DNA of 64,000 bases. It comes from Chelativorans intermedius (GTDB lineage Bacteria; Pseudomonadota; Alphaproteobacteria; Rhizobiales; Rhizobiaceae). How positions within the stretch are numbered: the first letter of the stretch is position 1; every line of letters begins with the position of its first letter. The stretch spans positions 62,001 through 126,000 of the forward strand of contig NZ_JAODNW010000015.1 in the NCBI RefSeq assembly GCF_025398255.1. Reading direction: 5' to 3'. Both the position numbers and the translations under genes were made by a program. The notes under the pieces are model-generated. The model worked only from the letters and a program-made list of their open reading frames with translations, did not search any database and was not told the origin of the DNA. This document shows positions 1 to 64,000 of the stretch, one piece after another.

Positions 1-1359
1 GGCAGCTATCTGGCCGACTGGGTGTCCTACGAGGTGCGCCCGGACATCGCCTATCGCGACAATCACCTGGACATCTCCTACCCGCGCTTTTCGCCCCTTG
101 GAGAAAACCCCGCGCCCGAATGGCTGGAGACCAGGCGCGCGGTGGTCGAGATCCGTGCCGAGGAGCCCGCCTCCGCCGCCACCGGCGGCGCCACAACGGG
201 CACCGGCTTTCTGGGAAGCGTCGAGGGCGGCGCGGAAAGCTTTCTGGGGCGCACGGAAAGCCCGGCGGGCGGCGGGGCGTCCGCCGCCGAGCCGCAGGCC
301 GGCGCCCCGCCACAGCCGGCGCGGCGGCAGGAAGCGGTTGTGGAAGCAACGGTGCACTTTTCCTCAAGCGCCCGTCTCGACATTGCCGTGGGCCTCGTGA
401 CCGTCACCCGTGGCGGCGAGACGCTCATCCTCGACATCACGCCCGACGGGCGCGTGGAGCCGCGTGGCACCCTGCCGGCCTGGGCCTCGCAGCGTGCGCC
501 GGGAGCCAAGGTGATCGCCCGTTTCGGCTTCTCCGGGCGCGCCGAGATCGAGGGTGACGAGGTCAAGGTGCGCCGACGCTTTCTCGGTTGGGAGAACTTT
601 TTCTTCGATGCGCGTTCGCCCTTCTGGGGCCTGTCGGCGGGGGAGGTGGCGCGCGTCGTGCTCTTCGGCGAGCGGCTGGAGCCTGAAAGGTCCAATGCGG
701 CGCTGGCCTGGGACAATTTCCTCAACAATGCCGAGTGGCAGCATGGCGATGTGTGGTTGAAGCTTCTGCAGACCATCGCCATGGCCTTCGCCGGCACGGT
801 CCTGGCCACGCTTCTCGCCTTTCCGCTCGCCTTTGCCGCCGCGCGCAACATCTATCCCAACCGCATCGCCAACTTCCTCTTCAAGCGGGTGTTCGATTTC
901 CTGCGCTCGGTCGACATGCTGATCTGGGCGCTGTTCTTCACCCGTGCCTTCGGGCCGGGGCCACTGGCCGGGATTGCGGCCATCTTCTTCACCGACACCG
1001 GCACCTTCGGGAAGCTCTACTCGGAAGCGCTTGAAAACATAGACGACAAGCAGCGCGAGGGCGTGCGCTCGGTGGGCGCTTCGCCGGCGGCGGTGCAGCG
1101 CTACGGCGTCCTGCCGCAGGTGTTGCCGATCTTCCTCAGCCAGTCGCTCTATTTCTGGGAATCCAACACGCGTTCGGCCACCATCATCGGCGCCGTGGGC
1201 GCCGGTGGCATCGGGCTCAAGCTGTGGGAGGCGATGCGCACCAACTCCGACTGGGAAAACGTCGCCTATATGGTGCTTTTGATCCTGCTCGTGGTTTTCG
1301 TGTTCGACAATGTCTCGAGCGCCCTGCGCCACCGGCTGATGGGGACGGCGCGCCGCTGA
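1..1359 (+). CDS. phnE: Phosphonate ABC transporter permease PhnE, long form (5' end outside window)
   Basis: Inner-membrane permease of a phosphonate/phosphate-ester ABC importer, working with PhnC (ATPase) and PhnD (binding protein). The frame is open through the left edge, so the true start is upstream. The C-terminal half holds several membrane segments and the permease EAA loop (EGVRSVGASPAAVQRYG, about residues 353-370) followed by a GAVGAGGIG stretch, as in PhnE. The N-terminal half is a long soluble, presumably periplasmic region with a Gly/Ala/Pro-rich stretch around residues 55-110, matching the long PhnE variant of Rhizobiales rather than the roughly 260-residue E. coli form. phnC and phnD are not visible and should lie to the left. 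Family is clear; substrate is inferred from the family. Confidence 0.88.
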   Translation, partial: GSYLADWVSYEVRPDIAYRDNHLDISYPRFSPLGENPAPEWLETRRAVVEIRAEEPASAATGGATTGTGFLGSVEGGAESFLGRTESPAGGGASAAEPQAGAPPQPARRQEAVVEATVHFSSSARLDIAVGLVTVTRGGETLILDITPDGRVEPRGTLPAWASQRAPGAKVIARFGFSGRAEIEGDEVKVRRRFLGWENFFFDARSPFWGLSAGEVARVVLFGERLEPERSNAALAWDNFLNNAEWQHGDVWLKLLQTIAMAFAGTVLATLLAFPLAFAAARNIYPNRIANFLFKRVFDFLRSVDMLIWALFFTRAFGPGPLAGIAAIFFTDTGTFGKLYSEALENIDDKQREGVRSVGASPAAVQRYGVLPQVLPIFLSQSLYFWESNTRSATIIGAVGAGGIGLKLWEAMRTNSDWENVAYMVLLILLVVFVFDNVSSALRHRLMGTARR

Positions 1360-1418
1360 GAAGCCCTGCCTTGCCAGCCACCTGCCTTTGAAGCGATGAT
1401 GCGGCCTTGGCAGGGACA

Positions 1419-3149
1419 ATGGAAAGAAGCGACGCGCAGACAGGCACGACCGGCACCCGGCGCACGGGGCATGCGGGGGCGCGGCTGCGCGTCTGGCTGA
1501 CGAAGCCCCGGCCCATCGGCTTCTTCCTGTTCCTGGTGATCGTCGTCACCATCGCCCCGGCGCTCGCCGTCTCCACGGTGCTTCTGCAGCGCAACGATGC
1601 CGCGCAGCGCGAGGTGGTGAACACTCTGGCAGAGGCCATGGCCGATTCCATCGCCGAGGCGGTGGACCGCGAGCTCAGCGCCATGGTCACCACGCTGCGG
1701 GTGCTGTCCACCACCCCGTCGCTCGCCGCCGGCAACATCGAGGATTTCTACAACCGGGCAAGGCTGGCCCTCATCGGCTCGGAATCGCATCTGATCCTGC
1801 TCGATTCCGGTCTGCGGCAACTGGTGAACACACGCCGGCCCTTCGGTGCGCCGCTTGGCCCCCCGGCCGATCCGGCGACGCTCGAACAGGCGCTCGAAAC
1901 ACGCATGCCGGTCATTTCCGGCGTGTTCCACGACGGCGAGACGGGGCGGTGGATGTTCAACGTCATCCTGCCGATGGTGCGGGAAAACCGGCCGGCGCGC
2001 CTTCTGGTGATGGCGCGCGCCGCCGAGACCATCGCCGAAACGCTGTCGCAGCAGATGCTGCGTGGCGGCTGGAACGCCGCCCTGCTCGACCGCTACGGCC
2101 ATGTGGTCGCCGCGTCGTCGCTGTCGTCGGCGGTGGGCAAGCCGTTCTTTCTCGACGTGCAGGCGCAGCCCACGCCGCAGACGGTGATCGGCAGGATGGA
2201 GGACAGGTCCGCCTCCTACATCGCCATTGTCGAGCAGACGACCTTCAGCGGCTGGCAGGTGGTTGCCTGGGCGCCCACTGCCGCCGTGGAGCAGCCCATG
2301 CGGCGCACGCTGCGCCAGCTCTTCGGCGGCACCCTCATCATCATCGCCATCGCCACGGGCGCGGCCTGGCTGCTCGGCCGGCAGATCGCGCGGCCCGTGC
2401 GGCGTCTGGCGCGCGACGCGCACCGGCTGGGGGCGGGCGAGACGGTGGAGGCTGCCGTCTACCCGATCGCCGAGTTGACCACGGTCTCGGCCGCACTCGC
2501 CGAGGCCGCGAGGGACCGCGAGCAGGCGGAGAACGACATCCGCCTGCTCATGCGCGAGGTCGCGCACCGGGCCAAGAACCAGCTCACCGTCGTCTCTTCC
2601 ATGGCCAAGCAGACCGCGCGCAGCGCGCGGTCGCTTCCCGCCTTCCTCGACTCTTTCCAGAAGCGGCTCTACGGGCTGGCACGCTCGACGGACCTGCTGA
2701 TCGCCGGCGGCGCCTCGGGGGTGGATCTCAAGGCGCTGGTCCTGGCGCAGATCGAGCCCTTCAGGCCCGAGGATGCGAGGCGGCTGGAGCTTTCCGGTCC
2801 GCCCTTCCGCCTCGGCAACCAGGCGGCGCAGACCCTCGGCGTGGCGGTGCACGAGCTGGCCACCAACGCCGCCAAATATGGCGCATTCTCCACCCGCACG
2901 GGCCGGCTTGCGGTCTCCTGGCGGGTGGAGGAGGACAGGCTTATCATCGTCTGGCGCGAGCATGTCGAGCGTGCCGGCCGCCGCCGCCCGGCAAAACGCG
3001 GCTTCGGCACCGAGATCATGGAGCGCATGTTGGGCGGCACGCTGAACGCCAGCATCTCCCGCAGCTTTCACCGCGACGGGCTGGAATGCGTCTTCATCAT
3101 TCCGGTCGAGCGCCTCCTGCCCGACGGCACCCGCCAGGGGGAGGGATAG
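1419..3149 (+). CDS. HWE-family sensor histidine kinase
   Basis: Membrane sensor kinase of the HWE/HisKA_2 group common in Rhizobiales. From the ATG at 1419 it has 576 residues: a first membrane helix near 32-56, a periplasmic sensor region to about 300, a second helix near 302-320, a HAMP-like segment, and a kinase core. The phospho-acceptor is His383 in [11 protein letters not shown]. The N-box reads [13 protein letters not shown] and the WxE signature is WREHVE, both diagnostic of HWE kinases. A TTG at 1407 is in frame but lacks a better ribosome site, so I prefer the ATG. No response regulator is adjacent, so the partner is unknown; family members often feed general stress (PhyR/NepR) or light pathways. 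The signal sensed cannot be read from the sequence. Confidence 0.85.
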
Positions 3150-3300
3150 GTGCCGGCGCGGTTTTCTCTGGCAATCCGGGTCATTTTGCCCTATATGCGC
3201 CGCGATACCGCGCGATTGCGCTGTCTCGAACGCATGGCCCTGGCTGGACGACATCCCGGCTATGGGCGTCGAACTCCTCGAACACAGGAAAGGACGAACG

Positions 3301-3570
3301 ATGTCGATCACTGCCGAGCGCAAGCAGGAACTCCTCAAGGAATTTGCGACCGCCAAGGGCGACACGGGTTCGCCGGAGGTGCAGGTCGCGATCCTGACCG
3401 AGCGCATCAAGAACCTGACCGAGCACTTCAAGGATCACAAGAAGGACAACCACTCCCGCCGTGGTCTTTTGAAGCTCGTCTCGCAGCGCCGCCGCCTCCT
3501 CGACTACGTGAAGAGGAAGGACGAGGCCCGCTACCGGGCCTTGATCGAGCGGCTGGGGCTGCGCCGCTAG
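3301..3570 (+). CDS. rpsO: 30S ribosomal protein S15
   Basis: Primary 16S rRNA-binding protein of the small subunit platform. It has 89 residues, exactly the usual length, beginning [16 protein letters not shown] and containing the conserved [17 protein letters not shown] and [18 protein letters not shown] segments. The ATG at 3301 is preceded by a good purine-rich site (GGAAAGGACG); an upstream in-frame GTG would add a non-conserved tail. It lies directly before pnp, the usual rpsO-pnp pairing, but the upstream neighbour is a sensor kinase rather than truB, which normally precedes it in this group. Confidence 0.97.
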
Positions 3571-3578
3571 AATCGGCT

Positions 3579-3605
3579 GGCGGGCCCGCCGCGCGCGGGC
3601 CCGTC
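3579..3605 (+). promoter_or_regulatory. GC-rich hairpin in the rpsO-pnp gap
   Basis: An 11-bp stem (core GGGCCCGC pairing with GCGGGCCC, one G-T pair in the flank) closes a CGCGC loop 8 nt after the rpsO stop. No T-run follows, so it is not a strong intrinsic terminator. In E. coli a hairpin in this gap is cleaved by RNase III during pnp autoregulation; a similar role here is inference from position. Confidence 0.5.
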
Positions 3606-3834
3606 GCCGTTCATGCCGGTGCTGGCGCACCGGCGCCGGCCCTTCGCCAAAGCAAGCGGAAGGCCGCCGAAGGACAGGTCATGGGGCAGGATTGCAGGAT
3701 GCTTGAGCGGCCGGAGGGCCGAAACGCCAAGCCTCCCGTTGTCTTGCCCATGGCTCGTCCCGACAACCAGGACGTGAAGGAGACCGCCCAGGCCCCGGCC
3801 TTGGCGGCTCCTTCGGCAAAACCAAGGACAAGAC

Positions 3835-5982
<2,148 letters not shown>

Positions 5983-6004
5983 TTTCCCCGGCTTCCGGCT
6001 GTAG

Positions 6005-6035
6005 AACGGGCGCGGCCTCGGCCAGCGCCCGTTTT
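6005..6035 (+). terminator. Intrinsic terminator after pnp
   Basis: A perfect 9-bp stem, AACGGGCGC pairing with GCGCCCGTT, with an 11-nt loop and a short TTTT tail, 22 nt after the pnp stop and 12 nt before rsmC. It should end the rpsO-pnp transcript. Confidence 0.8.
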
Positions 6036-6046
6036 CGTGTCACGCC

Positions 6047-7066
6047 ATGAACGACGCCCTTCGCACGCTTCTCTTCCCCTTCGAGCGCGGCCTCGTGGAG
6101 CCGCCGCGGGACGGCGCGCGCGTGCTCCTCTTCGGTGCCGGGGCGGGGCTGAGCCTGCCGGCCGACCTTGCCGCCGGCCTTGAGGTGGTGCAGGGCTTTC
6201 GCTCCGATTTCCTGGCGCTGCGGCGCGCCGGCTTTTCCGTCTCGCCGCGGCTGGAGGAGGGCGGCGCGGCCTGCGGTGCGGCCCTGCTTCTGCTTGGCCG
6301 CCACCGGCGAGAGAACGAGCAGCGGCTGGCGGCTGCTCTTGCCTGCCTGCGTCCCGGCGGGCTTCTGCTTGCCGCCGGCACGAAGCGGGACGGCGCGCCG
6401 GCCGTCGCCCGGCGCCTGTCCTCCCTGCTGCCGCTCGAAGGGCGGCTGGCCAAGCATCATGGCATCGTCTTCTGGCTGCGCCGTCCGCACATGCTCGACA
6501 CGGCGGCGCTTGCAGCTCTGGCCGGCACGCCCGCGCGAACGCCGGAGGGATACGAGACCGCCGCCGGCGGCTTCTCCGAGGGCAGTGTGGATCCGGGCTC
6601 CAGATTCCTGGCCGACAATCTGCCGGCCGGCATTTCCGGTCAGGTGGCGGATTTCGCCGCCGGCTGGGGCTATCTCTCGCTGCGCCTGGCGCGGGATGCC
6701 GCCCTGGCGGCGCTCGATATCTACGAGGCGCATCACGCGTCGCTGGAGGCGGCGCGGCGCAACATGACCGCCCATGCGCCAGGGCTCCGCTGCCGTTTCT
6801 TCTGGCACGATCTCCTGAGCGAGCCGGTGGAAAACCGCTATGACGTGATCGTCATGAACCCGCCCTTCCACCGCAGCCGCGCCGCCGAACCGGATATGGG
6901 CCGCGCCATGATCGCCGTGGCGGCACGGGCGCTGAGGGCGGGCGGCCGGCTCTATCTGGTCGCCAACCGCGCGCTGCCCTATGAGCAGGCAATACAGGCC
7001 GCCTTCCCCCGTCACGGCGAGCTGTGCCGCGATGCCGCCTACAAGGTGCTGTGGGGCGCCCGTTAG
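6047..7066 (+). CDS. rsmC: RsmC-type rRNA guanine-N2 methyltransferase
   Basis: Class I SAM-dependent methyltransferase resembling RsmC, which makes m2G1207 in 16S rRNA. The 339 residues form the two-lobed MTS architecture: a degenerate N-terminal methyltransferase-like lobe, then a catalytic lobe with VADFAAGWGYLSL (SAM loop, about 205) and the amino-methylating signature NPPFH at residues 271-275. The N lobe retains a Gly-rich stretch (LLFGAGAGLSL). The start ATG is only 12 nt beyond the pnp terminator, so expression may depend on read-through or an internal promoter. Its TAG stop is also the first three bases of the 106-bp repeat. Target base is inferred from the family. Confidence 0.85.
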   Translation: MNDALRTLLFPFERGLVEPPRDGARVLLFGAGAGLSLPADLAAGLEVVQGFRSDFLALRRAGFSVSPRLEEGGAACGAALLLLGRHRRENEQRLAAALACLRPGGLLLAAGTKRDGAPAVARRLSSLLPLEGRLAKHHGIVFWLRRPHMLDTAALAALAGTPARTPEGYETAAGGFSEGSVDPGSRFLADNLPAGISGQVADFAAGWGYLSLRLARDAALAALDIYEAHHASLEAARRNMTAHAPGLRCRFFWHDLLSEPVENRYDVIVMNPPFHRSRAAEPDMGRAMIAVAARALRAGGRLYLVANRALPYEQAIQAAFPRHGELCRDAAYKVLWGAR

Positions 7067-7169
7067 ACCGGTTCATCGTTTCAATGAAACGCTGATCCGA
7101 TCCATCTCTTTGTTTTTGCCGCATTTGTGCGACGCCAGATGATTCCATCTGGCTGCAAAATGCTGTAGG
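7064..7169. repeat. 106-bp interspersed palindromic repeat, copy 1 (RIME-like)
   Basis: 101 of 106 bases are identical to 41116-41221, in the same orientation. It contains two inverted repeats: CGTTTCA-A-TGAAACG near its left end, and GCCAGATG-ATTC-CATCTGGC at 7134-7153. It fills the gap between convergent rsmC and fabI. Size and double-palindrome layout recall the Rhizobium-specific intergenic mosaic elements (RIME); the family link is from memory and unverified. Confidence 0.85.
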
Positions 7170-7174
7170 CCGAT

Positions 7175-8005
7175 CTACTTGCCCGCCTCGGCCTTCTCCG
7201 CCGCCTCGCCGGACTGCTTGAGTTCCTCGAGCGTCGGCATGGAGACGATGTGATAGCCCGAATCCACATAGTGGATTTCGCCGGTCACGCCCGAGGAAAG
7301 CTCGGACAGCAGATAGAGTGCCGAGCCGCCGATTTCGTCGATCGTGACGGTGCGGCGCAGCGGCGAGTTGCGGCGCTGATAGGTGAACATGTGCCGCGCA
7401 TCGGCGATGCCCGCGCCTGCCAGCGTGCGCACGGGGCCGGCGGAGATGGCGTTGACGCGGATGTTGCGCGGTCCGTAATCGTTGGCGAGATAGCGCACGC
7501 TCGCCTCCAGCGCCGCCTTTGCGACGCCCATCACGTTGTAGTTGGGCATCACGCGCACCGAGCCGGCATAGGTGAGTGTGAGCGCACTGCCGCCATTCTC
7601 CATCATCGCCGCCGCCCTGCGTGTCACCTCCGTGAAGGAATAGCAGGAGATGACCATGGTGCGGATGAAGTTCTCGCGCGTCGTGTTGGCGTAGAGGCCC
7701 TTCAGCTCGTTGCGGTCGGAAAAGCCGATGGCGTGCACGATGAAGTCGAGCGTGCCCCAGCTTCTCTGCAGCGTGTCGAACACGCTGTCGATGGTGGCGC
7801 TGTCTTCCACGTCGCAGGGCAGAAGCAGCTTCGAGCCCACCTGCTCGGCCAGCGGCTTGACGCGCCGCCCGAAGGCTTCTCCCTGATAGGTGAAGGCAAG
7901 CTCGGCGCCCGCCCCCGCAAGCCGCTTGGCGATCCCCCAGGCGATCGAGTGATCGTTGGCGACCCCCATGATCAGGCCGCGCTTGCCCTTCATCAAACCA
8001 TCCAT
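7175..8005 (-). CDS. fabI: Enoyl-ACP reductase (NADH), FabI
   Basis: Reduces trans-2-enoyl-ACP in the last step of each fatty-acid elongation round; target of triclosan and isoniazid-type inhibitors. It is an atypical short-chain dehydrogenase of 276 residues. The nucleotide-binding start is GKRGLIMGVANDHSIAWGIA, and the catalytic Tyr156-x6-Lys163 (YNVMGVAK) falls at the same numbers as in E. coli FabI. It ends the operon-like series fabA-fabB-fabI on the minus strand, 9 nt after the fabB stop. Confidence 0.96.
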   Translation of the reverse strand: MDGLMKGKRGLIMGVANDHSIAWGIAKRLAGAGAELAFTYQGEAFGRRVKPLAEQVGSKLLLPCDVEDSATIDSVFDTLQRSWGTLDFIVHAIGFSDRNELKGLYANTTRENFIRTMVISCYSFTEVTRRAAAMMENGGSALTLTYAGSVRVMPNYNVMGVAKAALEASVRYLANDYGPRNIRVNAISAGPVRTLAGAGIADARHMFTYQRRNSPLRRTVTIDEIGGSALYLLSELSSGVTGEIHYVDSGYHIVSMPTLEELKQSGEAAEKAEAGK

Positions 8006-8014
8006 CGCCGGTCC

Positions 8015-9235
8015 TCAGCTCTCATATCGCTGGAAGACCAGCGTGGCGTTGGTGCCGCCGAACCCGAAGGAGTTGGACAGCACCCTGTCGATCTTGGCGT
8101 TGTCGATGCGCTTGCGCACGATGGGCACGCCCTCGAACTCGGGATCGAGCTCCTCGATATGCGCGCTTTCGACGATGAAGCCCTCCTTCATCATCAGCAG
8201 GGAGTAGATGGATTCCTGCACGCCCGCCGCGCCCAGCGAGTGGCCGGTCAGCGACTTGGTGGAGGCGATATGGGGGATGTCGTCCCCGAACACCTCGCGG
8301 ATGCCCTTGATCTCGCGCGAGTCGCCCACCTCGGTCGCCGTGCCGTGCGTGTTGATGTAGTCGATCTTGCCGTCCACGGTGGCAAGGGCCTGGCGCATGC
8401 AGCGCACTGCACCCTCGCCGGAGGGCTGCACCATGTCGAAACCGTCGGAGTTGGCGCCATAGCCGACGATCTCGCCATAGATCTTGGCGCCGCGCGCCCT
8501 GGCATGCTCCAGTTCCTCCAGCACCAGCACGCCGGCGCCGCCGGCGATGACGAAGCCGTCGCGGTTCACGTCATAGGCGCGCGAGGCGGTGGCCGGCGTT
8601 TCGTTGAACTTCGACGACATGGCGCCCATGGCATCGAAGAGGTTCGACATGGTCCAGTCGAGATCCTCGTGGCCGCCGGCGAAGACCATGTCCTGCTTGC
8701 CCCACTGGATGAGCTCGAAGGCATTGCCGATGCAATGCGCCGAGGTCGAGCAGGCGGAGGTGATGGTGTAGTTCACGCCGTGGATCTTGAACCAGGTGGC
8801 AAGCGTCGCCGAAGCCGTGGAAGACATGGCCTTCGGCACGGCGAAGGGGCCGATGCGCCTGGGGCTTTTCTTTTCACGGGTCGTGTCGGCGGCCTCCACG
8901 ATGGTGCGCGTCGAAGGCCCGCCCGAGCCCATGATGATGCCCGTGCGTTCGTTGGTGATGTCCTTCTCTTCGAGGCCGGCATCGGCGATGGCCTGCTCCA
9001 TGGCCACGTGATTCCACGCGCCGCCCTTGGAGAGGAAGCGCAGCGCGCGCCTGTCGACATGCTCCGTGGGGTCGAGCGTCGGCGCTCCCCACACCTGGCA
9101 GCGGAAGCCGTGATCGGCAAAGTCCTGTGAAAAGCTGATGCCCGACCTGGCCTCGCGCAGCGAGGCCGTAACCTCCTCGGCATTGTTGCCGATGGACGAT
9201 ACGATGCCGAGGCCGGTGACTACCACGCGTCTCAT
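8015..9235 (-). CDS. fabB: Beta-ketoacyl-ACP synthase I, FabB
   Basis: Condenses malonyl-ACP with acyl-ACP; FabB-type enzymes are needed with FabA for unsaturated fatty acids. The 406-residue thiolase-fold protein has its nucleophile Cys162 in SACSTSAHC, the first catalytic His in [15 protein letters not shown] and the Lys/His pair in [14 protein letters not shown]. It sits between fabA and fabI in the same direction, separated from fabA by 48 nt. The pairing with fabA supports the FabB call over FabF. Confidence 0.94.
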
Positions 9236-9283
9236 ATCGTTCTCCCCGGCCGCCCGTGCGGCCTTTTCGCAAACGGTTGAAAC

Positions 9284-9796
9284 TCAGGCGCCCTGCTGGG
9301 CCAGGCCGACCCTCAGATCGCTGGCCGTGTAGATGGTCTCGCCGTCGGCCTTCAGCCAGCCATCGGCGATGCCGAGCACCAGCCGGCCGCGCATCACGCG
9401 CTTGAAGTCGACGCCATACTCCACCTTCTTGTTCTTGGGTGTGACCATGCCCTTGAACTTGACGTCGCCCGTCGACAGGGCCATGCCCTTGCCCGGCAGG
9501 CCCAGCCAGCCGAGGAAGAAGCCCGTCATCTGCCAGAGCGCATCGAGGCCCAGGCAGCCGGGCATGACCGGATTGCCGATGAAGTGACAGGGGAAGAACC
9601 AGAGGTCCGGCTTGATATCCAACTCGGCGCGAATGTAGCCCTTGCCGAACTCACCGCCCTCGGCGCTGACTTCGGTGATGCGGTCGAACATCAGCATCGG
9701 CGGAGCCGGAAGCTGTGCATTGCCCGGGCCGAACAGCTCGCCGCGGGCACAGGCCAGAAGGTCCTCGTATTCGTAGCTGGATTTTGTCTGCGCCAT
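9284..9796 (-). CDS. fabA: 3-hydroxydecanoyl-ACP dehydratase/isomerase, FabA
   Basis: Dehydrates 3-hydroxyacyl-ACP and isomerises trans-2- to cis-3-decenoyl-ACP, the branch point to unsaturated fatty acids. From the ATG at 9796 ([20 protein letters not shown]) it has 170 residues, the family norm; longer in-frame starts upstream add unconserved sequence. Catalytic His71 lies in [22 protein letters not shown]-like context, shown by [11 protein letters not shown], with the partner Asp in GLDALWQ. First gene of fabA-fabB-fabI, divergent from irr across 241 bp. Confidence 0.96.
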
Positions 9797-10037
9797 GAAT
9801 TCCCGTTTTCGTTCGAAGCCCGCCTGCCGGGCCGATGGTGCAATTTCCCTATCACAGCTTCTTTCCGGTAGGAAACAGCTTGAAGGCATTATCCGATGCG
9901 GGATTTCGGCGCATTTGGGACATTGTACCGCTATTGATCGCCTGCTGGTCCCGGAATATATGTGATTGGCTAGGATAAGGGGCCTTTTGCGGGCCTCTTC
10001 CAGGGAGATTGATCGGCAAAGGGCAGGAAGGGTTTTC

Positions 10038-10478
10038 TTGACCGCTCAGGATTTCAATCACTACGGCCCCGCCGCTGAGCAGCGCGTCAGGCAAGCGGGG
10101 TTGCGTCCGACGCGCCAGCGTGTGGCGCTGGCGCAGCTTCTGTTCGCCTCCGGCGACCGCCACATCTCGGCCGAGGAGCTGCATGAAGAGGCGCTCGGCG
10201 CGGGCGTGCGGGTCTCGCTCGCCACGGTCTACAACACGCTGCACCAGTTCACCGAGGCAGGAATGCTGCGCATTCTGCCGGTGGAGGGGTCGAAGACCTA
10301 TTTCGACACCAACACCTCCGACCATCACCATTTCTTTTTCGAGGACGAGAACCGCCTCGTCGACATTCCCGAGGGGCCGGTGCAGATCGCCAATCTGCCG
10401 GTTCCGCCCGAGGGCATGGAAATCGCCAATGTCGATATCGTGGTTCGCCTGCGGCCGAAGGAAAGGCGGGCCAACTGA
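10038..10478 (+). CDS. irr: Iron response regulator Irr (Fur family)
   Basis: Haem-responsive transcription regulator that replaces Fur as the main iron regulator in Rhizobiales. The winged helix includes [14 protein letters not shown] and [12 protein letters not shown]; the dimer domain carries the Irr signature [16 protein letters not shown] with His96-His98, the haem/metal-binding HHH, and [22 protein letters not shown] chose a TTG start at 10038 because AGGAAGG lies 6 nt before it and this gives 146 residues, close to known Irr proteins; a TTG at 9966 is in frame but adds 24 unconserved residues. Divergent from fabA. No clear iron-control element was found in the gap by eye. Confidence 0.93.
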
Positions 10479-10553
10479 CGGGCAGGCCGGGAATGCGGCC
10501 ATCCCCCGGACGGCACCGCCGACCGCTTCTCGCGCATGGCGGCCCGGTGGCGT

Positions 10554-11111
10554 CTAGTCTTCCACCGTCTCGCCCGGATAGACGCCCCAGATCAGGGACT
10601 GGCTCATCCAGCCTTCAAGGCTTGCGAAACGCATGCGGCACCACGTGCCGTCGCACGATTCCACCTGCCCCAGAGCGCCGGGCTCCACCTCCGCGATGCG
10701 GCGCGCGCCTTCGTCGGGCCGCGCATGGAGCGGAACGCTCGCCTGCCTGTCCTTGAGCCAGGGGGCGACAAGGCCGGTGCGCCGACCCGAAAGCAGCGCA
10801 CTGTGGATCCAGCCTTCCGCGCCCTCGGCATCGCGCACGCGGCGCCAGCTGTCATATTCCTGGATCACCTCCATGGGCAGCCCCTCGCGCAGGTATAGCC
10901 ACTCCACCGCATAGTCGGTGCCGGGGCCCACGCGCATGTTGACGCGGCCGGCCTTCAGGCTGACGAAACGCGGCAGCGGCAGTCCGCTCGGGCCCCGTTC
11001 CACCTGCTGCGCCCCGGCCGGGGAGGGGGCCATGGCGGGCAGCGCCGCAGCCGCCAGGGCTGCGAGAACGGCAATCGGCACGAACTTGCGAAACATCGCC
11101 AAAAGCGGCAT
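10554..11111 (-). CDS. Exported protein with two SH3-like domains
   Basis: The 185 residues begin with a signal peptide (hydrophobic core IAVLAALAAAALPAMA) followed by two bacterial SH3-like modules. The first (about 50-110) has the typical NMRVGPGTDYAVEW and EYDSWRRVRD pattern; the second (about 115-180) has a CDGTWCRM segment. Such proteins act in the periplasm, probably touching peptidoglycan, but their role is not established. Met6 is an alternative start. Convergent with irr and divergent from the dehydrogenase. Confidence 0.8.
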   Translation of the reverse strand: MPLLAMFRKFVPIAVLAALAAAALPAMAPSPAGAQQVERGPSGLPLPRFVSLKAGRVNMRVGPGTDYAVEWLYLREGLPMEVIQEYDSWRRVRDAEGAEGWIHSALLSGRRTGLVAPWLKDRQASVPLHARPDEGARRIAEVEPGALGQVESCDGTWCRMRFASLEGWMSQSLIWGVYPGETVED

Positions 11112-11196
11112 TCCATTCTCCCGGCTGGCAGGGGCAACCGGAGGCGTGCGCTGGTTGCGACGGCAGCCCCTGGCAAGACGGCTTTCGCCTTTTTCT

Positions 11197-11225
11197 TTGT
11201 CTTGGCCGTGCCTGCTTGCTAGACA
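11197..11225 (+). promoter_or_regulatory. Possible sigma-70 promoter for the 2-hydroxyacid dehydrogenase
   Basis: TTGTCT and TAGACA are separated by 17 nt in the gap between the divergent SH3 gene and the dehydrogenase, about 95 nt before its ATG. Matches are moderate, so this is a weak call. Confidence 0.35.
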
Positions 11226-11319
11226 TCGAAACCCTTGGACTGCAAGCGGGAACGGCGTGGTCTTGAAGTGTCGCCGCTCTTGGTTAAAGAGGTCTCAACG
11301 GGAAGGGATCGAGGTACCC

Positions 11320-12333
11320 ATGGCCGGCAGAAAAAAGCCACTTGTCGTCATAACCCGCAAGCTGCCGGACCAGGTCGAGACGCGCATGCGCGAGCTCTTC
11401 GACGCGCGGCTGAATGTCGATGACAGGCCGATGAGCCAGCCCGAGCTCGTGGCGGCGGTCAAGGAGGCCGATGTTCTGGTGCCCACCATCACCGACCGCA
11501 TCGACGCCGCGCTGATCGCCCAGGCCGGCGAGCAGCTTCGCCTCATCGCCAATTACGGCAACGGCGTGGACAACATCGACGTGTCGGCGGCCGGCGAGCG
11601 GGGCATCACCGTCACCAACACACCCAACGTGCTTAACGAGGACACCGCCGATATGACCATGGCGCTGATCCTGGCGGTGCCGCGGCGGCTCACGGAGGGG
11701 GCGGCCGTCCTCGCCGAGGACGGCAAGTGGGCCGGATGGTCGCCCACATGGATGCTGGGCCATCGCATCTGGGGCAAGCGGCTGGGCATTGTCGGCATGG
11801 GCCGCATCGGCACGGCGGTGGCGCGGCGGGCCAGGGCCTTCGGCCTGTCCATCCATTATCACAACCGCCACCGTGTGGCGCCGATGATCGAGGACGAGCT
11901 CGAAGCCACCTACTGGGACAGCCTCGACCAGATGCTTGCCCGCATGGACATCATCTCCATCAACTGCCCCTCCACCCCCGGCACCTTTCACCTGCTGTCG
12001 GCGCGGCGGCTGGCGCTGATGCAGCCCTCCGCCTATCTGGTCAACACCGCGCGCGGCGATGTGGTCGACGAGGATGCGCTGATCCGCATGATCGAGGAGG
12101 GCCGGCTCGCCGGCGCCGGTCTCGACGTGTTCGAGCATGAGCCCGCGGTGAACCCGAAGCTCGTCAAGCTTGCCGCCCGCGGCAAGGTGGTGATCCTGCC
12201 GCACATGGGGTCGGCCACCATCGAAGGCCGCATCGACATGGGCGAGAAGGTGATCATCAACATCCGCACCTTTTTCGACGGGCACCGGCCGCCGGACCGC
12301 GTGCTGCCCAGGAAGGCGGGCGCGGAGCGATAG
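11320..12333 (+). CDS. D-2-hydroxyacid dehydrogenase (glyoxylate/hydroxypyruvate reductase type)
   Basis: NAD(P)-dependent oxidoreductase of the D-isomer-specific 2-hydroxyacid dehydrogenase family, probably reducing glyoxylate or hydroxypyruvate. It has 337 residues from the ATG at 11320, which follows GGAAGGGATCGAGG. The Rossmann loop is GIVGMGRIGTA; the catalytic triad is visible as Arg245 (NTARGD), Glu272 or Glu274 (DVFEHEP) and His295 (LPHMGSAT). Upstream in-frame codons would add an unrelated tail. It converges with the MoeB/ThiF gene with 9 nt between stops. Exact substrate is not decided by the sequence. Confidence 0.87.
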   Translation: MAGRKKPLVVITRKLPDQVETRMRELFDARLNVDDRPMSQPELVAAVKEADVLVPTITDRIDAALIAQAGEQLRLIANYGNGVDNIDVSAAGERGITVTNTPNVLNEDTADMTMALILAVPRRLTEGAAVLAEDGKWAGWSPTWMLGHRIWGKRLGIVGMGRIGTAVARRARAFGLSIHYHNRHRVAPMIEDELEATYWDSLDQMLARMDIISINCPSTPGTFHLLSARRLALMQPSAYLVNTARGDVVDEDALIRMIEEGRLAGAGLDVFEHEPAVNPKLVKLAARGKVVILPHMGSATIEGRIDMGEKVIINIRTFFDGHRPPDRVLPRKAGAER

Positions 12334-12342
12334 GCGCAACGC

Positions 12343-13101
12343 CTATCCGGCCTGGCGGGCGCGGTAGCGTACCGTCTCGAAACGCGCCGCCAGCGCGTCG
12401 TAAAGCAGAAGCCGGCCGATGAGCGGCTCTCCGATGCCGGTGATAAGCTTGATGACCTCCATGGCCTGCAGCGCGCCCATGACGCCGGTCAGGGCGCCCA
12501 CGATGCCGGCTTGGGCGCAGCTTGGCACGAGGCCCGGCGGCGGCGCTTCGGGAAAGAGATCGCGATAGGCGGGGAGCGGGGCGCCCCGCGCATCCGTCTC
12601 GTAGGGCTTGAGAACGGTCAGCGAGCCATCGAAGCGGCCGACGGCGGCGGTGACGAGCGGCCGCCGCTCCGCCGCGCAGGCATCGGCGAGTGCGTAACGG
12701 GTGGCGAAATTGTCCGAGCCGTCCACGGCCACGTCGTAGCGCGCCACGAGGGGGCGCGCATTGTCTGCCTCCAGGCGCAGCCTGTGGGCCTCCACCGCCA
12801 CATGCGGGTTGAGGCGGGCAATCGCGGCGCGCGCGCTGTCCACCTTGGGCATGCCCAGCGAGGCGCTGTCATGGATGATCTGGCGCTGCAGATTGGACAG
12901 GGCCACGTGGTCGTCGTCCACGATGCCCAGCGTGCCGACACCGGCGGCGGCCAGATATTGCAGCACGGGCGCGCCGAGGCCGCCCGCGCCGAGCACCAGC
13001 ACGCGGGCGCGCTTCAGCTTCTGCTGGCCGGCGCCGCCGATCTCCGGCAGCACCACGTGGCGCGCATAGCGTTCCAGCTCTTCGGGTGAAAGTTGGCTCA
13101 T
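12343..13101 (-). CDS. HesA/MoeB/ThiF family adenylyltransferase
   Basis: E1-like enzyme that adenylates the C-terminal Gly-Gly of a small sulfur carrier such as MoaD or ThiS. The 252 residues include the ATP loop VLVLGAGGLGAPV, the SNLQRQIIH segment, and DGSDNFATRYALAD. E. coli MoeB binds zinc through two CxxC pairs; here only an isolated Cys (LVPSCAQAG) remains near that place, so the zinc site seems absent. There is no rhodanese domain. Neighbours do not tell molybdopterin from thiamine or another sulfur pathway, so I leave the symbol blank. Confidence 0.85.
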   Translation of the reverse strand: MSQLSPEELERYARHVVLPEIGGAGQQKLKRARVLVLGAGGLGAPVLQYLAAAGVGTLGIVDDDHVALSNLQRQIIHDSASLGMPKVDSARAAIARLNPHVAVEAHRLRLEADNARPLVARYDVAVDGSDNFATRYALADACAAERRPLVTAAVGRFDGSLTVLKPYETDARGAPLPAYRDLFPEAPPPGLVPSCAQAGIVGALTGVMGALQAMEVIKLITGIGEPLIGRLLLYDALAARFETVRYRARQAG

Positions 13102-13132
13102 GCGGGAACCTTATCGCGTGATGCCGTGCCTG

Positions 13133-14305
13133 TCAGGTGGCCGGTCGCACCGTGCCCGCGGCCACGGTGAAGAAGCGCGCCCGGCCTTCGAGGCTGGAGA
13201 AGAGCGCGGCTTCCGTGCCGGTCATGAAGGCTTGGCAGTTCAGCTCCTCCAGGATCGCAAACAGCGCTGCCCGCCGTCCAGCATCGAAATGCGCCGAGAT
13301 CTCGTCGAGGAGCAGGATGGGGGCGGTGCCCGAAAGCTCCGCCGTCAGCCGCGCATGGGCAAGCACCAGGCCAACGAGCAGCGCTTTCTGCTCGCCGGTC
13401 GAGCAGCGCTCCGCCGGCATGTCCTTGGGGCCGTGGCGCACCAGAAGCTCGCTCCTGTGCGGGCCTTCCAGCGTGCGCCCCGCCGCCCGGTCGCGCGGCC
13501 GCCCGGTGCGCAGGCGGGCGCGAAACGCCTCCTCCACATCCACCGCCGGCATGGCGCCCATCTGTTCGTCGAGCGTGCCCTGAAGGGCGACCTGCGCCTT
13601 GGGGAACGGCGTATCGGCGGGCAGGCGCTCCATCATCGCCGCCAGCAGGCGCACCATCTCGGCCCGCGCTGCGGCGATCGCCACGCCCGTCTCTGCCATC
13701 TGTGTCTCGATGGCCTCGAACCAGGCATCGTCGTGCGTGTCCTCGGTCAGCAGGCGGTTGCGCGCCCGCATCGCCTTCTCGTAGTCGAGCGCGCGGCGCC
13801 CATGCGCCGGGTCGATGGCCAGCACCATGCGGTCGAGAAAGCGGCGCCTGTCCGAGGCAGGGCCGGTAAAGAGCGTATCCATGGCAGGCGTTACCCAGAT
13901 GACGCGCACCCACTCCAGAAGGGCGTCGATCCCGCGCGCCGGCTCGCCATTGATGCGCACGCGGCGCCCGGCATCCTGGGCATCCGCACCGGCGGTGCCG
14001 GTGCCAAGGCTGCAGGTGCCGAAGGGACCTGCGACCTGCGCATGGACGGCGAAGCCGCCGGCGCTGCCCAGGGTCGCCGCCTCCTCCAGCGTGGCGCGGC
14101 GCAGGCCGCGGCCGGGCGAAAGGAAGGAGACGGCCTCCAGCAGGTTGGTCTTTCCGGCGCCGTTCTCGCCGGTCAGCACCACCGCGCCGGGCCCCAGCGA
14201 AAGCGACAGGGCGCGATAGTTGCGGAAATTGGTGAGCGTCAGTTTCTCGATATGGACCTGCGCCGGGCGCCCGCTCCCGCCGGCTGGCTGCGAAAGCGCC
14301 GTCAC
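13133..14305 (-). CDS. recF: DNA replication and repair protein RecF
   Basis: SMC-like ATPase that loads RecA at gapped DNA with RecO and RecR. The 390 residues contain Walker A GENGAGKTN, the FRNY segment typical of the N terminus (LTNFRNYRALSLSL), the ABC signature STGEQKALL and Walker B PILLLDEISAHFD. The GTG start at 14305 overlaps the dnaN stop in GTGA, so the two are probably translationally coupled. It is last in the dnaN-recF unit. Confidence 0.95.
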   Translation of the reverse strand: MTALSQPAGGSGRPAQVHIEKLTLTNFRNYRALSLSLGPGAVVLTGENGAGKTNLLEAVSFLSPGRGLRRATLEEAATLGSAGGFAVHAQVAGPFGTCSLGTGTAGADAQDAGRRVRINGEPARGIDALLEWVRVIWVTPAMDTLFTGPASDRRRFLDRMVLAIDPAHGRRALDYEKAMRARNRLLTEDTHDDAWFEAIETQMAETGVAIAAARAEMVRLLAAMMERLPADTPFPKAQVALQGTLDEQMGAMPAVDVEEAFRARLRTGRPRDRAAGRTLEGPHRSELLVRHGPKDMPAERCSTGEQKALLVGLVLAHARLTAELSGTAPILLLDEISAHFDAGRRAALFAILEELNCQAFMTGTEAALFSSLEGRARFFTVAAGTVRPAT

Positions 14306-15420
14306 ACCCGCATCGGCATCAGGACATAGAGCGCCCGCTCGTCGGACGTGTCCTGGATGATGGTGGGCGAGCCGGCGTCGGCCAGGAGAAACTTCACCTC
14401 CGCACCGGAGAGCTGTGCGGCCACGTCGAGAAGATAGCGGGCGTTGAAACCGATCTCGATGGGCTCTGCCTCGTAGCCGGCCGGAATCTCCTCCGTGGCG
14501 CTGCCGGAATCGGGGTTGTTGACCGTCAGCGTCACCTGCCCGCCGGCGATGGACAGTTTCACCGCGCGGCCGCGCTCCGAGGAGATGGTGGAGACGCGGT
14601 CGACGGCGGCGGAGAAGTTCTGCCGGTCAATCAGCAGCTCCTTGTCGTTGGTCGTCGGGATGACGCGCTGATAGTCCGGGAAGGTGCCGTCGATAAGCTT
14701 GGAGGTGAGCACCACGCTGCCGATGGTGAACCGGATCTTGGCCTCCGAAAGCTCCACCGTCACCGCCACATCGGGATCGTCCACCAGCTTCTGCAACTCG
14801 CCCACGGTCTTGCGCGGGATGATGATGCCCGGCATGCCCTCCGAACCCGCCGGCGCCTCGATCTCGGCGCGCGCCAGGCGGTGGCCGTCCGTCGCCACGG
14901 CGCGAAGCTTCAGCGCGCCGTCGACCTCCAGCGTGTGGAGGTAGATGCCGTTGAGATAGTAGCGCGTCTCCTCCGTGGAGATGGCAAAGTGCGTCTTCTC
15001 GATGAGGTCGTGCAGCGCTTCCGACTCGAGGCGGAAGATGTGCGAGAACTGGCCTGCGGGGAGCGCGGGAAAGTCGGCCTGCGGCAGGCATTGCAGGCGG
15101 AAGGAGGAGCGGCCGGAGACGACGGACATGGCATTGCCGCTCTCGTCCATCTTCAGCATTACCTCCGCGCCGTCCGGCAGCTTGCGCACGATGTCGTAGA
15201 GCAGGTGCGCCGGCACGGTGGTGGCGCCGGCCTGCTCGACATTGGCGGGGGCCGCCTCCGTCACCTCCAGATCGAGGTCGGTGGCCTTCATCTCCAGGCT
15301 GGCGCCATCCGCCGACAGCAGCACGTTGGAGAGGATGGGAATGGTGTTGCGCCGTTCCACCACCCGGTGCACATGGCCCAGGGACTTCAGAAGGTTTGAA
15401 CGTTCAAGAACTACACGCAT
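14302..15420 (-). CDS. dnaN: DNA polymerase III beta sliding clamp
   Basis: Ring-shaped processivity clamp and docking platform for proteins carrying QLxLF-type motifs. The 372 residues from MRVVLERSNLLKSLGHVHRV are the standard length; conserved pieces include TIPILSNVLL, ATDGHRLA and the C-terminal YVLMPMRV. An upstream in-frame start at 15474 would add 18 unconserved residues. Follows dnaA at 181 nt with a hairpin in between and overlaps recF. The helicase at 45855-48962 ends with a clamp-binding motif that could use this protein. Confidence 0.97.
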   Translation of the reverse strand: MRVVLERSNLLKSLGHVHRVVERRNTIPILSNVLLSADGASLEMKATDLDLEVTEAAPANVEQAGATTVPAHLLYDIVRKLPDGAEVMLKMDESGNAMSVVSGRSSFRLQCLPQADFPALPAGQFSHIFRLESEALHDLIEKTHFAISTEETRYYLNGIYLHTLEVDGALKLRAVATDGHRLARAEIEAPAGSEGMPGIIIPRKTVGELQKLVDDPDVAVTVELSEAKIRFTIGSVVLTSKLIDGTFPDYQRVIPTTNDKELLIDRQNFSAAVDRVSTISSERGRAVKLSIAGGQVTLTVNNPDSGSATEEIPAGYEAEPIEIGFNARYLLDVAAQLSGAEVKFLLADAGSPTIIQDTSDERALYVLMPMRV

Positions 15421-15528
15421 GACCGGTGAGACTCGCCTGGATGAGAATTCGGGCGCGGTTGGGACCGCGCCCATCGCGGCGCCGAGGCCGGATTTGCTGC
15501 AAACTGACAGGAAATTTTCGGGAAAGGC

Positions 15529-15566
15529 AAGCCCGCGGAAAGGCCACAGCCGTTTTCCGCGGGCTT
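15529..15566 (-). terminator. Strong hairpin between dnaA and dnaN
   Basis: A perfect 13-bp stem, AAGCCCGCGGAAA with TTTCCGCGGGCTT, and a 12-nt loop. In the dnaA direction it is followed only by TTGCCTTT, while the T-rich tail is on the plus strand. It probably reduces dnaA read-through into dnaN rather than blocking it fully. Confidence 0.6.
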
Positions 15567-15601
15567 TTTGGGGATAACGCCCGCCCGGCGGGCGGTCGGC
15601 C

Positions 15602-17131
15602 TCAGGCCTGTTCGCTGATCAGCCGTTTCAGCAGCTCGATCTCCTGGGCAAGTTGCCGGTCGTCGCCCGACATGCCCTCGATCTTGCGCACCGCGTGCAG
15701 CACCGTTGTGTGGTCGCGCCCGCCGAAACGACGGCCGATCTCGGGCAGGGAGCGCGGCGTCAGCACCTTGGCCAGATACATGGCCACCTGGCGCGGCTTG
15801 ACGATGGTGCGCGTGCGCCGGTTGGACAGGAGCTCGGTCTTCGAAACGTTGTAGTGGCGCGCTACGATGCGCTGGATGTCCTCGATGCGCACGCGGCGCG
15901 GCTCGCCGGAACGGCAGACCGGCCCCAGGATCTCGTCGATGCGCTCCAGCGTGATGTGGGGCTCGAAGGATTGGCGGAACACGAGCTGGTTGAAAGCACC
16001 TTCGAGCTCGCGGCCGCTGCCGGTCACGGTGCGCGCCACGTGCTCCAGCACCTCCAGCGGAATGTTGAGCGAATGGTCCTCCGCCTGCGCGGCGGCGAGG
16101 CGCTGCTTGAGGATGGCGAGGCGCAGCTCGTAGTCGGGCGGCGAGATCTCCAGCGAGACGCCGCCATTGAGGCGCGACTTGACGCGCGGTTCGAGCGATT
16201 CCAGCTCGGCGGCCGGCCGGTCCGCCGCCACCACGACCTGCCGGGCGCTGTCCAGCAGCATGTTGAGCAGGTGGCAGAACTCGTTCTGGATCGACTTGCC
16301 CTGCAGGAACTGCATATCGTCGATGATCAGCAGGTCGATGTCGCGCAGCTGTTCCTTCAGCGTCAGCGCGTTGTTGTCGCGGATGGCCGTGGCGAAACGC
16401 CACATGAAATACTCGGCCGTCAGATAGACGACGCGCGATTGCGGCCGGTACTTCAGCGAGGCGGCGGCAATGGCCTGGAGAAGGTGGGTCTTGCCCAGCC
16501 CCACCGCCGCGTGCAGGAAGAGCGGGTTGAAGCGCACCGCGCTGGAGGCCGACTCGGCCACCGTGCGCGCGGCCGCATAGGCGACGCGGTTGGATTTGCC
16601 CTCGATAAAGGAATCGAAGGTGTAGCGGCTGTCGAGAGGCGAGCCGAAGATGTTGGGGCGGCCGGCAGGCTCTGCCCGCCCGACGCTCACCCCCGCGAGC
16701 CGCTTGCCGCCGAGCGGCTGGGCGGTCGCAGGCCCCTGCGCGGGGTGGGCGATCTTGCGGGTCGCCGCCCGCTTGGCCTCCGGCCGGTGGCCGCTGCCGC
16801 GGGTGGCCGTGCGCACCACGAACTCCACCTTCAGGACCGAGGGGTCCTCCGCCCGCCACAGCTCGGTGATGAGGTCGAGATAGTGGCCGTTGATCCAGGC
16901 GCGCAGAAAGGCGGTGGGCACGGAAATGCGGACGATTCCCTTGGAGGTCTCCGCCAGCTTCATGCGGCCGAACCAACTGGAATAAACCTCGGTCCCCAGT
17001 CTGGCCTTCAACTGTGCCCTGACCCGATCGAAGACGGCGGATGCCCCGCCATTGGCCGCTTCTTCCCCCTGGGCTGCGGGATTGTGAAAAGACAAGGCTC
17101 CCTCAGCTTCCCGTTCGACGCCGCTTTGCAT
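15602..17131 (-). CDS. dnaA: Chromosomal replication initiator DnaA
   Basis: AAA+ ATPase that binds DnaA boxes and opens the origin. The 509 residues show domain I (about 30-100), a variable linker, the AAA+ core with Walker [14 protein letters not shown] and Walker [15 protein letters not shown], and the C-terminal DNA-binding domain with [16 protein letters not shown]. The start at 17131 gives a normal length. The unusually long upstream gap carries a DnaA box, consistent with autoregulation or an origin. Confidence 0.97.
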
Positions 17132-17916
17132 CCTCGTTTCCCTGTTAAAAACGTTTGTTCTTCAAACAGACGCGTTCCCGCGCCAAACACGTCCGGCCCG
17201 CCCGTTCCGTGTGCCCAATATTTTTTGCCCCTCTCTCGGTTTCCGCCGGCAGCGCACCTCCTTTTCCTGTCCGTCTCTGGTGTACCCGTCCCGTCCCGCC
17301 GGATCGACCCGCTGCCGCATCGAACCAAAGGAAGGCATCTTCCGGCTGTCGACCAGACCAAACCTTCCATTGCGGCAATGTCGATCCCCCGGGACCCCTC
17401 AAACCGTCGCTCGGACAAAAGCAGGCCGTCGCGCGGAAGATGCCGCGCGGCAAATGCTGCCTTTTTGGCTTGGTCTCTTCAGGCGCTGCGCCTGTCCTTG
17501 CGATGGGGTGACAATACCGAAATCCGGCCGGAAAGGGCAAGGCCGACGCCATCGCTTTTTTCGCCGCTCCGGTGCCGCCCGGCAGGGCGAAATCCCCTTG
17601 GCCGGCGCAGCAAAAACGATAAGCCATTTTGATTCAATAAGCTTTTGGGAGGGGTGCGGAACGCCGCCGCGACGCAAAAAGAAATAAAAAAATCTGCTTG
17701 ACATTCGCGGACTGCGCGGGGCTCGCGGATGACACCCGCAACCTGTGGATAAAGCCCCATAAGACATTGTTATATAATAAATATTTTCCTTCGAGGCGAG
17801 TCGCGCGAAGGGCGTGTATGACAGTTTTCCTAGCGCTGCGGAAATGCCGCCGGCAAATAAAAAACGGCCACGGCGGAACAACGCCCGGGCGGGGTGCTCC
17901 AACCTATTGGCCGGCA
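17132..17916. other. Long gene-free gap upstream of dnaA with DnaA box and AT-rich core
   Basis: 785 bp with no convincing gene on either strand and visibly lower GC than its surroundings from about 17620 on. At 17744-17752 lies a perfect DnaA box on the minus strand (TTATCCACA), followed at 17761-17795 by an AT-rich run including TTATATAATAAATATTTT. An A-rich tract (AAAAAGAAATAAAAAAA) is at about 17678-17694. It could be the dnaA control region, a replication origin, or both. I found only one perfect box by eye. Confidence 0.5.
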
Positions 17917-17946
17917 AAGAAAAACCCGACCCAGAAGGCCGGGTTC
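17917..17946 (-). terminator. Intrinsic terminator after rpsT
   Basis: On the minus strand AACCCG pairs with CGGGTT and is followed by a T-rich tail (TTTTTCTTT), 23 nt beyond the rpsT stop. Confidence 0.7.
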
Positions 17947-17968
17947 GCAAGCAATGTCGATGAACAGC

Positions 17969-18235
17969 CTAGGCGCCGAGCGCCTTCACCCGACGGGATA
18001 GCCGCGAAACTTTCCGCGAGGCGGTATTGCGGTGAAGAACGCCCTTGGAGGCAGCGCGCATCAGCTCCGGCTGGGCCGCCCTGAGCGCGTTCTGCGCCGC
18101 TTCCTTGTCGCCAGCGGCCAGCGCCTCTTCAACCTTGCGGACGAAGCTGCGGACGCGCGAGCGGCGGCTCTTGTTCACCGCGGTACGGCGGGCAATCTTG
18201 CGCACCGCCTTCTTGGCCGAAGTGGTGTTGGCCAT
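17969..18235 (-). CDS. rpsT: 30S ribosomal protein S20
   Basis: Small-subunit protein bound to the base of 16S rRNA helix 44. The 88 basic residues begin [18 protein letters not shown] and end RVKALGA, as expected for alphaproteobacterial S20. It is a single-gene unit with its own terminator, between dnaA and the enoyl-CoA hydratase. The rpsT-dnaA neighbourhood is common in Rhizobiales. Confidence 0.96.
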
Positions 18236-18392
18236 CTGTCCTCTCTCATCTCAATGGGTGCTGTCGCGAGGCCGCTCTGTTCTCCGGCTCCCGGGCACCA
18301 CGCACAAACGAAAAGGGCAGCCGACGGGCCGCCTCGATCGGAGCGGCTTATAGAGCAGCTTTCCTGGCGCGTCAACGCCCTGTCGCCCCCCG

Positions 18393-19166
18393 TCAGCGGT
18401 TCCTGAACTGGGCCGATCGCTTCTCGATGAAGGCGGTCATGCCTTCCTTCTGGTCATCGAGTGCAAACATGGCATGGAAGACCCGCCTTTCATAGCGCAG
18501 GCCCTCGGCCAGCGTCGTCTCGTAAGCGCGGTTGACGGCCTCCTTGGTCATCATGACGGCGGGCAGCGAGAACTCGGCAATCTTGCTGGCCACCTCCAGC
18601 GCCTCCTCGATCAGCTCGCCCGCCGGCACCACGCGCGAGACGAGGCCGCAGCGCTCGGCCTCCTCGGCGTCCATCAGGCGCCCGGTCAGGCACATCTCCA
18701 TGGCCTTGGACTTGCCCACGAAGCGCGTCAGGCGTTGCGTGCCGCCCATTCCGGGCATGACGCCGAGCGTGATCTCCGGCTGGCCGAACTTGGCGTTGTC
18801 GGCGGCGATGATGAAATCGCACATCATGGCAAGCTCGCAGCCGCCCCCCAGCGCATAGCCGGCCACGGCGGCGATCACCGGCTTGCGCACGCGGGTGAAC
18901 CGCTCCCAGCCGGAGAAGTAATCCTCCATATAGGCTTCGATGTAGGTCTTGGCCTGCATTTCCTTGATGTCGGCGCCGGCGGCGAAGGCCTTCTGCGAGC
19001 CGGTCAGCACGATGGCGCCCACCTTGGCATTGGCGTCGAAGGCTTCCACCGCGTCGATGATCTCTTCAAGCACCTGCGAGTTGAGCGCGTTCAGCGCCTT
19101 TGGCCGGTTGAGCGTGATGAGCCCCACACGTCCCCGCGTCTCCACCTGGATCGTCTCATGCGCCAT
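18393..19166 (-). CDS. Enoyl-CoA hydratase (crotonase family)
   Basis: Hydrates trans-2-enoyl-CoA in beta-oxidation or amino-acid breakdown. From the ATG at 19166 it has 257 residues, the typical short-chain length. The oxyanion-hole strand is [11 protein letters not shown]; both catalytic glutamates are present in [13 protein letters not shown] and [10 protein letters not shown] longer frame upstream reaches into the mutM gene and is not real. It lies 40 nt after mutM in the same direction, probably cotranscribed. Its specific pathway is not shown by context. Confidence 0.92.
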
Positions 19167-19206
19167 GACGGTCGTCCTTTCCCTCGGGTTGGCGTTCTGC
19201 AATAGC

Positions 19207-20097
19207 CTATCGCTGGCAGGCCGGACAATAGAAGGTGGAACGCCCCGCCTGCACGATGCGCCGCACCGTGCCGGCGCAGCCCTGCCGGGGGCAGGGGCTT
19301 CCGGCGCGGTCATAGACGCTGAAGCTGTGCTGGAAATAGCCGAGCGTGCCATCGGCCTGCATGTGGTCGCGCAGCGACGAGCCGCCGGCGGCGATCGCCT
19401 CGGCGATGACGGCGCGCACGGCCTCGGCAAGCCGGGCGCTGCGCGTCGTTCCCCTGCCATCGCGCCCGGCCAGCGTCGAGGCGGCGCGGCGTGGCGACAG
19501 GCCGGCGCGCCACAGCGCCTCGCAGGCATAGATGTTGCCGAGCCCGGCGATCACGCGCTGGTCCATGAGGACGGCCTTGAGGGGTGCCCGCCGGCCGGCG
19601 AGAAGCCGGGCAAGCAGCGCCCCGTCCAGCGCGTTGCCCGTCGGCTCCACCCCCAGCGAGGCGAGAAGCGGGTGCGCTTGAAGCGTTGCGGCCTCGCCCA
19701 GCACCATGAAGCCGAAACGGCGCGGATCGTTGTAGACGACGCTGAGCGGCGGGCCATGCCGGCTTTCCAGGTGAAAGACGACATGGTCGTGCCGCCCGTC
19801 CTTGCCGCGCGGATGGTGGAAGCTGCCGGCAATCCGCGCCGTGCCGTCCTCGATGCGGAAGGAGCCTGACATGCCGAGATGGCAGATGAGGACGGTGCCG
19901 TCCTCCATGTGCATCAGCAGATATTTCGCGCGCCGCGCGAGCGCGGTGATGCGACGGCCGGCGAGCCGTTCGCCGAGGTTCCGGGGCAGGGGAAAGCGCA
20001 GATCCGGGCGGCGCAGCTCCACCGCCGCAAGCCGGGCGCCCTCCATCGCCGGCTGCAGACCGCGGCGAACGGTCTCGACCTCGGGCAGCTCAGGCAT
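19207..20097 (-). CDS. mutM: Formamidopyrimidine-DNA glycosylase
   Basis: Base-excision repair enzyme that removes 8-oxoguanine and formamidopyrimidines with AP-lyase activity. It starts with the required [14 protein letters not shown] (Pro2 nucleophile, Glu3), which fixes the start at 20097. The 296 residues contain the [10 protein letters not shown] segment and end in a zinc finger built from two CxxC-type pairs (CPRQGC and CPAC). Its start overlaps the deoB stop by 8 nt. Confidence 0.96.
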
Positions 20098-21319
20098 CGG
20101 CGCGCAGCACCGGCAGGAAGGAGACGCCGTGACGGCCGGCCGGCAGGCCCAGATGGGCAGCCACCGTCTCGCCGATGTCGGCATAGCTTTCCCGCAGTCC
20201 GACGGAGCCCGGCGAAAGCCCGGGTCCCGCGCCCAGGATGGGCACGCGCTCGCGCGTGTGGTCGGTGCCCTTCCACGTGGGGTCGCAGCCATGGTCGGCA
20301 GTCAGCATCAGCATGTCGCCCGGCTTCAGCCGCGACAGCGCCTCCGGCAGGCGGCGGTCGAAGGCTTCCAGTGCCGCAGCATAGCCCGCCACGTCGCGCC
20401 GGTGACCGAAGGCGGTGTCGAAGTCCACGAAGTTGGTGAAGACGAGGTCGCCTTGCCGCGCGTCCTCCATGGCCGCGAGCGTGGTGTCGAACAGTGCCAT
20501 GTTGCCGGCCGCCTTTCGCACCTCGCTCACGCCCTGGTGGGCGAAGATATCGCCGATCTTGCCCACGGCCAGCACCCGCCCGCCGCCCGCCTGCACGCGG
20601 TCGAGCAGCGTGGGCTCGGGCGGCGGCACGGCATAGTCGCGCCGGTTGTAGGTGCGCTGGAAGGTGGCGGCATCCTCGCCCACGAAGGGGCGCGCGATGA
20701 CGCGGCCGATGGTGTAGTCATCGACGAGGCGGCGCGCCGTCTCGCAAAGGTGATAGAGGCGCTCCAGCCCGAAATGGGTCTCATGGGCGGCGATCTGGAA
20801 CACCGAATCGGCCGAGGTGTAGCAGATGGGCTTGCCCGTGCGGATGTGCTCCTTGCCCAGCCGCGCGATGATCTCCGTGCCCGAGGCATGGCAATTGCCG
20901 AGAATGCCGGCAAGCCCCCCCTCCGCCACCAGCCGCTCGGTCAGTTCCGCCGGAAAGGCGGGCACCGTGTCGGGAAAATAGCCCCAGGCGAAGGGCACCG
21001 GCACGCCGGCGATCTCCCAGTGGCCGGAGGGCGTGTCCTTGCCGGAGGACCGTTCCGCCGCCGCGCCGAAGAAGCCGCGCGCCCGCCCGTCCGGCGCCTT
21101 GCCGCCGGCGGCGATGGCCGCGGCGTGGTCGAGGCCGAGCGCGCGCATGTTGGGCAGGTGCAGCGGCCCCTGTCTCAGGCCCTGCCTGTCCGCCCTGCCT
21201 TCGGCGGCGGCCTGCGCGATGTGGCCGTAGGTGTCTGCGCCCTCGTCGCCGAACTGGGCCGCATCCGCGGCATGGCCGATGCCGAAGGAATCGAGGACGA
21301 AAAGAAACGCGCGCGCCAT
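20090..21319 (-). CDS. deoB: Phosphopentomutase
   Basis: Interconverts ribose-1-phosphate and ribose-5-phosphate (and the deoxy forms) in nucleoside salvage. Member of the alkaline-phosphatase-like metalloenzymes, 409 residues from [16 protein letters not shown]. Metal ligands and the phospho-acceptor region are visible: DSFGIG at the N terminus, [10 protein letters not shown], and the C-terminal [17 protein letters not shown]. Overlap with mutM by 8 nt points to cotranscription of deoB-mutM-enoyl-CoA hydratase. No other deo gene is nearby. Confidence 0.95.
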
Positions 21320-21380
21320 GGCCTTCTCCCAGTGAGACACACACATAGAAGCGCCGGTGCGCGTTGGCAATCTGGCGGTG

Positions 21381-21989
21381 TCAGCAGTCCTCGCACTTCA
21401 CCCTGCGGCTGACGCGCGGGCGCAGGTAGTGGCGCTCGCCCATGTCGATGCGGTCGAACGCCGCCATCAGGCCGAGCGTGCTCTTGCCGCTTTCCGACCA
21501 GGTGATGACGGGGGCGTAGGCCAGCGTCGCCTCGGCACGGATCAGGAAGGCACCCGGGGAGATAAGCTCCTTGGGCACGCTGATGGGGCTGCCCGGCGTG
21601 GCGGCCCGCGCGCCGGAACCCTTCGAAAGGCGTCGCGACCAGGCGACCAGCGGCCTCGGCGTCTGCTCGTCGGTGATCTCGATCCCCGTGACGGTGATTT
21701 CCGGCTGCGTGCGGCCATAGGGCTGCAGCACGGCCTCGCCGATCTTCATGATCGCGTCGAGCTCCTCCGGCGTGATCTCCGGCGTCTGGGCGACGAGATC
21801 GCCCACCAGGATGGCCGTGCGGTCGAGCTTTCGGTTGGTGTCGATGGCCTGCGAGAATTCCATGGTGAGAAAGTAGAACGCCAGCAGAAGCGGCGCGACG
21901 AAGACGAACTCCACTGCCACCGCCCCGCGCCTCTCCGCCAGGAAGCGGCGGATGACGCCCGGCAGGAATTTCCTTGCGCGCATGTTCAT
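21381..21989 (-). CDS. TadE/TadG-like pilus assembly protein
   Basis: The 202 residues carry a basic N terminus, then the TadE-type segment [22 protein letters not shown], a pseudopilin-like cleavage and membrane region near 20-45, and a periplasmic C-terminal part. Such minor pilins support Flp pilus assembly. It follows a second TadE-like gene by 7 nt. The end sequence is Cys-rich (KCEDC). Which of TadE, TadF or TadG it corresponds to is uncertain. Confidence 0.8.
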
Positions 21990-21996
21990 GCCCCCC

Positions 21997-22566
21997 TCAG
22001 TAAGGCTCGTTCTGCCACGTGGTGGTGGAGAAGAGCAGAGTCTTGCCGCCGGGCAGGTTCGACATGGACTTGCGCAGCAGGTCGGTCATCACCGGCCAGC
22101 GGTAGAAGACGCGCAGCATGTTCTTCGACAGCGATGCGCCGGGCTCGACCTTGAAGTCGCTGGTGTCCAGGTCGCCATCCGGCGTGAACTTGATGCGCAC
22201 CCTCGCCGCCTCCTCGAAGGTGTCGTAGGTGCGCAGATCCACCTCCAGCTCCGGGCAGTTGTCCGCGACCAGCAGGCGGATGCGCGCGCACAGCATGTCG
22301 CGCAGCTCCTTCTCGCTCAGCGTCGCAGGCTTTATCTCGCCGGTGCGCAGCTGGCGCGCCACATCCAGCGTGGCATTGGTCATGAGCTGCTGCGCGGCAA
22401 AGGAGATGCAGCTTTCCAGAATGGCAAACAGCATCAGGAAGAAGGGAATGGCGAGCGCCGCGAACTCGATGGCCGCCACGCCCTTCCGGTCGCGGCAGAA
22501 GCGGCGCAGCAGTGCGCCCGGCGCCATGCGCCCGCCGCCGGCTTGCCCTGTGTTTCGGTCGTCCAT
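21997..22566 (-). CDS. TadE-like minor pilin
   Basis: The 189-residue protein has the TadE motif DRKGVAAIEFAALAIPFFLMLF near residues 26-47, abbreviated here as GVAAIEFAALAIPFF, followed by a periplasmic domain with two cysteines. It is the first gene of a two-gene unit with the other TadE-like protein. A near-consensus CtrA site lies about 100 nt upstream at 22666-22680. Confidence 0.82.
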   Translation of the reverse strand: MDDRNTGQAGGGRMAPGALLRRFCRDRKGVAAIEFAALAIPFFLMLFAILESCISFAAQQLMTNATLDVARQLRTGEIKPATLSEKELRDMLCARIRLLVADNCPELEVDLRTYDTFEEAARVRIKFTPDGDLDTSDFKVEPGASLSKNMLRVFYRWPVMTDLLRKSMSNLPGGKTLLFSTTTWQNEPY

Positions 22567-22665
22567 GCCCTAACCCCGCCTTCTTTCAAAGCATTGACGC
22601 AGGCAGATTAGGCGCGCAGCCGTTGCGTTCGCGTTTTCCGCGGCGGTAAAATTGTCGGAACGGCG

Positions 22666-22680
22666 TTAACCGGGCATCAA
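22666..22680. promoter_or_regulatory. Near-consensus CtrA site upstream of the TadE genes
   Basis: TTAA-N7-TCAA, one base from TTAA-N7-TTAA, in the gap between the pilus N-domain gene and the TadE pair. Weak on its own; the perfect site upstream of flp makes it more believable. Confidence 0.35.
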
Positions 22681-22688
22681 GTCTCGGC

Positions 22689-23132
22689 CTAGCGCCCCAT
22701 CTCCTGCTCCGAATATTCCTCGGCCTCGCTCTTGTAGGCGCCTTCGCAATAGGGGGTGCAGGACAGGGTCTGGATGTCCGAGCGCCGATAGACGCGCACG
22801 GAGTTCGCCGTCTGCCGCGACACGACGATCTGCTCGTCGACGACCGGCCGGCCTTCCGCGTCGAAGACCACCAGATTGGTTACGCCGAAGCCGCGGCCGG
22901 TCAGCACGATGGTGCGCGCGTCCTGCACCGCCGCATCGGCGATTTCCGGGTTGCCGATCACGATCGTGTCTGCCGGCCGCGCCAGCCGCACGATCTTGGC
23001 CTGGTTCATCACCACGGCAATGCCCTCCTGCGCCCGCGCAGGCGCCGGCGACATCAGGATGCCGGCTGCAAGCGCAGCTGCAAGGGCAATTCCCCCGGCG
23101 GCCCGCTGGCTCATCTGTCCTGTCTTCGTCAT
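22689..23132 (-). CDS. Pilus assembly N-terminal domain protein (CpaC/RcpA N-domain only)
   Basis: The 147 residues have a signal peptide (AGGIALAAALAAGILMSPAPARA) and a single secretin N-terminal-like domain, seen in VMNQAKIVRLARPADTIVIG and VLTGRGFGVTNLVVFD. Full CpaC secretins carry this domain plus a beta-barrel; here only the domain exists, followed by a C-terminal tail with two cysteines (LSCTPYCEGAY). It may be a partner of the real secretin encoded elsewhere. Divergent from flp. The signal peptide is described, not assayed. Confidence 0.8.
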   Translation of the reverse strand: MTKTGQMSQRAAGGIALAAALAAGILMSPAPARAQEGIAVVMNQAKIVRLARPADTIVIGNPEIADAAVQDARTIVLTGRGFGVTNLVVFDAEGRPVVDEQIVVSRQTANSVRVYRRSDIQTLSCTPYCEGAYKSEAEEYSEQEMGR

Positions 23133-23286
23133 CGGCCCGGCTCCCCCGCCTCAACCATCTCCGTTCCCATGATGGGGGAGATTGGTGAATCAGCGGTTAA
23201 GCCCGGTCCCCGCAGGTTTCTGCCGCTCGTGTGCACGGCAGGCAAAGAATACCCGCGAAAAAATCAAGTAAAAATCCATCTTTCCT

Positions 23287-23301
23287 TTAAGTGCGGATTA
23301 A
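23287..23301 (+). promoter_or_regulatory. Consensus CtrA-binding site upstream of flp
   Basis: TTAA-GTGCGGA-TTAA, a perfect TTAA-N7-TTAA match, 151 nt before the flp ATG in the 320-bp gap between flp and the divergent pilus N-domain gene. In Caulobacter pilA is activated by CtrA, so the site fits the gene. Confidence 0.65.
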
Positions 23302-23452
23302 CCAGAGAAGAAACCGGATCAAGGAAAGATTTCGGTAAGCCTGTTTGTTAAAGCGATCGAAAGGGCTGCCGCGTAGGGTGAGGGCATTCTGATCGGCGGG
23401 GGAAAAATCGCCGGCGGAAGTGCTGAAGAAACGAGGTAGAAGGAGTTCTCTC

Positions 23453-23629
23453 ATGTCCAAGCTGTTCGCACGTTTCCTGAAGGACGAGTCCGGCGCCACC
23501 GCCATCGAATACGGCCTGATCGCGGCGCTGATCGCTGTCGGCATTATCACCGCTGCGACCACGCTCGGTGATCAGATCAGCAACACGTTCAAGACCGTCA
23601 GCGACGAGATGAAGAACGCGAAGAAGTAA
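23453..23629 (+). CDS. Flp-type type IVb pilin
   Basis: Major pilin of tight-adherence (Tad) pili. The 58-residue product MSKLFARFLKDESGATAIEYGL... has the diagnostic prepilin cleavage context, G followed by ATAIEYG, and one hydrophobic helix (LIAALIAVGIITAATTLG). AGGAG precedes the ATG at 23453, which excludes longer starts. It is followed by a hairpin and then by the prepilin peptidase gene cpaA. Confidence 0.94.
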   Translation: MSKLFARFLKDESGATAIEYGLIAALIAVGIITAATTLGDQISNTFKTVSDEMKNAKK

Positions 23630-23645
23630 TCTTGTATACATACAA

Positions 23646-23672
23646 ATGCCGCCCGCTTGAAGCGGGCGGCAT
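23646..23672 (+). promoter_or_regulatory. Hairpin between flp and cpaA
   Basis: Perfect 12-bp stem ATGCCGCCCGCT / AGCGGGCGGCAT with a TGA loop, 17 nt after the flp stop and without a T-run. It probably protects the short pilin message and lowers cpaA expression relative to flp. Confidence 0.6.
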
Positions 23673-23705
23673 ACTGTTATGAGAACAAAACAATGAATTG
23701 AACAC

Positions 23706-24224
23706 ATGCTTGAAGCCGCGATCTTCGTCATCTTTCCCTTCTGCATGGTCTTTGCGGCGGTCTCCGACCTGGTGTCGATGACCATCGCCAACCGTGTTTC
23801 CCTTCTGCTGGTTGCCGCCTTTGCCGTGCTGGCGCCGCTGACGGGTATGGGATGGGCGGAGATCGGCCTGCATTTCGCCGCCGGCGCGGCTGTTCTGGCA
23901 GTCACCTTCGTGCTGTTCGCCATCGGCGGCATGGGCGGCGGGGATGCCAAGCTCATGGCGGCAAGCGCCGTCTGGTTCGGTTTCGGCCTCGGTCTCGTGA
24001 ACTATCTGGTGGTCGCAGCGCTTGCCGGCGGGTTGCTCACCGTGGCGCTGGTTCTCTTCCGCAGCTCCGGCCTTTCGCTGCTCGTCGGCAATCATCTGCT
24101 CCTGCGCCACGTGGCCGACAGCAAGGCCGGCATCCCCTACGGCATCGCCCTGGGGTTCGGCGGGCTCCTTGCCTATGCCGAAAGCCCGCTCATGCAATGG
24201 GCCATCGCCCGGCTGGCCGCATAG
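23706..24224 (+). CDS. cpaA: Prepilin peptidase CpaA (A24 family)
   Basis: Membrane aspartyl protease that cleaves Flp prepilins. The 172 residues are mostly hydrophobic; the catalytic aspartates are in AVSDLVSMTIANR (near 20) and the GxGD motif GGMGGGDAKL (near 80). It lacks the methyltransferase domain of PilD, as expected for CpaA/TadV. It follows flp, but the usual cpaBCDEF-tadBC genes do not follow: an unrelated minus-strand gene converges 9 nt later. Confidence 0.92.
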   Translation: MLEAAIFVIFPFCMVFAAVSDLVSMTIANRVSLLLVAAFAVLAPLTGMGWAEIGLHFAAGAAVLAVTFVLFAIGGMGGGDAKLMAASAVWFGFGLGLVNYLVVAALAGGLLTVALVLFRSSGLSLLVGNHLLLRHVADSKAGIPYGIALGFGGLLAYAESPLMQWAIARLAA

Positions 24225-24233
24225 GCGCCGCCC

Positions 24234-25904
24234 TCAAGCGGCATCGAGGCGCGAGGCGCGCAGCATGCCTTCCTCCTCCAGCACCGGATAGGCGGTGGAG
24301 GCCAGCAGAGCGTTGATCTGCTTGAGATCGCGGATCGTGTCGAGGTGCAGGGCACTCGATTCGATGCTGTCGGCCTGGCCGCGACGCAGCCGCTCGAAAT
24401 GCCGCTCGTTGGTTTGCCTTTCGCGCTCGCGCAGCCTGTCCTTCTCGTGCACCAGTTGGCGTGCCGTCTGCTTGTCGCGCGACACCAGAACGTTGAAGGC
24501 GAGCCGGGCATTGGCGAGAACGGCGGCGTGAAAATCCGCCACCTCGCGCCAGCCCTCCGGCGTGAAGGTCAGCCCCCGCTCGTGCTTCTTGCGCACATGC
24601 GGCAGCATGTTGCGCACGATGATGTCCCCCGCCTGCTCCAGCTTGATGCAGGCGCCCAGCAGCTCCTGCACGCGGCGGGCTTCCTTTTCGTTCAGCTTGC
24701 CCGAGGCGATCTCGGCCAGATAGAGCTTGATGGCCGCGTGGCGGCGGTCGATCTCGTCGTCGAGCGCGGCCAGCGCCTCCGCGGCCTCCGCGCTGTAGGT
24801 CTCGTAGAGCGCGATGATGCGCACCAGCATGATCTCCACCGTCTCGCACAGGCGCAGGGCGGCGCGCGTGGCGTTGGCCAGCGCCTCGGCCGGCCGCGAG
24901 AGGGCGTCGGGGTCGAGCACGCTGAGATCGGTCTCGAAGGGGGCTTCGGCGCTGCCCTTCTGCGGCGCGCCGAGGCGCAGGAGGAGGGCGGCCGCCGTGC
25001 GATGGACGAGCGGGGCGAGCGGCAGGCCCAGCATCACCACCGCCAGATTGAACGCGATGTGGGCGTGGATGGCCTGCGCCTCGGGGCCGATGCCCAGCAG
25101 CGCCGGCGAAGGCTCGAGGAGGGCGACGGCCAGGGCCGCGGCGACGGCGAAGGTGCCGCGCAGGAGCAGGTTGCCGAGCGGCACGGCGCGCGCCGCCGCC
25201 GGCATCGCCCGCGACAGGCCCATGGCAATCAGCCCGGCGCCCAGATTGGCGCCCAGGACGAGCATGATGGCAAGGCCGGACGGCACAACGCCGCGCGCCG
25301 CCAGGGCGGCGATGAGCAGCACGGCGGCAACGCTGGAGTGGAACAGCCATGTCACCACCGCCGCGATCAGGAAGGCGGTTCCCGGGTCCTGCGCCAGATA
25401 GCCCGTGATGACGGGCAGCACCTGGCTTTCGCGCAGGGGTTCGGAGGCATCGCCGATCATCTGCAGGGACAGGAGGATGAGGCCGAGCCCCACGAGCACG
25501 CGCCCGAGCTGGCGCCAGACGCGCTGCTGCGACCAGAAGAACACCCCGGTGCCGGCAAGCAGCATGAGCGGGATCAACAGGCTCAGATCGAGGCTCAGGA
25601 TCCGCACCACCAGGGCCGATCCCAGATCGGCGCCGAGCACGGCGGCAAGGCCCGCCGTGCCGCCCACGATGCCCGAGCCCACGAAGGAGCCGACCAGCAG
25701 GCTGACGGCCGTCGAGCTCTGCAGCGCGATGGCCATGCCCGTGCCGGCCAGGACGGCGGCCAGCGAAAAGCGCAGCGCCCGCCGCAGCTTCTGCCGCAGC
25801 ACATCGCCATAGGCGCGGGTCACGCCGGTGCGCACCATCCGCGTCGCCCACAGGAGCAAGGCGATGGCACCGGCAAGATGCGCAATCACCGCTATGCCGT
25901 TCAT
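24234..25904 (-). CDS. Na+/phosphate symporter-like protein with PhoU-like domain
   Basis: Predicted sodium-phosphate cotransporter (NptA/YjbB group) of 556 residues from the ATG at 25904. Two inverted membrane repeats carry the hallmark QSS-type motifs: ALQSSTAVSLL in the first and LFHSSVAAVLL in the second, the latter with His in place of Gln. A cytoplasmic helical PhoU-like region occupies about 340-556. No phosphate genes are adjacent, so the direction and substrate are inferred. Convergent with cpaA. Confidence 0.85.
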   Translation of the reverse strand: MNGIAVIAHLAGAIALLLWATRMVRTGVTRAYGDVLRQKLRRALRFSLAAVLAGTGMAIALQSSTAVSLLVGSFVGSGIVGGTAGLAAVLGADLGSALVVRILSLDLSLLIPLMLLAGTGVFFWSQQRVWRQLGRVLVGLGLILLSLQMIGDASEPLRESQVLPVITGYLAQDPGTAFLIAAVVTWLFHSSVAAVLLIAALAARGVVPSGLAIMLVLGANLGAGLIAMGLSRAMPAAARAVPLGNLLLRGTFAVAAALAVALLEPSPALLGIGPEAQAIHAHIAFNLAVVMLGLPLAPLVHRTAAALLLRLGAPQKGSAEAPFETDLSVLDPDALSRPAEALANATRAALRLCETVEIMLVRIIALYETYSAEAAEALAALDDEIDRRHAAIKLYLAEIASGKLNEKEARRVQELLGACIKLEQAGDIIVRNMLPHVRKKHERGLTFTPEGWREVADFHAAVLANARLAFNVLVSRDKQTARQLVHEKDRLRERERQTNERHFERLRRGQADSIESSALHLDTIRDLKQINALLASTAYPVLEEEGMLRASRLDAA

Positions 25905-26003
25905 CGCGCCCTTCCGTTTGCCTCGGTCCGGCTTCCCCCCCGCTCCGTGCGGGGGTATGCCGCCCGCCATTATGCGCTTCTCCGGCGGGCTGCGCCAGCG
26001 CGT

Positions 26004-26990
26004 CTATTTGAACTCCTTGGCGTCGAAGGCATAGTCCTTGGAGCAGAACTCGCAGCTCACGCGGATCACGCCGTCTTCCTCCGTGCTTTCCTCGATTTCC
26101 TGCGCGGTGAAGCTGTCGAGAATGGCCCTGATCCGCTCGCGCGAGCACGAGCATCGGTCGATCACGTCCACCCCCTCGTAGACGCGCACGCCCTGCTCGT
26201 GGAACAGGCGGTAGAGCAGGCGCTCGACGCCCACGGAAGGGTCGAGCAGCTCGTCCGCCTCCACCGTCGCCAGCAGCGCCAGCGCCTCCTGCCAGGCATT
26301 GTCTTCCGGGTGGCCGCCGCCGGCATCCTCCTCGTCGCCGTCGCCGCCCGGCAGGTCGGCCATGCGGGCGCGTTCGGAGGCGGCGGGCATGAACTGCAGC
26401 AGGAGCCCGCCGGCGCGCCAGCGTTCGGCACCCTGCTCCCCCGGCACGACGATGCGGGCGACGGCAAGGCGCACTTCCGTGGGAATCTGTTCCGACTGGC
26501 GGAAATAGGCGCGCGCCACATCCTCCAGGGAAGAGCCGTCGAGCTCCACGATGCCCTGATAGCGCCGCATGTGCGGCCCCTGGTCGACGGTCAGCGCCAG
26601 AACGCCGACACCAAGCAGCGCCTGCGGAGAGTCCGCGCCCTGCGCGACGGCCTCCTGCAGCCGCGCCGCGTCGAACCGCGCATAGGCACGCAGTGCGCCC
26701 GGCGTGGTAAAATCGGCCACCAGCATGTCCACCGGCCCGTCGGTGCGCGTCTGGACGATGAACTTTCCCTCGAACTTGAGCGCGCTGCCCAGCAGCGCCG
26801 TCAGCACGACCACCTCGGCCAGCAGGCGCGCCACCGGCTCGGGATAGGCATGGCGCGACAGGATCTGGTCGAGCATCGGGCCGAGCTGAACCGCGCGCCC
26901 GCGCACGTCCAGCGTCTCCACGTCGAAGGGCACCACGTGGTCGTCGCCGGCAAAGCCGAAATCGCCCAGTCTGATCGTCTGCTCGCTCAC
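26004..26990 (-). CDS. hslO: Redox-regulated chaperone Hsp33
   Basis: Holdase chaperone switched on by oxidation. The 328 residues include the N-terminal domain ([16 protein letters not shown]), a substrate region, an acidic insert ([15 protein letters not shown]), and the zinc switch CSCS near the C terminus plus CEFC, giving the CxC and CxxC cysteines. I chose the GTG at 26990 because it overlaps the argF stop in GTGA; a GTG at 27002 would add four residues. Likely cotranscribed with argD-argF. Confidence 0.92.
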
Positions 26991-27901
26991 GGTTTCAGAC
27001 ACCAGGCAAGAACCGCCTTCTGCGCGTGGAGGCGGTTTTCCGCCTCGTCGAAGACCACCGAATGCGGCCCGTCGATCACCTCGTCCGTCACCTCTTCGCC
27101 GCGATGGGCCGGCAGGCAGTGCATGAAGAGGGCATCCTCCTTGGCGTGGCGCATCAGCGCCTCGTTCACCTGATAGGGCTGGAACACGTTGTGGCCGCGG
27201 GCGCGGTGCTCCTGCCCCATGGAAACCCAGGTGTCGGTGACCACGCAGTCGGCTCCCCGCACCGCCTCCTGCGGCGATTGCGTGATGGTGACGCGCCCGC
27301 CATTGGCCCTTGCCCACTCCACATAGCGCGCCTGCGGCTCGCTGCCGGCGGGCACCGCGATGTTGAGCCGGAAGCCGAAGCGGGCGGATGCCTCCAGCAG
27401 CGAATGCAGCACATTGTTGCCGTCCCCCGTCCACGCGAAGAGCCGGTCCTTCACGCTGCCGCGATGTTCTTCATAGGTCATGATGTCGGCCATGATCTGG
27501 CAGGGATGCGTGTCGTCGGTCAGCCCGTTGATGACGGGCACCGTGGCGTTCTCCGCCAGCTCCAGAAGCCGGTCGTGGCTGGTGGTGCGGATCATGATCG
27601 CGTCCACATAGCGCGACAGCACCTTGGCGGTGTCGGCAATGGTCTCGCTGCGGCCGAGCTGCATTTCCGCGCCGGTCAGCATGATGGTCTCGCCGCCGAG
27701 CTGGCGCATCCCGACATCGAAGGAGACGCGGGTGCGCGTCGACGGCTTGTCGAAGATCATGGCCAGCACCTTGCCGGCAAGGGGCCTGTCGGTCTCGCCG
27801 GTCTTCAGCCTCTCCTTGCGCGCGCGCGCATCGTCCAGCATGAAGCGCAGATCGTCGGCCGAAACGGCGGAGAGGTCGATGAAATGGCGTGGGCTCGTCA
27901 T
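26987..27901 (-). CDS. argF: Ornithine carbamoyltransferase
   Basis: Makes citrulline from ornithine and carbamoyl phosphate in arginine synthesis. The 304 residues carry the carbamoyl-phosphate motif [11 protein letters not shown], the HPCQIMAD segment and the ornithine loop [10 protein letters not shown]. The ATG at 27901 fixes the standard length. It lies 17 nt after argD and overlaps hslO, so argD-argF-hslO form one unit, an arrangement seen in other Rhizobiales. Confidence 0.96.
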
Positions 27902-27918
27902 GGGCCTTCCTTCGCTTC

Positions 27919-29112
<1,194 letters not shown>

Positions 29113-29186
29113 GAACACGTCATCACTCCACAGCGCCCGCCGCGGCACCGGCAGGGCAGCGCCGGCAGCGGGCTGGTGAAACCAAA

Positions 29187-29207
29187 ATGCCGCCCGAGGG
29201 GCGGCAT
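29187..29207 (-). promoter_or_regulatory. Hairpin at the predicted 5' end of the argD mRNA
   Basis: Perfect 9-bp stem ATGCCGCCC / GGGCGGCAT with a 3-nt loop, followed in the argD direction by TTTTGGTTT. It begins about 2 nt after the predicted transcription start, so it would cap the message; it also looks like a weak terminator. Confidence 0.55.
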
Positions 29208-29215
29208 GCGCGCAG

Positions 29216-29243
29216 TTATCAGCATTTTCCGGCGCGAAGTCAA
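29216..29243 (-). promoter_or_regulatory. Sigma-70 promoter for argD-argF-hslO
   Basis: Minus strand: TTGACT (29243-29238), 16-nt spacer, TGATAA (29221-29216), with a predicted start near 29209, about 97 nt before the argD ATG. Confidence 0.6.
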
Positions 29244-29479
29244 CGCGCCCGCCGGCCCCGCCAGGATCGCTATGGGAGCCTCGCGGCTCCGCCGGCCGGC
29301 TTTGGGGCCTGCCCTGTCTGAAATCCCGCACTTCAGGATCACGCTTCAGCCAATCCGGGCAGCCCGCATCGGACACGGCTTCCCCGTCCCGGAGGAAATC
29401 TTCGTCGCCGCAATCAGCCAGCGCATGTCACGCCCTTTCCGAGGGAATGGCAGCGCCGCCTCGTGAGCGGGCGCCAGGC

Positions 29480-29634
29480 TCAGGCAGCCTTCGACCTGCC
29501 CGAAAGGTCGAAGCCCCGGCCGGTCTCCAGAAAGGATTTCCGGCTGGAGAGAACCACCGGCCAACCTCTGCTGATGCCCTTCGCCATGCCACTGCCGGCT
29601 TCGAGCTCGTAAAGCTGGTCATCTCTCTGGTCAT
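29480..29634 (-). pseudogene. Remnant of an SRPBCC (AHSA1-like) gene after arsR
   Basis: An ATG at 29634 overlaps the arsR stop in ATGA, the usual junction of an arsR-SRPBCC pair, but its own frame gives no known protein. In a different frame the minus strand reads DDQLYELEAGSGMAKGISRG followed by WPVVLSSRKSFLETGRG and a stop at 29480. GWPxVLSSxKxxLETG is the C-terminal pattern of SRPBCC/AHSA1 domain proteins. The N-terminal and central parts, over 100 residues, are missing. I read it as an out-of-frame internal deletion. The rest of the gap down to argD holds only the arg leader. Confidence 0.6.
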
Positions 29635-29951
29635 GGCTGCTTTCCTTCCAGTTCCTTTTTCAGGTCGTGCAGGAGGCTGAGCCGCTGACGCTCGAATTTC
29701 CGCACCCACCGTTCGTAGACCTCATGAAGCGGCACGGGATTGATGAAGTGCAGCTTTTCCCGGCCACGCCTGACGGAGCTCACCAAGTTGGCTGCCTCCA
29801 ATATCTGGAGGTGCTGCGTGGCGGATTGCCGCGCCATGTCAAGGTTCTCGCAAAGCTGGCCAAGCGTCTGCCCGTTCCTCTCGCAAAGAAGGTCAAGCAG
29901 CTTTCTGCGCGTCGGATCGGCCAGCGCCTTGAAAACCTTGTCAGCGTCCAT
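29631..29951 (-). CDS. ArsR-family transcriptional repressor (SdpR-like)
   Basis: Short winged-helix regulator of 106 residues from MDADKVFKALADPTRRKLLD. The recognition region reads LCENLDMARQSATQHLQILE and the wing VSSVRRGREKLHF. It has no cysteine metal site typical of ArsR or SmtB, so it belongs to the non-metal group commonly paired with SRPBCC proteins. The start ATG has AGGA upstream; a longer frame to 30029 is not supported. Its usual partner gene is now a fragment. Probably autoregulated through the inverted repeat at 29977-29996. Confidence 0.85.
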   Translation of the reverse strand: MDADKVFKALADPTRRKLLDLLCERNGQTLGQLCENLDMARQSATQHLQILEAANLVSSVRRGREKLHFINPVPLHEVYERWVRKFERQRLSLLHDLKKELEGKQP

Positions 29952-29976
29952 CGGTCCTGCTCGTCTTGGAGAGAAG

Positions 29977-29996
29977 ATGCAGATAAATACCTGCAT
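29977..29996. promoter_or_regulatory. Inverted repeat upstream of arsR, candidate operator
   Basis: ATGCAG-N8-CTGCAT, a perfect inverted repeat with an AT-rich centre (ATAAATAC), 25 nt before the arsR ATG. Position and symmetry suit autorepression; no binding data can be seen. Confidence 0.5.
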
Positions 29997-30200
29997 ATCA
30001 AGATGCCTCGTTCCCAACCCGGGCAACAAGGTCCACGCAGCCTACCTTCCGGCTGCGTCATCGCAATCAGGGAGATGTCAGGGAAAGCACTGAATAATTT
30101 ACGCAAACTGGCGGAGAGACTCGCGTCGAACTGTCTCCATGAACTTTCGAGAGGGGCCAAGTGGTATTTAGACCGCGTCGACTTTATCAAAGGATGCGCT

Positions 30201-30366
30201 ATGGACCAGGTTCACCACGGGCGCCACGACGACAGCGGCGATCCGTCGAGCCATACGGAATAGCCAAGAGAGCCTGAGAGCGCTGGCCAAGCGCTACGGG
30301 ATCAATCAGAAGACCGTCGCCAGGTGGCGAAAGCGCACATGGGCTGCCGCAGCGGACCGGTCATGA
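30201..30366 (+). pseudogene. Broken 5' end of an IS481-type transposase
   Basis: The plus strand reads MDQVHHG from the ATG at 30201 and, after a frameshift, ATTTAAIRRAIRNSQESLRA then LAKRYGINQKTVARWRKRT, ending at a stop at 30364-30366. This is the N-terminal helix-turn-helix of IS481-family transposases. The DDE catalytic core is absent and I see no terminal inverted repeats. Surrounding bases from 29997 to 30475 contain no other gene I can support. It marks an old insertion or deletion event between arsR and the TRAP genes. Confidence 0.7.
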
Positions 30367-30475
30367 ACAGTCCGAGTTGATCGCGTTCTTTCCGGCCCAG
30401 CGCGAATCCTCCACCAAATCAACGATTGCTCAATTGAATCAGTGTCGAGAGACCCCTTCGACAGCCACCTTTTTT

Positions 30476-32026
30476 TCAGAACACCACGCGCGGCAACCAG
30501 GTGGCCACCGAAGGCGCGAGCCAGACCACGCCCATGCCGGCTATCTGCAGGAGGATGTAGGGGATCACGCCGCGATAGATCTGGCCGGTGGTGATCTCCT
30601 TCGGAGCGGCGGCGCGCAGATAGAAGAGGGAGAAGCCGAACGGCGGCGTGAGGAACGAAGTCTGCAGGTTAATGGCGATCAGCACCGCCAGCCAAAGCGG
30701 GTCGTGCCCCATGAGAATGAGCACGGGTGTCACGAGCGGCAGGACGATGATCGAGATTTCCACGAAATCGAGAAAGAACCCGAGGACGAAGATCAGCGCC
30801 ATGACGAAGACGAGCGCCCCCTGCGGCCCGCCGGGCATCGCCGTGAGGATTTCCTCCAGCCGCGCATCGCCGCCCAGCCCGCGGAAGACGAGCGAAAAGA
30901 CGGAAGCGGTGAGGATGGTGGCGAAGATCATGGCCGTCACCGTCATGGTCGAGGTGACGATGGGAGTGAGGATGGCCTGCGCCCGCGCCCGCCGGATGGA
31001 TTGCAGGATCGCCACGACGCCGACGGCGACGAGCAGCGTTGCCAGACCGCCCAGCGCCCAGTCGAGCGCGCCGGTATCGCTGCGCTGCAGGCGAACGGGC
31101 GCCAGCCCGGCCAGCACTGCCACAAGGCCGAGGGCCACCGCGCCGGCAACGATGAGCCGCGCGCCGGCCCCGGCCCGCGCTCCCGCCAGGAGCAGCGCGC
31201 CGACCGCACCCACGCTCGCCGCCTCGCTCGGCGTGGCAATGCCGCCCAGAATGGAACCCAGCACGGCCACGATCAGAACCACCGGCGGCACCACGGCACG
31301 CATGACCTCGCGGCCGGACGGCCGCTCGCCGGCATTGGCCAGCGCCGGGGCGGCCTTCGGCGTAAACGTCGCCCGCGCCAGGAGGTAGAGAATGTAGATT
31401 GCCACCAGGGCGAGGCCCGGCAGCAGGGCGGCGGCGAACATCTCGCCCACCGAGATCGTCTCGACGCTGAACTTGCCCTGGGCGTACTGCGCCTGCTGAT
31501 AGGCGTTCGACATGACGTCGGCCAGGATGATGAGCAGGGTCGAGGGAGGAATGATCTGGCCGAGCGTGCCGGCCGTGCACACGGTTCCCGAAGCAAGTCT
31601 GGGGTCGTAGCCGTTGCGGACCATGGTGGGCAGGGCGATGAGCCCCATGGCGACCACCGTCGCCCCCACGATGCCCGTGGAGGCGGCCAGAAGCGCCCCC
31701 ACGACCACCGCCGAAATCCCGAGCCCGCCGCGGATGGGGCCGAACAGGCGCCCCATGGTCTCCAGCAGCTCCTCCGCGATGCGGCTTTTCTCCAGCACCA
31801 CGCCCATGAAGACGAACAGCGGTATTGCGATGAGCACATCGTTGGTGAGCACGCCGAAGAACCGCTGGCCGAGCGCCCCGAGAAGCGACGGTTCGAACTG
31901 GCCGGCCAGCCAGCCGATGAGCGCGAAGAAGGCCGCCGTGCCGGCCAGCATGAAGGATACCGGGTAGCCGGAAAGAATGGCCGCGATGAGCGCGGCAAAC
32001 ATCAGGAGGTCGAGCGGCATGGTCAT
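30476..32026 (-). CDS. TRAP transporter large membrane subunit (DctM-like)
   Basis: Ion-coupled membrane subunit of a tripartite periplasmic transporter. From the ATG at 32026 it has 516 residues, longer than the roughly 425 of classical DctM because of an extra hydrophobic block around 275-345. Typical segments are LIAIPLFVFMGVVLEKS, GTLGQIIPPSTLLIILAD and LQTSFLTPPFGFSLFYL. It overlaps dctQ by ATGA and is the last gene of the run that starts with hutI. Downstream lies the IS remnant. Confidence 0.9.
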   Translation of the reverse strand: MTMPLDLLMFAALIAAILSGYPVSFMLAGTAAFFALIGWLAGQFEPSLLGALGQRFFGVLTNDVLIAIPLFVFMGVVLEKSRIAEELLETMGRLFGPIRGGLGISAVVVGALLAASTGIVGATVVAMGLIALPTMVRNGYDPRLASGTVCTAGTLGQIIPPSTLLIILADVMSNAYQQAQYAQGKFSVETISVGEMFAAALLPGLALVAIYILYLLARATFTPKAAPALANAGERPSGREVMRAVVPPVVLIVAVLGSILGGIATPSEAASVGAVGALLLAGARAGAGARLIVAGAVALGLVAVLAGLAPVRLQRSDTGALDWALGGLATLLVAVGVVAILQSIRRARAQAILTPIVTSTMTVTAMIFATILTASVFSLVFRGLGGDARLEEILTAMPGGPQGALVFVMALIFVLGFFLDFVEISIIVLPLVTPVLILMGHDPLWLAVLIAINLQTSFLTPPFGFSLFYLRAAAPKEITTGQIYRGVIPYILLQIAGMGVVWLAPSVATWLPRVVF

Positions 32027-32532
32027 GCAGCCTCCGCCCCGCCGCGCCACAGGGCGATATCGCGCAGAAGACAGGCCAGCCCCTGTATGGCGAGCAGCCC
32101 GCAGAACGCCGGTATGAGCGATTTCAGCAGGAAGGAGGCAGGAATGCCGCCCACCGAGATCGCCCCCTCCAGCACCGCCCATGAATTGCGCACGGAGGGC
32201 CAGGAGAACCAGGCGATCATCAAGGTGGAGGGCAGCAGAAACAGCGCCGCGCCGAGAACGTTCACCAGCGCCCGGCGGCGCACCGGCAGCCTCTCATAAA
32301 AGATGTCGACGCGCACATGGCCATCGACCAGAAGGGTGTATCCCGCGCCCAGCATGAATAGGGCCGCATGCATGTAGAGCACGCTTTCGTTGAGGAAGAT
32401 GAAGCTGATGCCGTAGACATAGCGCAGGATCACCGCGCCGAACTGCACAAGCACCATGACGAGCGCAAGCCACCGCACCGTGGCGCCCACCGTACGGTTG
32501 ATCTGGTCGAGAGCGGCCGCAAGCCGTGGCAT
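32023..32532 (-). CDS. TRAP transporter small membrane subunit (DctQ-like)
   Basis: Four-helix subunit of 169 residues with the DctQ pattern: RYVYGISFIFLNE in the second helix region and LLVDGHVRVDIFYERLP in the loop. GGAG lies upstream; the ATG at 32532 is preferred, with a GTG at 32535 equally possible. Overlaps the large subunit and is separated from the binding-protein gene by a strong stem-loop. Confidence 0.88.
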   Translation of the reverse strand: MPRLAAALDQINRTVGATVRWLALVMVLVQFGAVILRYVYGISFIFLNESVLYMHAALFMLGAGYTLLVDGHVRVDIFYERLPVRRRALVNVLGAALFLLPSTLMIAWFSWPSVRNSWAVLEGAISVGGIPASFLLKSLIPAFCGLLAIQGLACLLRDIALWRGGAEAA

Positions 32533-32564
32533 CACCGTTCACTCCTCAGGCACTGGCGGGAACG

Positions 32565-32588
32565 GGCCCCCGCCCGCCGGCGGGGGCC
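32565..32588 (-). promoter_or_regulatory. Stem-loop between dctP and dctQ
   Basis: Perfect 10-bp GC stem GGCCCCCGCC / GGCGGGGGCC with a 4-nt loop and no T-run. Such loops after binding-protein genes stabilise the upstream message, giving more binding protein than membrane subunits. Confidence 0.6.
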
Positions 32589-32612
32589 GAAGGGAAAGGC
32601 AGGGCGCGGTGC

Positions 32613-33701
32613 TCACCCGCCGTAGCTGTAGTCCAGCGCCCGGGCGTTCATCTGCCCGTTGTCCGCATAGACCATGTACTCGGCGATGCTGGCGCGATAG
32701 GCAAGGAAGCTGTCGACGATGCGCCGCACCAGCTCGTCCCCGTCGTCGCGCAACTCGGCGATGACCTCGCCGGCGGCGTTGCCCATGGCCACCATCACCT
32801 CTTCGGGAAGCTGGCGCACCTGCACGCCATGTTCCTCGACGAGCTGCTTGAGCGCCTGGGCGTGCTTTGTGGAATACTCCGTCCACACCGGGTTGTAGAG
32901 CGACTGGCAGGCATAGGCGACGGCCTGTTTCAGATCGTCGGGCAGCGCCTCGTAGGCGCTCAGATTGACCGCGCATTCCTCCGCCGAAGACGGCTCGCCG
33001 ACGCCGGGCCAGTAATAGAAGGGCGCGACCTGATAGAAGCCGAGCGCGGAGTCCGTCCACGGGCCGATGAACTCGCCGGCATCCAGCGCGCCCGACTGCA
33101 ACGCCTGGAACATGTCGCCGCCGCCCATGGCCTGAACCGCCATGCCAAGCCTGGAGCACATCTCGGAAGCCAGACCCGTTGTGCGGAAGCGAAGCCCCTT
33201 GAGATCGTCCACCGAGCTTATCTCCTTGCGGAACCAGCCTTGCCATTGCGGGCCGGAGTTGCCGCACAGGAAGGGCTTGAGGCCGAAGCGCGCATACATC
33301 TCGTCATAAAGCTCCTGCCCACCGCCGTGGATCAGCCAGCCGAGCTGCTCGTCGGCGCGCAGACCGAAGGGCTGCGAGCCGAACAGAAGGATGCCGCGGG
33401 ACTTCGAGCCCCAGTAGGCAGGCACGGCATGGTAGAGCTCGGCGGTGCCCTCCGAGACGGCATCGAAGACGCCGTTGCCGGGCACCAGCTCGCCCGCCGC
33501 GTAGAGCTCCACTTCGAGGCGGCCACCGGAAAGCGCGGTGATGCGGTCGGCCAGCATCTGCGCGGCCACGCCGGGGCCGGGCAGGTTCTTGGGCCAGGCG
33601 GTGACCATCTTCCACCTGCGCCTTTCCTGCGCGATGGCGGGCGCCGCCAGGCCCGCCACGCCGGTCATGCCAGCCGCCTTGAGAAATTGCCGTCTCTTCA
33701 T
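32613..33701 (-). CDS. TRAP transporter periplasmic solute-binding protein (DctP/TakP-like)
   Basis: Substrate receptor of 362 residues with a Tat-like signal peptide (MKRRQFLKAAGMTG). Mature sequence features of the 2-oxoacid-binding TRAP subfamily include WKMVTAWPKNLPGPG and LKGLRFRTTGLASEM. The start has GGGGA 6 nt upstream. Only 22 nt separate it from hutU, in the same direction, which argues that the transporter belongs to the histidine-utilisation operon. Substrate is therefore guessed to be histidine-related (urocanate, imidazole-pyruvate or -lactate), not shown. Confidence 0.9.
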   Translation of the reverse strand: MKRRQFLKAAGMTGVAGLAAPAIAQERRRWKMVTAWPKNLPGPGVAAQMLADRITALSGGRLEVELYAAGELVPGNGVFDAVSEGTAELYHAVPAYWGSKSRGILLFGSQPFGLRADEQLGWLIHGGGQELYDEMYARFGLKPFLCGNSGPQWQGWFRKEISSVDDLKGLRFRTTGLASEMCSRLGMAVQAMGGGDMFQALQSGALDAGEFIGPWTDSALGFYQVAPFYYWPGVGEPSSAEECAVNLSAYEALPDDLKQAVAYACQSLYNPVWTEYSTKHAQALKQLVEEHGVQVRQLPEEVMVAMGNAAGEVIAELRDDGDELVRRIVDSFLAYRASIAEYMVYADNGQMNARALDYSYGG

Positions 33702-33723
33702 CTCTGTTCCCCTTTCTGCTTGC

Positions 33724-35397
33724 TCAGTTTCCCAGAATTGCGGGCAGCCGCAATCCCTTTTGTTTCGCCCAGTCGAGCGCCTCCTCGTAGCCGGCGTCGG
33801 CGTGACGCATCACGCCGGTGGCCGGATCGTTCCACAGGACGCGCTCCAGCCGCCGGGCCGCGGCCTGCGTGCCGTCGGCGCAGATGACCATGCCGGCATG
33901 CTGGGAGAAGCCCATGCCGACGCCGCCGCCATGGTGCAGCGAAACCCAGGTGGCGCCGGATGCGGTGTTGAGAAGCGCGTTCAGCAGCGGCCAGTCCGAG
34001 ACGGCGTCGGAGCCGTCCTTCATGCCTTCCGTCTCGCGGTTGGGCGAGGCGACGGAGCCCGAATCGAGATGGTCGCGGCCGATGACAACCGGCGCCTTCA
34101 ATTCGCCCTTCGCCACCATCTCGTTGAAGGCGAGGCCGAGGCGGTGGCGGTCGCCCAGCCCCACCCAGCAGATGCGCGCCGGCAGGCCCTGAAAGGCGAT
34201 GCGCTCCTTCGCCATGTCCAGCCAGCGGTGCAGGTGATCGTTGTCCGGCAGAAGCTCCTTCACCTTCTCGTCGGTGCGGTAGATGTCCTCCGGGTCGCCC
34301 GAAAGGGCCGCCCAGCGGAAGGGGCCGATGCCGCGGCAGAAGAGCGGGCGGATATAGGCCGGCACGAAACCGGGGAAGGCGAAGGCGTTCTCCAGGCCCT
34401 CCTCCCTTGCCACCTGGCGGATGTTGTTGCCGTAGTCGACGGTTGGCACGCCGGCGTTCCAGAAGGCGACCATCGCCTCCACATGCTCGCGCATGGAGGC
34501 GCGGGCGGCCTTTTCCACCGCCTTCGGGTCGCGCTCGCGCTTCTCGCGCCATTCGGCCAGCGACCAGCCCTTGGGCAGATAGCCGTTCAGCGGGTCATGG
34601 GCGGATGTCTGATCGGTGACGATGTCGGGCCGCACTCCCCGCCTCACCAGCTCGGGCACGATTTCGGCGGCGTTGCCCAACAGACCGACCGACCTCGCCT
34701 CGCCGGCCTTCGTCCAGCGGTCGATCATCGCCAGCGCCTCGTCGAGGCTCCTGGCCTTCTCGTCCAGGTAACGGGTGCGCAGGCGGAAGTCGATGCGGCT
34801 CTCGTCGCATTCGACGGCCAGGCAGCAGGCGCCGGCGAGCGTCGCAGCCAGCGGTTGGGCGCCGCCCATGCCGCCGAGGCCGGCCGTCAGGATCCAGCGG
34901 CCCTTCAGATTGCCCTCATAGTGCTGGCGGCCTGCCTCGGCGAAGGTCTCGTAGGTGCCCTGCACGATGCCCTGGCTGCCGATATAGATCCACGAGCCCG
35001 CCGTCATCTGGCCGTACATCATCAGCCCGGCGCGGTCGAGCCGGTTGAAATGGTCCCAATTGGCCCAGTGCGGCACGAGGTTGGAATTGGCAATGAGCAC
35101 GCGCGGCGCGTCCGCGTGGGTGCGGAACACGCCCACCGGCTTGCCGGACTGCACGAGCAGCGTTTCATCCTCCTCCAGTGTCTTGAGCGTGGCGACGATG
35201 CGGTCGAAGTCGTCCCAGGTGCGCGCCGCCCGTCCGATGCCGCCATAGACCACCAGCTCGTTGGGGTTTTCGGCCACGTCCGGGTCGAGATTGTTCATCA
35301 GCATCCTGAGCGGCGCCTCGGTCAGCCAGCTCTTGGCGTTGAGCTCGGGCCCGCGCGGGGCCCTCACCTCGCGGGTGTTGTGTCGGGGGTCGGTCAT
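33724..35397 (-). CDS. hutU: Urocanate hydratase
   Basis: Second step of histidine breakdown: urocanate to imidazolonepropionate, using tightly bound NAD+. The 557 residues are the same length as Pseudomonas putida urocanase. The NAD loop [11 protein letters not shown] is present and the essential Cys410 falls exactly at residue 410 in [11 protein letters not shown]. Its ATG overlaps the hutG stop (ATGA). Confidence 0.97.
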
Positions 35398-36203
35398 GGC
35401 TTGTTCTCCTTGAGGGAAGGGGCGAGCGCGGCCAGCCGCTCCAGAATGGCCGCCAGATGCGGGCGCAGGCGCGCCGCCCTCGTCTCGTCATAGGCGAAGG
35501 GAAGGCTCTCGCTGGCGAGATAGGTGGACTGGGCAAGCTCCATCTGGATGGCATGCACGCCGTCGGCGGGCCGTCCGTAGTGGCGCGTCGTCCAGCCGCC
35601 GCGGAAACGGCCGTTGACGACACTGGCATAACCCGCGGCACGGCTGCAGATCTCCGCCGCGGCCGCCTCCACCTGTGGCGCGCAGCTTCGCCCGTTATCG
35701 GTGCCGATGTTGAAGTCGGGCAGGACGCCCTCGAAGAGAAACGGACAGCGCGAGCGGATGGAATGGCAGTCGTAGAGGATCGCCACGCCATGCAGCGCCC
35801 TGACGCGCGCAATCTCGCCCTCCAGCGCGGCATGATAGGGGCGGTGGAAGGCGGCCAGCCGCGCCGCGACATCCGTCTCGCCGGGCTCCTCGCCCTTCTT
35901 CCAGATGGGCTGATCGTCGAAATCGGTGAGCGGCACCAGCCCCGTGGTGTTCTGGCCCGGATAGAGGCTCCTGCCGGAGGGGTCACGGTTGGGGTCGATG
36001 ACGTAGCGGTGGAAGGTGGCGCGCACCGTCGTCACGTCGGCAAGCAGGCCGCGATAGAGCGTGTCGACATGCCAGTCCGTATCGCGCAGCTTTCTGCCTT
36101 CCTCGTTCAGCCGCGCGGCAATCTCCTCGGGGACGTGCGTGCCCGTGTGCGGCAGGCCGAGAATGATGGGCGACGAACCCTGGACGACCTCCACCGGACT
36201 CAT
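35394..36203 (-). CDS. hutG: N-formylglutamate deformylase
   Basis: Last step of the formimino pathway used with HutF: N-formylglutamate to glutamate plus formate. The 269 residues from [21 protein letters not shown] match the FGase family, with [23 protein letters not shown] and DCHSIRS carrying likely metal ligands. The hutF gene across the operator region makes this the formylglutamate-type HutG and not the arginase-like formimidoylglutamase. It overlaps hutH and hutU. Confidence 0.93.
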
Positions 36204-37741
36204 GGCTCGCTCCTCAGTTCCGGCAGGATGCCGGGCGAGACGCTGGCATTGAGCGCGCCCGAGCGCACCAGCGCGATGGCCGCTTCGAGATCGCCCGCCA
36301 TGAAACGGTCGGCGTCGAGGCCCGGCACGACGGAGCGGATGGCGGCGTGCGCCCTGGCAAGCTCGGGGCTGGTCCTGAGCGGAGCACGCAGGTCGATGCC
36401 CTGGGCGGCCGTCACGGCCTCGATGCCCAGAATCGCGAAAAGGTTTTCGCTCATGTCGAGGAGGCGCCGCGCGCCGTGGCAGGCCATGGAGACGTGATCC
36501 TCCTGATTGGCCGAGGTGGGCGTGGAGTCGACCGATGCCGGGTGGGCCTTCTGCTTGTTCTCCGACATCAGCGCGGCGGATGTGACCTCGGCGATCATCA
36601 GGCCGGAGTTGAGCCCCGGCTCCCTGGCCAGAAAGGCCGGCAGGCCGAAGGAGAGTGCGGGATCGACCAGAAGGGCGATACGTCGCTGGGCGATGGCGCC
36701 GATCTCGCAGATGGCAAGCGCGATCTGATCGGCGGCCAGGGCCACCGGCTCGGCATGGAAGTTGCCACCGGAAGCGACCGTGCCGTCCGACAGGATCAGC
36801 GGGTTGTCGGTCACGGCGTTGGCCTCGATGGTCAGGGTGCGGGCCGTCTGGCGCAGCAGGTCGAGGCAGGCGCCGTCGACCTGCGGCTGGCAGCGGATGC
36901 AATAGGGGTCCTGCACGCGCTCGTCGCCCTCGCGATGGCTTTCGCGGATCTCGGAGCCTTCGAGCAGCCTCCAGAGCGCGGCCGCCGTGTCGATCTGTCC
37001 GCCGTGGCCGCGCAGCGCATGGATTTCCGGGTGGAAGGGGGCCGAGGAGCCCATCGCGGCATCGGTGGACAGGGCGCCGGTGATGACGGCCGCTCGTGCC
37101 GCGCGATGGGCGCGGAAGAGGCCGGCGAGCGCCAGCGCGGTGGAAACCTGCGTGCCGTTGATGAGCGCCAGCCCCTCCTTTGCGGCAAGCGCGACGGGGG
37201 CAAGGCCGGCCTCTTGCAGCGCTTGTTTAGCCGGCAATCTTTTGCCGCCATGAAAGGCTTCGCCCTCGCCGATCATCACGGCGGCGAGATGCGCCAGGGG
37301 CGCCAGATCCCCGGAGGCACCCACCGAGCCCTTTTCCGGCATGACCGGGATGACACCGCGCGCCAGCATCGCTTCCAGAAGGTGCACGATCTGCAGACGC
37401 ACGCCGGAGGCGCCACGGCCGAGCGACATCAGCTTCAGCGCCATGACAAGGCGCACGACATCCTCGCCGAGCGGCGCGCCGACGCCACAGCAATGGGACA
37501 GGATGAGGTTGCGCTGCAGGGTGGTGACGTCACTGGCGGGAATGCGCACGCTGGCAAGCTTGCCGAAGCCGGTGTTGACGCCATAGACGGCCGCCTGTCC
37601 CCCGGCGATCTCGACGATGCGCGCGGCACCGGCCTCGATGGCCGGATGACAGGCCGGGTCAAGGCGCACGGGCGTCCCCTCCCGCCAGATGCGCTCCAGC
37701 GTATGAATGGACACCTGACCGGGCGTGACGGTGATCGTCAT
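36200..37741 (-). CDS. hutH: Histidine ammonia-lyase
   Basis: Removes ammonia from histidine to give urocanate. The 513 residues contain the autocatalytic MIO triad Ala142-Ser143-Gly144 in [15 protein letters not shown], plus the [11 protein letters not shown] loop and [10 protein letters not shown]. The start at 37741 overlaps the hutI stop by ATGA; the stop overlaps hutG likewise. Confidence 0.97.
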
Positions 37742-38946
37742 GCGGGTTCTCCAGGGAAAAGCCCATGCAGGGGGTTGAAGCCGATGCGGTAGGACAGCTC
37801 GGCCGGGTGCTCGACATCCCACAGGGCGATCTCGGCACGCTTTCCCACCTCGATGGTGCCCAACTCGGCCTGCAGGCCGAGAGCGCGGGCGGCCTCGCGC
37901 GTGGCACCGGCCAGCGCCTCCTCCGGGGTCAGGCGGAAGAGCGTGCAGGCCATGTTCATCGCAAGAAGCAGGGAGGCAAGCGGCGAGGAGCCGGGATTGC
38001 AGTCCGTGGCCACGGCCATCGGCACGCCGGCGGCGCGCAACCCCGCCACGGGCGGCACCTTTTCCTCGCGCAGCGTGTAGAAGGCGCCGGGCAGCAGCAC
38101 GGCCACCGTGCCGGCGCCCGCCATGGCGGCGATGCCTTCTTCATCCAGATATTCCAGATGATCGGCCGAAAGCGCGCCGTGGCGCGCGGCAAGGGCTGCG
38201 CCGCCCAGGTTGGAAAGCTGCTCGGCGTGAAGCTTGACCGGCAGGCCGAGGGCGCGCGCCTTCTCGAAGACGCGGGCGATCTGATCCGGCGAGAAGGCAA
38301 TGCCCTCGCAGAAGCCGTCGACGGCATCGGCCAGGCCGGCCGCGTGCGCCGCCTCCATGCCGGGCAGCACCACCTCGTCGATATAGGCGTCGGCGCGGCC
38401 CCGATATTCCGGCGGCACCGCGTGGGCCGCCAGATAGCTGGTCCTGACCCGCACCCGGCGCAGCCCTTCAAGCCTGCGCGCGGCGCGCAGCATCTTCAGC
38501 TCGTCCTCCACCGTCAGGCCATAGCCGGACTTGACCTCCACCGTCGTCACGCCCTCGGCGAGCAGCGCGTCGAGGCGCGGCAGCGCGGCTTCGGCCAGCG
38601 CCTCCTCGCCCATGGCGCGGGTCGCGGCCACGGTGGAGACGATGCCGCCGCCGGCGCGGGCGATCTCCTCATAGCTGGCACCCTGGAGCCGCTTCTCGAA
38701 CTCGCGCGCCCGCTCGCCGCCGAAGACGAGGTGGGTGTGGCAGTCGACGAGCGCCGGGGTGGCAAGCCGCCCGCCGGCGCTCACCCGCTCGGCGGCGGCC
38801 CATTCGCCCGGCAGCGCGTCGCGCGGGCCCACCCAGGCGATGCGGCCCTCCTCGACGGCGATCGCGCCATCCGCCACCAGCCCATAGGGCGGGCCGCCGC
38901 GCGCCATGGTGGCTATCCTTGCTTGGGTGAGAACCACACGCTTCAT
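37738..38946 (-). CDS. hutI: Imidazolonepropionase
   Basis: Opens imidazolonepropionate to formimidoylglutamate. Amidohydrolase-fold protein of 402 residues, with the metal motif [10 protein letters not shown], then [14 protein letters not shown], and [10 protein letters not shown] near the C terminus. The ATG at 38946 fixes a normal length. First gene of the minus-strand hut unit; its promoter must lie within the HutC operator region at 38967-38999. Confidence 0.95.
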
Positions 38947-38966
38947 CGCTTGAGGAGACCCGCTGC

Positions 38967-38999
38967 TTTGTCTAGACTTTGTGCTATTATGTCTATACA
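38967..38999. promoter_or_regulatory. Two candidate HutC operators in the hutI-hutF gap
   Basis: Site 1 TTTGTCTAGACTTT (palindrome GTCTAGAC, 38970-38977) and site 2 TGTCTATACA (38990-38999) resemble the TGTATATACA type of HutC site. Their centres are 21 bp apart, two helical turns. A minus-strand promoter (GTTACA, 16 nt, CATAAT) overlaps site 2. Confidence 0.6.
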
Positions 39000-39029
39000 A
39001 AATGACTTGTAACCTCGGATTGCCGCTCC

Positions 39030-40394
39030 ATGCAAGAGATTTTCGCCCGAACCGCACTCACCCCCCAAGGCTGGCAGGACAATGTGCGCGTGACGATCGA
39101 CGATGGCGGGCGCATCGCCGCGGTGGTGCCGGGCGCGGCGCCGGGCACGGCGCATGTCGTGCCGGTGCTCCTGCCCGCTCCCGCCAACCTGCACAGCCAC
39201 ACCTTCCAACGCGCCATGGCCGGCCTGGCAGAACGGCGCGGACAGGCAGGGCACGACAGCTTCTGGACGTGGCGCGAGATCATGTACCGCTTCCTCGACC
39301 GGCTCTCGCCGCAGGATGTGCAGGCGGTGGCGGCCTTTGCCTTCATGGAGATGCTGGAAGCCGGCTTCTGCGCCGTGGCCGAGTTTCACTATCTGCATCA
39401 CCAGCCGGGCGGCGCCCCCTATGACGACATTGCGGAGATGAGCGCCCGCGTCGTCGCGGCGGCGGGAGAAACGGGCATCGGGCTCACCCTTCTGCCCGTG
39501 CTCTACCGCCATGGCGGGGCCGACAGGCGCCCGCTCGCCGGCGGGCAGTTGCGCTTCGGCAACGACCGGGATGCCTTCGAGCGCCTCGTGACGCGGGCTG
39601 AGGCGCATGTGGCTGCGCTGCCCGGCGACGCGCGTCTGGGGGCGGCCGCCCACTCGCTGCGTGCCGTGGAGGTGGACGACATCCGCGCGGCGGTGGCGCT
39701 GCGCCCGCAGGCGCCCTTTCACATCCACATTGCCGAGCAGGTGGCGGAGGTCGAGGAAATCCGCGCCGTGCATGGTGCCCGGCCCGTGGCCTTCCTTCTG
39801 GGCGAGGTCGCGGTGGACCAGCGCTGGTGCCTCATCCACGCCACGCACATGGAGGAGGCGGAGACCAGGGCGCTCGCGCGGTGCGGCGCCGTGGCGGGGC
39901 TGTGCCCCATCACCGAGGCCAATCTGGGAGACGGCATCTTCGATGGCGCCACCTTCCGCGAGGCCGGCGGCACGCTGGGGGTGGGCAGCGACTCCAACGT
40001 GCGCATCTCGGTGGCGGAGGAACTGCGCCAGCTCGAATATTCGCAACGGCTGGGGCTCAGGGCCCGCGCCGTGCTGGCGCCGCCCGGCGGCTCCTGCGGG
40101 CGCACGCTCTACGAGGCCGCGCTCGCCGGCGGCGCACAGGCGCTCGGCCGCCACTCGGGTGCCCTGGAGGCCGGCCGATGGGCGGATCTCGTGGCGCTCG
40201 ATCCCGGCGCCTTCGCCGGCAGGGCGGCGGGCGACACGCTGCTCGACGGCTGGATCTTCGCCGGCGGCAACGATGCGGTGACGGACCTCTGGTCGGCCGG
40301 CCGCCACGTGGTGCACGCCGGCCGCCACGTGGCGCGCGACGCGATCGGCCGCCGCTATTCGGCAACCCTCGAGAAGCTGATGGCCGGCCCATGA
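39030..40394 (+). CDS. hutF: Formimidoylglutamate deiminase
   Basis: Converts N-formimidoylglutamate to N-formylglutamate with release of ammonia. Amidohydrolase of 454 residues; metal ligands appear in [20 protein letters not shown], and [12 protein letters not shown]. The C terminus carries a small internal repeat ([15 protein letters not shown]) caused by a 16-bp direct repeat. Transcribed away from hutI; its stop overlaps hutC by ATGA. Confidence 0.95.
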
Positions 40395-41089
40395 CCGGCG
40401 CGCGCACCTCCTTCCGCGCCATACGCGACGAGATGGCGCGGCGCATCTCCGAGCGGCAATGGCGGCCCGGCGCGCTGATCCCCGGCGAGGAGGCGCTGGC
40501 GCGCGAGTTCGGCGCGGCGCGCGCCACCGTCAACCGCGCGCTGCAGGAGCTGGCGCGCGCCGGGCTGATCGAGCGCCGGCGGCGGGCCGGCACCCGCGTC
40601 GCGCTGCACCCGGTGCGCGAGGCGCGCTTCGTCATCCCGCTGGTGCGCCAGGAGATCGAGGGGCGCGGCGCGGCCTACCAGTACCGGCTTCTGTCGCGGC
40701 GGGAGGAAAGGCCGCCGGAGATCGTGCGCGCCCGCCTGGGCCTGGGAGAGAGCGTGCCGCTCATGCATGTGCGCTGCCTGCATCTGGCCGACCGCGCGCC
40801 CTATCAGTATGAGGACCGCTGGATCAATCTCGACGCGGTGCCGGCGGCCCGCGAGGCGGATTTCGCCGCCACGAGCCCCAACGAATGGCTGGTCGCCAAC
40901 GCGCCCTTCACCGAGGCCGAGTTCACCTTCGCCGCCGCCGCCGCGGACGGGGAGGAAGGGTCGCTTCTGGGGCTCGGCGAGGGATCGCCCGTCTTCGTGG
41001 CCGAGCGCATCACCTGGCTGGGAGACCTGCCGATCACGCTGGTGCGCATGGTGCACCCCCCTTCCCACCGCATGGTCACCAGGCTGTAA
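40391..41089 (+). CDS. hutC: Histidine-utilisation repressor HutC (GntR family)
   Basis: GntR/HutC regulator of 232 residues that releases DNA on binding urocanate. N-terminal winged helix: PGEEALAREFGAARATVNRA with the wing AGLIERRRRAGTRVA; C-terminal UTRA ligand domain with RCLHLADRAPYQYEDRWI. The overlap with hutF ties repressor level to the pathway. It should bind the two sites at 38967-38999. Confidence 0.93.
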   Translation: MTGARTSFRAIRDEMARRISERQWRPGALIPGEEALAREFGAARATVNRALQELARAGLIERRRRAGTRVALHPVREARFVIPLVRQEIEGRGAAYQYRLLSRREERPPEIVRARLGLGESVPLMHVRCLHLADRAPYQYEDRWINLDAVPAAREADFAATSPNEWLVANAPFTEAEFTFAAAAADGEEGSLLGLGEGSPVFVAERITWLGDLPITLVRMVHPPSHRMVTRL

Positions 41090-41115
41090 GCCTCGACATC
41101 GCCGGCGCGGGACGC

Positions 41116-41221
41116 TAGACTGGTTCATCGTTTCATTGAAACGCTGACCCGGTCCATCTCTTTGTTTTTGCCGCATTTGTGCAACGCCAGATGATTCCAT
41201 CTGGCTGCAAAATGCTGTAGG
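41116..41221. repeat. 106-bp interspersed palindromic repeat, copy 2 (RIME-like)
   Basis: Second copy, 101/106 identical to 7064-7169. Both inverted repeats are kept: CGTTTCA-T-TGAAACG (the centre base differs from copy 1) and GCCAGATG-ATTC-CATCTGGC is preserved in its arms. It sits 26 bp after hutC and 37 bp before rpe, so it may act as a boundary between the two transcripts. Confidence 0.85.
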
Positions 41222-41258
41222 GCAGAGGGCGAACGTCACCGATGCCAGGAAACGCTCC

Positions 41259-41930
41259 ATGCCCGCCAGCCGGCCGCTCGCCATCGCCCCTTCCATCCTC
41301 TCCGCCGACTTCTCGCGCCTCGGCGCGGAGGTCGAGGCCGCGGCGGCGGCCGGCGCGGACTGGATCCATCTCGACATCATGGACGGGCACTTCGTGCCCA
41401 ACATCACCTTTGGCCCGCCGGTGGTGAAGGCGATCCGGCCATCGACGGACAAGGTCTTCGACTGCCATCTGATGATCGCACCGGCCGACCCCTATATCGC
41501 CGACTTCGCGGAAGCGGGCTGCGACATCATCACCGTGCATGCGGAGGCGGGGCCGCACCTTCATCGCTCGCTGCAGACCATCCGCAAGCTGGGCAAGAAG
41601 GCCGGGGTGGCGCTCAACCCGGCAACGCCGGCAAGCGCCATCCAACATGTGCTGGACGATGTTGACCTGGTGCTCGTGATGACGGTTAATCCGGGTTTCG
41701 GCGGCCAGGCCTTCATTCCCGCGATGGTGGAGAAGGTGCGCCTGGTGCGTGCCATGATCGGCGAGCGCCCGATCGACATCGAGGTGGATGGCGGCATCGC
41801 GCCCGACACGGCCGGCGCCATCGTCGAGGCCGGCGCCAATGTGCTGGTGGCCGGCTCTGCCGTCTTCCGGGGCGGCGCGGCCGCCTATGCGCGCAACATC
41901 GCCGCCATCCGCGAGGCAGCGGGCGGCTGA
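41259..41930 (+). CDS. rpe: Ribulose-phosphate 3-epimerase
   Basis: Interconverts ribulose-5-phosphate and xylulose-5-phosphate. TIM-barrel enzyme of 223 residues with [11 protein letters not shown], the metal-binding [23 protein letters not shown] and EVDGGI. AGGA lies 8 nt before the ATG. Together with gnd at 62145 it supplies the pentose phosphate pathway, though the two genes are not linked. Confidence 0.96.
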
Positions 41931-41980
41931 AACTGCCTGCAGGCCGCCAGAGGCAGGCAGGCGAAACGGAGGACGAGACC

Positions 41981-42538
41981 ATGGCAGCAGTTCCACCCGT
42001 GTGCGATTTCGGATGGCCGGCGGTCGACGCCACGCTCCGCGGCACCGACGGCAAGATGCACAGCATCTTCGGCCAGGCCGGCCCCAACGGGCTGGTGGTC
42101 GTCTTCATCTGCAACCATTGCCCCTATGTGAAGGCGGTGGTCGACCGCATCGTGCGCGATGCCCGCGACCTCGGGGAGCACGGCATCGGCTTCGTCGCCA
42201 TCAATTCCAACGACGCCGTCGCCTACCCGGAGGACTCCTTCGACAAGATGGTGGCGTTCGCCCGCCAGCACGGCTTCCCCTTCCCCTATCTGCACGACGA
42301 GGACCAGAGCGTGGCGCGCGCCTACGGCGCGGTATGCACGCCGGATTTCTTCGGCTTCAACAGGGAGATGAAGTTGCAGTATCGCGGCCGTCTCGACGCC
42401 GCGCGCACCGAGCCGGCGCCCCCGGAGCTGAGGCGCGACCTCTACGAGGCGATGGTCCAGGTGGCCAGGACGGGGAAAGGGCCGCAGGAACAGGTTCCCT
42501 CCATGGGCTGCTCGATCAAGTGGAAGGACGCGGCCTGA
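41981..42538 (+). CDS. Thioredoxin-fold redoxin (CNHCPYVK type)
   Basis: 185-residue cytoplasmic protein of the AhpC/TlpA-like redoxin group. The redox motif is CNHCPYVKA (near 46-54), followed by VAINSNDAVAYPEDSFD and a later VCTPDFFGF. No signal peptide or membrane segment is visible. Proteins with this CNHCPYVK motif are widespread but poorly studied; a peroxidase or disulfide reductase role is likely. GGAGGACGAG precedes the ATG. Convergent with polA. Confidence 0.82.
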   Translation: MAAVPPVCDFGWPAVDATLRGTDGKMHSIFGQAGPNGLVVVFICNHCPYVKAVVDRIVRDARDLGEHGIGFVAINSNDAVAYPEDSFDKMVAFARQHGFPFPYLHDEDQSVARAYGAVCTPDFFGFNREMKLQYRGRLDAARTEPAPPELRRDLYEAMVQVARTGKGPQEQVPSMGCSIKWKDAA

Positions 42539-42577
42539 GGAAGGGGCAGGCTTCGCGCGCCGCCTTCAATGCGGCCT

Positions 42578-45493
42578 TCAATGCGCCTCTTCCCAGTTGT
42601 CGGCGGCGCGGGCGTCCACCTTCAGCGGCACGGAGAGGGCGCGGGCCGGCAGGGCGGCGTTTTCCATCACCGTGCGGATGATGGGAATGGCCTTGTCCAC
42701 CATCTCTTCCGGCGCCTCGAAAATCAGCTCGTCGTGCACCTGCAGGAGCATGACGACATCGCCGAGCCCGTCCTGCGCGAGGGCGGCATCCATGCGCATC
42801 ATGGCGCGGCGGATGATGTCGGCGGCCGAACCCTGGATGGGCGCGTTGATGGCTGCGCGCTCGTTGAAGGCGCGGATGGAGGGGTTGGAGGAACGGATCT
42901 CGGGATAGTAGGCGCGCCGGCCGAAGACGGTTTCCACATAGCCGTTCTCGCGGCAGAACGCCTTGGTGCGCTCCATATAGTCCCTGATGCCGGGGAAGCG
43001 CTCGAAATAGCGCTTGATATAGGCCCCCGCCTCCTCGCGCGGGATGCCGAGCTGGTTCGCCAGCCCATAGGCCGAGATGCCGTAGATGATGCCGAAATTG
43101 ATGGCCTTGGCGCGCCGGCGCACCTCGCCCGGCATACCCTCCACCGGCACGCCGAACATCTCCGAGGCGGTGAGCGCGTGGATGTCCAGCCCGTCGGCGA
43201 AGGCCTGCTTGAGCTGCGGGATGTCGGCCACATGGGCGAGCACGCGCAGCTCGATCTGGCTGTAATCGGCCGAGATGAGCTTGCGCCCCTTCGGCGCGAC
43301 GAAGGCGGTGCGGATCTTGCGCCCCTCGGCCGTGCGCACCGGGATGTTCTGCAGGTTCGGCTCGGATGAGGAAAGCCGCCCGGTGGTGGTGGAGGCCAGC
43401 GAATAGGAGGTGTGCACGCGCCCCGTCTCGGGGTGGATGTAGCCCGGCAGCGCGTCGGTATAGGTGGATTTCAGCTTCGTGACCTGCCGCCAGTCGACGA
43501 TCTTGCGGGGCAGTTCGTGGCCGGCCGCGGCCAGTTCCTCCAGCACCTGGGCGGAGGTGGACCACTGGCCCGTCTTCGTCTTCGTGCCGCCGGGCAGGCC
43601 CATCCTGCCGAACAGGATCTCGCCCAGCTGCTTGGGCGAGCCGATGGTGAAGCGCTCGCCGGCAAGCGCATAGATCTCCTCCTCCATCGCCGCCGCCGTC
43701 TGCGCGAAATCGCCGGACATGCGCGAAAGGATCTGCCGATCGACGGTGATGCCGCGGTGCTCCATGCGGCAGATGACGGAGACCATCGGCCGCTCCAGCC
43801 GCTCATAGACGGAGACGAGCCCGCGCGCGGCGAGCTGCGGCTTGAGCACGCGCCACAGCCGCAGGGTGATGTCGGCGTCCTCCGCCGCATAGGCGGTGGC
43901 CTTCTCGATGTCCACCATGTCGAAGGTCACCTTGGCGCGGCCCGAGCCGGTCAGCTCCTTGTAGGAAAGCGGCGTGTGGCCCAGCCAGCGCTGCGACAGC
44001 GCGTCCATGCCGTGTGCCTGGGCGCCCGCCTCCAGCACATAGGACATGAGCATCGTGTCGTCATAGGGCGCGATCTCGATGCCCTGGCGGAACAGCAGAA
44101 GCCAGTCATATTTCAGGTTCTGGCCGATCTTCAGGACCGAGCCGTCCTCGAGCAGCGGCCGGATGGCCGACAGCGCCTCGGCCGTGCCGATCTGGCCGTC
44201 GACGCGGCCGCCGCCCAGAAGGTCCCCGTTGCCGCTCTTGTGGTTGAGCGGCACATAGGCGGCACGGCCCGGCGCCGTGGCAAGCGAAAAGCCGACGATC
44301 TCCGCCTGCATGGGATCGAGCGAGGTGGTCTCCGTATCGAAGGCGACAAGCCCGGCCTCGCGCGCCTCCTCCACCCATTTTCCGAGCGTCTCCAGGTCGC
44401 GAATGCAGACATAGGCGGCGTGGTCGATCGCCTCCCCCAGCGCCGCCTCGGCGCGCTTCCTGGCCAGCTTTTCCGGCGTATCGGCCTCTTCCGGCACGCC
44501 AGTCCCGTCCCCGCCGCTCGGCGAGGCCGTGCCGACATCCGGCCCGCGGGCGGCGGCGCCCTCCTCCACCTCCACGAAGGCCGGCTCCACCTCGGCGGCG
44601 TCGGTGCCCGTGGCCTCGGCCACGCGCCGCGTGAGGGTGGAAAACTCCATGGCCTTCAGGAAGGCGATCAGCTTCGGCCCGTCCGGCGGCCTGAGCTCCA
44701 GGGCGTCGAGCCCCAGCTCCACCGGAACATCGTTCTTCAGCCGCACCAGCTCGCGCGAAAGGCGCGCCTTGTCGGCATTGGCGAGCAGGTTTTCACGGCG
44801 CTTGTTCTGCTTGATCTCGCCGGCGCGGGAAAGCAGCGTATCGAGATCGCCATATTCCTCCAGAAGCTGGGCGGCCGTCTTCGGCCCGATGCCCGGCACG
44901 CCCGGCACATTGTCGATCGAATCGCCAGTGAGCGCCTGCAGGTCGATCATCTTCTCCGGCGGCACGCCCCATTTCTCGACCACCTCCTCAATGCCGATCT
45001 CCCGGTCCTTCATGGGGTCGTACATGGAGACGCAAGGACCCACGAGCTGCATCAGGTCCTTGTCGGAGGAGACGATGGTGGCGTCGCCCCCCGCCTCCAC
45101 CGCCAGCCGCGCATAGGTGGCGATCAGATCGTCGGCCTCATAGCCCTCCATCTCGATGCAGGGCAGGTCGAAGGCGCGTGTGGCCTCGCGGATCAGCCCG
45201 AACTGGGGAACCAGATCCTCCGGCGGCTCCGCCCGGTTTGCCTTGTATTCGGGGTAGATCTCGTTGCGGAACGTCTTCGAGGAATAGTCGAAGATAACGG
45301 CGAAATGGGTCGGCGTGACGCCCACCTCCGTGTCGCGGGCATTGCGCAGGAGCTTCCACAGCATGTTGCAGAAGCCCGAAACGGCACCGACGGGCAGCCC
45401 GTCGGATTTGCGCGTCAGCGGCGGGAGGGCGTGATAGGCGCGGAAGATGTATCCCGAGCCATCGACGAGGAAGAGATGGTCGCCTTTTTTCAT
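42578..45493 (-). CDS. polA: DNA polymerase I with active proofreading domain
   Basis: Repair and Okazaki-fragment-processing polymerase of 971 residues from MKKGDHLFLVDGSGYIFRAY. Three domains are visible: 5'-3' exonuclease (1-290, with GYEADDLIATYA), 3'-5' exonuclease with the DxE pair Asp386/Glu388 in VAFDTETTSLDP, and the polymerase with DYSQIELRVLAH and HDELIFEAP. A charged Gly/Glu-rich linker lies around 300-345. Convergent with the redoxin. Confidence 0.96.
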   Translation of the reverse strand: MKKGDHLFLVDGSGYIFRAYHALPPLTRKSDGLPVGAVSGFCNMLWKLLRNARDTEVGVTPTHFAVIFDYSSKTFRNEIYPEYKANRAEPPEDLVPQFGLIREATRAFDLPCIEMEGYEADDLIATYARLAVEAGGDATIVSSDKDLMQLVGPCVSMYDPMKDREIGIEEVVEKWGVPPEKMIDLQALTGDSIDNVPGVPGIGPKTAAQLLEEYGDLDTLLSRAGEIKQNKRRENLLANADKARLSRELVRLKNDVPVELGLDALELRPPDGPKLIAFLKAMEFSTLTRRVAEATGTDAAEVEPAFVEVEEGAAARGPDVGTASPSGGDGTGVPEEADTPEKLARKRAEAALGEAIDHAAYVCIRDLETLGKWVEEAREAGLVAFDTETTSLDPMQAEIVGFSLATAPGRAAYVPLNHKSGNGDLLGGGRVDGQIGTAEALSAIRPLLEDGSVLKIGQNLKYDWLLLFRQGIEIAPYDDTMLMSYVLEAGAQAHGMDALSQRWLGHTPLSYKELTGSGRAKVTFDMVDIEKATAYAAEDADITLRLWRVLKPQLAARGLVSVYERLERPMVSVICRMEHRGITVDRQILSRMSGDFAQTAAAMEEEIYALAGERFTIGSPKQLGEILFGRMGLPGGTKTKTGQWSTSAQVLEELAAAGHELPRKIVDWRQVTKLKSTYTDALPGYIHPETGRVHTSYSLASTTTGRLSSSEPNLQNIPVRTAEGRKIRTAFVAPKGRKLISADYSQIELRVLAHVADIPQLKQAFADGLDIHALTASEMFGVPVEGMPGEVRRRAKAINFGIIYGISAYGLANQLGIPREEAGAYIKRYFERFPGIRDYMERTKAFCRENGYVETVFGRRAYYPEIRSSNPSIRAFNERAAINAPIQGSAADIIRRAMMRMDAALAQDGLGDVVMLLQVHDELIFEAPEEMVDKAIPIIRTVMENAALPARALSVPLKVDARAADNWEEAH

Positions 45494-45621
45494 GGGCAAA
45501 CGGGTAGCGCGCCGCGCCTGCCCTGTCCATCGCCAAGGCAGGGAAGGCCACAGCCTGCCGCCAGATGGTGACGCCGGGCCGTCGGTAACAGAAATATTAC
45601 AAAGGTGTAACTTTTTGGCCC

Positions 45622-45650
45622 TTGAATAGCCATTTTGGCGCACAACATAT
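45622..45650 (+). promoter_or_regulatory. Candidate promoter for the small RNA
   Basis: TTGAAT (45622-45627), a 17-nt spacer and ACATAT (45645-45650), with a predicted start near 45657. A second, closer possibility is TATAGA at 45718-45723, but it has no good -35 box. Confidence 0.4.
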
Positions 45651-45656
45651 CTGGAT

Positions 45657-45809
45657 ATCGGCAATATTCCGCCGAGCAAAGTCCGGCTAAGGCCCGTCCC
45701 CCGCCTGAACCGGACATATAGAGAGCGGCAGCCTTTTCCCCCTCTCCGGGCTGCCGCGGCATACTGCAAGGCCGCCGTGGCTTCCCCTCCGCCACGGCGG
45801 CACTTTTTT
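45657..45809 (+). ncRNA. Candidate trans-acting small RNA with two C/U-rich loops
   Basis: No protein gene fits in 45494-45854, but the plus strand ends in a textbook intrinsic terminator: 11-bp stem GCCGCCGTGGC / GCCACGGCGGC (45771-45801) and TTTTTT at 45804-45809. Just before it is a 9-bp hairpin GCGGCAGCC / GGCTGCCGC (45725-45757). The loops are TTTTCCCCCTCTCCG and TTCCCCTCC, both complementary to Shine-Dalgarno sequences. This architecture recalls the alphaproteobacterial alpha-r14/cuckoo RNAs. The 5' end is uncertain (45657 from the promoter, or about 45725). Confidence 0.6.
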
Positions 45810-45854
45810 AGGCCCATTCCCGATTCGCGTAAAGGCCGCCCAGCCGGCAGGCCC

Positions 45855-48800
45855 TCAGAACAGGTTGAGCTGCTGCGCTCTTCGCTGCCGCCCGGCCGCC
45901 GTGCTGGCGGTCGTCAGGGTGGCGGGGATGGCGTCGAGAAAGGGGGACGGCGGCAGTGCGCGCACCGCGCCGCGCCAGAAGCGCCGGCCGGCGCGGGTGA
46001 GAAACAGCCGGTCCTTCGCCCGCGTCATGGCCACATAGAGGAGGCGGCGCTCCTCCGCCTGCGCGCCTGCATCCATCTCTTCCGGCGCGCCCCATGAGAA
46101 CGGCACGATCCCCGCCTCCATGCCGATCACGAAGACGGCGCAAAATTCGAGCCCCTTGGCGGCGTGCATGGTCATCAGCGACACGCGGTCGGCACGCGGG
46201 TCGTGGAAATCGGCCTCGGTCGAGAGCGCAACCGCCTCCGCCAGGCGGGCCATGTCGCCAGCCACGTCCGGGGAAGCGGCAAGTGCGGCAAGCCAGCCCC
46301 GCGCCTCGGCCAGAGCCGCCGCGTCGGTCTCTCCGGCGGCGCGTGCCGCCTCGGCGGCTGCCGCAAGACGCGACGGCAGATCCGTGCCGGGCGCGGCTTC
46401 CGCGCCTTCGGCGAGCGCGCGCATGAGCGCGGCAACACCCGCGTGGCCGGTCAGCGGCGCCGGGGTGCTTTTCCTGAAGGGGATGCCGGCGCGGTCGAAC
46501 GCCTCGCGCAGGGCGCCCGCCTGCGCGTCGGTGCGGTAGAGCACGGCAAAATCGGCAAAGCCCAGCGGTGCCGCCCCCTTTCCGCCACGCCGGGCGCCGT
46601 GGGCGGCCAGCATGTCGTGCCCGCCCAGCATTTCCTCGATGGTGGCGGCGACGAAGGCCGCCTCGGCTGCCTCGTCCGCGGCGGTGTGAACGACGATGGG
46701 GGCTGCCATCGCACGCGTGATGCCCTCGGCCTCGGCGCCGACGAGGCGGGCGGCGGCCGTGGCGATGGTGCCGGTGGAGCGGTAATTGTGCCTGAGCCGC
46801 GCGGTGCGGGCGGCAGGAAAGTCGCGCATGAAACGGGCAAAGCAGCCGGCATCCGCGCCCCGGAAACCATAGATCGCCTGGTTCGGATCGCCGATCACGC
46901 ACAGATTGCCCTGCGGCCCGGCAAGCAGCTGCAGGAGGCGATATTGCTGCTCGTCCACGTCCTGGAACTCGTCGGCCAGGATGTGGCTGAAGCGCTCCCG
47001 CCACAGCGCGGCGATCCCCTCGTCCTGCTCCAGAAGCGCCACCGGCAGGGCCACCAGGTCGTCGAAGTCCACCCAGTTTCCCGCACGCCCCAGGCGGTCG
47101 AGCACGGCGCGGGCCTCGGCGGCCTCGCCCTCCTCCGGCACTCCGGTGCGTTTCGATAGGGAGACGGCCTTCAGGAGGCGGCCCGCCCGACGCTCGCTTG
47201 TCGACATGGCGGCGGCAAGCGCTGCCATGCGCTCGCCCTCGCCGGCGATGCGAAAACCTTCGGCAAGGCCGAGCGCCTGCCCATGGGCGCGCAGGATGGC
47301 AAGGCCCAGCGTGTGAAAGCTGTGCACCGCCACGTGCCGGGCCGCGTCCGGCATCAGCGCGGCGAGGCGCGCGCGAAGCTCCTCCGTCGCCTTGCGCGTG
47401 AAGGTGACGGCAAGGCACGAGGCGGCCGCAACGCCACGCTCCAGCACCAGATGCGCGATGCGGCGGGTGAGCATGCGCGTCTTGCCCGAACCGGGCCCGG
47501 CAATCACCATCAGCGCCCCGTCCACCATGGCGGCGGCCGCGGCCTGATCGGCGTCGAGGGCGGAAAGCACGCCCGTCCGTGCAGACGCGGCGGGGGCGGC
47601 GGGGGCAGGATCCTCCCCCGTCCCGGCGTCGGCGGGCGGGGCCGCCTGCGGCCGTTGCGCCCGCTTGCGCCGGCGCAGCGGGGCGTCAAACAGCAGATCG
47701 CCCCTGGTGAGGCGGTCGATCTCCCCTTCCTCGAACAGCCGGATCACGCCATACTCGCCATCATAACCCGCCTGGCGGATGACCCTGCCCGCGCGCAGCC
47801 GCTCCACCGCCTCGCCAAGCAGGCTGTCGGCGCGGCCGATGTCCTCGACCGGCACCTCTTCCAGAATGGAAAGCTCCGCACCGAGCGCGGCGGTAACGCG
47901 GTCGTAGGCGTGGCGCACGGTCTTGGAGGCGACGCCGCTGCCCAGGATTTCCGACAGCATTTCGGGCAGCGGCACCAGGCTTGCCACGGCGCCGGCCGTC
48001 GGCGGCGGCACCGCCTCCTGCCGGTCGGCCAGCTTTTCCACGCGGTGCGCCACGCCCACCGTCACGCGGCCGCCGCACACGGGGCAGCGCCCGTCGAGCG
48101 CCAGTGTCTCCTTCGGCTCCAGCCGCACCCCGCAGGCCCGGTGCCCGTCCATGTGGTACTTCCCTTCCTCGGGGAAGAACTCCACCGTGCCCGCATAGCC
48201 CTCTCCCGTCTCCAGCGCCCGGCGGATGGCGAAATAGTCGGGCTCACAGGAAAAGCGGGTCGCCTCGCGGCCGAGCTTGCCCGGCGAGTGCGCATCGGAA
48301 TTGGAGGTCAGCCGGTAGCGGTCGAGGGAGGAGACGCGCCAGTTCATCTCCGGGTCGGAGGAAAGCCCCGTCTCCACGGCGAAGATGTGGGATGCCAGGT
48401 CGCCGTAACATTCCTCGATGGAATCGAAACCGGACTGGGAGCCGAGAGCGGCGAACCATGGCGTCCAGATATGCGCCGGCACCAGATAGGCATGGGGGCC
48501 CGAATCCAGCGCGATCTCCAGCAGGTCGCGCGAATCGAGCCCCAGGATCGGCCGGCCGTCGGAGGCGATGTTGCCGATGCGCGCCAGGCTGGCGGCCAGC
48601 CGGTCGACGGTGTCGAGGTCCGGCGCATAGATGAGGTGGTGGACCTTCCGCGTCTTCTCGCCCTTCTTGTAGATGGTCGAGATTTCCGTGGACAGCATGA
48701 AGCGCACCGGCCTGCGGCAGGCGGGCGGCAGCGTCTTTTCGATCTGTGCCTCGATCTCCCGCCTCAGGCGGAAGAGCCCGCCGCCATCGGGCACCAGCTT

Positions 48801-48962
48801 TTCCCTGATCTCGGCAAGCCAGGCAGGGTGCACGCAGTCTCCGGTGCCCACCACGGCAATGCCCTTCAGCGCCGCCCACCAGGCAAGGTGTTCGAGATCG
48901 AGATCCCGGCTGGTGGCACGGGAATATTTCGAGTGAACGTGCAGATCGGCGTGAAAGGGCAT
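45855..48962 (-). CDS. PHP/EndoQ-like nuclease fused to UvrD-family helicase
   Basis: A 1035-residue two-part protein. Residues 1-260 are a PHP metallophosphoesterase domain (HADLHVHSKYSRAT, His8/His10; STEISTIYKKG; NSDAHSPGKLG). Residues about 270-310 form a zinc ribbon (Cys277, Cys293, Cys296) with CPVCGGRVTVGVAHRVEKLA, as in COG1379/endonuclease Q, which cuts DNA 5' to deaminated bases. After a Pro/Ala-rich linker (about 430-465) comes a superfamily 1 helicase: Walker A with Lys494 in AGPGSGKT, ILADEFQDVDEQQY, GDPNQAIYGFRGAD, and VSLMTMHAAKGLEF. The last five residues are QLNLF, a beta-clamp-binding motif. Function is inferred; domain assignment is firm. Confidence 0.88.
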   Translation of the reverse strand: MPFHADLHVHSKYSRATSRDLDLEHLAWWAALKGIAVVGTGDCVHPAWLAEIREKLVPDGGGLFRLRREIEAQIEKTLPPACRRPVRFMLSTEISTIYKKGEKTRKVHHLIYAPDLDTVDRLAASLARIGNIASDGRPILGLDSRDLLEIALDSGPHAYLVPAHIWTPWFAALGSQSGFDSIEECYGDLASHIFAVETGLSSDPEMNWRVSSLDRYRLTSNSDAHSPGKLGREATRFSCEPDYFAIRRALETGEGYAGTVEFFPEEGKYHMDGHRACGVRLEPKETLALDGRCPVCGGRVTVGVAHRVEKLADRQEAVPPPTAGAVASLVPLPEMLSEILGSGVASKTVRHAYDRVTAALGAELSILEEVPVEDIGRADSLLGEAVERLRAGRVIRQAGYDGEYGVIRLFEEGEIDRLTRGDLLFDAPLRRRKRAQRPQAAPPADAGTGEDPAPAAPAASARTGVLSALDADQAAAAAMVDGALMVIAGPGSGKTRMLTRRIAHLVLERGVAAASCLAVTFTRKATEELRARLAALMPDAARHVAVHSFHTLGLAILRAHGQALGLAEGFRIAGEGERMAALAAAMSTSERRAGRLLKAVSLSKRTGVPEEGEAAEARAVLDRLGRAGNWVDFDDLVALPVALLEQDEGIAALWRERFSHILADEFQDVDEQQYRLLQLLAGPQGNLCVIGDPNQAIYGFRGADAGCFARFMRDFPAARTARLRHNYRSTGTIATAAARLVGAEAEGITRAMAAPIVVHTAADEAAEAAFVAATIEEMLGGHDMLAAHGARRGGKGAAPLGFADFAVLYRTDAQAGALREAFDRAGIPFRKSTPAPLTGHAGVAALMRALAEGAEAAPGTDLPSRLAAAAEAARAAGETDAAALAEARGWLAALAASPDVAGDMARLAEAVALSTEADFHDPRADRVSLMTMHAAKGLEFCAVFVIGMEAGIVPFSWGAPEEMDAGAQAEERRLLYVAMTRAKDRLFLTRAGRRFWRGAVRALPPSPFLDAIPATLTTASTAAGRQRRAQQLNLF

Positions 48963-49073
48963 GGAGAAAGCAATAGCAGCCGCCGGCGGCCCGTCAAAAG
49001 CCTCGGACCGGACAGGCCCTGCTTTCCACAGCCCGGACGCCCGGCGCGGCGCCGGGCCCGCGGATGCCCCGGC

Positions 49074-49889
49074 TCAGGCCCCGCCGTCCTCGCGGGCGAT
49101 CTGCGCCCAGCTGTCGCCTTGGGCCAGCATGGCGCGCAGATAGGCGACATTGGCCTCGGCCTGGGCGGGGGAAAGCTCGCGGCGGGCGATCTTTTCGGCC
49201 TCCGCGAAGCGGCCCTGCAGGCCCACCACGAGCGCCAGGTTCTGGCGCACGCGGCTGTCGGCGCCGGGCACGGCGGCGGCCTGGCGCATGTGCTCTTCCG
49301 CCTTCTTGAGATCGCCCGTCAGCACATAGGACATGCCGAGATTGGACAGCACCGAGGGCTCGTCGGGCTGCAGGTCGAGGGCGCGGCGGTAGAGCGCGCG
49401 CGCCTGCTCCGGCTCGCCGAGCTGGTCGAGGATCGCCCCTTCCGCCGACAGCAGGCGCCAGTCGGGATATTCCGGCGTCTGGGCGCGGCGCACGGCATCC
49501 AGCGCCGGCTCCAGCTCGCCGGCGGCGGCCAGGGCCTTGCCATAGGCGGCCAGCACCTCGCGGTCCTCGGGATAGGCGATGGCGAGCTTGCGCATGACGG
49601 CGAGCGACTGGTCCACCCGCCCGCTCATCTGCAGGATATTGGCGTAGCGCAGCGCCGTGCCCCTGTCCTGCGGGTTGCGGCTGTAGAGCTTGCCGAGACT
49701 GGCGGTGGCGGCTTCCAGCTCGCGCGCCGACATGGAGGCTACGGTGCTCTCGCCGCCGGGCGTGACCGAGCCGGTGGTGACGGCATCGGCCCTGCGGCCC
49801 TGGCTGGCGCAGCCGGCGAGAGCGGCAGCCAGAAGCAGCGTCGCCACGCCGATGCGTAGCCCCTGACGTGCCGGATGATGGGTGAACAT
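49074..49889 (-). CDS. TPR lipoprotein, TadD-like
   Basis: 271-residue predicted outer-membrane lipoprotein. The lipobox is LAGC (TLLLAAALAGCASQG), followed by at least four tetratricopeptide repeats, for example YRRALDLQPDEPSVLSNLGM. TadD proteins of Flp pilus systems have this layout. The start at 49889 places the signal peptide correctly; a frame to 49943 adds unneeded residues. It is far from the flp-cpaA locus at 23 kb, so the TadD identity is tentative. Confidence 0.8.
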   Translation of the reverse strand: MFTHHPARQGLRIGVATLLLAAALAGCASQGRRADAVTTGSVTPGGESTVASMSARELEAATASLGKLYSRNPQDRGTALRYANILQMSGRVDQSLAVMRKLAIAYPEDREVLAAYGKALAAAGELEPALDAVRRAQTPEYPDWRLLSAEGAILDQLGEPEQARALYRRALDLQPDEPSVLSNLGMSYVLTGDLKKAEEHMRQAAAVPGADSRVRQNLALVVGLQGRFAEAEKIARRELSPAQAEANVAYLRAMLAQGDSWAQIAREDGGA

Positions 49890-50005
49890 GCGCGCCCCTC
49901 CGCATCTCTTGCAGACAGCCCCTTCGGGGCCTTCCCCGGCCAAGAAGTATTCTGTTAACCCTAACGGAGCGTTAATCCGCCCGTTGCAAAGGAAGAATCA
50001 CCGCC

Positions 50006-51367
50006 ATGCCGCTTACCCTCACCCCCCGGAAGGAGCCACACTCGCTGCCTGTCTATCTCGCCCGCGGCGAAGCGCTGGAGGAAACGGGCGCCGACCAGGA
50101 TGCCTGCGCGTGGGCGCGGGCCAACGGATTCCGCGGTTCTGAGGGGGCCTTCCTGCCCGTTCCGGGGAGTAAAGGGGCGCTTGGCGGTGCCTTCTTCGGC
50201 CTTGGCAGCGACCCCCTCGGCCCCGGCAAGCTGGCCCGCCTTCTGCCCGAGGGTGCCTGGCATTTCGCCGCGCCGCCCGACGCGCCGGAGCTGGCTGCCC
50301 TGGCGCTCAAGCTCGGTGCCTATGCCTTCACCCGCTATGGGGCGAAGCCAACGCCGGACATCCGCTTCGCGGTGCCGCAGGGCGTGGACCCCGCCGAAGT
50401 CGAGCGGCTGGCCGAGGGCACCTGCCTTGCCCGCGACCTCATCAACACGCCGGCCAACGACATGGGCCCGCAGGCGCTGGAGGAGGCGGTGCGCCGCCTG
50501 GCGCAAACCCACGGAGCGCAGGTGCAGGTGACGGCGGGCGATGCCCTGCTTGCCGAGAACCTGCCGATGATCCACGCCGTGGGCCGCGCCGGAGCGCAGG
50601 CGCCGCGCCTCATCGACCTGCGATGGGGCGCGCAGGCCATGCCGAAGGTGACGCTGGTGGGCAAGGGCGTGTGCTTCGACACGGGCGGGCTCGACATCAA
50701 GCCGGCGAGCGCCATGCTTCTGATGAAGAAGGACATGGGCGGGGCGGCCAATGTGCTGGGCCTTGCGGCGACGGTCATGGCCGGCAAGCTGCCGGTGCGC
50801 CTGCGCGTGCTGATTCCGGCGGTGGAGAACGCCATCGCCGGCAACGCCTTCCGCCCCGGCGACGTGCTGACCAGCCGCAAGGGCTTAACCGTGGAGATCG
50901 GCAACACGGATGCCGAGGGCCGGCTTGTGCTGGCCGATGCGCTGGCGCTGGCCGACGAGGAGGCACCGGACCTGATGATCGACATGGCGACGCTGACCGG
51001 CGCGGCGCGCGTTGCGCTCGGTCCCGACCTGCCGCCCTTCTACACCCATGACGAGGCGCTGGCGGCAGCACTCTGCGAGGCGGCGGAAACGGTGGCCGAC
51101 CCCCTTTGGCGCATGCCGTTGTGGCGGCCCTACCGGGACAAGCTGCGCTCCAAGGTGGCCGATACGAACAACGTCACCGCCGATGGCTTTGCGGGTTCCA
51201 TCACCGCAGCGCTTTTCCTGGAGCGCTTCGTGGAGAAGGCGGGGGCCTGGGCGCATTTCGACATCTATGGCTGGAACCCCTCGGAGAAACCGGCAAGCCC
51301 GGTGGGCGGAGAGGCACAGGGAATCCGCGCCGTGGAACGCGTGCTGCGGCAGCGCTATCCCGGCTGA
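50006..51367 (+). CDS. Leucyl aminopeptidase family protein (M17)
   Basis: Cytosolic dinuclear-metal aminopeptidase of 453 residues. The signature NTDAEGRLVL begins at residue 300; metal ligands lie in VGKGVCFDTGGLDIKPA and DMATLTGAA. The N-terminal domain is shorter than in PepA. Same direction as the MarR and NlpC/P60 genes that follow, 51 nt on. Confidence 0.92.
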   Translation: MPLTLTPRKEPHSLPVYLARGEALEETGADQDACAWARANGFRGSEGAFLPVPGSKGALGGAFFGLGSDPLGPGKLARLLPEGAWHFAAPPDAPELAALALKLGAYAFTRYGAKPTPDIRFAVPQGVDPAEVERLAEGTCLARDLINTPANDMGPQALEEAVRRLAQTHGAQVQVTAGDALLAENLPMIHAVGRAGAQAPRLIDLRWGAQAMPKVTLVGKGVCFDTGGLDIKPASAMLLMKKDMGGAANVLGLAATVMAGKLPVRLRVLIPAVENAIAGNAFRPGDVLTSRKGLTVEIGNTDAEGRLVLADALALADEEAPDLMIDMATLTGAARVALGPDLPPFYTHDEALAAALCEAAETVADPLWRMPLWRPYRDKLRSKVADTNNVTADGFAGSITAALFLERFVEKAGAWAHFDIYGWNPSEKPASPVGGEAQGIRAVERVLRQRYPG

Positions 51368-51418
51368 CCCCATTGCGCAAAGCGGCAATCGGCGCAATGA
51401 TACGGAACCGAAACGGTT

Positions 51419-51778
51419 GTGAGCGGTGGGATGGTTGCTCTGCGGCCCCTTCAGGCACTGCGGCTGTGGCAGCAGGTGTGTCTTGCCGAGGTGCGCAATG
51501 AGATGCCGGATCTCAGCGAGCGGCAGCTCGCCATCCTGCTGACCGTCTATCTCGACCCGCCGCCGCACACGGTGCGCGGACTGGCGGAGAAGCTGAAGGT
51601 GACGAAACCGGTGATCACCCGCGCCCTCGACACGATGGGCGCCATGCGGCTGCTCGCCCGACACCGCGACGAGGAGGACAGGCGCAACGTGCTGATCCGC
51701 CGCACCGTGGAGGGGGCGCTGTTCGTCGAGCGTTTCGGCGATACGGTGGTGGCCAAGGCCGGGGAGCTGGCGCCATGA
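51419..51778 (+). CDS. MarR-family regulator
   Basis: 119-residue winged-helix protein: LSERQLAILLTVYL, then TVRGLAEKLKVTKPVITRA as recognition helix region and the wing HRDEEDRRNVLIR. The start is a GTG at 51419; an ATG at 51431 is a good alternative. Shorter than most MarR proteins, lacking part of the terminal dimerisation helices. Its stop overlaps the NlpC/P60 start by ATGA, so the two are coupled. Confidence 0.82.
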   Translation: MSGGMVALRPLQALRLWQQVCLAEVRNEMPDLSERQLAILLTVYLDPPPHTVRGLAEKLKVTKPVITRALDTMGAMRLLARHRDEEDRRNVLIRRTVEGALFVERFGDTVVAKAGELAP

Positions 51779-52635
51779 GCGAAAGGCCGCTCGACCGCCG
51801 TCTCAACGCCTTCCGGCCCGATCTCGCCGATGCGCGGCTGATGGGACAGGTGACGGCGCAGCGCTTCGTGGAGCCGGAGCCGGCGGCCATCGCCGTGCCG
51901 GTGGCCGACCTGCGCGCCGCGCCGCGGGCCGAGGCGGGGGTGGACACCCAACTTCTCCATGGCGACGCGGTGCATGTGTTCGAGCGCCGGGGCGGCTGGG
52001 CCTGGGTGCAGGCGCTGCGCGACGGCTATGTGGGCTATGTGGCGGTGGCGGCGCTCGGCCCGCCGCAGCCGCCGCCCAGCCATGTGGTGTGCGTGCCGCG
52101 CAGCTTCGTCTATCCCGAACCCGAGCTGAAGGCGCCGGCCATCGCCGCCCACAGCATGGGCGCCAGGCTGCGCGTGACGGGCGAGGAGGAAAGGCGGGGC
52201 ACGCGCTATGCCCTGCTCGGCAGCGGCGGGGCGATGATCGCGAGGCATCTGCGTCCGGTGGAGCGGCATGACGGCGACTATGTCTCGGTTGCCGAGCAGT
52301 TCCTCCACACGCCCTATCTTTGGGGCGGGGCAAGCGGCTTCGGCATCGACTGCTCCGGCCTGGTGCAGCTTGCCATGTTCATGGCCGGCAGGCAGGTGCC
52401 GCGCGACACCGACATGCAGGCGGCGGCGGTGGGCACCCCGCTCGATGCGGAAGCCGGCCTGCGGCGCGGCGACCTCGTCTTCTGGCGCGGCCATGTGGCG
52501 GTGATGACGGATGGCAGCAGCCTCATCCACGCCAATGGCTACACCATGACCGTCTCGCGCGAGCCGCTGGCCGAGGCCATCCAGCGCATCGCGGCGCTTT
52601 ATGGCGAACCCACGGGCTACCGCCGCCCGCGGTGA
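51775..52635 (+). CDS. NlpC/P60 peptidase with SH3-like domains
   Basis: 286 residues, without a visible signal peptide: two SH3b-like modules (about 38-95 and 100-160), then an NlpC/P60 cysteine peptidase domain with Cys193 (GIDCSGLVQ) and His240 (WRGHVAVM). This is the layout of dipeptidyl-peptidase VI-like enzymes that cut gamma-D-glutamyl-diamino acid bonds in recycled peptidoglycan peptides. A role beside the aminopeptidase in murein-peptide breakdown is inferred from the cluster. Confidence 0.88.
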   Translation: MSERPLDRRLNAFRPDLADARLMGQVTAQRFVEPEPAAIAVPVADLRAAPRAEAGVDTQLLHGDAVHVFERRGGWAWVQALRDGYVGYVAVAALGPPQPPPSHVVCVPRSFVYPEPELKAPAIAAHSMGARLRVTGEEERRGTRYALLGSGGAMIARHLRPVERHDGDYVSVAEQFLHTPYLWGGASGFGIDCSGLVQLAMFMAGRQVPRDTDMQAAAVGTPLDAEAGLRRGDLVFWRGHVAVMTDGSSLIHANGYTMTVSREPLAEAIQRIAALYGEPTGYRRPR

Positions 52636-52645
52636 GCGGGCCGTT

Positions 52646-53743
52646 TCACAGACGGCGCAGGTGGTTGTCCCAGGCGGGACCTGCCTTGCCCGGCTCCGCG
52701 AGCACGCCCTGGGAGTTCCACCCGGCGGAGAGAATGGCGCCGCGGCCGCTGGTGGCCAGCACCCGGCCCCTGGCGGCGGGAGCGATACCGCAGCCGTCGG
52801 GCAGGAGACGATGGCCGAGGTGGCGCCCGCTTTGCGTGTCCCAGAAGGCGATGAGGCCGCCGCGCGGGCTGGAGGTGGCAAGCACGGTGCCCGAGGCATC
52901 GAGCGCGACGGAGCCGACATAGTTCTGCATGGCATGGAGAACGTCGCGCGGGCCGGCGAACAGCTCGGCCGGGCGGCCACGCCTGTGGCGGCCCACCAGC
53001 GGCGGGCGCTCCGAAGCCGCGCCCTCATACTGGCAACCGAACCACACATCGCCGGCCGCATCCACCGCCATGTGGCGAATGGAGAGCTGATGAAGCTCCG
53101 GCGCCAGCGCTGCCTGTTCCACCACCGCGCCGGAGGCGATGTCGATATAGGCGAGGCTGGGCGCCATGGTGGCGAGGTTGAGCTTGGCGCGGCCATAGTC
53201 GGGGTGGGTGAGAATGCCGCCATTGGCCACGCAGAGCGTGCGCCCGTCGTCCAGCAGCACCGCCTCATGGGGTCCCACGCCCTGGCTGGCGAACTCCGCG
53301 AGGCGGCGGAAGCCGTCCGTCGCGTCGTAGACGCCGATGACGCCGCGCCCGGCCTCGAAATCGTTCTCGGTGGCCAGCATCAGCCTGCCGTCGCCGGTGA
53401 AGACGCCGTGGCCGTAGAAATGCCGGCCGGGGGCGGCGGCGATGGCCTGCGGCGCGTCCCGGCCCTCCACGTCGAAGGCGATGGCGAAACGCCCTGGCGA
53501 GCGCGCGAAGGCCACGGCGCGCCGGCGCGGCGCATCGACGGCGAAGGAGTGGCCGCGGGCCTCAAGCGGCAGCACCAGCCGGTCGCGGCCCCGCTCGTCG
53601 ATGACGGCGGCCTCGAACCGGCCGCCATTCAGCCGAGCGCCGAGAAACAGCGCTTCCTCGCTCGCCCACGCGCCTTGCGGCGCCAGCGCCGCCCCGCCGG
53701 CAAGGGCGAGGAAGGTTCTGCGATCAATCGCCGTCGAGCGCAT
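52646..53743 (-). CDS. DUF1513 protein, Tat-exported
   Basis: 365 residues with a Tat signal (DRRTFLALAGGAALAPQ) and repeated beta-strand blades suggestive of a propeller (for example GHGVFTGDGRLMLATEND and YVGSVALDASGTVLATSSP). Function is unknown. It ends a four-gene minus-strand unit with two imelysins and a di-haem protein, and overlaps the preceding gene by 20 nt. Confidence 0.85.
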   Translation of the reverse strand: MRSTAIDRRTFLALAGGAALAPQGAWASEEALFLGARLNGGRFEAAVIDERGRDRLVLPLEARGHSFAVDAPRRRAVAFARSPGRFAIAFDVEGRDAPQAIAAAPGRHFYGHGVFTGDGRLMLATENDFEAGRGVIGVYDATDGFRRLAEFASQGVGPHEAVLLDDGRTLCVANGGILTHPDYGRAKLNLATMAPSLAYIDIASGAVVEQAALAPELHQLSIRHMAVDAAGDVWFGCQYEGAASERPPLVGRHRRGRPAELFAGPRDVLHAMQNYVGSVALDASGTVLATSSPRGGLIAFWDTQSGRHLGHRLLPDGCGIAPAARGRVLATSGRGAILSAGWNSQGVLAEPGKAGPAWDNHLRRL

Positions 53744-54797
53744 TGAAGCCCATCGTCAGCCCTATGGCGGCGGAAAGCTGCTCGCCGATGGAGTGCCTGG
53801 CGCCGTCGAGCGCCACGGCAGCGTAGGCGATGCGCGCACGCTCGCCTTCTTTCGCGAAGGCCGCCTCGGCAGGGGCCTCGACGGCGCGCAGCGCCTGCGA
53901 CGCGTGATCCAGGTCGAACAGCACCGAATCGACGAGCGGGCGGCGCGCGGCATCGAGGCTGCCCGCAAAATCCGCCGCCCGGAGGAGGCCGGCCACCCCC
54001 TCGACCTGGGCGCCTGCCAAGGCAAAGGTGAGATTGGAACGCCACAGCGGCGCGCGGCGGCCCTGCGCCTCCTGCGCGCTGTCTCCAAGGGCCGGCAGAA
54101 GCTCGGTATCGCGCACGAATTGCAGCGCGGTGGAAAGCGCCTTGACCACCTCGCCGGCCACCTCGCCGGGCGTGCGGTAGAGCGCATTGTCGGCGGCGGG
54201 GCGCGTGAGGGCGGCATGGAAGGGCGCACCGGGCCTCCAGGCCCGCTCGACCACGGCGGCGCGTTCCGCCAGATTGGCGGCGATGGCCGCGCCATAGCGG
54301 CAGCGAAAGGCGCCGTCACCCTCCGCAAGGGACTCCGCGCCGGAGCCGAAGAGCACGAACTCCATGGCCGGCAGCCCCTGCAGGGCCACGCTCTTCTCGG
54401 CAAGACCCTCGGGCATGGCGGCGCTCTCGTCCTTTTTGCCCAGCACGCCCTGCACCTGGCGCAGGGTGACGCCGCGCACATCCGGCCAGAAGAAGATGTG
54501 CTCGAAACGGTTTTCCTCCACCAGCGGGCCGAAGCGCAGGATGGAGACCGGACCCCAGGCGCGCACGCTGCCTGCGAAGGCGGCGCGCGCCTCCTCAAGC
54601 GCCGGCGGGGCCGGGGCGTCGCACAGCGTCCGCATCGCCTCGTCGAGCCGCCGCGTGGCGCCGGAAAAGGCGGAAAGCGCCGGCGCGGCATAAAGCTCGG
54701 CCACGCGCCGGCCGATGTCGGCGGCCACCTGCGCCTGCTGCGCATGCGCCGGCAGCGCGCAGATCAGGGCAAGCACGGCGAGCATCCATCTCGGCAT
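53724..54797 (-). CDS. Imelysin-family protein without the usual His
   Basis: 357-residue exported protein (signal MPRWMLAVLALICALPAHAQ) of the imelysin/IrpA family. The GxHxxE motif of the family is changed: the corresponding stretch is GLPAMEFVLFG, keeping Glu but replacing His. Probably a periplasmic iron-associated protein, possibly regulatory or structural. One base separates it from the upstream di-haem gene. Confidence 0.85.
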   Translation of the reverse strand: MPRWMLAVLALICALPAHAQQAQVAADIGRRVAELYAAPALSAFSGATRRLDEAMRTLCDAPAPPALEEARAAFAGSVRAWGPVSILRFGPLVEENRFEHIFFWPDVRGVTLRQVQGVLGKKDESAAMPEGLAEKSVALQGLPAMEFVLFGSGAESLAEGDGAFRCRYGAAIAANLAERAAVVERAWRPGAPFHAALTRPAADNALYRTPGEVAGEVVKALSTALQFVRDTELLPALGDSAQEAQGRRAPLWRSNLTFALAGAQVEGVAGLLRAADFAGSLDAARRPLVDSVLFDLDHASQALRAVEAPAEAAFAKEGERARIAYAAVALDGARHSIGEQLSAAIGLTMGFNALDGD

Positions 54798-54798
54798 G

Positions 54799-56319
54799 TC
54801 ACAACGACTCCAGAAAACGGATGAGGTTGTCGCGGTCGGCCTTTTCCATCTCCACCACCTTCCGGCGGGCGGCCTCGGCCTCGCCGCCATGCCACAGAAC
54901 CGCCTCGAGCAGGGTGCGGGCGCGCCCGTCATGCAGGAAGCCGGCCCGCTCGTTGACGGTTTTGGCAAGGCCGATGCCCCACAGCGCCGGCGTGCGCCAT
55001 TCGCGGCCGCTCGCCGTGCCCTCCGGCCGATGGTCGGCCAGACCCTCGCCCATGTCGTGCAAAAGCAGGTCCGTATAGGGCCAGATGAGCTGGAAGCCGA
55101 GGTCCGGCACGGCCGCATCGCGCCGGGTGACATATTTCGGCGTGTGGCAGCCTGCGCAACCGGCCTCGTAGAACAGCTTCTTGCCGGCCAGCACCTGCGG
55201 GTCGTCCACGTCGCGGCGGGCGGGAACGGCGAGGTTTCGCGAGTAGAAGGTGACGAGATCGAGGAGCTCGCCCGGCACCTCCTGTTCTCCAAGCTCCGGC
55301 TGGGCGCCATGGGGCAGTGCCCGGCAGTCGGCCTGCCGGTCGGTGCAGTCGCCCCAATGGTCGGGGTGAAGCGGCGTGGACAGGCCCATGTCGCCGGAGA
55401 ACGCATCCGCCGTCTGCTGTCTCACGCTTGCGGCATTGCCCTTCCAACCGAAGCGGCCGAGGCGCCATTCGCCCGTCTCGTCGCGCACCCAGCGGGCCCG
55501 GCCGGAGATGCCGTCGCCGTCGGCATCCTCCGGGTCCTCGCGGGCAAGGATGTCGCCGGCGTCGATGGCTTCGAGCAGACCGAGGCCGATCATGGGCGGG
55601 GCGACACGCGCCGACAGCATGACGTCGGGGTGGAGCGGGCCGTAGCCCGGATTCTCGATGGAAAGCTTCGGCTTGCGCAGGCGGACCGTCTCGCCGCCCC
55701 TGAGGACAACGGGCAGCTCCTCGTAGTCGATGCGCACGCGGCCTTCGGCCGGCAGGCCGGCGACCGCGAAATCCTGAAGCTGGCTGCCATAGACAGGATC
55801 GGGCGCGGCGGACAGACGGCCGTCGCGAATCATCTCCCGCTCGGCGGCACCGGGCGGCACGGACAGACGCACCAGAAGCGAGACGGCGGAATCGCCGGGA
55901 TGGGCCGGCGCATGGCCGCGCCCGTCCTTGATGTGGCAGGACTGGCAGGCCCGCGCGTTGAACAGCGGCCCCAGCCCATCGGAGGCGCGCGTCGAGGACG
56001 GCGCGGACACCCAGTCCTTGCGGAACAGGCCATTGCCGAGCAGGAAGCGCTGCCTGCCCTCGAAATCCAGATTGGCCGAGGGATGAGAGAAGGCATCGGC
56101 GTTGATGCGCTTGAGGGAAGTGGCTGCGCCGGCCTGCATGCGCTCGAAGCGCTCGGCCTCGTCAAACGTGGCGGCAGGGCGCGTGACCTTCTCCACCCGC
56201 AGCCGATCGGCCGCGTCCAGATCGTCGCGCGGGTAGGGCCGACCGGCCCAGGCGGCCGCAAGGGCGGCAAGCAGGCCGGCCGCCCAGACGGCCGTTGCAA
56301 GGCGGGTGGACGCGCGCAT
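54799..56319 (-). CDS. Di-haem oxidoreductase (DUF1111)
   Basis: 506-residue periplasmic c-type cytochrome-like protein with an N-terminal membrane/signal segment and two CxxCH sites: CQSCH (Cys125-His129) and CAGCH (Cys388-His392). DUF1111 proteins resemble di-haem peroxidases and are called thiol oxidoreductases without firm proof. Between two imelysin genes, which suggests electron transfer tied to iron handling. Confidence 0.9.
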   Translation of the reverse strand: MRASTRLATAVWAAGLLAALAAAWAGRPYPRDDLDAADRLRVEKVTRPAATFDEAERFERMQAGAATSLKRINADAFSHPSANLDFEGRQRFLLGNGLFRKDWVSAPSSTRASDGLGPLFNARACQSCHIKDGRGHAPAHPGDSAVSLLVRLSVPPGAAEREMIRDGRLSAAPDPVYGSQLQDFAVAGLPAEGRVRIDYEELPVVLRGGETVRLRKPKLSIENPGYGPLHPDVMLSARVAPPMIGLGLLEAIDAGDILAREDPEDADGDGISGRARWVRDETGEWRLGRFGWKGNAASVRQQTADAFSGDMGLSTPLHPDHWGDCTDRQADCRALPHGAQPELGEQEVPGELLDLVTFYSRNLAVPARRDVDDPQVLAGKKLFYEAGCAGCHTPKYVTRRDAAVPDLGFQLIWPYTDLLLHDMGEGLADHRPEGTASGREWRTPALWGIGLAKTVNERAGFLHDGRARTLLEAVLWHGGEAEAARRKVVEMEKADRDNLIRFLESL

Positions 56320-56336
56320 CGCCGCCGCGGCTCCGC

Positions 56337-57590
56337 CTACTGGAAGACGGCGCCGGGATTGTCGAGGCTGTCGGAGCCTTCGATGGCCACGCCCGACAGA
56401 TCGAGCGCGGCAATGACGCGCTCCAGCGAGCGGGTCTGCGCGACCAGCGCGTCGATCAGGGCCTGGACGGCGGCATTGCCCTCCTCGTTGCCCTCGCCGA
56501 TCATCTGATCGTACGCCTCCACCGTCTCGGCCCGGGTCTTCAGCGCCTCGGCGGCTTCCATGGCGGCGGCCAGCCTGGCTTCCATCTCGTCCGCCAGGGC
56601 AGGGTCGGTCTCACGCACCAGATCGGCCAGGCTTGGCCCCTCCACCGTCTCGCCGTTCACCCGCCGGTAGCGACCGAAATAGACATTGTCGATGCCCAGA
56701 GCGTCGTAATAGTGGCTGTTGTGGGTGTTGTCGGAGAAGCAGTCGTGCTCCTCCTCGGGGTCGTTGAGCAGCAGGCCAAGCTTCATGCGCTCGCCGGCGA
56801 GCTCGCCATAGGACAGGGAGCCGAGGCCCGTCAGCATGGCGGTGAGCCCGGCGGCGGGACCGCCCTCGGCGAGGGCGGCGCGCGCCTCGCCATCCTGCTG
56901 CCAGTTGGCCACCATTTCCTCGAGGTCCGCGACAAGCAGGTCGGCGGCGGCCATGAGATACTGCGCGCGGCGCGCGCAATGGCCGCCGGTGCAGTTCTGC
57001 GGATCGAAGTCCGTGTAGGGACGGGCACCCGCACCTGGGCCGGTGCCGTTGAGATCCTGCCCCCACAGCAGGAACTCGATGGCGTGATAGCCGGTCGCCA
57101 CGTTGGCCTCGATGCCGCCCGCCTCGTGCAGGGACTGAAGGAGCGCCGGGGTGATCTCGGCCGCATCGACGGTCTCGCCGGCAATGCTCAGCCTGTCATT
57201 GGCGATGATGTTGGCCGTGTAGAAGCTGTTCGTGTCGGACTCGGTGCCGTAGCTGGCGTCCACATAGTCGATGAGCCCCTCGTCCAGCGGCCAGGCGTTC
57301 ACCCGGCCCTCCCAGGCGTCGACAATGGCGTTGCCGAAACGGTAGGCCTCCGTCTGCTGGTAGGGCACGCGCGCGGCAAGCCAGGCTTGCCGCGCCGCCT
57401 CGAGCGTCTGCGGCGAAGGCTCGGCGATCAGCGCTTCCACCGCGCCCTTGAGGGCGCGCGCCGTCTCCAGGCTGTCCTCATAGCCGGCCAGGGCGATATT
57501 GGCATAGGTCTCGACCACGGCCGGGGGTTCGGCGGCATGGGCCATGGAAACGGCCAGGCCGGCCGTGGCGAAAGCAGTCGTCAACCTCAT
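56337..57590 (-). CDS. Imelysin-family iron-associated protein
   Basis: 417 residues with a short signal peptide (MRLTTAFATAGLAVSMAHA). The family motif GxHxxE is intact: GYHAIEFLLWG with His169 and Glu172, and a CTGGHCARR segment follows. Related proteins (IrpA, ICMP, EfeO M75 domain) bind iron. First gene of the four-gene unit; the 112-bp gap before it contains an AT-rich stretch (57655-57695) likely to hold its promoter. Confidence 0.9.
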   Translation of the reverse strand: MRLTTAFATAGLAVSMAHAAEPPAVVETYANIALAGYEDSLETARALKGAVEALIAEPSPQTLEAARQAWLAARVPYQQTEAYRFGNAIVDAWEGRVNAWPLDEGLIDYVDASYGTESDTNSFYTANIIANDRLSIAGETVDAAEITPALLQSLHEAGGIEANVATGYHAIEFLLWGQDLNGTGPGAGARPYTDFDPQNCTGGHCARRAQYLMAAADLLVADLEEMVANWQQDGEARAALAEGGPAAGLTAMLTGLGSLSYGELAGERMKLGLLLNDPEEEHDCFSDNTHNSHYYDALGIDNVYFGRYRRVNGETVEGPSLADLVRETDPALADEMEARLAAAMEAAEALKTRAETVEAYDQMIGEGNEEGNAAVQALIDALVAQTRSLERVIAALDLSGVAIEGSDSLDNPGAVFQ

Positions 57591-57702
57591 CGCGGGTTCC
57601 CTCCTTGCGCGATTTTTCGGTGCGGCGGCGAGCGGGACGCTCTCCCCCTCTCTCAAAATACTGGAGAGAAATAATCATATTTACTTGCACGCCGCAAGGC
57701 GC

Positions 57703-58917
57703 TCAGGAGGCGGCGCGCACCGCGATGACGGCGTTGGTGCCGCCGAAGGCAAAGCTGTTGGACAGGGCGGCACGAACGGGGCGACGGCGCGCCTCATTGG
57801 GCGTGACGTCGAGATCGCAATCGGGGTCGGGCGATTCGTAGTTGACGGTCGGCGGCACGATGCCCGCGCGCACCGCGCCGACGCAGGCGATCAGCTCGAT
57901 GGCGCCGGCGGCCCCCAGGCAATGGCCGTGCATGGACTTGGTGGAGGAAACGGAGAGCCTGTCCGCATGGGCGCCGAAGACGCGGCGGATGGCCTCGGTC
58001 TCCAGCCTGTCGTTGGCCTTGGTGCCGGTGCCATGGGCGTTGATATAGTCCACCTCGTCGGGCGCGAGCCCGGCCTCGGCCAGGCAGGCGCGCATGGCGC
58101 GCACCGGCCCTTCCACGGTGGGCGCGACGATGTCGGCAGCATCGGCCGACATGCCAGCCCCTGCAAGCTCGGCAAGGATGGGAGCGCCGCGCGCGGTGGC
58201 GTGCTCCAGCGTTTCCAGCACGGCGATGCCCGCGCCCTCGCCCAGCACCAGGCCGCGACGGCCGGCGGAGAAGGGGCGGCAGGCATCGGGCGCCAGCACG
58301 CGCAGCGCCTCCCACGCCTTCATGACGCCGTAGACGAGCGGCGCGTCGGCGCCGCCGGCCAGCATGACGTCGGCGCGCCCGAGGCGAAGCTGGTCGGCGG
58401 CCAGCGCGATGGCGTGGTTGGAGGAGGAACAGGCGGAGGTGGCGCCGAACACCGGGCCGGAAAGCCCGTGCACCATGGAGACCTGGCCGGCCGCCGCGCC
58501 CGGCATGACGCGCGGCACGGTGAAGATGCCGGTGCGGCTCCTGCCCTCCAGGAGGATGGCGCGGTAGTTCTCCTCGATCGAGTGCCAGCCGCATATGCCA
58601 ACGCCCACCACGGCACCGATACGCCCGGCATTGCCGGCGTTCACCGCAAGCCCGGCGCGCGCCAGGGCCTCCCGCGCCGCGATGACGGCCAGCAGGCTGA
58701 AACGGTCCATGGTGACCAGGCGCTTGTGGTCCAGACCGTGCTCGGGCAGGGCCTTGATCTCGCCGCCGATGCGCACCTTCACTTCGTGCAGATCGGCGTT
58801 CTCGACGGGGCCGATGCCGCTGCGCCCGGCACGCATCGCCTGCCAGATGGAATCCGCATCGCCGCCCAGCGCGCAGATGCCGCCGAGGCCGGTTATGACG
58901 ATGCGCGGCGGCGCCAT
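57703..58917 (-). CDS. Beta-ketoacyl-ACP synthase, NodE/FabF-like
   Basis: 404-residue condensing enzyme with all catalytic residues: Cys in [12 protein letters not shown], His in [14 protein letters not shown], and [12 protein letters not shown]. It pairs with a dedicated acyl carrier protein 3 nt upstream, as nodE does with nodF. The product is a special acyl chain rather than bulk fatty acid, by inference from that pairing. Separate from fabB at 8 kb. Confidence 0.9.
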
Positions 58918-58920
58918 GGC

Positions 58921-59196
58921 TCAGGTCTTCGCCGCCACGAGCGCGCGCACGGCGTCGACGATGTCGGAAACGGTGTTGAGGTTCTCCCAGGCATCGGCCG
59001 TGTTCATGTCGATCTCGATGCCGAATTCCTCCTCGAGATCAAAGATGATCTCGGTCAGCTCCAGCGAGTGAATGCCGAGATCCTCAAGCCGCGTGGAAAG
59101 CTCGACACCCGACGAGCCCTCTCCGGCATGGGCCCGGATCCTGGCGAGAATGCTTTCGCCAAGCGTGTCTTCGCGATGCTGGCCATGCTCGCCCAT
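58921..59196 (-). CDS. NodF-like acyl carrier protein
   Basis: 91 residues with the phosphopantetheine serine at Ser44 in LGIHSLELTEIIFDLEEEF. The usual Asp before Ser is His here. The C-terminal part, EIDMNTADAWENLNTVSDIV, is close to the NodF pattern as I remember it. Start at 59196 chosen over a longer frame to 59232. Dedicated to the adjacent synthase. Confidence 0.85.
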   Translation of the reverse strand: MGEHGQHREDTLGESILARIRAHAGEGSSGVELSTRLEDLGIHSLELTEIIFDLEEEFGIEIDMNTADAWENLNTVSDIVDAVRALVAAKT

Positions 59197-59314
59197 GGCG
59201 TTCCCTCCAGGCGGTCGGCGGCTCCGCCGCACCTTGTTCGCCCCTGCGGCGGGCGTGTTTCCTGTTCGCCCTTGCCCGGAGAATAAGAGCCCAATCGGGG
59301 CCGGCCGGCAACCC

Positions 59315-59812
59315 CTATTGCTCGCTGCCGTTCACGAAGATGGTAACGTTGTTCGCGTCGTCGAATTCCACCGCGACGATGTCCCTCAGAAGGATCGAGC
59401 GCGAATCGACGGCGTGATAGAACATGGCGCTGCCCTCGATGGACTGGCGCAAGGTCTGGATCTCCTCCTCGTGCGCGGCGATTGCCTCGCCGATCGGGCC
59501 TGTCGCGATGTCATCGGGCAGGAAGATGATCTCCAGCGTATCGAGGCTGAACGCCTTGCGCACGCGCTCGGCATTGGCAAGCGTGTTCTCGATGGCCCCG
59601 ACGATGCGCTCGGCCTGGTCGGCGCCTGCCGCCTCCTCCGTCTTGACGTCGGAGCCTATGATGGCCTCGATCGCCTGCTCGCTGTCGAGCCCCTGGGCAA
59701 AAAGCGGCAGGTTGGCCAGCGGCGCCACCAGAACGGCCAGGGCCAGCACCAGCGGCAGCGCCTTCTCCATCGCGGCGAGGGCCGCAGGTGCGGTCGGTTC
59801 CATTGCATGCAT
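59315..59812 (-). CDS. Hypothetical membrane-anchored protein
   Basis: 165 residues from the ATG at 59812, which has AAGGAG upstream. One N-terminal hydrophobic segment (LPLVLALAVLVAPLANLPLF) acts as signal or anchor, followed by an acidic region with a likely helical stretch (ERIVGAIENTLANAERVRKA) and a terminal strand-rich part. I recognise no family. It stands alone between the ACP gene and the kinase gene. Confidence 0.6.
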   Translation of the reverse strand: MHAMEPTAPAALAAMEKALPLVLALAVLVAPLANLPLFAQGLDSEQAIEAIIGSDVKTEEAAGADQAERIVGAIENTLANAERVRKAFSLDTLEIIFLPDDIATGPIGEAIAAHEEEIQTLRQSIEGSAMFYHAVDSRSILLRDIVAVEFDDANNVTIFVNGSEQ

Positions 59813-59903
59813 CACGTCGTCTCCTTGCGTTTGGCAGTCACCAAGGCAGACCCGCAACGGCCAGCACGGCCGAAGGGTTCCGCCGGCACGTGCCGCCTGT
59901 CGA

Positions 59904-60515
59904 TCACAGAACGATGTCGGCCGTAAGGCGATGGCTCAACACCCTGTCGGCGTTCGGCAGGTCGTTCGTCTCCACCCAATGGCGGGCCGCCTCGGACGAG
60001 CGCCCGTGGGCGTGCCAGCGGGCCAGCAGGCGGCGTTCGAGCTCGGCGCGCGGCACGTCGAGAAAGACCGAGACGTCGAAGAGCCCGGAGAGCGTGTTCC
60101 ACGGCGCCTCGTCGAGCAGCAGATAGTTTCCTTCCACCAGAACGATGCGGGTGTGCGCCTCGACGATGGCCGCGGCGGCGCGCGACAGCTCCATGCTCCG
60201 GTCGAACAGCGGAATGGCGACCTCCGGCTCGCAGGCCCGCAGACGCTGAAGCAAGGTGTGAAGGCCGGCAAAATCGAAGGTCTCGGGCGCGCCCTTGCGC
60301 TCGGAAAGCCCCTTTGCCTTCAGCACGGCATCGTCGAAATGGAAACCGTCCATCGGCACCACGGCCGCCGTCTCACCGCACCGGGCGAGCGCCTCGGCCA
60401 GCTCCGCCGCCAGGGTGGACTTGCCCGAGCCCGGCGGGCCGGCGACGGCGACCATGAGGCGCCGCCTGTACCGCGCGCGCTCGACCAGGGTGTTGGCAAG
60501 GGTCTTGGGGTCCAT
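59904..60515 (-). CDS. P-loop kinase, uridine kinase/YggC/FrcK-like
   Basis: 203-residue P-loop protein: Walker A AGPPGSGKSTLAAEL, then VVPMDGFHFDDAVL and LVEGNYLLLDEAPW, the pattern of phosphoribulokinase/uridine kinase relatives including YggC and the rhizobial FrcK. It begins 8 nt after the sugar isomerase gene, so a sugar or sugar-derived substrate is plausible. Substrate not determined. Confidence 0.82.
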   Translation of the reverse strand: MDPKTLANTLVERARYRRRLMVAVAGPPGSGKSTLAAELAEALARCGETAAVVPMDGFHFDDAVLKAKGLSERKGAPETFDFAGLHTLLQRLRACEPEVAIPLFDRSMELSRAAAAIVEAHTRIVLVEGNYLLLDEAPWNTLSGLFDVSVFLDVPRAELERRLLARWHAHGRSSEAARHWVETNDLPNADRVLSHRLTADIVL

Positions 60516-60523
60516 GATGCTCC

Positions 60524-61213
60524 TCACGCGCCGAGCCACGCCGGATAGTCGGAGACCAGCAGGCGGTGGGGCTCCTCGTCCTCCTCGATGTCGGAGAAAC
60601 GGTCGATGGGCTCGGCGAAGATGTTGTCGGTGAGATCGTCATTGACGGTCGACACCTCGCCGATCAGGACATCCGAGCCCTCGGCCCAGAACTCGTGCCA
60701 CACGCCAGGCATGAGCGTCACGCTCTCGCCGGGAGCAAGCTTCAGGACGTCGCCGGCCTCAAGGCGGCGGACGATGCCGTCCGTGGGCACGCTGACCGGC
60801 GCCCTGCGGTCGATCGCGCCCTCCGCATCGGAGGCGTAGAGCTGGATGCAGAGCGTGCCGCCGCCACGGTTGATGATGTCCTCCGCCTTGATCACATGGC
60901 GGTGCATGGGCGAGATCTGGTCGCGGCGGGAGATCATGATCTTTTCCGCATAGAGCATGCCGCGCCCTTCCTTCAGCGCCTGCGGATCGCCGTTGCGCAC
61001 GGTGAAGAGGAAAAGCCCCTTGTTGGCGAAATCGCCGACGCCATAGTCCGTGATGTCCCAGCCGAGCCGCGCATCGACGATGCCGCCGATGTCGGCGCGG
61101 CGCGCCTTCATCTCCTCCGGCGTCCAATCGGCAAAGGGGGGCAAGACGTAGCCGAAGGAGCGGATGAAGCCGGCGCCCTCGCGCAGAATGTCGTTGACTT
61201 TCGAGCGTTTCAT
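60524..61213 (-). CDS. D-lyxose ketol-isomerase (cupin)
   Basis: 229 residues from MKRSKVNDILREGAGFIRSFG, the length of YdaE/EcSI90-type D-lyxose isomerases. Manganese ligands of the cupin are visible in SPMHRHVIKAEDIINRGGG and MPGVWHEFW. Converts D-lyxose to D-xylulose and often D-mannose to D-fructose. Paired with the kinase downstream, it may form a small sugar-entry module; no transporter is attached. Confidence 0.88.
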   Translation of the reverse strand: MKRSKVNDILREGAGFIRSFGYVLPPFADWTPEEMKARRADIGGIVDARLGWDITDYGVGDFANKGLFLFTVRNGDPQALKEGRGMLYAEKIMISRRDQISPMHRHVIKAEDIINRGGGTLCIQLYASDAEGAIDRRAPVSVPTDGIVRRLEAGDVLKLAPGESVTLMPGVWHEFWAEGSDVLIGEVSTVNDDLTDNIFAEPIDRFSDIEEDEEPHRLLVSDYPAWLGA

Positions 61214-61293
61214 CGCCTGTCCCTCCTCACGGCGAGTCAATGGATGCACGCCTCGTACAGGAAGGCGCGGCCCGCGCCAAGCCCGCCTTCCCG

Positions 61294-61530
61294 TCAAAAC
61301 GCCTTGAAGGTGAGCGTGGTGAGCGAGCGCACGATGCCGGGCACATTGGCAATGTTGTCGTTGACGAACTTGCCGATGTCCACGCCATCGTCGATATAGA
61401 CCTTCATCAGCAGGTCGTATTCGCCGCTGGTCGAATAGAGCTCGGAGGCGATCTCACGCTCATAGAGCACGTCGGCCACCTCGTAGGTCTTGCCTGGCTG
61501 GCAGCGCAACTGAACGAAGACGGGTCTCAT
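61294..61530 (-). CDS. Stand-alone RAM (Lrp/AsnC ligand-binding) domain protein
   Basis: 78 residues consisting only of the regulatory/effector domain of Lrp/AsnC proteins: VFVQLRCQPGKTYEVADVLY and TSGEYDLLMKVYIDD. There is no helix-turn-helix, so it cannot bind DNA like Lrp itself. It may bind an amino acid or modulate a full Lrp protein. Same strand as the isomerase, 80 nt upstream. Confidence 0.88.
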   Translation of the reverse strand: MRPVFVQLRCQPGKTYEVADVLYEREIASELYSTSGEYDLLMKVYIDDGVDIGKFVNDNIANVPGIVRSLTTLTFKAF

Positions 61531-61659
61531 GACATCCTCTGCTTGTGGTCGGGGCGAAAGTCCGCCGTTCCCGTCGCTCTGTCAACCGCCTTCAACAGCC
61601 TGTTGGCAGGCGGGCGGCGGGCTTTGCAACCGGCGGCTTTCTGAAGCATAGTCCCGGCC

Positions 61660-62088
61660 ATGAACCAAGCAGCGCAGAGCAAGGATTACGAAGAGGAGCT
61701 GCGCCGTGCCGGCGTGCGCATCACCCGGCCGCGGCAGGTGATCCTGCGCATCCTCTCCGAGACGGAGGACCACCCGGATGCCATGGAGATCTTCAACCGC
61801 GCCTGCGAGATCGACCCCAGCATCTCGCTTTCGACCGTCTATCGCACGATGAAGCTGCTGGAGGAGAAGGGAGCCATTCACCGCCACGCCTTCGAGGGCG
61901 GGCGGGCGCGCTTCGAGCAGGCCGGCGGTGGCCATCACGACCATCTGATCGACATCGACACGGGCGACGTGATCGAGTTCCATTCCGGCAAGATCGAGGC
62001 GCTGCAGGACGAGATCGCCCGCTCGCTGGGTTACGAGATCGTGTATCACAAGCTGGAGCTTTACGGGCGCAAGCGGCGCCGGCGGTAG
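61660..62088 (+). CDS. mur: Mur/Fur-type metal-responsive regulator
   Basis: 142-residue Fur-family protein. DNA-binding half: [20 protein letters not shown] and [14 protein letters not shown]; metal half: [20 protein letters not shown]. In Rhizobiales the protein with this HHDHLIDxxTGxVIEF pattern is the manganese regulator Mur. It lacks the C-terminal CxxC pairs of E. coli-type Fur. A second Fur-family gene, irr, is at 10038. Metal specificity is inferred. Confidence 0.85.
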
Positions 62089-62144
62089 GCGATGGCGGAC
62101 ATCGGGAAGGCGCCGGGCGGCGCGCAGGAGACGGACGACAATCC

Positions 62145-63563
62145 ATGAGCAAAGCGGACATCGGCCTGATCGGTCTTGGGGTGATGGGCGCCAATCTGGC
62201 GCTCAATATCGCGGAGAAGGGGTTCAGGGTCGCCGTCTATAACCGCACGACCGCGCGCACCCGCGGCTTTGTCGAGGAGGCGGGGGCGCTGGCCGGCAAC
62301 ATCGTCGCCTGCGAGACGCTCGAAGCGCTCGCCGATGCAATTGCCCATCCGCGGCCGATCATCCTGATGGTGCAGGCCGGCAAGGCGGTGGACGAGCAGA
62401 TCGAGGCGCTGAAGCCGCTGCTGGGCGCCGAGGACATCATCATCGACGCCGGTAATGCGAACTTCCGCGACACGCGCCGGCGCATGGCGGCGCTCGAAGA
62501 AAGCGGTCCGCATTTCATCGGCATGGGGGTGTCGGGCGGCGAGGAAGGCGCGCGCCACGGGCCCTCGATCATGGTCGGCGGCAAGGAGGTGGCCTATCGG
62601 CGCATCGAGCCCATCCTGCAGGCCATTGCCGCCCGCTACGAGGGCGAACCCTGCCAGGCATGGCTGGGCCCGGACGGGGCGGGCCACTTCGTGAAGACCA
62701 TCCACAACGGCATCGAATATGCCGACATGCAGATGATCGCCGAAATCTACGGCATATTGCGCGACGGGCACGGCCTTTCGGCGCACGAGATCGCGCCGAT
62801 CTTCGCCGAGTGGAACGGGGGGCGGCTCAACTCCTACCTGGTGGAGATCACCGCTGCGGTGCTTTCCGCCGACGATCCCGAGACGGGCAAGCCGATGGTC
62901 GACGTGATACTCGACCGCGCAGGGCAGAAGGGCACCGGGCGCTGGTCGGCCATCGAGGCACAGACGCTGGGCGTGCCGGCGACGGCGATCGAGGCGGCGG
63001 TGGCAGCCCGCAGCCTCTCGGCCATGAAGGCGGAGCGCGAAGCGGCCGAGAGGCGCTTCGGCGTGCCCGCGCCTGCCGCAGGGCCGGCAGGCAAGGAGGC
63101 GCTGGCCATTCTGGAACAGGCGCTGCTGGCCGGCAAGATCGTCGCCTATGCGCAGGGCTTCTCCGTGATGGCCGCGGCCTCGCGCGAGTTCGGCTGGAAC
63201 CTGCCGCTGGGCACGGTGGCGCGGATCTGGCGCGCCGGCTGCATCATCCGCTCGCAATTCCTGGGCGAGATCGCGGCCGCCTTCGACGAGGCGCCGCAGA
63301 TGGAGAACCTCCTGTCCACGCCCGCCTTCGCGCCGGTGATCGAGACCGCCCATCCGCACCTGCGCCGCGTCGTGGCGCGCAGCGCGGAGGGCGGGCTGCC
63401 CGTGCCGGCGCTTTCGGCGGCGCTTGCCCATTTCGACACCTTCCGCCGCGCCCGCGGCACGGCCAACCTCATCCAGGCGCAGCGCGACTTCTTCGGCGCC
63501 CACGGTTTCGAGCGCGTGGACCGCGAGGGCAGCCACCACGGCGCCTGGGGACAGGCGGGATAG
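62145..63563 (+). CDS. gnd: 6-phosphogluconate dehydrogenase (decarboxylating)
   Basis: Oxidises 6-phosphogluconate to ribulose-5-phosphate, CO2 and NADPH. 472 residues from MSKADIGLIGLGVMGANLAL. The cofactor loop GLGVMG, MGVSGGEEGARHGPSIM and the catalytic KTIHNGIEYADMQ are present; the C-terminal tail ends GSHHGAWGQ. It follows mur after 56 nt in the same direction. Confidence 0.96.
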   Translation: MSKADIGLIGLGVMGANLALNIAEKGFRVAVYNRTTARTRGFVEEAGALAGNIVACETLEALADAIAHPRPIILMVQAGKAVDEQIEALKPLLGAEDIIIDAGNANFRDTRRRMAALEESGPHFIGMGVSGGEEGARHGPSIMVGGKEVAYRRIEPILQAIAARYEGEPCQAWLGPDGAGHFVKTIHNGIEYADMQMIAEIYGILRDGHGLSAHEIAPIFAEWNGGRLNSYLVEITAAVLSADDPETGKPMVDVILDRAGQKGTGRWSAIEAQTLGVPATAIEAAVAARSLSAMKAEREAAERRFGVPAPAAGPAGKEALAILEQALLAGKIVAYAQGFSVMAAASREFGWNLPLGTVARIWRAGCIIRSQFLGEIAAAFDEAPQMENLLSTPAFAPVIETAHPHLRRVVARSAEGGLPVPALSAALAHFDTFRRARGTANLIQAQRDFFGAHGFERVDREGSHHGAWGQAG

Positions 63564-63572
63564 CGGCAGGGC

Positions 63573-64000
63573 CTAGAAAAGCCGCCAGGCGATGGCGAGA
63601 AGGACGAGCGCGATGACCCACAGGGCGAGACGACCCGAGCGGGCATGCCGGGCCTCGGCACGGCCGATCGCCTCCGCCGTGCCGGGGTCGAAGCGCAGGC
63701 CGTTTTCTGCCATGGCCTCGATCTCGCGCGACAGGCGCTCGGTGCGGGCTGCCAGTTCCGGCGCCTGACGGGCGAGGCTTACCAGCGCGGCGAGGCCGTC
63801 GCGGGCATCGGTGACGAGGCCGCGCGGCCCGAGATTGGTGGCGATCCAGCCGGAAACCACGGGCTCGGACGCCTTCCACATGTTGAAATGCGGATCGAGC
63901 GTGCGCGCCACGCCCTCCACCACCACCATGGTCTTCTGCAGCAGCAGAAGCTCCGGCCGTGTCTGCATGTCGAACAGCTCCGTCACCTCGAAGAGAAGCG
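63573..64000 (-). CDS. ubiB: UbiB, ubiquinone biosynthesis kinase-like protein (5' part outside window)
   Basis: Only the C-terminal 142 residues are in the window; the frame is open to the right edge. The visible part, FEVTELFDMQTRPELLLLQK then TMVVVEGVARTLDPHFNMW, and a terminal membrane helix (LALWVIALVLLAIAW), is typical of UbiB/ADCK atypical kinases needed for coenzyme Q synthesis. The ATP-binding core lies outside. Convergent with gnd, 9 nt apart. Confidence 0.9.
   Translation of the reverse strand, partial: LLFEVTELFDMQTRPELLLLQKTMVVVEGVARTLDPHFNMWKASEPVVSGWIATNLGPRGLVTDARDGLAALVSLARQAPELAARTERLSREIEAMAENGLRFDPGTAEAIGRAEARHARSGRLALWVIALVLLAIAWRLF

Follow-up and report, generated by a model that had tools for sequence, protein, structure and literature searches.

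Architecture of the EndoQ-helicase fusion

The window analysed here is a stretch of 64,000 nucleotides from Chelativorans intermedius (assembly GCF_025398255.1, contig NZ_JAODNW010000015.1, positions 62,001-126,000 of the forward strand). It carries a gene whose product starts with an EndoQ module, continues through a disordered linker into a UvrD/PcrA-type helicase and ends in QLNLF. The features, in window coordinates, are:

45855..48962, minus strand: EndoQ-UvrD fusion gene (open reading frame, ATG start, 1035 aa)
47718..48962, minus strand: EndoQ module, residues 1-415, comprising PHP nuclease, Zn ribbon and C-terminal part (PfuEndoQ match, Foldseek)
48075..48143, minus strand: Zn ribbon H274-x2-C277 ... 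C293-x2-C296, HCCC where the archaeal ribbon has CCCC
47577..47705, minus strand: flexible linker, residues 420-462 (pLDDT below 50 at 422-452; conservation lowest here)
45903..47576, minus strand: SF1A UvrD/PcrA-type helicase, residues 463-1020 (Pfam; PDB 1pjr, 4c2u)
46191..46472, minus strand: shortened 2B-equivalent region, residues 831-924 (comparison with PcrA)
45858..45872, minus strand: terminal clamp-binding-type motif QLNLF, residues 1031-1035 (conserved tail)

The AlphaFold2 model of the fusion has a mean pLDDT of 87.1, with values below 50 at residues 422-452, 782-796 and 1023-1035, and its pTM of 0.58 gives no fixed arrangement. Compared with congener L031, dN/dS is 0.094 for the EndoQ part and 0.194 for the helicase part; by this measure both halves are evidently under purifying selection. 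The open reading frame is confirmed as a real EndoQ-helicase fusion with a clamp-type tail, and the three elements that the initial annotation had named (EndoQ-type N-terminus, fused helicase and clamp-type tail) are borne out and conserved across phyla.

The N-terminus matches PfuEndoQ (5zb8) with an E-value of 5.8e-53 over the stretches 4-66 and 102-412, but its TIGR00375 score of 167.7 bits lies under the curated cut-off of 326.6 bits. No match above the cut-off was obtained in the sampled groups, while 2 of 14 control genomes exceeded it. In a Foldseek comparison, the model aligns with 5zb8 at a TM score of 0.88 (target length, 418 columns), which corresponds to a full-length EndoQ fold. 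The module thus resembles archaeal EndoQ (PfuEndoQ 5zb8 and 7k30; TkoEndoQ) in fold, metal ligands, lesion pocket and Zn ribbon position, but differs from it in sequence (about 31% identity) and in the HCCC ribbon.

Metal ligands D6, H10, E93, H108, H164, D223 and H225 are present in all 69 distinct complete fusions, and H8 in 66 of them, with Q in the other three (all Alphaproteobacteria), so the PHP site is conserved across orthologues; the corresponding PHP ligands of PfuEndoQ are D6, H8, H10, E76, H84, H139, D192 and H194. E197, G199, S201 and S222 are likewise invariant (69/69). The lesion-pocket residues H164, G199 and S201, which correspond to PfuEndoQ H139, G169 and S171, reported to exclude T and A (PMC8307549), occur in all 69 fusions and in all 21 stand-alone EndoQ rows aligned, and these pocket residues suggest base specificity for deaminated lesions. 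EndoQ has been described with a C-terminal Zn ribbon of four cysteines including CPxCG (PMC4357722). The CPxCG is present in the window protein; C277, C293 and C296 are found in 69/69 fusions and H274 in 68/69 (C in one), and all 21 stand-alone bacterial rows likewise have H as the first ribbon ligand.

It could be argued that the main target of the nuclease is by now a different lesion or structure, such as AP sites, oxidised pyrimidines or flaps, with deaminated bases being incidental. PfuEndoQ is reported to cut AP sites and oxidised pyrimidines too (PMC8307549), the low identity to PfuEndoQ leaves room for such a shift, and uracil-DNA glycosylase (UDG) is encoded in every genome tested (see below). 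However, the invariance of the pocket residues in fusions and stand-alone rows alike speaks against it, and we consider this reading unlikely.

A divergent helicase and a clamp-type tail

The C-terminal part was recognized by Pfam as UvrD-helicase (PF00580, E = 4.1e-61) and UvrD_C (1.6e-29), and the fusion model aligns with UvrD chains at TM scores of up to 0.76. Motifs I, II, III, IV, V and VI are all present. Invariant in the 69 fusions are G491, G493, K494 and T495 of Walker A, D664, E665, Q667 and D668, Q695, Y698 and R701, Y727 and R728, T931, H933 and K936-E939, and R973, V977 and R981; G489 and T980 are kept in 68, G699 in 45, and position Y976 is Y or F. The helicase shares core motifs and 1A/2A architecture with UvrD/PcrA/Rep, but the 2B-equivalent stretch is only about 92 residues long, versus about 175 in PcrA. 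The motif II-V distance is 267 in the window protein, with a median of 269 in fusions (79 of 81 measured) against 328 in ordinary helicases (19 of 20 measured). Consequently, the description as a "full" superfamily 1 helicase in the initial annotation stands for the motifs but not for 2B, which is about half its usual length. The 1B region is shortened in some fusion homologues as well: the Walker A to motif II distance is 107 at the lowest, versus at least 185 in ordinary helicases, and a short homologue of 936 aa (L037, identical to L090) also lacks much of what follows window residue 575.

These reductions bear on the order of events. UvrD-family monomers are reported to translocate 3'-5' on single-stranded DNA (PMC13238157), and the same polarity is expected for the fusion motor as a family property. 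It is conceivable, if rather unlikely, that the motor acts first, as a clamp-tethered 3'-5' translocase that scans single-stranded DNA (for instance at stalled forks) and feeds the EndoQ pocket, leaving unwinding after the nick to others. The reduced 2B, the truncated 936-aa homologue, the short Walker A to motif II distance and the translocation by UvrD-family monomers would suit such a scanner. On the other hand, a single-strand cut at a fork would be expected to break the fork, and a nick would offer the motor a direct loading site.

After motif VI, a median of about 57 residues remains in fusions versus about 166 in ordinary helicases. Unlike UvrD/PcrA, the fusion has no housekeeping C-terminal extension and carries the clamp motif in its place. 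In the housekeeping enzymes, that extension is an RNA-polymerase contact. QLNLF lies at the extreme C-terminus, which is of low confidence in the AlphaFold2 model. Q1031 is found in 69/69 and L1034 in 68/69 fusions. Of 81 complete fusions, 76 have the pattern QxxL[FLIMV] within their last 14 residues (QxxLF in 49), the other five carrying close variants, whereas shuffling of the last 40 residues (200 rounds) yields a mean of 1.6 and a maximum of 7, and 1 of 20 ordinary UvrD-type helicases, all from the order, family or genus of the window, has it. Under a stricter pattern (Q[LMF]xL[FLIMV], last 12 residues), 8 of 71 fusions lack it, with duplicates still included in this count. Together with its presence in 7/7 further fusions from the order, the tail is clearly kept in orthologues, as would be expected from the initial annotation.

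The beta-clamp consensus is given as QL[S/D]LF or QxxLF (PMC12309361), and the tail probably holds the fusion on the beta clamp. Archaeal EndoQ similarly ends in a sliding-clamp motif, there a PIP box bound to PCNA (PMC4858679), but the motif of the fusion is of the bacterial beta-clamp type and the helicase, about 560 residues long, separates it from the nuclease. That bacterial EndoQ homologues can end in a beta-clamp motif was already noted in 2016 (PMC4858679).

Distribution and origin

Bacterial EndoQ has been described as confined to a few genera, e.g., Bacillus and Desulfovibrio (PMC4357722, PMC8438529), and our literature search found no description of an EndoQ-helicase fusion. We identified 88 complete fusions, no pair of which shares more than 80% of 8-mers; they span about ten phyla, with isolate genomes among the sources. 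The distribution is patchy: 5 fusion-length matches were detected among 385 genomes of the class to which the window belongs, and its genus has 2 intact copies among 16 genomes and 2 decayed copies in congeners. The fusion of genome G007 is broken by frame changes (decay or sequencing error).

In the helicase tree, 28 of 29 sampled fusions fall into one clade (support 100/99), and 23 of 24 controls lie on the other side. The fusions form an old bacterial family, and their helicases a clade apart from UvrD/PcrA/Rep. A single origin of the fusion is likely: the helicase trees fit it, with the exception of L187, while in the EndoQ tree the deepest fusions (L184-186, L188, L190 and L203) lie unresolved beside tailed stand-alones. 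The sparse record within the genus might suggest that the two parts were joined recently or by chance, or that the join is an assembly artefact, with no joint function; considering the diversity of the complete fusions, the common clade of their helicase halves and the purifying selection on both halves, we regard this as extremely improbable.

In four Elusimicrobiota, a helicase gene of the fusion-helicase clade (24 rows, 97/95) comes after the EndoQ gene in the same orientation. The two genes overlap by 4 nt in three of the four operons, whose EndoQ ends in QLALL and whose helicase ends in QLSLF in two; neither operon EndoQ L252 nor operon helicase L254 has a clear tail. Because both operon and fusion link them, a dedicated helicase appears to be tied to EndoQ. 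Stand-alone bacterial EndoQ (Bacillus pumilus type) shares the EndoQ module but has no helicase. Among closed stand-alone EndoQs below 50% identity, 12 of 13 end in a clamp-like motif as judged by eye, and the distant L251 has no clear tail. Those of at least 50% identity (n = 14) have neither a tail nor a helicase in the flank retrieved, and EndoQ sites are intact in all 11 checked, so helicase and tail are not indispensable.

Genomic context and a proposed repair route

In the window, polA lies 361 bp downstream of the fusion gene, and from this adjacency the initial annotation had proposed a hand-over to DNA polymerase I. However, polA was near none of 92 other loci (85 plus 7 in the order), a count weakened by short contigs, as a closed frame together with 3 kb or more of downstream sequence is available for only 55 of 80 loci, and in three congeners it is absent from about 6 kb or more downstream. 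The adjacency is therefore peculiar to the window among the loci surveyed, and the coupling was rejected, while the fusion, the EndoQ family and the tail were retained from the earlier interpretation. Its term "single-polypeptide pathway" also goes too far, as the repair would still depend on a polymerase, a flap nuclease and a ligase.

Apart from the helicase, no operon partner was found to be conserved: clusters of neighbour ORFs, which were chosen by length and not by annotation, are common to at most 7 loci, and the largest (7 loci) consists of Micromonosporaceae-type records. Among 133 neighbour ORFs, no Pfam family occurs in more than three. A search of 80 upstream regions with five known LexA-type patterns gave one match and no clear excess over shuffles, lending no support to SOS control.

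An anti-phage nuclease-helicase acting on deaminated, uracil-containing or modified phage DNA was also considered. The patchy distribution and the decay in congeners would fit it, a defence role has been suggested for Bacillus EndoQ (PMC8307549), and the helicase half matches GajB models in PADLOC. Nevertheless, these matches look like the generic UvrD similarity shared with Gabija GajB and defence UvrD-like helicases; the EndoQ half matches no PADLOC model, no PADLOC family recurs among the 133 neighbour ORFs (34 loci), and no defence context was found there. Searches of plasmids and phages gave no match for the EndoQ part at the limits used, and 0 of 87 viral-contig candidates were confirmed, on which grounds spread by plasmid, phage or virus was rejected too. 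As a conserved clamp motif would also be unexpected in a defence nuclease, we find this explanation very unlikely.

UDG was found in 33/33 genomes tested (30 with an intact fusion, one with the broken G007 copy and two with stand-alone EndoQ), and replacement of UDG was rejected. A separate PcrA-type frame of 665-856 aa is present in 13/13 genomes checked. Because UDG and a PcrA-type helicase co-occur with it, the fusion would represent an added route that supplements UDG. EndoV showed no pattern: it was found in 23 of 53 genomes, and in the genus in none of 16, whether they carry the fusion or not.

The reading that we favour, with reasonable though limited confidence, is that the protein is a nuclease tethered to the clamp, which would cut 5' of a deaminated base or AP site and unwind the damaged strand in front of a polymerase. 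The QLNLF tail would dock the protein on the beta clamp. By homology, the EndoQ module would flip out an AP site or a deaminated base (U, hypoxanthine or xanthine) and cut the strand on its 5' side so that a 3'-OH remains; such a nick has been shown for PfuEndoQ, and the EndoQ enzymes of B. pumilus and M. acetivorans are reported to make it as well. Judging from polarities, the flexibly linked 3'-5' motor would engage the undamaged strand at the nick, move away from the nick and peel off the lesion-bearing 5' end as a flap along the direction of polymerase extension, and the halved 2B may permit unwinding by a monomer, by analogy with Rep without 2B. A clamp-bound polymerase would then fill, a flap nuclease trim and a ligase seal; repair of the archaeal EndoQ nick is described with helicase, FEN1, polymerase and ligase (PMC8438529).

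Whether the family as a whole is an old, widespread and overlooked clamp-docked excision-repair enzyme seems to us evenly balanced. Such an enzyme would combine a glycosylase-free 5' nick with helicase-assisted strand displacement from its own nick, form a long-patch route parallel to UDG, supply the missing downstream step of EndoQ and use a monomer motor freed of 2B autoinhibition. In the literature found, completion of the EndoQ nick is a proposal without demonstration; the fusion in about ten phyla and the overlapping Elusimicrobiota operon connect EndoQ with the clamp and with a helicase of its own, and this link predicts steps downstream of the nick. Fusion-bearing isolates are available (e.g., Micromonospora, Nocardiopsis and Plastoroseomonas), and natural forms without the helicase, or with the tail alone, provide built-in controls.

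The EndoQ-UvrD fusion protein and its conserved residues

One frame of the window encodes an EndoQ module, a linker, a UvrD/PcrA-type helicase and a C-terminal tail of the beta-clamp-binding type:

45855..48962, minus strand: EndoQ-UvrD fusion ORF, 1035 residues, C-terminal end QLNLF

The solved archaeal form, PfuEndoQ, aligns with residues 4-66 and 102-412 (E 5.8e-53), and the UvrD/PcrA-type helicase occupies residues ~460 to 1020. An AlphaFold2 model with 48 fusions as input has a mean pLDDT of 87.1 (low confidence at 422-452, 782-796 and 1023-1035) and a pTM of 0.58, which leaves the mutual position of the EndoQ and helicase halves unfixed; Foldseek matched both halves to PDB structures (TM 0.88 for EndoQ, up to 0.76 for UvrD). 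Directly 5' of the start codon we noticed by eye a candidate promoter of the gene's own (48970-48997, minus strand; TTGACG, 16 nt, TATTGC), which is absent from the consensus-scan listing.

By the numbering of the window-PfuEndoQ alignment, D6, H10, E93, H108, H164, E197, G199, S201, S222, D223 and H225 are invariant in 69/69 distinct complete fusions, and the Zn ribbon reads H274-C277-C293-C296, with H274 replaced by C in one. The metal ligand H8 is Q in 3 of the 69, all from Alphaproteobacteria (L046 = L034, L035, L049), with the other ligands retained. The PfuEndoQ counterparts of H164, G199 and S201 are said, in the accessible part of PMC8307549, to exclude T and A. In the helicase motifs, too, most residues are invariant across the 69, and comparison of the window gene with that of a congener (81% identical) gave dN/dS values of 0.094 in the EndoQ part and 0.194 in the helicase part.

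The stretch replacing subdomain 2B comprises ~92 residues in the window helicase versus ~175 in PcrA, and ~57 residues follow motif VI in fusions versus ~166 in controls (medians; 79/81 fusions and 19/20 controls measured). Because deletion of 2B activates the Rep monomer (extracts of PMC13238157), the fusion helicase with its reduced 2B may be an active monomer. A separate PcrA-type frame was present besides the fusion in 13/13 genomes examined for it. The fusions L090, L055 and L077 (936-984 aa in total; Elusimicrobiota, Gastranaerophilales and an alphaproteobacterial MAG) contain a shorter helicase and keep the tail.

The clamp-type tail in fused, stand-alone and operon forms

We assembled 81 complete fusions: a set of 69 (the window protein, 5 from sampled genomes and 65 from the 80 best loci, after removal of 2 duplicates) and 12 more from further sampled genomes. 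QxxL[FLIMV] lies within the last 14 residues of 76 of them, versus a mean of 1.6 and a maximum of 7 when the last 40 residues were shuffled; the other five end in QLSLL plus 12 residues, QMSFDF, QLSFF (two) and QLSFL. The narrower QxxLF, which with QL[S/D]LF is given as the beta-clamp consensus in the available text of PMC12309361, is found in 49/81. Only one of 20 ordinary UvrD-type helicases (19 genomes from the window's order, family and genus) carries the tail motif. It is present in 7/7 further fusions from the window's order, and no pair among the 88 complete fusions has >80% of 8-mers in common.

In the EndoQ tree (71 rows), the starred clade of 50 comprises 39 fused and 11 tail-less stand-alone rows (two of the latter trimmed at 440), and the stand-alone state there requires nine changes, at least six of them forced by well-supported branches. 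These 11 proteins have intact sites and stop close to the domain boundary (residue 415 onwards). Together with L256, L257 and L260, which lie outside the tree, they make up the closed stand-alone EndoQs of at least 50% identity whose fetched flank lacks a helicase, 14/14 of which are without the tail. Below 50% identity, a clamp-like end was recognized by eye in 12 of 13 closed forms, including the loosely fitting QMRMF of L150; L251 is without one. A stand-alone EndoQ of Devosia nitrariae (L042, 8001-9335), ~81% identical to the window module, tail-less and with no helicase within ~8 kb, offers a natural single-domain comparison for the window fusion. A separate and more distant stand-alone PHP family was seen in Planctomycetota (L198-L202; 31-35% identical, DLHSHSG); its members show no clear clamp tail, nor any helicase within the retrieved sequence.

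In the helicase tree (53 rows, omitting one non-fusion match, L247), 28/29 fusion helicases form a 100/99 clade and 23/24 controls lie on the other side, with L187 and one long-branched control falling between. Four Elusimicrobiota genomes (L252-L255) encode EndoQ and helicase as adjacent same-strand genes. In L253, L254 and L255 (L253 and L255 being close relatives) EndoQ has the C-terminal end QLALL, and its stop shares 4 nt with a GTG or TTG start of the helicase gene. QLSLF closes the helicase frame of L253 and is followed by one more residue in that of L255; the L254 helicase is without it. In L252, an ATG lies 20 nt downstream of an EndoQ with no clear tail, and the helicase runs past the end of the retrieved sequence. 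Operon helicases join the clade of the fusions (24 rows, 97/95), together with all sampled fusions except L187, and 18/18 controls lie apart, L252 covering only 16% of columns in that tree. That the operon preceded the fusion is the natural reading, short of proof.

In nine Gastranaerophilales-type genomes (L055, L058, L061, L070, L071, L072, L075, L080, L096), an in-frame A9 lies where EndoQ meets the helicase, and none of these frames has a second run of that length or longer; in three genomes with a frame break at this point (L084, L258, L261) the run is ten A. It is possible, given the run length at which slippage sets in, that transcriptional slippage here yields EndoQ alone plus the fusion. 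From codon usage alone, a Val-Lys-Lys run of this kind is expected with a frequency of ~0.23, and the genomes that have it are related.

Proposed mechanism and genomic context

The homology, conservation and linkage of EndoQ and helicase are evident, and the fusion probably acts by nicking and then unwinding, each biochemical step of which we infer. The EndoQ nick would leave a 3'-OH and a 5' end bearing the lesion. Running 3'-5' along the undamaged strand, the motor would travel away from the nick in the direction of primer extension, lifting the lesion strand, and the tail would tether the protein to the clamp, the platform where polymerases load. According to the accessible parts of the sources, the archaeal EndoQ nick is followed by helicase, FEN1, polymerase and ligase (PMC8438529), PCNA-held strand displacement has been proposed for EndoQ, and beta-clamp motifs in bacterial EndoQ have been noted (PMC4858679). 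EndoQ as a family was known before, as were its link to PCNA and the clamp motifs in bacteria. We found no description of an EndoQ-helicase fusion in the available portions of open-licence PMC literature on EndoQ. Domain databases probably contain such architectures.

The initial annotation had proposed hand-over to DNA polymerase I from the adjacency of polA, 361 bp downstream. This adjacency was seen in the window genome only (polA found at 0/85 and 0/7 other loci, some with short flanks), and the link is not supported; three congeners have upstream genes in common with the window locus and no polA within ~6 kb or more downstream. Replacement of UDG by the fusion is not supported either, UDG being present in 33/33 genomes tested. 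No defence context was found among neighbour genes of fusion loci, and searches of plasmids and phages with the EndoQ part gave no match.

Distribution among bacteria

Scanning genome contigs with the EndoQ part gave at least 590 matching stretches (589 confirmed), and the best 80 were used; these are the most similar loci, and their make-up therefore gives no prevalence. Complete fusions are encoded by 65, 7 run off contig ends and 8 end early, with helicase sequence broken or in another frame in 3 of the 8 (L071, L084, L089) and no helicase found in the fetched flank of the other 5. By record title or tree label, complete fusions occur in Pseudomonadota, Binatota, Acidobacteriota, Actinomycetota, Melainabacteria, Elusimicrobiota, Planctomycetota, Verrucomicrobiota, Myxococcota and Poribacteria. 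Many sources are MAGs; among the isolates are Plastoroseomonas, Polyangium and many Actinomycetota.

Table. TIGR00375 matches in sampled genomes and fusion-length frames (open frame >=900 aa, counted from listings); the centre genome of each sample, picked because it has the gene, is counted in
Window's order: match in 8/347 genomes; fusion-length 8
Window's class: 7/385; 5
Actinomycetota: 7/246; 4
Planctomycetota: 24/199; 10
Phylum of Gastranaerophilales: 41/146; 30
Elusimicrobiota: 31/119; 12, plus one cut by contig end

Within the window's genus, 3/16 genomes have a TIGR00375 match, the gene being intact in G000 and G003 and frame-broken in G007 (L032, 7897-10921), where it occupies the same site as in the window and the frame changes fall within the EndoQ part. 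A fourth genome of the genus, G001 (L033, 7978-8400), retains a same-site remnant after a large internal deletion, the end of which is still QLNLF.
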